The translations under genes and the position numbers were made by a program. From positions 1 through 20,415 of IMG/VR virus record IMGVR_UViG_3300027777_000190: a DNA stretch of 20,415 nucleotides. One strand, 5' to 3'. This document shows positions 1 through 20,415 of this stretch, in pieces. Each line of letters starts with the position of its first letter. Within the stretch, counting starts at the first letter, position 1. Under the pieces are notes generated by a model. It searched no databases. It was not told the origin of the DNA and saw nothing but the letters and a program-made list of their open reading frames with translations. Source of the stretch: a virus.

Positions 1-1046
1 CCCGCCAATAAAGCCTGATTGCCAAATGTGCCAGTTGTATTTAATTCATTTAACCCTTGTTGCCGAGCCGCCATATCAACGTTAATACTTTGCAAGGCCG
101 CTTGGTTATACAAGTCATTTTTGCTCATTTCACGGTTTCTAAACGCAGCATCGTAGGCAGCTGTGCCTGGCGCTAACCCTTGATTTGCCAACGCTTGTTT
201 AAATGACGTATCGCCTTGTTGAATTGTTGGGTTTAACCGATCAAGAATAGCTTGTTGTGCATTAATACCTGCATTAGTAGGCATTTGCGTTAAATTGCTT
301 GTGTTTAATGATGTTTGCAACGGCACATAGCCTTGTGCTAAACCATAAGTATTGGCATTAACGTTACCGCTTGCCAAACCATAAGTATTTGCTTGAGTGT
401 TTGCTCTTGCTAATCCATAATCACCTGCGCCCAATCCCGTTTGCACATTAGAAACTTGTACAGGGTTATATCCCGCAATAGTTGATTGAATATTGCCCGA
501 TGGCGCAACTGTATTTTGAATGTTGCCTGAATTAGCAACTGTATTTTGAATAGGCGCTAAATTTGGATTAAACGATTGATTTAAAACGTTCTGAGCATTA
601 TTTGCGCCTGTCTGACCAAGATTAGCCAAAGCAGTTTGGACACGCATTTGAGCGTCAAGTGTTTGTTGCGCTTGCGGATTTAATGACTGCGTAATTGTTG
701 GTTGGCCGCCGCCAGTTGTAAATGCTTCACGGGTTGGCGCTGCACCTCGCTGTGCATTAGCTGCATCAAATCCTGCTTGATCAAAAGTTGTTTGACCGCT
801 TTCACCAGACCGATAATAAGAATTTGGATCAATTTTATTTGCGTTGTATTTAGCCAACGCTGTTTCGTATGAAGATTGGTCAAATGTCGGGTTTGAATAA
901 GTAACCGTTTGATTGCCAAACGGTGTGTACATATTTGGGTTAGACATAATATTGGATTGCTTTGCAGAGGCAAGATTATCAATACCTTGCTGCTTGGCTG
1001 CGCCGACATAATCCGGTGTTGGTGGTGCTGATGCTGACTTACCCAT
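1..1046 (-). CDS. Repeat-rich phage structural protein (3' end outside window)
   Basis: The minus-strand frame opens at ATG 1044-1046 and I see no in-frame stop down to base 1, so about 348 residues are visible and the C-terminus lies beyond the left edge. It begins MGKSASAPPTPDYVGAA, a beginning I associate with phage virion proteins encoded after the tail hub; some relatives are annotated as internal virion or ejection proteins. Composition is rich in Asn, Gln, Ala, Thr and Gly with no membrane segment. It holds a 12-residue tandem repeat around TYGLA and a 10-residue repeat around NTVA. Its ATG overlaps the stop of the acetyltransferase gene by 8 bases. A virion part injected with or attached to the short tail is an inference from position and composition; a fibre-like role is possible. 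Confidence 0.7.
   Translation of the reverse strand, partial: MGKSASAPPTPDYVGAAKQQGIDNLASAKQSNIMSNPNMYTPFGNQTVTYSNPTFDQSSYETALAKYNANKIDPNSYYRSGESGQTTFDQAGFDAANAQRGAAPTREAFTTGGGQPTITQSLNPQAQQTLDAQMRVQTALANLGQTGANNAQNVLNQSFNPNLAPIQNTVANSGNIQNTVAPSGNIQSTIAGYNPVQVSNVQTGLGAGDYGLARANTQANTYGLASGNVNANTYGLAQGYVPLQTSLNTSNLTQMPTNAGINAQQAILDRLNPTIQQGDTSFKQALANQGLAPGTAAYDAAFRNREMSKNDLYNQAALQSINVDMAARQQGLNELNTTGTFGNQALLA
318..425 (-). repeat. Three 36-bp in-frame tandem units (12-residue repeat, TYGLA core)
   Basis: Within the left partial gene, three consecutive 12-codon units each carry YGLA: (D)YGLARANTQA, NTYGLASGNVNA and NTYGLAQGYVPL. The 15-base core coding TYGLA recurs exactly 36 bases apart (336-350 and 372-386), with a more diverged third copy at 408-422. 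The in-frame spacing shows a protein-level duplication. Confidence 0.7.
474..551 (-). repeat. 30-bp in-frame tandem units (10-residue repeat, IQNTVA core)
   Basis: Two full 10-codon units (NSGNIQNTVA, PSGNIQSTIA) follow a half unit ending IQNTVA. At the DNA level a 17-base stretch at 505-521 recurs identically at 535-551. The unit length differs from the 36-bp repeats nearby, so the two arrays arose separately in the same gene. Confidence 0.7.
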
Positions 1047-1485
1047 TATTTACCCCTAGAAACCGGCAATTTTCTTTTGCCAATGTCAAAAATATAATAT
1101 CGCCATCCGGTGCTGCATTTTTAACCCTTGCTTCTTCAATAAAACCCATCTTAGTAACTAATTTTAAACTTTTTGCATGGGTACTGCTTACCGGCACAAT
1201 AATCTTTTTTACCTTACAAAACTCAAAAGGGTAACTAAATATCGCTTTTAAATACCCTTTTGTCATACGGCCTTCAATTGCTATATGGCACACAATCGAG
1301 GCTTTGTTCCAATTCTCGTAAATTACGCCTGCAATAATTTGACCATCATGCTCTAACCCAATTGCTTGCGAATTATCTGCAAAATACTTACCTTGTACTC
1401 GGTCAGCTACCCAATAGCCAATTACATCGCCCTGGACTATATGCCAGCCCAACCTTGTTGATAAACAATGTCCGTCGATGCCCAT
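1039..1485 (-). CDS. GNAT-family N-acetyltransferase
   Basis: This 148-residue protein has the layout of small phage GNAT acetyltransferases, which move an acetyl group from acetyl-CoA to an amine. A central strand (AIGLEHDGQIIAGVIYENW, about residues 41-59) is followed by CHIAIEGRMTKGYL, a C-terminal KIIVPVSSTHAKSLKLVTKMGF (Asn/Ser-x-x-S-x-K-L-x-x-x-x-GF type, about 94-115) and the family-like ending PDGDIIFLTLAKENCRFLG. The start is uncertain. ATG at 1485 has AAGGA 11 bases upstream but overlaps the tail gene by 49 bases; TTG at 1452 would give a product nearer the usual beginning VQGDVIG. The substrate is unknown; the place between two virion genes suggests a virion or host-surface amine. 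Confidence 0.8.
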   Translation of the reverse strand: MGIDGHCLSTRLGWHIVQGDVIGYWVADRVQGKYFADNSQAIGLEHDGQIIAGVIYENWNKASIVCHIAIEGRMTKGYLKAIFSYPFEFCKVKKIIVPVSSTHAKSLKLVTKMGFIEEARVKNAAPDGDIIFLTLAKENCRFLGVNNG

Positions 1486-2966
1486 AGAATTGTCGTTCCT
1501 TGAGAGGCCGTTTTAAATTGAGTTGCAGCGCAATAACCAATGCCAGTCACGCCTTGCCAGTTGTTTGTGATAACCGTATCTGTAGCCCAATAACCAACAT
1601 CCCATAGCGCAACGTCCCATTTTGCAGATACTTGTGGGCTAAAACTTAGCGCCGCAGTTGTGTCTGCCAAATCAAAATCCATGTTTAAACCAATAAAAAT
1701 TGATGGCGTACCGTTTGTGAAAATTGACGGTCTTGCTCTAGTAAAATACTTTTTTACCCCACGGGCATCAAAGTAGTTAAATGCTTGCAACGCGTAACCG
1801 TTTATATCGCTTGTGTCATTTGCGTAATTGTCATCCCATGCATGGGCAACAAATCCGTTACCGCCCCAATATGGTTCGTTTTCAAAAATTGTCCAACAAT
1901 TAGCATATTGGCCTGTAAAATTACACCATGCTTTAGTAATGTTATTCATCACATATTGCTGTTGCTGCCCTTCTTGAATTGGCACATTTACAGTCAAAGC
2001 GTTGTGTTTAGGATCAAAACTAATATCCCAACCAAAATTATCACCATAAGACTGCGTTGCCGCAGAAAATGCGCCTTGAATCTTGTCTGATAATGCAATT
2101 CTTGGGTCTAGTCTAGATGATTGAAGACTAGCGGCAAGTGGATAAAGACCGTTATAGGTAAGAATAATCATATCCCCGCCATACTTCATCAAGCATCGTT
2201 TGCCAACAGGCTTACCAATGCGCCAAACGCCCACTAGAGCAAATTTTGTAATATCTGATGGGTCAGTACCAGAATAAACAATAACCTCGCCATTGGAAGT
2301 TATGAACACTAGGTTATCGTCTACTCCATAGCCAGCATCAATTGTCCAAGTCCCCGCTGCAACTAAATATCCACCTAATTGAGCAACTGAACTCATGTCA
2401 ATTGCGTTTGCAGCACCTTGAATGGATAAGGTAGGTAAGTACCATGCTTTTAATGTTGATGCTTGCGTAAACCAAACTTGGTTTTTAAACGTGGTGATAT
2501 TGCTTAAAGTTGATGCGGTTACACCAGTAATGGTTGGATTTGTCCAAATCGATCCGTTATACAGCAACGGCGCATCAATTCCATTGACCGCATATAAGTA
2601 ACCACCGGCAGGCGTTGTGACGTTGGTATATTCCCATTTAGCGTTGCTTAAACTTGTCTTTACAGCTGCGCCAACAGCACCGCCATTGGTGCAGTCGTAA
2701 ATTGATGTTCCCGCAATTGCAAATAATTTGTCAATTGCGCCGCTTGAATAACCCATCAATGTCTGAACTTGACCTGAAATGCCGGTTGAATATTTTGTGT
2801 ATCCACCACGCAACACCACATTATTGACTGTGGGGAACAAATTGGTTAATTGAACGGCATCGAGCGTATCCATGTTTGCAATAGAATCTCGCACGTTCCA
2901 ACCACCAATAGGCGCTGGCAATGATTGAACACGAGCCGCCGCACCTTGAACAAGTCGGCTTGCCAT
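1437..2966 (-). CDS. P22 gp10-like tail hub / DNA stabilisation protein
   Basis: This 509-residue protein begins MASRLVQGAAARVQSLPAP and soon has GGWNVRDSIANMDTLDAV and LFPTVNNVVLRGGY. That is the recognisable beginning of phage tail proteins that I relate to P22 gp10, the packaged-DNA stabilisation factor with a beta-propeller body. The rest is beta-rich with repeated Trp/Gly strands (LFAIAGTSIYDC, YLYAVNGIDAPLLYNG, NGEVIVYSGTDPSDIT), as a propeller would show, and has no membrane segment. I chose the ATG at 2964-2966 over an in-frame ATG at 2984 because AAGGGAAAG sits just upstream and family members start MASR-like. It lies downstream of the connector gene but is separated from it by the plus-strand endonuclease gene. 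Family placement is from pattern memory. Confidence 0.75.
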   Translation of the reverse strand: MASRLVQGAAARVQSLPAPIGGWNVRDSIANMDTLDAVQLTNLFPTVNNVVLRGGYTKYSTGISGQVQTLMGYSSGAIDKLFAIAGTSIYDCTNGGAVGAAVKTSLSNAKWEYTNVTTPAGGYLYAVNGIDAPLLYNGSIWTNPTITGVTASTLSNITTFKNQVWFTQASTLKAWYLPTLSIQGAANAIDMSSVAQLGGYLVAAGTWTIDAGYGVDDNLVFITSNGEVIVYSGTDPSDITKFALVGVWRIGKPVGKRCLMKYGGDMIILTYNGLYPLAASLQSSRLDPRIALSDKIQGAFSAATQSYGDNFGWDISFDPKHNALTVNVPIQEGQQQQYVMNNITKAWCNFTGQYANCWTIFENEPYWGGNGFVAHAWDDNYANDTSDINGYALQAFNYFDARGVKKYFTRARPSIFTNGTPSIFIGLNMDFDLADTTAALSFSPQVSAKWDVALWDVGYWATDTVITNNWQGVTGIGYCAATQFKTASQGTTILWASTDIVYQQGWAGI

Positions 2967-2974
2967 GTTATACT
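2946..2974 (+). promoter_or_regulatory. Candidate sigma70 promoter driving the HNH gene
   Basis: TTGAAC (2946-2951), a 17-base spacer and TATACT (2969-2974) give close matches to host -35 and -10 boxes. TG at 2966-2967 one base before the -10 adds the extended -10 motif. Transcription would start near 2981, about 22 bases before the endonuclease ATG and just ahead of its GAGGGA ribosome site (2992-2997). The promoter lies inside the first codons of the opposing tail gene. Confidence 0.6.
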
Positions 2975-2992
2975 TTCCCTTCATTTAACATG
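2964..2992. promoter_or_regulatory. Perfect 7-bp inverted repeat over the tail-gene start and HNH promoter
   Basis: CATGTTA (2964-2970) and TAACATG (2986-2992) are exact inverse complements separated by 15 bases. In the minus-strand mRNA this folds into a hairpin whose loop carries the AAGGGAAAG ribosome site and whose 3' arm contains the AUG of the tail gene. On the plus strand the same repeat covers the -10 box and probable transcription start of the endonuclease gene. It could be an operator or an RNA switch; both are inference. Confidence 0.45.
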
Positions 2993-3003
2993 AGGGAATT
3001 ATT

Positions 3004-3489
3004 ATGGAACAATGGCGTGATGTTATTGGTTTTGAGGGTCTTTACCAAGTTTCTGATTTTGGCAATGTTAAAAACGCAAAAACCGGACTGATTAAAAAAC
3101 TTCAATTGAATAAAAGATTGAATCGTCCGCAAATTTGTTTGTCTAAATTTGATAAAGTGACCACTTTTTACCCGCACAAATTGGTTATGGAAGCGTTTGT
3201 AAGTAAACGACCAGAGGGAATGGAATGTTGCCATGCTGATGGCGATCCTTGGAATAATGCGTTGACCAATCTTCGATGGGATAACAGAACAAATAACAGC
3301 CAAGACAAGTTTAAACATGGCACGCAAAAGATGGGCGAAAAGCACCCAATGTCTAAATTGACTGTTGAAAAAGTTTTGGCAATTAGACAAGACAACCGTG
3401 TTCATAGAATTATTGCAATTGAACACGGAGTTAGCCAATCCGTTATTTCTGAAATTAAATCTAGAAAGTCTTGGGCACACGTTAGTTAA
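3004..3489 (+). CDS. Free-standing NUMOD4/HNH homing endonuclease
   Basis: This 161-residue protein has the three parts of phage HNH homing endonucleases. A NUMOD4 beginning (EQWRDVIGFEGLYQVSDFGNVK, residues 2-23) is followed by an HNH_3-type core with HKLVMEAF (58-65), CCHADGDPWNN (75-85) and LRW (90-92). A C-terminal helix-turn-helix follows (about 118-160, LTVEKVLAIR then HGVSQSVISEI). Such enzymes nick or cut DNA lacking the insertion and are copied in by repair. It is the only plus-strand gene. GAGGGA lies 6 bases before the ATG. Its last 8 bases overlap the end of the connector gene tail to tail. No intron or intein signs flank it, so I read it as a free-standing selfish gene between two virion genes. 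Confidence 0.9.
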   Translation: MEQWRDVIGFEGLYQVSDFGNVKNAKTGLIKKLQLNKRLNRPQICLSKFDKVTTFYPHKLVMEAFVSKRPEGMECCHADGDPWNNALTNLRWDNRTNNSQDKFKHGTQKMGEKHPMSKLTVEKVLAIRQDNRVHRIIAIEHGVSQSVISEIKSRKSWAHVS

Positions 3490-4390
3490 CCCCATAACCC
3501 GTGTCGGGCACGTTATCATACCCAATCAAAACTGTGCCTGGGCGTGGTGCAAACGACAAATTAGCTGCTGACGTATCTTGCGCCCGAACAATCTCGAATT
3601 CTTCAATATAATTTCGATACATTGCTGTGGTATCAAAGCCTTTAGCCTCAAAATACTTGAGTTTGGTAGCCAAAACCATCAAGCGATCTGGGTAAATACA
3701 AGTATCGTTGTCGGCAGTGAAAGATGTTTTTACAACGCCGGTATCTGATAACGCCCAACCATTTGACCGATATTCGTAACCTAACAACTCGTTAGTCGAA
3801 ACGCCAGGCCAAATCTGAAAGTATTTGCCAAGCAATCGGTAACGAATCCGTGGGCCAGTTGAGATAAAGCCAGACAACAGCCATTCCCATTGCTGTGGGC
3901 TTTCAGGACCAAGCATTTCCCAATGTTTCGATTTGTCCCAATGGGTTCTTGGAACGGTTGATTCGTAATCTGAGGGTAATGCGTACTTCACCTTTTCAAA
4001 AGTGATCGTAGCCCCTGTATACGTCCCTGTAGATGGCAAGTTGACGGTTACTTGCGTGGCTGAGTCAACCGACTCAATGTAACAAGCGTTTGAAATACCG
4101 TTGCCCACCACTTGATACGTTGAATCAAGCCCAGCAGTCGATGGGATGCCGGTGATGGTGTAAGTGTTCAGCGTCACGTTACCCGTTGTTTGGGTATAGA
4201 CCGTTGTGAATGTATATTGCTTTGTTAATTGCCGCCAGTCATGCTTTCTTAAAAATTCATAACCGGCAGCGTTCATTAACGCCAAGATTTGAATTACATC
4301 TTGGTTGGTATTTGATGCCACAGTAGTTGGCGTTGATACCCCAAGCTCATTAGTGACTTGGGTTACTAGCTGTAGCATCGTTGATGACAT
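3482..4390 (-). CDS. Putative head-tail connector (P22 gp4-like position)
   Basis: This 302-residue protein begins with an alpha-helical segment (QLVTQVTNELGV, then QILALMNAAGYEFLRKHDWRQL), a pattern typical of phage gp4/gp6-type adaptor proteins that dock below the portal. A beta-rich insert around residues 60-130 is followed by LPSDYESTVPRTHWD and a C-terminal helix (YRNYIEEFEIVRAQDT). It ends in FAPRPGTVLIGYDNVPDTGYG. The start ATG is directly after the upstream stop with AGAGGA before it; a second in-frame ATG at codon 5 is an alternative. Position directly before the gp10-like gene fits a P22-type gp4-gp10 stack. The function is inferred from order and helix layout, not from an unmistakable motif. 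Confidence 0.6.
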   Translation of the reverse strand: MSSTMLQLVTQVTNELGVSTPTTVASNTNQDVIQILALMNAAGYEFLRKHDWRQLTKQYTFTTVYTQTTGNVTLNTYTITGIPSTAGLDSTYQVVGNGISNACYIESVDSATQVTVNLPSTGTYTGATITFEKVKYALPSDYESTVPRTHWDKSKHWEMLGPESPQQWEWLLSGFISTGPRIRYRLLGKYFQIWPGVSTNELLGYEYRSNGWALSDTGVVKTSFTADNDTCIYPDRLMVLATKLKYFEAKGFDTTAMYRNYIEEFEIVRAQDTSAANLSFAPRPGTVLIGYDNVPDTGYGVN

Positions 4391-4927
4391 TTAGTCCTCT
4401 TTTTTTGGCCTCCCAACCTTCTTTTCTGATAATTGAGCCATCAAAGCCGCCATTTGCTCTTTAACTTCAGCAAGCTCTTGCTTTGTTTTTTCAATTTCAG
4501 TTTGACTTGAAGATTGGTTTTTAACTTGTAAATAACGCCTTGCCTGCTCTCGCAAGCCCACCGCACCCATGCCAATACGCTGCAATTGGTTATCGGTAGC
4601 GGTAGCAACTTGCTCAACGGTCTGAAACTTAAAAATTTGCAATTCTGCCATCTGCATATCGTTAAAGTTTTCAGGATCGTCTTGTACCCATTGTTTCAAC
4701 GGCACACCAATAATTTCTGCATTATTGTTTTGCATTTGAAAGTGCAACCATTGGCGAGGGAAACGCTGCTTATGATCGTCCCGAACGGGTTGATCAATAA
4801 TCGTCGTTTTATCGCCTGGCACTATGATTCTAACAAACGGCTTATCTTTATAAGGATCTTTATCGTAAACATAGAACTCGACATGTAGGTGAGAATCTGC
4901 GTTGAAAACATCGCTGTCTAAAGCCAA
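4391..4927 (-). CDS. Conserved phage protein with C-terminal coiled coil, TTG start
   Basis: This 178-residue protein starts (M)ALDSDVFNADSHLHVEF and contains VRIIVPGDKTT and FPRQWLHFQMQ, a combination I have seen in phage head modules without an assigned role. About residues 135-170 form a charged Gln/Glu/Lys coiled coil (TEIEKTKQELAEVKEQM), and the end KKVGRPKKED has a basic GRPKK element like an AT-hook. The frame is open to 4999, but I place the start at TTG 4925-4927. It lies one base after the upstream stop with AGGGG 6 bases ahead, and it begins where the conserved-looking sequence does. It may be an assembly factor or DNA-contacting virion protein; this is not established. Confidence 0.6.
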   Translation of the reverse strand: MALDSDVFNADSHLHVEFYVYDKDPYKDKPFVRIIVPGDKTTIIDQPVRDDHKQRFPRQWLHFQMQNNNAEIIGVPLKQWVQDDPENFNDMQMAELQIFKFQTVEQVATATDNQLQRIGMGAVGLREQARRYLQVKNQSSSQTEIEKTKQELAEVKEQMAALMAQLSEKKVGRPKKED

Positions 4928-4928
4928 T

Positions 4929-5291
4929 TTATGCCCCTGTGATTGAAACCCATGTAGTGGCGGAAGTTGCTGCCAACAGAATTGTTTTTGCTGTTGCAAC
5001 CGTTACGCTTGATGCAGCTGCGTTAATTGTGCTGCTTGTATTGTACGGATAAATTGTAATTGTTTGACCAGAATCATTACGAATAATGACCTGTGCGCCA
5101 ACTTCAGTCGGTGGCAATTTAACGCCAGTTGATGCAGACGAAGTGGTAATTGTGTTATTAACGGCTGAGATTTGCAACGCATCTGATGCAGTTGAACCTG
5201 TTGCAACTAAGCCAGTTGCACCGTCACCGCAAATTGTTGAAGCAGATAGTGGCGAGTTGCCTGCGCCTTGAATTCTTGATGGAAATGCCAT
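4929..5291 (-). CDS. Small Ser/Thr/Ala-rich virion-like protein
   Basis: This 120-residue protein is made largely of small residues (Ala, Ser, Thr, Val) with alternating strand patterns (QISAVNNTITTSS, GAQVIIRNDSGQTITIYPY, TILLAATSATTWVSITGA). It has no Cys pair, signal peptide or membrane segment. AAAGGA stands 6 bases before the ATG. Such compact beta-rich proteins in the head module are usually decoration or minor capsid proteins. I do not recognise a named family. The next gene begins two bases after its TAA, so the two are probably translated together. Confidence 0.6.
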   Translation of the reverse strand: MAFPSRIQGAGNSPLSASTICGDGATGLVATGSTASDALQISAVNNTITTSSASTGVKLPPTEVGAQVIIRNDSGQTITIYPYNTSSTINAAASSVTVATAKTILLAATSATTWVSITGA

Positions 5292-5306
5292 GATAGTCCT
5301 TTAAGT

Positions 5307-6074
5307 TTAATTACTCATTGCTTTTGCCATTTCGTGCAAAAGCCCATCGCCACATACTTCAATCGTGACATCTTCAAAGCCTGCCACGACATTCTGAAAA
5401 TCCGTTACTTGCTGTGCCATCCACGGCGCACACTTATAGGTTACATCGTTCACCATAGCGTCAATAATACGTTCGCCATTGTTACTTGTTTGCTCGTAAG
5501 CGTGGTGTTCGCCATTTCGATAGCTTGAATCCATGCCAAACATAAAGATACGTTTAAAGCCTTGCAACTTAGCCAATATCAACGACAAAATGCCAACAGT
5601 TGTAAACCCACCCATCAAATGAACTGGTCGAGCTTTTTCATGCTCAAGCAATTCATAAACACCAGGCGTATTGGCGTGTACTAGCACTACTTTGTAACCT
5701 TCCAACGCATCAAATATTGCATCGTCGCATTGGCTTGTAATGTAAAACGTAGTCGATTGCTGTGGATTTTGAACAAATCTCACGTTCTCTGGTCGAGCGT
5801 CTAACATTACCATCGCATCAGGAATAATGCCTTGCCCAATCATATAGTCGTAAGTGCCGTTTACAGCCCATACTTTTGCACCGTTTTGATGGCGTAACCG
5901 CAACTGGTCAATTGTGTCAACCAGACTTGGCCCACCACCAACAAGACAGACGCTGCCTTGGCGTGACTCGTCAAAATCAAACCAAGGCAGCGATCTTTTT
6001 ACGGATCGCTGCACATTGCCCAACAAAACGTCAGGCTCTGTGTTTCCAACTACATCAAGAACAGCTTCAATCAT
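5307..6074 (-). CDS. DUF115 / MptE-like (6-hydroxymethylpterin pyrophosphokinase-like) protein
   Basis: This 255-residue protein has VCLVGGGPSLVDTI (residues 42-55) and AVNGTYDYMIGQGIIPDAMVMLDARP (70-95). It also has GGFTTVGILSLILAKLQGFKRIFMFGMDSSY (155-185) followed by HHAYEQ. This is the pattern of DUF115/MAF_flag10 proteins, whose cellular members include archaeal MptE and flagellar glycosylation (Maf) factors. The GGGPSL loop resembles a nucleotide-sugar or phosphate-binding site. Its ATG overlaps the upstream stop by one base (TAATG), so it is expressed with the head genes. A role in adding or transferring nonulosonic-type sugars on virion or host is inference; pterin chemistry is less likely in a phage head module. 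Confidence 0.75.
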   Translation of the reverse strand: MIEAVLDVVGNTEPDVLLGNVQRSVKRSLPWFDFDESRQGSVCLVGGGPSLVDTIDQLRLRHQNGAKVWAVNGTYDYMIGQGIIPDAMVMLDARPENVRFVQNPQQSTTFYITSQCDDAIFDALEGYKVVLVHANTPGVYELLEHEKARPVHLMGGFTTVGILSLILAKLQGFKRIFMFGMDSSYRNGEHHAYEQTSNNGERIIDAMVNDVTYKCAPWMAQQVTDFQNVVAGFEDVTIEVCGDGLLHEMAKAMSN

Positions 6075-6607
6075 TAGGTAATTTGTGACTGTAGATGTGG
6101 ACGGTTGATGGTCACAGTGACCGTGGAAGTCGTAGAAGTAACGGTAGTCAGGTTGGCTGAACGAGCAGCAACAACTTGCAAGCCAGCAGATGCCAAGACT
6201 TTTACACGACCGGCTGTAGCCGACAAGAACAGAGTGACGTTAGGTGCAACGGTCACAGCAGTTTTCTTGATGACTGCATTACCAGCAATCTGATACCAAC
6301 CATAAAGACCCGCTGTGCAAGCCGACATAGCGACTGCAACAGGCACGTCTTGAACGGCGGTGTTGACAACCAAAGTTGTTTGATAAGTTGTAGCGTTGTA
6401 ACGCACAACCGAGCCAACAACAGTTGATGCCACGCCTAACAGCAAGATGAACTCGCCTTCGCCGTAAGTTGGATCAAATGCACGAACGATAGTACCTAAA
6501 ACAGCTGGGGGCGTTGGGATGGTCGTGCCGCCTGCTGTAGTAATACCAGAATCCGTTTGAGCAATTTGCAGGAGTCCTGCACGGGGTTCGTCGAATGTAT
6601 ATGCCAT
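6074..6607 (-). CDS. Probable head decoration / minor capsid protein
   Basis: This 177-residue beta-rich protein is encoded directly after the major capsid gene (11-base gap, AAGGA before the ATG). Segments such as FDPTYGEGEFILLLGVA, VRYNATTYQTTLVV and TAGLYGWYQIAGNAVIKKT resemble capsid-accessory proteins of the DUF2190/decoration type, though I cannot assign one firmly. The last third is unusually rich in Thr, Val and Ser (VTSTTSTVTVTI). No signal peptide, membrane segment or Cys-rich site is present. It most likely sits on or between coat subunits, as inferred from gene order. Confidence 0.6.
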   Translation of the reverse strand: MAYTFDEPRAGLLQIAQTDSGITTAGGTTIPTPPAVLGTIVRAFDPTYGEGEFILLLGVASTVVGSVVRYNATTYQTTLVVNTAVQDVPVAVAMSACTAGLYGWYQIAGNAVIKKTAVTVAPNVTLFLSATAGRVKVLASAGLQVVAARSANLTTVTSTTSTVTVTINRPHLQSQIT

Positions 6608-6618
6608 GATGGTTTTCC

Positions 6619-7620
6619 TTAAGCGATCAGCACGCCGCAGAATTGCGGGCCTGAAGATGTGAGGTTGCCGGCAAATCCGATGAGCTTAACGATTGCGTCT
6701 TGGTTAACTGCTTGACGCTCGCCGCCGATTGGCACGAAATTACGATCAGCGTGTGGACGGAACATAATGTATTTAGTGTTCAAGAACCACATATGGTTTG
6801 CTGTTGCGGCTGAACCGATACCACCGTCCAAAATTACGTCAGATGCCATACCTGCGCCGTAGTATTTCAACGATGCGAAACCAGCGCCAGCTTGCGAATT
6901 GCCACCGTCTGTGATACGTTGGATCGACTGCAACGATTGCAAATACAATTTGTAATAGTTGTTGTCGCAAACGATCAGATCAGGCTTGTCAGTTCCACGA
7001 ATCAACTGAACAGCTAGAGCATCCATATATGATTGGATGTTCGATGCCGAAACAGCAGAGCCGCCGTTGGTCACGCCTGAATAGGCAACAGATTGCCAAA
7101 ACGTGAAAGTCGCACGATTGATGCCGCCGTATGTGCCGGTTGTTGGTGCGTCAGGAATTGCAGCACCGAGGCCAGTAATGTTTTTGCCTGAGTTACCCGT
7201 ACCGTCTAGGTAAATGTCACCCGAAATACGGTTAGCCAACTGAGCTTCAGCCACATTCATACGACCGTCAAGCAAGTCGATAATCGCTTCTTTACCGCTG
7301 TTTTGGATCATTTCCAAGCCGCTGATCGAAACTGCCGATGCGTACTGGGTGATTGAGAACTGAGCAGCCGAAATGGGGCTGTTTTGCGACACGTTTAACA
7401 CTTCATAGCCTGAATAGCTGTTGGTGTTGTTGGTTGTTGAGTCGTTATACATGATCTCTTGCAAAATCACGTTACCGCCTGAAAACGTCTTTACGTTGCC
7501 ACGTTCTTTCAAACGGCGCAGTAAAGCGTTGTTATTTGTTACGTTATCAGCAAGTTCACCTGTGCGGCTTTGAATGTTAGTCGCAATGATGTCGCTGATC
7601 GAGCTATTGGCAAATGCCAT
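6619..7620 (-). CDS. Major capsid (coat) protein
   Basis: This 333-residue protein has the expected length and place (after portal and scaffold, before decoration protein). The N-terminal helix region (IATNIQSRTGELADNVTNNNALLRRLKERG) is followed by SGGNVILQEIMY and an E-loop-like stretch. The helix LEMIQNSGKEAIIDLLDGRMNVAEAQLANR precedes a domain with PDLIVCDNNYYKLYLQSLQSIQRIT. The region HMWFLNTKYIMFRPHADRNFVPIG near the end is typical of HK97-fold phage coat proteins. GGAG lies 6 bases before the ATG. There is no visible N-terminal prodomain or protease gene nearby, which fits a scaffold-assisted head like P22. Confidence 0.85.
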   Translation of the reverse strand: MAFANSSISDIIATNIQSRTGELADNVTNNNALLRRLKERGNVKTFSGGNVILQEIMYNDSTTNNTNSYSGYEVLNVSQNSPISAAQFSITQYASAVSISGLEMIQNSGKEAIIDLLDGRMNVAEAQLANRISGDIYLDGTGNSGKNITGLGAAIPDAPTTGTYGGINRATFTFWQSVAYSGVTNGGSAVSASNIQSYMDALAVQLIRGTDKPDLIVCDNNYYKLYLQSLQSIQRITDGGNSQAGAGFASLKYYGAGMASDVILDGGIGSAATANHMWFLNTKYIMFRPHADRNFVPIGGERQAVNQDAIVKLIGFAGNLTSSGPQFCGVLIA

Positions 7621-7640
7621 AGTAATCTCCGATTAGGTTA

Positions 7641-8555
7641 TCAAAAACGCTCATTAAGATTGTCAAATTGCTCCAACAATAATGAACGCCTATCTTGCGC
7701 TTTGGTACTCGTTGCCGCCCCTGGTGTGGAACTTTTAACGCTGACCGCTGCCGCCCGAGCCGCTTTCGCTGCCCTGTTCGATTGTTCCCGTTTTGCCGCA
7801 TCTGCTTGACCCTGTGAGGCTTGCTGATGCTTAGTAAACAAGTCATTATCTAGGCGTATTGCTTTTTGATACGCATCATCCAGGTCTTTCGCCACGCCGC
7901 TGTTAAGCAACTGGATCATTGTTGGACGTGCTTCCTCAAAATACTCTGCTTTTGTTTGAAATTCACTAATTTCATTCAAAAGTGCTTGATTCTGTGCTGC
8001 TTCCTGCTGTTGCTTCCAATTTAACACCTCGCCACGAACTTGTGCAAGCTCGTTTTGAATAGCGTAAAAATTAGGATCAGTTGGTTGAATCTGCACTTCG
8101 CCCATATTGATCCCATACTGTTGGGCTAGTTGGGCAAAATATGCTTGCTTCTGTTGTGGTGAGCCGTGGCGCAATAAATTATCAGCTTCCATTAAGGCTT
8201 TTACCGCCTGCGGTGCTTCAATGCCAAGCCCACGAATGTTTTGCATATAAGGCTCAATGGCCTGCTGCATTTGATCGGCAAATTGCGCTTTTGACAGCAG
8301 AGGCTGAACCCCTGCTTTCATTTCTTCTTCACGTTTCCAAGCGTATTCTTTTAGCTTTGGATCAGCGGTTGTCCAGGCTTCGTGATAATCCTTTTTCCAC
8401 GATGCTGGCGGTCTTTCCCAAACGGGTGGTTCTGGCGGTGGCTCAAGATCGGGTTCGGGCTGAGTCCTGACTGCCTCGACGGGTGTTTCATTCTGAACCT
8501 CGTCAAACTGCTGTGACAGTAATTCTCGACGATCTGGCTGTTCAGTATTGTCCAT
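7641..8555 (-). CDS. Scaffolding protein
   Basis: This 304-residue protein directly precedes the coat gene, the usual place for a scaffold. It has an acidic, proline-rich beginning (QPEPDLEPPPEPPVWERPP, about residues 32-50) followed by PASWKKDYHEAW, a common signature of phage scaffolds. A long Gln/Ala/Glu helical body (about 65-265) and a basic Ala-rich tail complete it. A motif near the beginning (DRRELLSQQFDEV, 8-20) recurs almost at the end (DRRSLLLEQFDNL, 288-300). Scaffolds drive coat assembly inside the procapsid and leave before or during packaging. AAAGGGG precedes the ATG. Assignment rests on order, helical composition and the PASWKK-type motif. Confidence 0.8.
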   Translation of the reverse strand: MDNTEQPDRRELLSQQFDEVQNETPVEAVRTQPEPDLEPPPEPPVWERPPASWKKDYHEAWTTADPKLKEYAWKREEEMKAGVQPLLSKAQFADQMQQAIEPYMQNIRGLGIEAPQAVKALMEADNLLRHGSPQQKQAYFAQLAQQYGINMGEVQIQPTDPNFYAIQNELAQVRGEVLNWKQQQEAAQNQALLNEISEFQTKAEYFEEARPTMIQLLNSGVAKDLDDAYQKAIRLDNDLFTKHQQASQGQADAAKREQSNRAAKAARAAAVSVKSSTPGAATSTKAQDRRSLLLEQFDNLNERF

Positions 8556-8565
8556 TCATACCCCT

Positions 8566-8886
8566 TTAGGTAAATTTACGGCGTAGTTGTGAAAGAATCT
8601 GATTTGCTTGCTTGTGTGTCATATTTCCCAATTGTTGCCGCATAACTTCCCGCCGTGTATCTTTTGGTGGTGGCAACTTGGTTTCCATCTTTTCGTTACC
8701 TACTTCAATGCAGCCATGCTGTCGCAAATGGTCACGATGCACCGAACGGCTCGTAATCATCGAACCGTCGATCATAGATTTGTAAGGTGCAATGTCAGGC
8801 ATAACCATTGGGCCAAGGCTCTCGTAATGCTCTTTTGAACCTTTCTCGACCAGTTCGCCATTAACGTATATGTAAGTTTTTTTCAT
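8566..8886 (-). CDS. Conserved head-module protein of unknown function
   Basis: This 106-residue soluble basic protein lies between portal and scaffold genes. It begins MKKTYIYVNGELVEK and contains MPDIAPYKSMIDGSMITSR, then RDHLRQHGCIEVGNE, a combination recurrent in phages at this position. A basic helical C-terminus follows (MTHKQANQILSQLRRKF). One Cys only, so no zinc site. Its ATG overlaps the upstream stop (ATGA, 8883-8886). It may help prohead assembly; no activity can be read from the sequence. Confidence 0.65.
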   Translation of the reverse strand: MKKTYIYVNGELVEKGSKEHYESLGPMVMPDIAPYKSMIDGSMITSRSVHRDHLRQHGCIEVGNEKMETKLPPPKDTRREVMRQQLGNMTHKQANQILSQLRRKFT

Positions 8887-9242
8887 ATCAAAGCTAAAAC
8901 GTCCTCATCATCCATTTCTATGTGTTCGTTGTAAATCCTGTTTACTCGATTCAAATCAGCCAACATTGCATCGTAATCAATCACAGCTGGCGCTTGCGCT
9001 GTTGCTTCAATCACAAACGGTTCTGCAATTTCCTCCGCAATTCTTGGTTTACCCTCAACTATTTGCTCAAATAACGCTAAAACCTCATCTCGTCTTGCTT
9101 TTGCTTTGTCTGCCTCTGCTTTAAGGTAGGCATCTTCCTCTTTTTTGCGTTTACCGCCATCGTGCATATCCATCTCGACGATGACAGGCACATAATCCCA
9201 TGTCGCATCGTCCCACGTTCCGGTATCCCAGTAACCGTTCAT
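8883..9242 (-). CDS. Small acidic head-module protein of unknown function
   Basis: This 119-residue protein starts MNGYWDTGTWDDATWDYVP, with three WD(x) repeats in the first 16 residues. It continues with a highly charged helix (GKRKKEEDAYLKAEADKAKARRDEVLALF, about 30-58) and ends acidic (MDDEDVLALI). The Trp-Asp beginning is common in phage proteins next to portal genes. The ATG overlaps the portal stop (ATGA, 9239-9242), which argues for production with the portal. No family function is known to me. Confidence 0.65.
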   Translation of the reverse strand: MNGYWDTGTWDDATWDYVPVIVEMDMHDGGKRKKEEDAYLKAEADKAKARRDEVLALFEQIVEGKPRIAEEIAEPFVIEATAQAPAVIDYDAMLADLNRVNRIYNEHIEMDDEDVLALI

Positions 9243-11587
9243 GCAAGCTCGACCCCCGCGGCTCTCCCATCTGCGCCACGGACAATCTTCTTAGGTGCTG
9301 CAATAACCGTCATTACGCCATTAATCTTATCCATTGCCATGTTGTGCATATTGTTCATGTTTTCGTGCATCTGAACCATACGGTTCATTGCTTGCGTCAC
9401 ATTGTCACCCAGTTCTGCGGCAATCTTGGTGCTTGCAGCCTCTTGAGCCTCAAGCAATGGCAAGTCTAAGCCTGGGTTCGCCCCAATCCTAGCCACCATA
9501 ATCTTGGTTGCAGACTCTAGCTCAGTTTTCCACTTTTCCAATTGTTCAGCGGCTTGCAACTTGGCTTGTTCCATTGCCTGCATATACTGTTGTTTTTGCG
9601 CCTCAAGTTGTGTTTCGGCTTGCAGTTTCATTTGGTGCATTTGAACGTCTGCCTGCGCCTTGGCTTGAGCTACCTGAATATCGGCTTGCGCCCGTAGTTG
9701 TTCAGCCTGCGCTGTGGCCTGCATCTTCATTTGCTCGTTTTGGGCTTGAGCTTGCATCTTCATTTGCTCAAACTGCTGCTCTGCCTGCATCTTCATGATT
9801 TCAGGGTTTGGCGGTGGTGGTTGTTGCGCCATCATTTGCTGCTTTTTCTGCAACTCTTGCATAGCCTGGTCAATCGTACCCTCAATCGGTGTGGCTTTTT
9901 TGTATGCGCCAACGCCAAACTTAACCAATTCAATCAACATAGGCACTAACTCTGGCGCTTGTTGACCCATTGGCAAGGCTTGCGTCAAGAACCCACCCAT
10001 CGCTTGCAAGAACTCAACTCGCTCACGTTTGTTTTGATTTTCGTCAATCTGCACCAGACTATCTGAGTCAACTTGGATGCGGAACGAACGTAATGGCTTG
10101 TCTTGGATTAACTGCAACGCCTGTGGGATAAGCGCCTGATCTGCCGGTTGCATACCTTGTGCGGCAGCGTACATTAAGATAGTTGTGGGCTGAAATTTAG
10201 TGCAAATGACTTGGGCTTTTAACTGGAATAACTCACTTGCAAACAAGGCAACATCTTCTTGCATCGAGCGCAAGCGCAGTCCTGCATACTGACCCTTAAT
10301 CTGTTGTGCCGTAGCGGTTTCACTAGCTGCTGTCTGTCCCCGAACAATGTCACTAATACCTGTGATTTCATAAATTTGGTTTTTGATTTCATCTCTTGCC
10401 CGATAGCATTGCAATAGAGCATTTGACAGGGTATCCAACGGCAACAAGTCAATAGACCCTTTTAAGCCGCCTTTTTCAGAGAACGCCATCCATTTATCAA
10501 CAGGGATAAGTGTGTTGTTATCGCCTTCAGTCAAAAGACGCTGTAAAGTGGGTTGTGATGCGTCATAGACCCCACGCACACGCAATGCCTTAACTAACCC
10601 GTCGATACGATCAGTCAAAATGTCTAGCTCTGTGGCTTGATCTTGATAAAGCACAAAGTCAGGCACAGGCACAAGCGTGTCGCTCGTCATTGTGGCGTAC
10701 AACGGTTTAGCGCATGGAAAGAAATTCTCTAGCTCTAGCGGATCTTCACGTTCATCCAATATGTCTGGGCAACTCTTGCTAATCCAGTACACCTTGCCAC
10801 TTTCTTTGTCCCAAATCTCGCAAATCTTTGCCCTTGTGAAATCTTTGGACTGGGTTGAATACTGTTTATTCGTTTCAGGCCCTGCATCTAATGGTATTTT
10901 TTTAGCCATTTCTTCGCCAAATCGTTCGGCAAGGCTTTCTTTTGTCATGTACACCCAACGCCAGACGCTTGTGACTTCTTCCCATGTTCGTGCAACTGAA
11001 TGACCAAAATCTTTCCAATGCACATAATCAGTTGGCGCACACTCGTACTCAATTTCTTCTTGTGGCTCGACTTCTTCACCCAAAGCGCCATCAATGCCAG
11101 GCATTGCTGTTTTAATTTGTTGGCCTTCGCTGTCAACTTCGTCTACATCTTCTGTGATTTGCAGCCCATCTTCAGGAATGTCTTGCGCCCGAACGTGTGG
11201 CTCGTAGCGCACCCATGCCACGCCTCGACCACCTAAGAACCTGTCCTCAACTGCGTGTTTCATTGTCGATCTGAAATCGGTGTAATGCTCAATCTCAAAG
11301 TCCAAGGCACGTTCAATGAGTTGTGCGGCAACACGGGCAACTGGATCGTTATCGCCAAAGCGTCTAGCAACGTCTGCTTTTGGTAATCGAGCGTATACGG
11401 CAGGGATCAGCGTTTGTACGTTAGACCACAGAATATTAAATTTAGCGGTTTCGTTTGTATTCTGATTGCGGTTGTCATCACGGTAACGCTTAACAATCTT
11501 AGTGGTGCGACCTTCCCACTTTTTAAATTCATTGTCGTATTGGCTGATTGTATTCAGCCATTTTTGCACACCAGTCAATGCTTCCAT
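9239..11587 (-). CDS. Portal protein, P22-like, with hendecad-repeat C-terminus
   Basis: This 782-residue protein forms the DNA gate at one capsid vertex. Portal features include the beginning (QKWLNTISQYDNEFKKW, then FNILWSNVQTLIPAVYARLP), an acidic insert with WKDFGHSVARTWEEV, and the helix ARDEIKNQIYEITGISDIVRG. This is followed by ATAQQIKGQYAGLRLRSMQ, as in P22-type portals. Residues 596-694 consist of nine 11-residue repeats rich in Gln, Met and Ala, and the end is also helical. P22 portal is about 725 residues with a long C-terminal helical barrel; the repeats here occupy the matching place. I use ATG 11585-11587; the frame also allows TTG at 11602, which would overlap the FkbM gene. 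Confidence 0.88.
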   Translation of the reverse strand: MEALTGVQKWLNTISQYDNEFKKWEGRTTKIVKRYRDDNRNQNTNETAKFNILWSNVQTLIPAVYARLPKADVARRFGDNDPVARVAAQLIERALDFEIEHYTDFRSTMKHAVEDRFLGGRGVAWVRYEPHVRAQDIPEDGLQITEDVDEVDSEGQQIKTAMPGIDGALGEEVEPQEEIEYECAPTDYVHWKDFGHSVARTWEEVTSVWRWVYMTKESLAERFGEEMAKKIPLDAGPETNKQYSTQSKDFTRAKICEIWDKESGKVYWISKSCPDILDEREDPLELENFFPCAKPLYATMTSDTLVPVPDFVLYQDQATELDILTDRIDGLVKALRVRGVYDASQPTLQRLLTEGDNNTLIPVDKWMAFSEKGGLKGSIDLLPLDTLSNALLQCYRARDEIKNQIYEITGISDIVRGQTAASETATAQQIKGQYAGLRLRSMQEDVALFASELFQLKAQVICTKFQPTTILMYAAAQGMQPADQALIPQALQLIQDKPLRSFRIQVDSDSLVQIDENQNKRERVEFLQAMGGFLTQALPMGQQAPELVPMLIELVKFGVGAYKKATPIEGTIDQAMQELQKKQQMMAQQPPPPNPEIMKMQAEQQFEQMKMQAQAQNEQMKMQATAQAEQLRAQADIQVAQAKAQADVQMHQMKLQAETQLEAQKQQYMQAMEQAKLQAAEQLEKWKTELESATKIMVARIGANPGLDLPLLEAQEAASTKIAAELGDNVTQAMNRMVQMHENMNNMHNMAMDKINGVMTVIAAPKKIVRGADGRAAGVELA
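9506..9802 (-). repeat. Nine 33-bp units coding hendecad coiled-coil repeats
   Basis: The portal C-terminal region reads as nine exact-length 11-residue units without indels. The first unit is EIMKMQAEQQF, then EQMKMQAQAQN and EQMKMQATAQA, with later units such as AQAKAQADVQM and HQMKLQAETQL. A Gln or similar residue at unit position 2, Lys or Arg at position 4 and Gln at position 6 recur. An 11-residue period predicts a nearly straight or slightly right-handed helical bundle. Confidence 0.85.
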
Positions 11588-11588
11588 C

Positions 11589-12200
11589 TTAAATTCTCGC
11601 AAAAATTACGTCACGGTTGACCCGCCCGACGATCTGATAGCCCCAATTCGCAAGCAAATTAATCGTATTTTCATTGCTATAACCGTATCTTTCGCCACAA
11701 CCTTTAAGCTCTAGCGTGATAACCGGATATGTTTTTTTAATGGTTTGTTCTGCGCCAAGCAACGCCAAATGTTCGTAACTTTCAATATCTAACTGGATAA
11801 AATCACAATCATTTACATCAAACGAGTCAATCGTAAGGACTCGCACCTCATTGCCTGCTTTGATTTGATGCGCTCCTATATTGTCAGGCTGGATTCTGTC
11901 AACAGCCGCAATACCTGTTTTGTCACCAAACGCAGCTTGCGTATGTTCAATGTTTAAAATGCCTTTTGTATTTAATACCAAGGCTGAATAATTTAACGCA
12001 TCAGGCTCGACGGTAATCACTCTTTCAAAATAGTTAGCCATATTTGCAGGAAATAATCCAATGTTGCCACCTGCTTGAATGACAGTTCTGAAGTTGTTAA
12101 CGTAAATGTAACTTAACGTTAAATCAGGCAATTCGTTTAACAATGCCGTGATGCAAACTTCATCAAAGTCAGGTACGTACCAGCCTTCAACCAATTTCAT
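11589..12200 (-). CDS. FkbM-family SAM-dependent methyltransferase
   Basis: This 203-residue protein has the class I methyltransferase layout of the FkbM family, which methylates hydroxyl groups, often on sugars. Motif I is TVIQAGGNIGLFP (39-51), followed by the acidic residue after strand 2 in VITVEPD (61-67). The family-typical TIDSFDVNDCDFIQLDIESYE (123-143) and a closing ITLELKG strand follow. In motif I the usual Asp (IDVGAN) is replaced by Gln-Ala (IQAGGN), which could alter cofactor binding. AAGGATACC precedes the ATG; the gene overlaps the glycosyltransferase by 14 bases. The pairing suggests it methylates the sugar that enzyme adds, an inference. Confidence 0.85.
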   Translation of the reverse strand: MKLVEGWYVPDFDEVCITALLNELPDLTLSYIYVNNFRTVIQAGGNIGLFPANMANYFERVITVEPDALNYSALVLNTKGILNIEHTQAAFGDKTGIAAVDRIQPDNIGAHQIKAGNEVRVLTIDSFDVNDCDFIQLDIESYEHLALLGAEQTIKKTYPVITLELKGCGERYGYSNENTINLLANWGYQIVGRVNRDVIFARI

Positions 12201-12777
12201 ACGGTATCCTTGTTTGTTCCCACGGTCTAGGTTTGCCGTGGAATATTACTACCTTGGCATCGTCTAACCCGTTTGGCAGCACATCAGCCTTAAAGCTCAC
12301 TATCCCATCCGCAATATCCTGCCAGTATGTCACTTTGTCCCGCATAAAGTGTTCAATGTAAGTCTGGTCACCACCCGCCGTATACATCTGTAATGCAGCA
12401 AACTTGTCGTACAAATCAACAGATTTTGACCAATACATCATGCTTGATTGCATTGCTTTCGGGTTGTATTGACCCCGATAAACATCACGCATAATCACAA
12501 AATCATGCTGCTTTGCCGCCTCAATCATTGCCGTACAGTCACCAGTCAACACGGTATCTAAGTCAAAATACAGCGCACTTGGTAACCTAAACAACTCCAT
12601 CTTTGACCACCAACCGTCCCAATTGTGCAGCAAAGGCAACGTGTGGCAATCCAGTTTTAGATCAGATAAACAAACAAACGCATGGCTTGGCAAATATTTG
12701 GCACACATCTTTTCAAGCGCATAAACGTGTTCAGGCTTGAAATCACCACCAGACCGCAATACGCTTGCTACGATCAT
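12187..12777 (-). CDS. Glycosyltransferase (GT-A type, GT8-like)
   Basis: This 196-residue protein has the GT-A signature ALYFDLDTVLTGD (68-80), with DLD as the metal/nucleotide-sugar binding DxD. It is preceded by WDGWWSKMELFR (53-64), the usual acceptor-side helix of small GT8-like enzymes. Further along are YTAGGDQTYIEHFM (128-141 or so) and a C-terminal VVIFHGKPRPWE, where the His fits the metal-ligand position seen in GT8 relatives. Phage members of this kind are often next to FkbM methyltransferases. The ATG overlaps the upstream stop by ATGA. The donor sugar and acceptor (capsid protein, host glycan or DNA) are unknown. Confidence 0.8.
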   Translation of the reverse strand: MIVASVLRSGGDFKPEHVYALEKMCAKYLPSHAFVCLSDLKLDCHTLPLLHNWDGWWSKMELFRLPSALYFDLDTVLTGDCTAMIEAAKQHDFVIMRDVYRGQYNPKAMQSSMMYWSKSVDLYDKFAALQMYTAGGDQTYIEHFMRDKVTYWQDIADGIVSFKADVLPNGLDDAKVVIFHGKPRPWEQTRIPYEIG

Positions 12778-13097
12778 TGCGTAAAAATACCTACCGCCAT
12801 GACTTCAACGCCTGCGCCAGTTGTAATCTTCCAAGCGCCGTTTGCAGATACTGCGTTTAGCTCGATGTTATACACACCAATGCCGCCGCCGACCGCAGCT
12901 GGCAACACAGTATGCGTCAAAATGCCTGCGCCTGTACCGTCAACGATTTGAACCGTTGAAGTCAATGCTGTATTGACCGTACAAACCAATCTGTGAATGT
13001 AATCACCAATTGCGCCTGTACCGCCTAAAACCTGCGCCGATGAACTTGCTGCAATGTGTTCGTATTGGTAACGATAAGGATTTGCTACGCCACTCAT
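12774..13097 (-). CDS. Small virion-like beta protein after terminase
   Basis: This 107-residue protein contains YQYEHIAASSSAQVLGG, TGAIGDYIHRLVC and the ending GAWKITTGAGVEVMAVGIF. It is Gly/Ala/Val-rich and strand-forming, with no catalytic motif. I have met the same N- and C-terminal patterns in phage proteins of unknown function near structural genes. Both ends overlap neighbours by ATGA (13094-13097 and 12774-12777), so it is part of the packaging and head transcript. A minor capsid or decoration role is plausible. Confidence 0.6.
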   Translation of the reverse strand: MSGVANPYRYQYEHIAASSSAQVLGGTGAIGDYIHRLVCTVNTALTSTVQIVDGTGAGILTHTVLPAAVGGGIGVYNIELNAVSANGAWKITTGAGVEVMAVGIFTQ

Positions 13098-14431
13098 AAT
13101 CTTCTACTCCGTTGTGTTGTGTGGGTTGCCCACATATCATTTAAAGTTACTGTGTTTTCTGGCCCGACCATAAGAGGCTTTTCTGTATCTGCTTGCTTAA
13201 CCTTTGGCTCTAGCCTCCAAGCAATCGCCAACATCCTAAATGCGTCAGCTGGGTGAGAAGTCCAATCATGCCTGGGCGTTTGCCTAAATGCCTTCTTGTC
13301 CTCGTCATATTCCCGTTGATATTGCCTTAGTGCTTCTAACCCATCGTGTGTGCGTTCAGCATCAAACCAACATTGCGACAACATCTGCCTGACCGCTTGA
13401 ATCCCATCTTGCACCGACAAGTCAGGCACGATAGCCATGTTGTTGATACCTAAATACTCTGCCAATTGCTCAATGACTGACTTACCCGCAGCTGCCAAGG
13501 TTTTAGCCCTCGCGTCATGCGGTAGGTAATGTTTACCGTAAATATACGGCTTTTGTAGCACTATTTTAGCTATTTCCTCGATATTTGCACCACTTATTGC
13601 AAAATAATCAATGATGTGGATTTCGTTACGCACGACTTGATACCACCAAATTGCCGTGTCATCTCGATAACCCAAGTCCCAAGCCGTGTGGCAAGGTATG
13701 TGCGGATCGTAGTCAACACGCCTAACTTGTCCGGCCTCGGTCACTTTGCGTAAGTCCTCGCCATAGAACGCGCCAAGAATAGCCGCCTCAAACGAACACT
13801 CATACTCTTGTAGAAACTGGTCATCGCTGATCTGTGCGGCAGCTGCTCGTAGCTCTGTGTCAGGCAATAGACCAGACTCACTAGCCTTTAAAACAAGGTG
13901 AAACCACTCGTCAGGCGTTTTCTTAGCTGTTTCAAATATCTGCCAAAACTGGTTTTTACCCTTTGGCGTACCGGCAAACACAGCCCAACCCTGCTTGTCT
14001 GACAAAGTAGGACGAATGACGTTACCCCACACGCTAGGTCTAAAGTCCCCGTATTCGTCCATAAACACGCCATCAAAACCTAAACCGCGCATTGCATCTG
14101 CATTATCAGCACCGAACAAACGTATTTTGCCACCAGTTATAAGCTCAACCGTCAGCTCGGCCTCGTTGCTTGATGCAAGAACTGGTGCTGCAAAGCGTTT
14201 GATGTAGTCCCAAGCCACAGACTTAGCTTGGCTGCGAAAAGGTGCAATGTAGGCAAATAGTGGGCTTTCAGTCTTGCACATGAGTGCGGCACGGATAATG
14301 TCGTTGATTGCTGCGACAGTCTTGCCTGCTCGACGGTGGGCAACCAAGCAAGCCCAACGCTCGGTGCGGTTATGGAATGGTTTGAAAGCGCCCCTTGGAG
14401 AGTAGGGCAGAGTTACTTCCCGTCTTGCCAC
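13094..14431 (-). CDS. terL: Terminase large subunit (ATPase and nuclease)
   Basis: This 445-residue packaging motor has Walker A AHRRAGKT (31-38), Walker B GVFMDE (121-126) and the coupling motif FAGTPKGKN (152-160). A C-terminal RNase H-type nuclease follows, with acidic residues at TAWDLG (Asp252), LPHDAR (Asp306) and HPADAFR (Asp396). All key residues are present, so it should be active. The start is GTG at 14429-14431 inside the end of the small-subunit gene (19-base overlap); no better in-frame start exists before Walker A. It ends in ATGA shared with the next gene. The packaging type (cos or pac) cannot be told from this sequence. Confidence 0.93.
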   Translation of the reverse strand: MARREVTLPYSPRGAFKPFHNRTERWACLVAHRRAGKTVAAINDIIRAALMCKTESPLFAYIAPFRSQAKSVAWDYIKRFAAPVLASSNEAELTVELITGGKIRLFGADNADAMRGLGFDGVFMDEYGDFRPSVWGNVIRPTLSDKQGWAVFAGTPKGKNQFWQIFETAKKTPDEWFHLVLKASESGLLPDTELRAAAAQISDDQFLQEYECSFEAAILGAFYGEDLRKVTEAGQVRRVDYDPHIPCHTAWDLGYRDDTAIWWYQVVRNEIHIIDYFAISGANIEEIAKIVLQKPYIYGKHYLPHDARAKTLAAAGKSVIEQLAEYLGINNMAIVPDLSVQDGIQAVRQMLSQCWFDAERTHDGLEALRQYQREYDEDKKAFRQTPRHDWTSHPADAFRMLAIAWRLEPKVKQADTEKPLMVGPENTVTLNDMWATHTTQRSRRL

Positions 14432-14709
14432 TTGACCACCATTTCAATCGGGCCATCATTAGCGCCAGTATGTTCGGTTCGTGCAAGTTTAGGAACGTGG
14501 TACTCAGCGACAGCCATGAAACATTCAAATGCTGTCTTTGGCCCATATCGATCATCTACAGCGATCTGCTCAAGCCACGTTTGTAATAAGTGTGCATTAC
14601 CATCAACAAACGCTGCAATCGCCTCACGAGCCTTTGTGGTGGATTTGTTAGGCACTCCCTTGGGTCTGCCTGCACCTTTAATATTTGTTAATTGTTTTTT
14701 AACTGCCAT
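14413..14709 (-). CDS. terS: Terminase small subunit
   Basis: This 98-residue protein directly precedes and overlaps the large subunit. It begins MAVKKQLTNIKGAGRPKG and continues VPNKSTTKAREAIAAF, a basic DNA-binding beginning common to small terminases, then a helical body (HLLQTWLEQIAVDD, TAFECFMAVAEYHVPKL). The frame is open to 14796 but I start at ATG 14707-14709 because GAGAAA precedes it and family members begin there. The 43-base gap upstream is one of the few uncoupled junctions of the window. It recognises phage DNA and hands it to TerL. Confidence 0.8.
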   Translation of the reverse strand: MAVKKQLTNIKGAGRPKGVPNKSTTKAREAIAAFVDGNAHLLQTWLEQIAVDDRYGPKTAFECFMAVAEYHVPKLARTEHTGANDGPIEMVVKWQDGK

Positions 14710-14752
14710 ATCTTTCTCAATTGTCGTAGATTTAAGATATTTTAAGTTTAGC

Positions 14753-15037
14753 TTACTTATTCCGTTCGCTGATATTCTTGGCTTTTGCCCTTGCATCTTC
14801 TTTGCTTGATGCGCCCCATGCTTTTAAGGCTAGGGCTAGTCTGGTCGGTTTCCCGTCTTTTTCCATTGGCCCTGGCATATTGCCCATTCGTGCAAGAAAA
14901 CTGGCTCGGCGTGGGTTATCGCCTGCCTTAACGGGTGGCTTGAGGTTCATGCCCTCTGCTTTGGCACTCGCTCGACCCTTGGCATTTAGACCGCCAGCAG
15001 GGTTCTTGCCCTCCTTACGTTGCCAAGCCGCTGTCAT
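14753..15037 (-). CDS. DUF6321-like small basic protein
   Basis: This 94-residue very basic protein reads MTAAWQRKEGKNPAGGLNAKGRAS, then LKPPVKAGDNPRRASFLARM, GNMPGPMEKDGKPTRLALAL and KAWGASSKEDARAKAK. These blocks match a family I recall as DUF6321, frequent in phages just before the terminase. Its function is unknown; charge and placement suggest nucleic acid binding. ATGA overlap with the 51-residue gene upstream. The family number is from memory. Confidence 0.75.
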   Translation of the reverse strand: MTAAWQRKEGKNPAGGLNAKGRASAKAEGMNLKPPVKAGDNPRRASFLARMGNMPGPMEKDGKPTRLALALKAWGASSKEDARAKAKNISERNK

Positions 15038-15189
15038 TTCTTAGTGTCCTTGGCTGTCTTCGCTGATTCTTTAAAGTCTTTAGCCGTAGGTGCGCCTGGT
15101 GAGCCTGGCTTTCTCATGTGTTCGCCGCTGCCTGCTTTAATTCGTTCCTGTTTGGCAAGAATGTTTGCGTAGAGTCCAGGCTTATTCAT
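15034..15189 (-). CDS. 51-residue basic protein upstream of the DUF6321-like gene
   Basis: An ATG at 15187-15189 opens a 51-codon frame ending in TGA at 15034-15036. The product is MNKPGLYANILAKQERIKAG, then SGEHMRKPGSPGAPTAKDFK and a Lys/Ala end. It is basic, lacks hydrophobic stretches and matches a short conserved phage protein pattern (GLYANI, AGSGE, MRKPG, GAPTAKDF). ATGA overlaps at both ends support it as a real gene. Its function is unknown; it probably pairs with the DUF6321-like product. Confidence 0.75.
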   Translation of the reverse strand: MNKPGLYANILAKQERIKAGSGEHMRKPGSPGAPTAKDFKESAKTAKDTKK

Positions 15190-15545
15190 TTGAACGCCTT
15201 TAATTTATAAAGTGTTGAATCAATTAAGTCAGCAATCTCATCGACAAGGTTTTGCAATTCTGAATCTTTAGGCAATTCATCACGAATATCTTTAACAAAT
15301 GATTTAATTGCCGTAATGTATTTTACTGGGTCTGTAGCTAGGTGAAAATCTTTAGGATAGCTTTTGATCTGCTCGTAACAACCTTGATACGCCTCGGCCC
15401 AGCTGTCGGTCAAATCAATGATGCCTTCGTAGTATTTTTGCAACGCTTTATGCTTGGCGTAACTGTCCGTTTGTAAATGCATAAAGTGAGCATTTGTTCC
15501 GCTATGAAACAATGTAGACACGAAAACGGCAGGATAATCCATCAT
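15186..15545 (-). CDS. DUF5856-like, ferritin-like fold protein
   Basis: This 119-residue all-helical protein has NAHFMHLQTDSYAKHKALQK (18-37), then YYEGIIDLTDSWAEAYQG (38-55). His20, His23, His32, Glu40, Asp45 and Glu51 have Dps/ferritin-like spacing. Such proteins (DUF5856, best known from cyanophages and other aquatic phages) are predicted to take a ferritin-like fold; iron or DNA protection is a possibility, not shown. Two ATGs stand in tandem at the start; the first follows GTGAGG. The C-terminal helix is Asp/Glu-Leu rich. It lies among recombination nucleases. Confidence 0.7.
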   Translation of the reverse strand: MMDYPAVFVSTLFHSGTNAHFMHLQTDSYAKHKALQKYYEGIIDLTDSWAEAYQGCYEQIKSYPKDFHLATDPVKYITAIKSFVKDIRDELPKDSELQNLVDEIADLIDSTLYKLKAFK

Positions 15546-15549
15546 GGCC

Positions 15550-15810
15550 TCACAATGCTAAAACATCGTCAATAGACTCAATTCTAACAAAAATACCACC
15601 TTTCCAACCGTTTTGCCACTCAATTTGCTGCGGTGTGAATTTTGCTTTATTGTCCCGTTTAATTTCAAATAGGTAAGTAATACCGCTTTTTCCCGCTAGT
15701 AAATCTGGGCAACCTTTGCCTACGGCTGACAAATCTGTAACAGAAAACCCTAATTGTCGCAGCGCATCAACAATTTCTTTTTGATTAACGTCAACCCGTT
15801 TAGCTCTCAA
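15550..15810 (-). CDS. VRR-NUC-like PD-(D/E)XK nuclease
   Basis: This 86-residue protein has the minimal nuclease core: an N-terminal helix with NQKEIVDALRQLG (9-21), GCPDLLAG (33-40; Asp36), YLFEIKRD (46-53; Glu49, Lys51) and TPQQIEWQNGW (59-69). This fits the VRR-NUC / Holliday-junction-resolvase-like group that acts on branched DNA or flaps. The N-terminal Glu12 completes the set. Its ATG overlaps the stop of the Ref-like gene by ATGA. A likely task is trimming or resolving joints during phage recombination and replication. Confidence 0.85.
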   Translation of the reverse strand: MRAKRVDVNQKEIVDALRQLGFSVTDLSAVGKGCPDLLAGKSGITYLFEIKRDNKAKFTPQQIEWQNGWKGGIFVRIESIDDVLAL

Positions 15811-16070
15811 ATTAGCGCCTCAGTCTGGGTTAATAAATCCTCCTCTGTCACGCTATATTTTACTGCAAAGGCTTTGCGACCCATGCCATGTACACCCGTG
15901 TTGCCTCGGTGGTGTTCTGGGCATAGTCCTATAACTGGTGCTGAGTCCCTGCGTCCTGCGTGGCGTAAGTGATGAATCTCGCACGGAGTTTCTCCGTACC
16001 CTAAATGTCGGCACAGCGAGCATCCAAGAATGGCAAGTTTTTCGTAATGCTTACGTTGCGCTTTGGTCAT
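15807..16070 (-). CDS. Ref-like (RecA-dependent) HNH nuclease
   Basis: This 87-residue protein has Cys17-x2-Cys20, EIHHLRHAGRRDS (31-43), LCPEHHRG (49-56) and GVHGMGRKAF (59-68). That is the arrangement of the Ref/RecA-dependent nuclease family, named after phage P1 Ref, which cuts DNA at RecA filaments or D-loops. The end KYSVTEEDLLTQTEALI also fits. P1 Ref is longer with an N-terminal extension needed for RecA action; this short form carries essentially the nuclease core, as in many phages. It is coupled by ATGA to genes on both sides. Confidence 0.85.
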   Translation of the reverse strand: MTKAQRKHYEKLAILGCSLCRHLGYGETPCEIHHLRHAGRRDSAPVIGLCPEHHRGNTGVHGMGRKAFAVKYSVTEEDLLTQTEALI

Positions 16071-16396
16071 TTAGTTAATTTCTCAATTTGACGGTTACTG
16101 GCCTGCTCTGTACGCCAGGCATCGAATCGTAGTTGTGCGCTTGTTAGCCGCCACTTTAACAACTCAGCTTTCTCAGTTGCTGCCCCAATTGCATTACATA
16201 GGTTCTGATAATCAGGATGAGCATATGCCTCGCGCTCTTGGGCAGTTACAGCAGATTCTCCTGATTTCTTCATCAGAATAGCCTTTAGGCTTGATTTAAA
16301 CGCCTCCAACTGCGCCAATTCTCCCTTGGCCTTGGCGTAATGTGGTGCGTTGTCGTAAATGTATTCTATGCAGGGATGTGGGCTGTATTCACTCAT
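16067..16396 (-). CDS. Helical phage protein of unknown function
   Basis: This 109-residue protein is almost all helix: EYIYDNAPHYAKAKGEL, then FKSSLKAILMKKSGESAVTA, AQEREAYAHPDYQNL and a coiled region to RFDAWRTEQAS. It resembles a recurrent small phage protein encoded beside recombination nucleases whose role is not known to me. Its ATG overlaps the upstream gene by 8 bases and its stop overlaps the Ref-like gene by ATGA. The motif AQEREAYAHPDY would identify relatives in a search. Confidence 0.65.
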   Translation of the reverse strand: MSEYSPHPCIEYIYDNAPHYAKAKGELAQLEAFKSSLKAILMKKSGESAVTAQEREAYAHPDYQNLCNAIGAATEKAELLKWRLTSAQLRFDAWRTEQASNRQIEKLTK

Positions 16397-17021
16397 GCCT
16401 TTCCTTAATATCGTAAAACCAATCGTTACCCGCTGACCATTTGCGAGACCCGTCTACAGTCCAAATGTGGCGTGATGCCTGAAAGTCTGGAAAGTCAGTC
16501 TTTGCCGGTATCAGCGACTGGTCGTACCAAAGGCATCTGTTGTTAGGCTGCGCTGCAAACTGCCCATTATCCAACCGGATAAAGTTAAATGATTTGTGTT
16601 CTTCAGCAACTTCAGTAAAACCTGTGTCTACATCCATACCGTCGGCACAAAAGTCTACCGTAAACAAGTATTTACCAAAGTGCCATTCTTTGTCTTTACC
16701 TAAGAATTTAACGCCAAAGTTACGCAGACCAATCTTTTCGTGGACGGTAAACCTATAGCCCATGCAATCCCAAAGTTGCAGAATGTCAAAATCTAAATCG
16801 CCATGCTTAGTATTCCAAACATAAGCCTGAATAGGCAGTTTGTCGTACAAAGCGCCGTATCGTGGCAATAAGCTCTCAATGCGAAACACTTGCCCACGAA
16901 TTGCCTTGATGCTTACCCAAATGCAAGGCTCAAGTTCACCGTGGCCTTTTTCAAAATTATACAAATACTCACGCCGCACAAAGCACTTAACTGGCGGTAA
17001 ATTTCCAATTATGTAGCTCAT
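16389..17021 (-). CDS. Unknown conserved phage protein, 210 residues
   Basis: This Trp/Tyr/Phe-rich soluble protein starts MSYIIGNLPPVKCFVRREYL, has ELEPCIWVSIKAIRGQVFRI and later WNTKHGDLDFDILQLWDC. It ends KWSAGNDWFYDIKE. No nuclease, kinase or binding motif is evident, and Cys residues do not form pairs. The frame is open to 17054, but ATG 17019-17021 overlaps the upstream stop as ATGA, the rule in this operon. I do not recognise a family. The length and even codon use make it a real gene. Confidence 0.65.
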   Translation of the reverse strand: MSYIIGNLPPVKCFVRREYLYNFEKGHGELEPCIWVSIKAIRGQVFRIESLLPRYGALYDKLPIQAYVWNTKHGDLDFDILQLWDCMGYRFTVHEKIGLRNFGVKFLGKDKEWHFGKYLFTVDFCADGMDVDTGFTEVAEEHKSFNFIRLDNGQFAAQPNNRCLWYDQSLIPAKTDFPDFQASRHIWTVDGSRKWSAGNDWFYDIKERHE

Positions 17022-17314
17022 ATCAAATCCATTTGCCGCGGCATAACTTTCCATTCCCGTTCGGCACGACCTGATTTGCTTTGCACGTTGCGCCCAGTTA
17101 AAACAATTTTATGATCCCGTTGCAACTCACTCAGGCGCCTGGCTACTTGATTGCCATCGAGTCCCGTAACAGTGGCTATACCGTCTTTTCCTTGCGGGCC
17201 ATACCTAAGTAAGGCAGAAAGCACCAACTCACCGTGTAGACCTGCTAAAACCCTAGCACGGTCAGCTGCGTCCCAACTGGTTGACGGATCGGTGTTGCGA
17301 GCAACTTGGTTCAT
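17018..17314 (-). CDS. Winged helix-turn-helix DNA-binding protein
   Basis: This 98-residue protein begins MNQVARNTDPSTSWDAADRA and contains a winged-helix pattern: LVLSALLRYGPQGKDGIATVTG, then DGNQVARRLSELQRDHKIVLTG (recognition helix about residues 50-62, wing after it). It is a MarR/LexA-like small fold seen in many phages with the same TSWDAA beginning. The start is ATG 17312-17314, overlapping the upstream stop as ATGA; an in-frame ATG at 17347 is less likely. It could regulate phage transcription or serve replication; the target is unknown. Confidence 0.75.
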   Translation of the reverse strand: MNQVARNTDPSTSWDAADRARVLAGLHGELVLSALLRYGPQGKDGIATVTGLDGNQVARRLSELQRDHKIVLTGRNVQSKSGRAEREWKVMPRQMDLI

Positions 17315-17676
17315 GTGTTTTTGTCCTTTAAAGTTTGTTCTATCCAATCAAACAATTCAGCGTCACGTTCACAACCTTGTTTGCCTGTGTCTGGCGTGTT
17401 TTCCCAATCTTCGCTAGTCAGCCCGACCCATTGACGCTTAGGTGCTTCATAAAATTGTGAGTGAATAATTTCATTACCCCTTCTAACAATTAGGTGCATA
17501 CCTTCTTCGATTACATCCGTGCCAATATGTAGAATATTAATATCTTGCTCAGGCTTGGCTAACTCTTGTTGCAACTTACGGGCTGCGTATATAGCTTCAT
17601 TGACTTTTTCAACCCAGCCGGGTGTGTCCTCGTACGCTTGTCGAAGCGCATCAATAATTAAATCAATTTTGTTCAT
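17311..17676 (-). CDS. Small phage protein of unknown function, 121 residues
   Basis: The N-terminal half is a helix pair (LIIDALRQAYEDTPGWVEKV, then AIYAARKLQQELAK), a common layout in small early phage proteins. The second half is beta-like (INILHIGTDVIEEGMHLIVRRG) and ends acidic. No catalytic motif. ATGA overlap with the gene upstream (17673-17676) and downstream (17311-17314). Function not inferable. Confidence 0.6.
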   Translation of the reverse strand: MNKIDLIIDALRQAYEDTPGWVEKVNEAIYAARKLQQELAKPEQDINILHIGTDVIEEGMHLIVRRGNEIIHSQFYEAPKRQWVGLTSEDWENTPDTGKQGCERDAELFDWIEQTLKDKNT

Positions 17677-17906
17677 TTCTCACCCCTTGCTCTGATTGTT
17701 TCTCGAATATTTAAAGCCGCACCTGCTTCATGGTCTAAACTGCTTTCTGCTAATTCATCACACAACTTCGCACAAGCCTCACGCTCGTCAGCCCGTACTA
17801 GCTCGGCAAAGCGTTCGAGATGCGGAGGATTTGCTAACCAACACCAAATGTGCGTGTCCCATTCCATACCGGCTTGAATTGCTAGTTTTTTAATGTAATC
17901 GCTCAT
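17673..17906 (-). CDS. Small phage protein with REACAK motif
   Basis: This 77-residue protein contains ERFAELVRADEREACAKLC and ends with IRETIRARGEK. The block L-V-R-A-x-E-R-E-A-C-A is a widely repeated motif in short phage hypothetical proteins of no known function. It is helical and charged with three Cys-containing spots but no metal-binding spacing. It overlaps both neighbours by ATGA. Confidence 0.65.
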   Translation of the reverse strand: MSDYIKKLAIQAGMEWDTHIWCWLANPPHLERFAELVRADEREACAKLCDELAESSLDHEAGAALNIRETIRARGEK

Positions 17907-18163
17907 ACATCCTCCTGCCGATACATAGCAACAGCACCAGGCTCAGGCGTAAACACAATCCGTGCTTTAGGCCCATCGCAATGCATCCAATACGCTGGCT
18001 TGCGTTCTAATTCTTTAGTAATCCGTTTGATTTCCTGTTGCAAATCGGTAATAACTTTCTGATGGTCTGGGTCAACGTTGCTGTAATCCTCTGCCCAAAT
18101 GGTCAGCACAAGGTAAGCACGTTCATACAAATCAAGTTGTTTTACTAATCGTTGATCAGTCAT
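17903..18163 (-). CDS. Small helical phage protein, 86 residues
   Basis: Starting at ATG 18161-18163 (ATGA overlap with the membrane protein gene) the product is MTDQRLVKQLDLYERAYLVL, a charged coiled-coil segment (HQKVITDLQQEIKRITKELERK) and a short end PKARIVFTPEPGAVAMYRQ. The frame is open further up to 18232, but those codons lie inside the upstream gene. No family recognised. Confidence 0.6.
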   Translation of the reverse strand: MTDQRLVKQLDLYERAYLVLTIWAEDYSNVDPDHQKVITDLQQEIKRITKELERKPAYWMHCDGPKARIVFTPEPGAVAMYRQEDV

Positions 18164-18357
18164 AACATCACCAATGATAAAAGTGGAAAAAAACCAAACA
18201 CCATTGCAAGCATTAGTAGACCAACAACCCAAGCAACAGGCGGTATACGTTCGTCATCTGCCGAATAGCGTGTCTGGTTACGCATTGTGCGAGTGGTTCT
18301 ACCTGTCCAGTTAGGATCGCCTAAGTCTGTCAAGAAAGGCCAGTTACGCTTATTCAT
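18160..18357 (-). CDS. Small membrane protein with one C-terminal span
   Basis: The 65-residue product has a basic soluble beginning (MNKRNWPFLTDLGDPNWTG, RTTRTMRNQTRYS) and one hydrophobic C-terminal stretch, about residues 41-65 (VAWVVGLLMLAMVFGFFPLL). This would place the basic part in the cytoplasm as a tail-anchored protein. It is too early in the gene order and too simple to call a holin. Its ATG overlaps the upstream stop by 8 bases. Confidence 0.6.
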   Translation of the reverse strand: MNKRNWPFLTDLGDPNWTGRTTRTMRNQTRYSADDERIPPVAWVVGLLMLAMVFGFFPLLSLVML

Positions 18358-18607
18358 AATCTTCTTCGTTAGCTGTCACGGTTTCAATGTGGTTAATGTC
18401 AATAAAGTGGGTGTACAACGGCACAGCACACACCAGCACCTCGTCACGATCAATTTTGATGTACGGTTCGCCATTGCTGTCTGTTTTTACCCCATCGGCA
18501 AATTGATCCATAAGCTCTGCAATCTTTTTGTCGGTCAGCTCACGGCTAAGTTCTCGCATCAGCTGGCGTTTGCCTTCGTCCGTTAATTGAATGTATGAAT
18601 ATTTCAT
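18350..18607 (-). CDS. Small phage protein of unknown function, 85 residues
   Basis: This acidic protein starts MKYSYIQLTDEGKRQLMREL, with a helical first half (SRELTDKKIAELMDQFADG) and a strand-forming second half (YIKIDRDEVLVCAVPLY, then FIDINHIETVTANEED). AAGGGG lies 7 bases before the ATG. No known family; a small regulator or host-takeover protein would be a guess. Confidence 0.6.
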   Translation of the reverse strand: MKYSYIQLTDEGKRQLMRELSRELTDKKIAELMDQFADGVKTDSNGEPYIKIDRDEVLVCAVPLYTHFIDINHIETVTANEEDYE

Positions 18608-18610
18608 GGC

Positions 18611-18760
18611 TTACCCCTTAAACCCGTTAGATTTTAAAAATTGCTGCTCGTCTGGGCTTGCCATGCAAATTGCCATCATGTGCTTTTGCAAGTATGCCGC
18701 TAGCTTTGCGCGGTTCTTGTCGGATGGGTCTGCTTTAAATGCTTCAATCAATTTACTCAT
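18611..18760 (-). CDS. 49-residue phage protein of unknown function
   Basis: ATG 18758-18760 opens 49 codons to TAA 18611-18613. The product MSKLIEAFKADPSDKNRAKL, AAYLQKHMMAICMASPDEQQ, FLKSNGFKG is helical, basic at the start and regular in codon use. AAAAGG stands 9 bases upstream, within a leader shared with the 66-residue gene. It fills an otherwise empty gap on the coding strand and its stop is 3 bases from the next ATG. Confidence 0.7.
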   Translation of the reverse strand: MSKLIEAFKADPSDKNRAKLAAYLQKHMMAICMASPDEQQFLKSNGFKG

Positions 18761-18779
18761 TTTATGTACCTTTTGTCGT
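18757..18779 (-). promoter_or_regulatory. Leader repeat copy 2 before the 49-residue gene
   Basis: The stretch ACGACAAAAGGTACATAAA directly before the ATG matches the leader of the 66-residue gene at 19002-19023 in all but one base and one extra A. It contains a good ribosome site (AAAGG, 9 bases from the ATG). The repeat is likely a duplicated translation leader. Confidence 0.5.
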
Positions 18780-18804
18780 AGTAATGGGGCTTGCGCCCTT
18801 TGGG

Positions 18805-19005
18805 TTATTTTGCTGATTTTAAAATTTCTGTATCAATCCAATCATTAATTTGTGCGCCACAAAAACCATTTTTTTGAGTGCGACCACGGTGCAAATTAAG
18901 CAAAAGGCAAAAAGTGTTTTGCTCTGTTTGTGTACCAACACCAATAATTTTCCAAACTTCGCCCATGTGAACGATTGTTTTGTCGAGGAATGTTTGCTTG
19001 TTCAT
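18805..19005 (-). CDS. 66-residue phage protein of unknown function
   Basis: First gene after the non-coding spacer. The product MNKQTFLDKTIVHMGEVWKI, then a beta-like IGVGTQTEQNTFCLLLNLHR and QINDWIDTEILKSAK, has no known motif. The strand-rich middle (VWKIIGVG, FCLLLNL) suggests a small beta barrel, perhaps nucleic acid binding, which is a guess. Its ribosome site is weak (AAAAG, 9 bases from the ATG). Confidence 0.65.
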   Translation of the reverse strand: MNKQTFLDKTIVHMGEVWKIIGVGTQTEQNTFCLLLNLHRGRTQKNGFCGAQINDWIDTEILKSAK

Positions 19006-19023
19006 TTATGTAACTTTTGTCGT
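19002..19023 (-). promoter_or_regulatory. Leader repeat copy 1 before the 66-residue gene
   Basis: ACGACAAAAGTTACATAA precedes the ATG and matches the leader at 18757-18779; here the ribosome site is AAAAGT rather than AAAAGG. The sharing of about 18 bases at the same distance from two start codons is beyond chance in so short a stretch. Confidence 0.5.
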
Positions 19024-19057
19024 GGTTGATCGCGTGTTGCGATGACTAATATTAAGC

Positions 19058-19086
19058 TATCTAAACAATAAAAGCATAGGTGTTAA
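19058..19086 (-). promoter_or_regulatory. Candidate promoter in the 184-base spacer
   Basis: Read leftward, TTAACA (19081-19086), a 17-base spacer and TAGATA (19058-19063) form a possible sigma70 promoter. An alternative is TTGCAA (19095-19100) with TATGCT (19073-19078), spacer 16. The region upstream (19090-19130) is A/T-rich. It lies directly after a terminator and before a run of coupled genes, where a promoter is expected; neither -10 box is strong. Confidence 0.35.
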
Positions 19087-19125
19087 CCCTATTTTTGCAA
19101 TTATTTTTAATTTATTTGGATTTTT

Positions 19126-19152
19126 ACAACAAAACGCCCCATTTACGGGGCG
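19126..19152 (-). terminator. Rho-independent terminator after the exonuclease gene
   Basis: On the minus strand CGCCCC (19152-19147), a 6-base loop and GGGGCG (19140-19135) form a perfect 6-bp G/C stem. It is followed at once by TTTTGTTGT (19134-19126). It is placed 38 bases past the exonuclease stop, and ends the SSB-to-exonuclease transcript. Confidence 0.8.
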
Positions 19153-19189
19153 GTCGATGGAACAAGGAGTGAACAACACCGACGGTTAA

Positions 19190-19924
19190 TTATATGTTGT
19201 TCTTACGCTTGTAGAACGCTAACAAATACTGAAAGCAATCCCACGCCTGTTGCAAATCATCCTCACTATGCTCAATCAGTTTTACGTCACCAGATTCTGT
19301 AAAGAACACATTGGCGCATCTGGCTGTGGGTTTGCCAAGACCAACACGATACGCTGCCAGTTGCATCAATTGTTCGTGGTACGAAACAACTTTGTCGAGC
19401 TTATCTTTGCTCTTAAAGTCAATCACGATGTTCTCAGCAATCAAATCAACCTTGCCGCCAAACCCTTCGTAAGCAAAAGATCGTTCTGCCTCCCAAATAT
19501 GATCCTGCCCAAAGTGGATTCTGATTGACGCATCAACTTGGTCAACATAACGTGGATAATCGTCACGTTCGCCGCTGTAAAACCGTTCTAACACGCCGTG
19601 CATTTGTGTCCCGCGATCCATAGCGTCACGGCCTGTAGATTTAGAATCAGAAATAACCCGTTCTAGCCAGTTTTCCTCAGTTTCGCCAGCAATGCGTGGC
19701 AACGTTAGCGCAGCCAATAACACTTGTTGTTGCAACCAAGTATTAAGCCCAGGCTTGGCAATAATTCCAAGAATTGTTGTCACCGACGGTACAAGGTTTA
19801 ATTCTCTAGCGTCACGCAAATTAGTATTGCGTTCTTTGCCGTTTTTGCCAATGATTCGATAAGCTGGTGACCCGTCTTGAGCATACCAATGGCTACTTTC
19901 TGTATCTACGGATTTAATAATCAT
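19190..19924 (-). CDS. PD-(D/E)XK exonuclease (RecB/Cas4-like)
   Basis: This 244-residue nuclease has VPSVTTIL (45-52), RGTQMHGVLERF (104-115; the G-x-x-x-H-x-x-x-E element) and WEAERSF (144-150). The catalytic blocks GGKVDLI (156-162; Asp160) and VIDFKSK (167-173; Asp169, Lys171) follow, with QLMQLAAY (185-192) as the trailing Q-x-x-x-Y motif. This is the RecB/PDDEXK_1-type fold of phage recombination exonucleases that resect DNA ends to leave single strands for an SSB or annealing protein. The Cys cluster of Cas4 is absent, so it is not Cas4. Its ATG overlaps the 47-residue gene (ATGA), which in turn overlaps SSB, a sensible resection unit. Confidence 0.85.
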   Translation of the reverse strand: MIIKSVDTESSHWYAQDGSPAYRIIGKNGKERNTNLRDARELNLVPSVTTILGIIAKPGLNTWLQQQVLLAALTLPRIAGETEENWLERVISDSKSTGRDAMDRGTQMHGVLERFYSGERDDYPRYVDQVDASIRIHFGQDHIWEAERSFAYEGFGGKVDLIAENIVIDFKSKDKLDKVVSYHEQLMQLAAYRVGLGKPTARCANVFFTESGDVKLIEHSEDDLQQAWDCFQYLLAFYKRKNNI

Positions 19925-20064
19925 TTTTGCACCTGTTTAGCTAATGTTTTAAGCATCTCGATTGCATCCTGCAAATCTTGCATAGCTCTAGCGTCTAAAA
20001 CCATGCCTTCATACCATTGCTGGATGCGCCAAGAAATAAGTATTGCCTCTTCCGTCTGCGTCAT
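19921..20064 (-). CDS. 47-residue protein between SSB and exonuclease
   Basis: ATG 20062-20064 begins inside the SSB stop (TGATG) and the frame ends in TGA 19921-19923, overlapping the exonuclease ATG. The product [47 protein letters not shown] is one amphipathic helix pair without known motif. Tight overlaps on both sides argue for a real gene co-produced with SSB and nuclease; it may bind one of them. Confidence 0.7.
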   Translation of the reverse strand: MTQTEEAILISWRIQQWYEGMVLDARAMQDLQDAIEMLKTLAKQVQK

Positions 20065-20415
20065 CAGAAAGGTGGGTCGTTAAAGTCAGATTCCATCGGG
20101 ACAAACGTGCCTTCCTTCATAGCTCGATAACCACCGTCTGCTTTTTCTTTTACTGCTGCTGGCGTTGGCGCATCCTCCGCAGGCCGACCACCAAGCATTT
20201 GCATTTGGTCAGCAACCACCTCAGTTGTGTATTGATCCACGCCATCTTTGTTTTGCCACTTACGGGTAGTCATACGACCCGCTACAAAGACCTGTGAGCC
20301 TTTCTTTAAGTAGTCGGCACATATTCCTGCCAACTTGCCAAACGCCGTGATCCTGACCCATTCTGTCGTTTCTTTGGTTGCGGTCTTGTAGCCCACCGCA
20401 ATTGAGAAATTACAA
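20064..20415 (-). CDS. ssb: Single-stranded DNA-binding protein (5' end outside window)
   Basis: The frame stays open to the right edge. Reading upstream of a GTG at 20396 gives [15 protein letters not shown], the beta strand that belongs to the OB-fold, so the GTG is not the start and the true one lies beyond the window. Typical SSB features are [53 protein letters not shown] and an acidic tail ending DFNDPPF. That is the tip by which SSBs recruit partners (commonly D-D-x-P-F). It coats single strands during replication and recombination and probably works with the exonuclease downstream. Confidence 0.93.

Follow-up and report, generated by a model that had tools for sequence, protein, structure and literature searches.

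How can a selfish gene enter an operon of essential genes without killing the operon? This question is raised by a locus in the window, which is the whole 20,415-nucleotide stretch of viral DNA analyzed here, where an HNH endonuclease gene lies in reverse orientation between two virion genes. In phage T4, the best-studied case, homing endonuclease genes antisense to a virion operon are rare: there is one, with no known promoter. The family described below has natural carriers by the dozen and empty sites by the hundred, and it provides an example of how such an entry is achieved. From comparison of these sequences, we consider it probable that the gene is an I-HmuI-like homing cassette, inserted antisense, that brings its own −10 element and a Shine-Dalgarno sequence for the displaced tail gene, and whose target in the connector gene has been altered.

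An antisense HNH gene between two virion genes

The window is a leftward podovirus-like module including terminase, portal, major head protein, connector and tail genes. As the initial annotation had proposed, the HNH gene is its one convincing rightward gene, all other plausible genes being on the minus strand. The features of the locus are as follows:

1437–2966, minus strand: tail or gp10-like stabilisation gene (phrog_5107), start ATG at 2966 (assigned from PHROG and relatives)
2946–2951, plus strand: −35-like TTGAAC within tail codons V-Q-G, not insertion-specific
2966–2974, plus strand: putative extended −10, TGTTATACT, insert-borne and conserved in homologues; T2966 is shared with the tail start codon
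2967–3481: mobile cassette, the DNA from the tail ATG to the connector stop, net 516 bp relative to the TAATG overlap of empty relatives
2973–2982, minus strand: insert-borne predicted Shine-Dalgarno sequence GAAGGGAAAG for the displaced tail gene (from anti-Shine-Dalgarno pairing)
2981, plus strand: transcription start predicted from the sequence, about 7 nt past the −10
2993–2998, plus strand: Shine-Dalgarno sequence AGGGAA of the HNH gene, which is also the 3′ arm of an inverted repeat
3004–3489, plus strand: NUMOD4 and HNH_3 homing endonuclease gene, 161 aa, with a C-terminal helical (HTH-like) region (Pfam/PHROG)
3482–4390, minus strand: connector or head-completion gene (Pfam/PHROG: SU10 adaptor PF24175; phrog_6013 tail protein)
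3491–3508, minus strand: connector codons PDTGYG, candidate endonuclease target, recoded in the window

The HNH stop codon (3487–3489) reaches past that of the connector (3482–3484), giving the 8-base overlap of the two ORFs (3482–3489) already described for this region. The mechanically listed start of the tail ORF, 2984, is probably wrong because the empty relatives begin at MASRLVQ; the real ATG is probably that at 2964–2966. In a 35-kb relative, the HNH gene is again the single plus-strand gene in a leftward stretch running from 3.2 to 33.7 kb. Otherwise that relative has one clear rightward cluster, three ORFs at its far left end (L355, 239–1910), which face the leftward late genes. The virion and packaging module of the window also contains, on the minus strand, an MptE-like gene (PF01973, 5307–6074) and an FkbM-type methyltransferase gene (PF05050, 11589–12200). 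A search of bacterial genome contigs gave a single remote match, and therefore no host is inferred.

The HNH ORF is intact. Its product contains NUMOD4 (PF07463, E 7.8e-11) and HNH_3 (PF13392, E 4.1e-8), each beyond the Pfam cut-offs, and its sole solved-structure relative by sequence is I-HmuI of Bacillus phage SPO1 (PDB 1u3e; phmmer, E 2.4e-16), which has the same NUMOD4–HNH_3 architecture. A confident AF2 model (pLDDT 89) also ranked 1u3e top in Foldseek (E 9e-9, TM 0.57). The active-site residues H58, H77, D79, G80, N85, N89 and L90 are invariant or nearly so across homologues. The Asp that serves as a metal ligand in I-HmuI, preceding the catalytic His, is aligned with Cys76, so that activity is not assured. 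The ORF of I-HmuI lies within a group I intron and runs in the same direction, whereas the gene here is free-standing, antisense and between virion genes. A group I intron-encoded endonuclease is rejected for this locus: the insert lies between two ORFs and is antisense, and an Rfam search of the window gave zero matches. A tRNA context was likewise absent. The gene is predicted to be a free-standing homing endonuclease cassette of the I-HmuI type. On the opposite strand, a 185-aa open frame with a TTG start (2968–3525, minus strand) is probably a by-product.

The HNH, tail and connector proteins were used as queries to collect relatives with and without the gene; both carriers and empties are freshwater podovirus relatives. 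In the empty ones, the connector stop and the tail start share bases (TAATG) or are separated by only a few, whereas occupied loci have a net 510–534 bp between these codons, and more in a few outlying alleles. The gene sits at this same junction in about 36 distinct alleles, every one of them antisense to the late genes. The nearest empties, in which both flanking proteins are 98–99% identical to those of the window, have TAATG and no insert, and a second clade has 4 occupied loci among 80, the other 76 being empty. Presence and absence thus alternate at a fixed site among close relatives, and the cassette is, by this comparison, a precise net insertion of about 516 bp. Together with the Pfam domains, the empty relatives bear out the earlier view of a NUMOD4/HNH gene inserted antisense between two virion genes. 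No gene is annotated between connector and tail in seven isolates, named phages with related tail genes: MW202489, phiGT1, ppBjS10J-1, RHph_Y25, Mx8, pCB2047-C and EBPR podovirus 2.

An insert-borne −10 and two opposed Shine-Dalgarno sequences

How is a gene in this orientation expressed? The initial annotation proposed a dedicated promoter within the first tail codons. Its elements are correct by position: TTGAAC is separated by 17 bases from the −10 hexamer (TTGAAC-N17-TGTTATACT), TATACT at 2969–2974 with TG at 2966–2967. The −35-like hexamer does lie in the tail codons, whereas the −10 is placed immediately 5′ of that gene's ATG. A single consensus match is not above chance (42 sigma70-like matches against 34.8 ± 5.8 expected), and the argument comes instead from conservation. 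In HNH homologues, TGnTATAAT is kept at −38/−36 from the HNH start; at least 7 of 8 positions are matched in 28 of 38 alleles (10% in dinucleotide shuffles) and all 8 in 16 of 38 (0.6% in shuffles), although the alleles are related, so that these counts are not independent and the effective sample is smaller. Conservation extends down to about 47% HNH identity. The matches are weak in 10 of the 38 leaders, those of L235/L237, L219 and L257 being the worst. The motif is absent where the HNH gene is absent: in a check suggested with the original proposal, whether insert-free relatives keep the promoter, none of 53 empty junctions reached 7 of 8 positions, and the proposal withstood it.

What stands is therefore an element-specific extended −10 facing the HNH gene. 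A role for TTGAAC within the element is rejected: the hexamer encodes tail residues and occurs also in most empty relatives, and in most of the distant carriers, which belong to other clades, the best hexamer at the −35 spot matches the consensus at only 1–3 of 6 positions. Since the −10 is insert-borne and conserved and the −35 variable, the element carries its own −10 and is not tied to any one −35.

Which polymerase uses it? A phage-encoded single-subunit RNA polymerase is rejected, as PF00940 was found in none of 15 relatives' contigs of 32.5–41 kb, which may be fragments, while phage T7, the positive control, was detected in the same search. This absence is consistent with the earlier suggestion that the host polymerase drives the gene.

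Additional sequences occur in some leaders. In L257/L258 (HNH about 42% identical), the leader has an extra rightward-facing TGTTATAAT further upstream, adjoining the start of a different minus-strand gene between HNH and tail. About 60 bp ahead of their starts, related HNH genes in other contexts (L256, L262, L252) carry inverted repeats similar to TTGATAAG...CTTATCAA, which flank a −10-like sequence and resemble an operator or a hairpin over a promoter.

Insertion displaces the original start region of the tail gene (GGGACAAACTAATG). How does the tail gene survive this? Between the −10 and the HNH start, two Shine-Dalgarno sequences lie back to back on opposite strands, one for each gene. 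Mean pairing of the tail leader with the anti-Shine-Dalgarno is −5.3 kcal/mol in occupied loci, −3.9 in empty ones and −1.9 in random segments; as judged by this pairing, the insert gives the displaced tail gene a new predicted Shine-Dalgarno sequence.

The two sequences also constitute an inverted repeat, whose 5′ arm (2975–2980) is inside GAAGGGAAAG, and this might be read as control of the T4 I-TevI type: a TTCCCT..AGGGAA RNA hairpin would hide the HNH Shine-Dalgarno sequence in read-through RNA, and the placement of the −10 would free it in short transcripts. Nearly all alleles can fold the hairpin (−3.4 to −10.3 kcal/mol), RNA that begins at the predicted start is unable to (0 to about −2), as the 5′ arm is upstream of that start, and the geometry is the same as in I-TevI, segB and Aeh1 mobE (PMC2988022), which share a promoter immediately upstream and an inverted repeat over the ribosome-binding site. 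Those genes differ from the present one, which is antisense, lacks covariation support and has as its second arm the Shine-Dalgarno sequence of a neighbour gene. Covariation is not above shuffles in the 9-pair register and mixed in the 6-pair register, so that the hairpin is unproven as a covarying structure; arms mixed between alleles fold just as well as the native combinations (−5.9 against −6.1), 3663 of 20000 arm permutations being as low. No upstream rightward unit that could yield read-through RNA is seen nearby, and the opposed Shine-Dalgarno pair already accounts for the repeat. We regard hairpin control as quite unlikely; the simplest account of the inverted repeat is that two Shine-Dalgarno sequences stand opposed.

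The connector end as a candidate target

Where would the endonuclease cut? The PDTGYG codons near the connector end read CCCGACACGGGTTATGGG in the window and CCTGATACTGGCTACGGG in the empty consensus. This stretch lies 7–26 bp from the insertion, outside the 8-base ORF overlap. GATACTGGYTAYGG, in the last connector codons, is intact in 108 of 138 empty sites, the other 30 also deviating, and in 1 of 43 carriers; after 95% de-duplication the figures are 75 of 94 and 1 of 33, for a motif that was chosen after the data were seen. Residues in PDTGYG are changed in 30 of 43 carriers against 5 of 138 empties, and about 11 of 14 independent phylogenetic pairs point in the same direction, with none opposite (median p 0.001). 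The last six connector codons are the most divergent segment between occupied and empty loci in two clades (0.53, where the segments average 0.03 and 0.08 with an sd of about 0.10), and no such shift is seen in the first six tail codons (−0.01). Within the 240 nt up to the motif end, the carrier/empty mismatch ratio is 3.4–3.8 in the final 24 nt and 1.1–1.7 elsewhere. The connector end is thus likely to be the target, altered in nearly every carrier.

Two other explanations of the altered end should be weighed. The connector 3′ end of empties doubles as the tail start region and may be conserved as DNA; since the insert supplies a new start region, the old one would drift in carriers by relaxed constraint, and the target of the endonuclease would be elsewhere. 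The last 24 nt are indeed the most DNA-conserved part in empties (mismatch 0.07 against 0.16–0.31 elsewhere), the insert does provide a replacement Shine-Dalgarno sequence, and distant insert-free phages end their connectors differently, though Mx8 keeps VPETGFG. However, the altered D and T codons are upstream of any Shine-Dalgarno position, and the excess of residue changes in carriers is unexpected if the protein end is constrained for function. We consider drift rather unlikely as the explanation. It is also unlikely, in our estimation, that the altered end is simply donor DNA co-converted with the cassette and of no protective value. Such hitchhiking would fit the identity between the window and its nearest empties, 66% in the last 30 connector bases and 80–96% further out, and the V-N-stop ending and HNH stop common to A-type carriers. 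It accords poorly with the several altered versions among carriers (Q, S, N and F at the amino acid level), which do not represent one donor flank, and with near-identical flanks bearing different HNH types (L202/L214).

If the connector end is the target, the process would be as follows. Host sigma70-type RNA polymerase would start near 2981 via the extended −10, with little help from whatever sequence serves as −35. The endonuclease would cut or nick the connector 3′ end (around GATACTGGYTAYGG) of a co-infecting empty phage, and repair would copy the cassette together with its flank. Carriers would escape self-cutting by means of the altered site, a change that is needed because the cassette adjoins the site rather than interrupting it. 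Leftward late transcription would run through the HNH gene in antisense and may hold it back late in infection. More tentatively, at somewhat short of an even chance, we would see a self-contained antisense cassette, with a −35-independent promoter, paired Shine-Dalgarno sequences, and a cutter with a resistant adjoining site; in such a cassette the back-to-back sequences would start the HNH gene and rescue the essential tail gene. The short segment named here makes cutting and carrier resistance directly testable.

Known relatives and movement between phages

Free-standing HNH homing endonucleases are of a known kind. Those of T-even and skuna phages (mobE, PMC12724721) are likewise intronless, located beside essential genes and variably present. 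In T4, enzymes of the free-standing class cleave at sites hundreds to thousands of bp away from their genes (PMC2988022), whereas the candidate target here is much closer and its copy is altered in carriers. T4 segD, a GIY-YIG gene between genes 23 and 24, is also free-standing and antisense to the surrounding virion genes; it is the sole antisense case in T4, and its promoter was not found (PMC2988022). The present cassette differs from segD in its nuclease family and in its conserved element-borne −10. For antisense homing genes, this T4 review was the only literature found, and open-licence full texts yielded no paper on the present arrangement. What appears new is the constant antisense place in a virion operon, the element-borne −10 with a putative rescue Shine-Dalgarno sequence, and the altered neighbouring site.

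Does the gene move? Pairwise identities of connector and tail are correlated (Spearman 0.84), and those of HNH with the two only at 0.38 and 0.44. In L202 and L214 the connectors are the same over the 196 aa compared and the tails are 98% identical, but the HNH proteins share only 56% identity. The seven A-type HNHs group as one clade (support 100) whose members are dispersed across the connector tree, on which at least four changes are needed; their grouping there is rejected (AU p 1.4e-47). From this conflict it follows that the gene moves between phages, and the trees thus indicate lateral movement independent of the flanks. As judged from its alleles, in which dN is far below dS (e.g., 0.083 against 0.82), the gene is under strong purifying selection, which, together with the tree conflict, supports a working, moving gene. 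An ordinary, long-resident cargo gene without homing activity, passed on vertically and lost on many occasions, would explain the at least 16 occupancy changes on the connector tree, as such counts cannot separate gain from loss, but it would not explain the conflict between trees or strong purifying selection on alleles of uncertain use to the phage; we consider it very improbable.

One allele departs from the usual form. L245 (2465–3270, on the same contig as L053) has the usual N-terminal half and an unrelated C-terminal half, and precedes a RecA-dependent-nuclease-like ORF and genes of early type where the connector is expected, representing either a domain swap with a rearranged neighbourhood or a chimeric contig.
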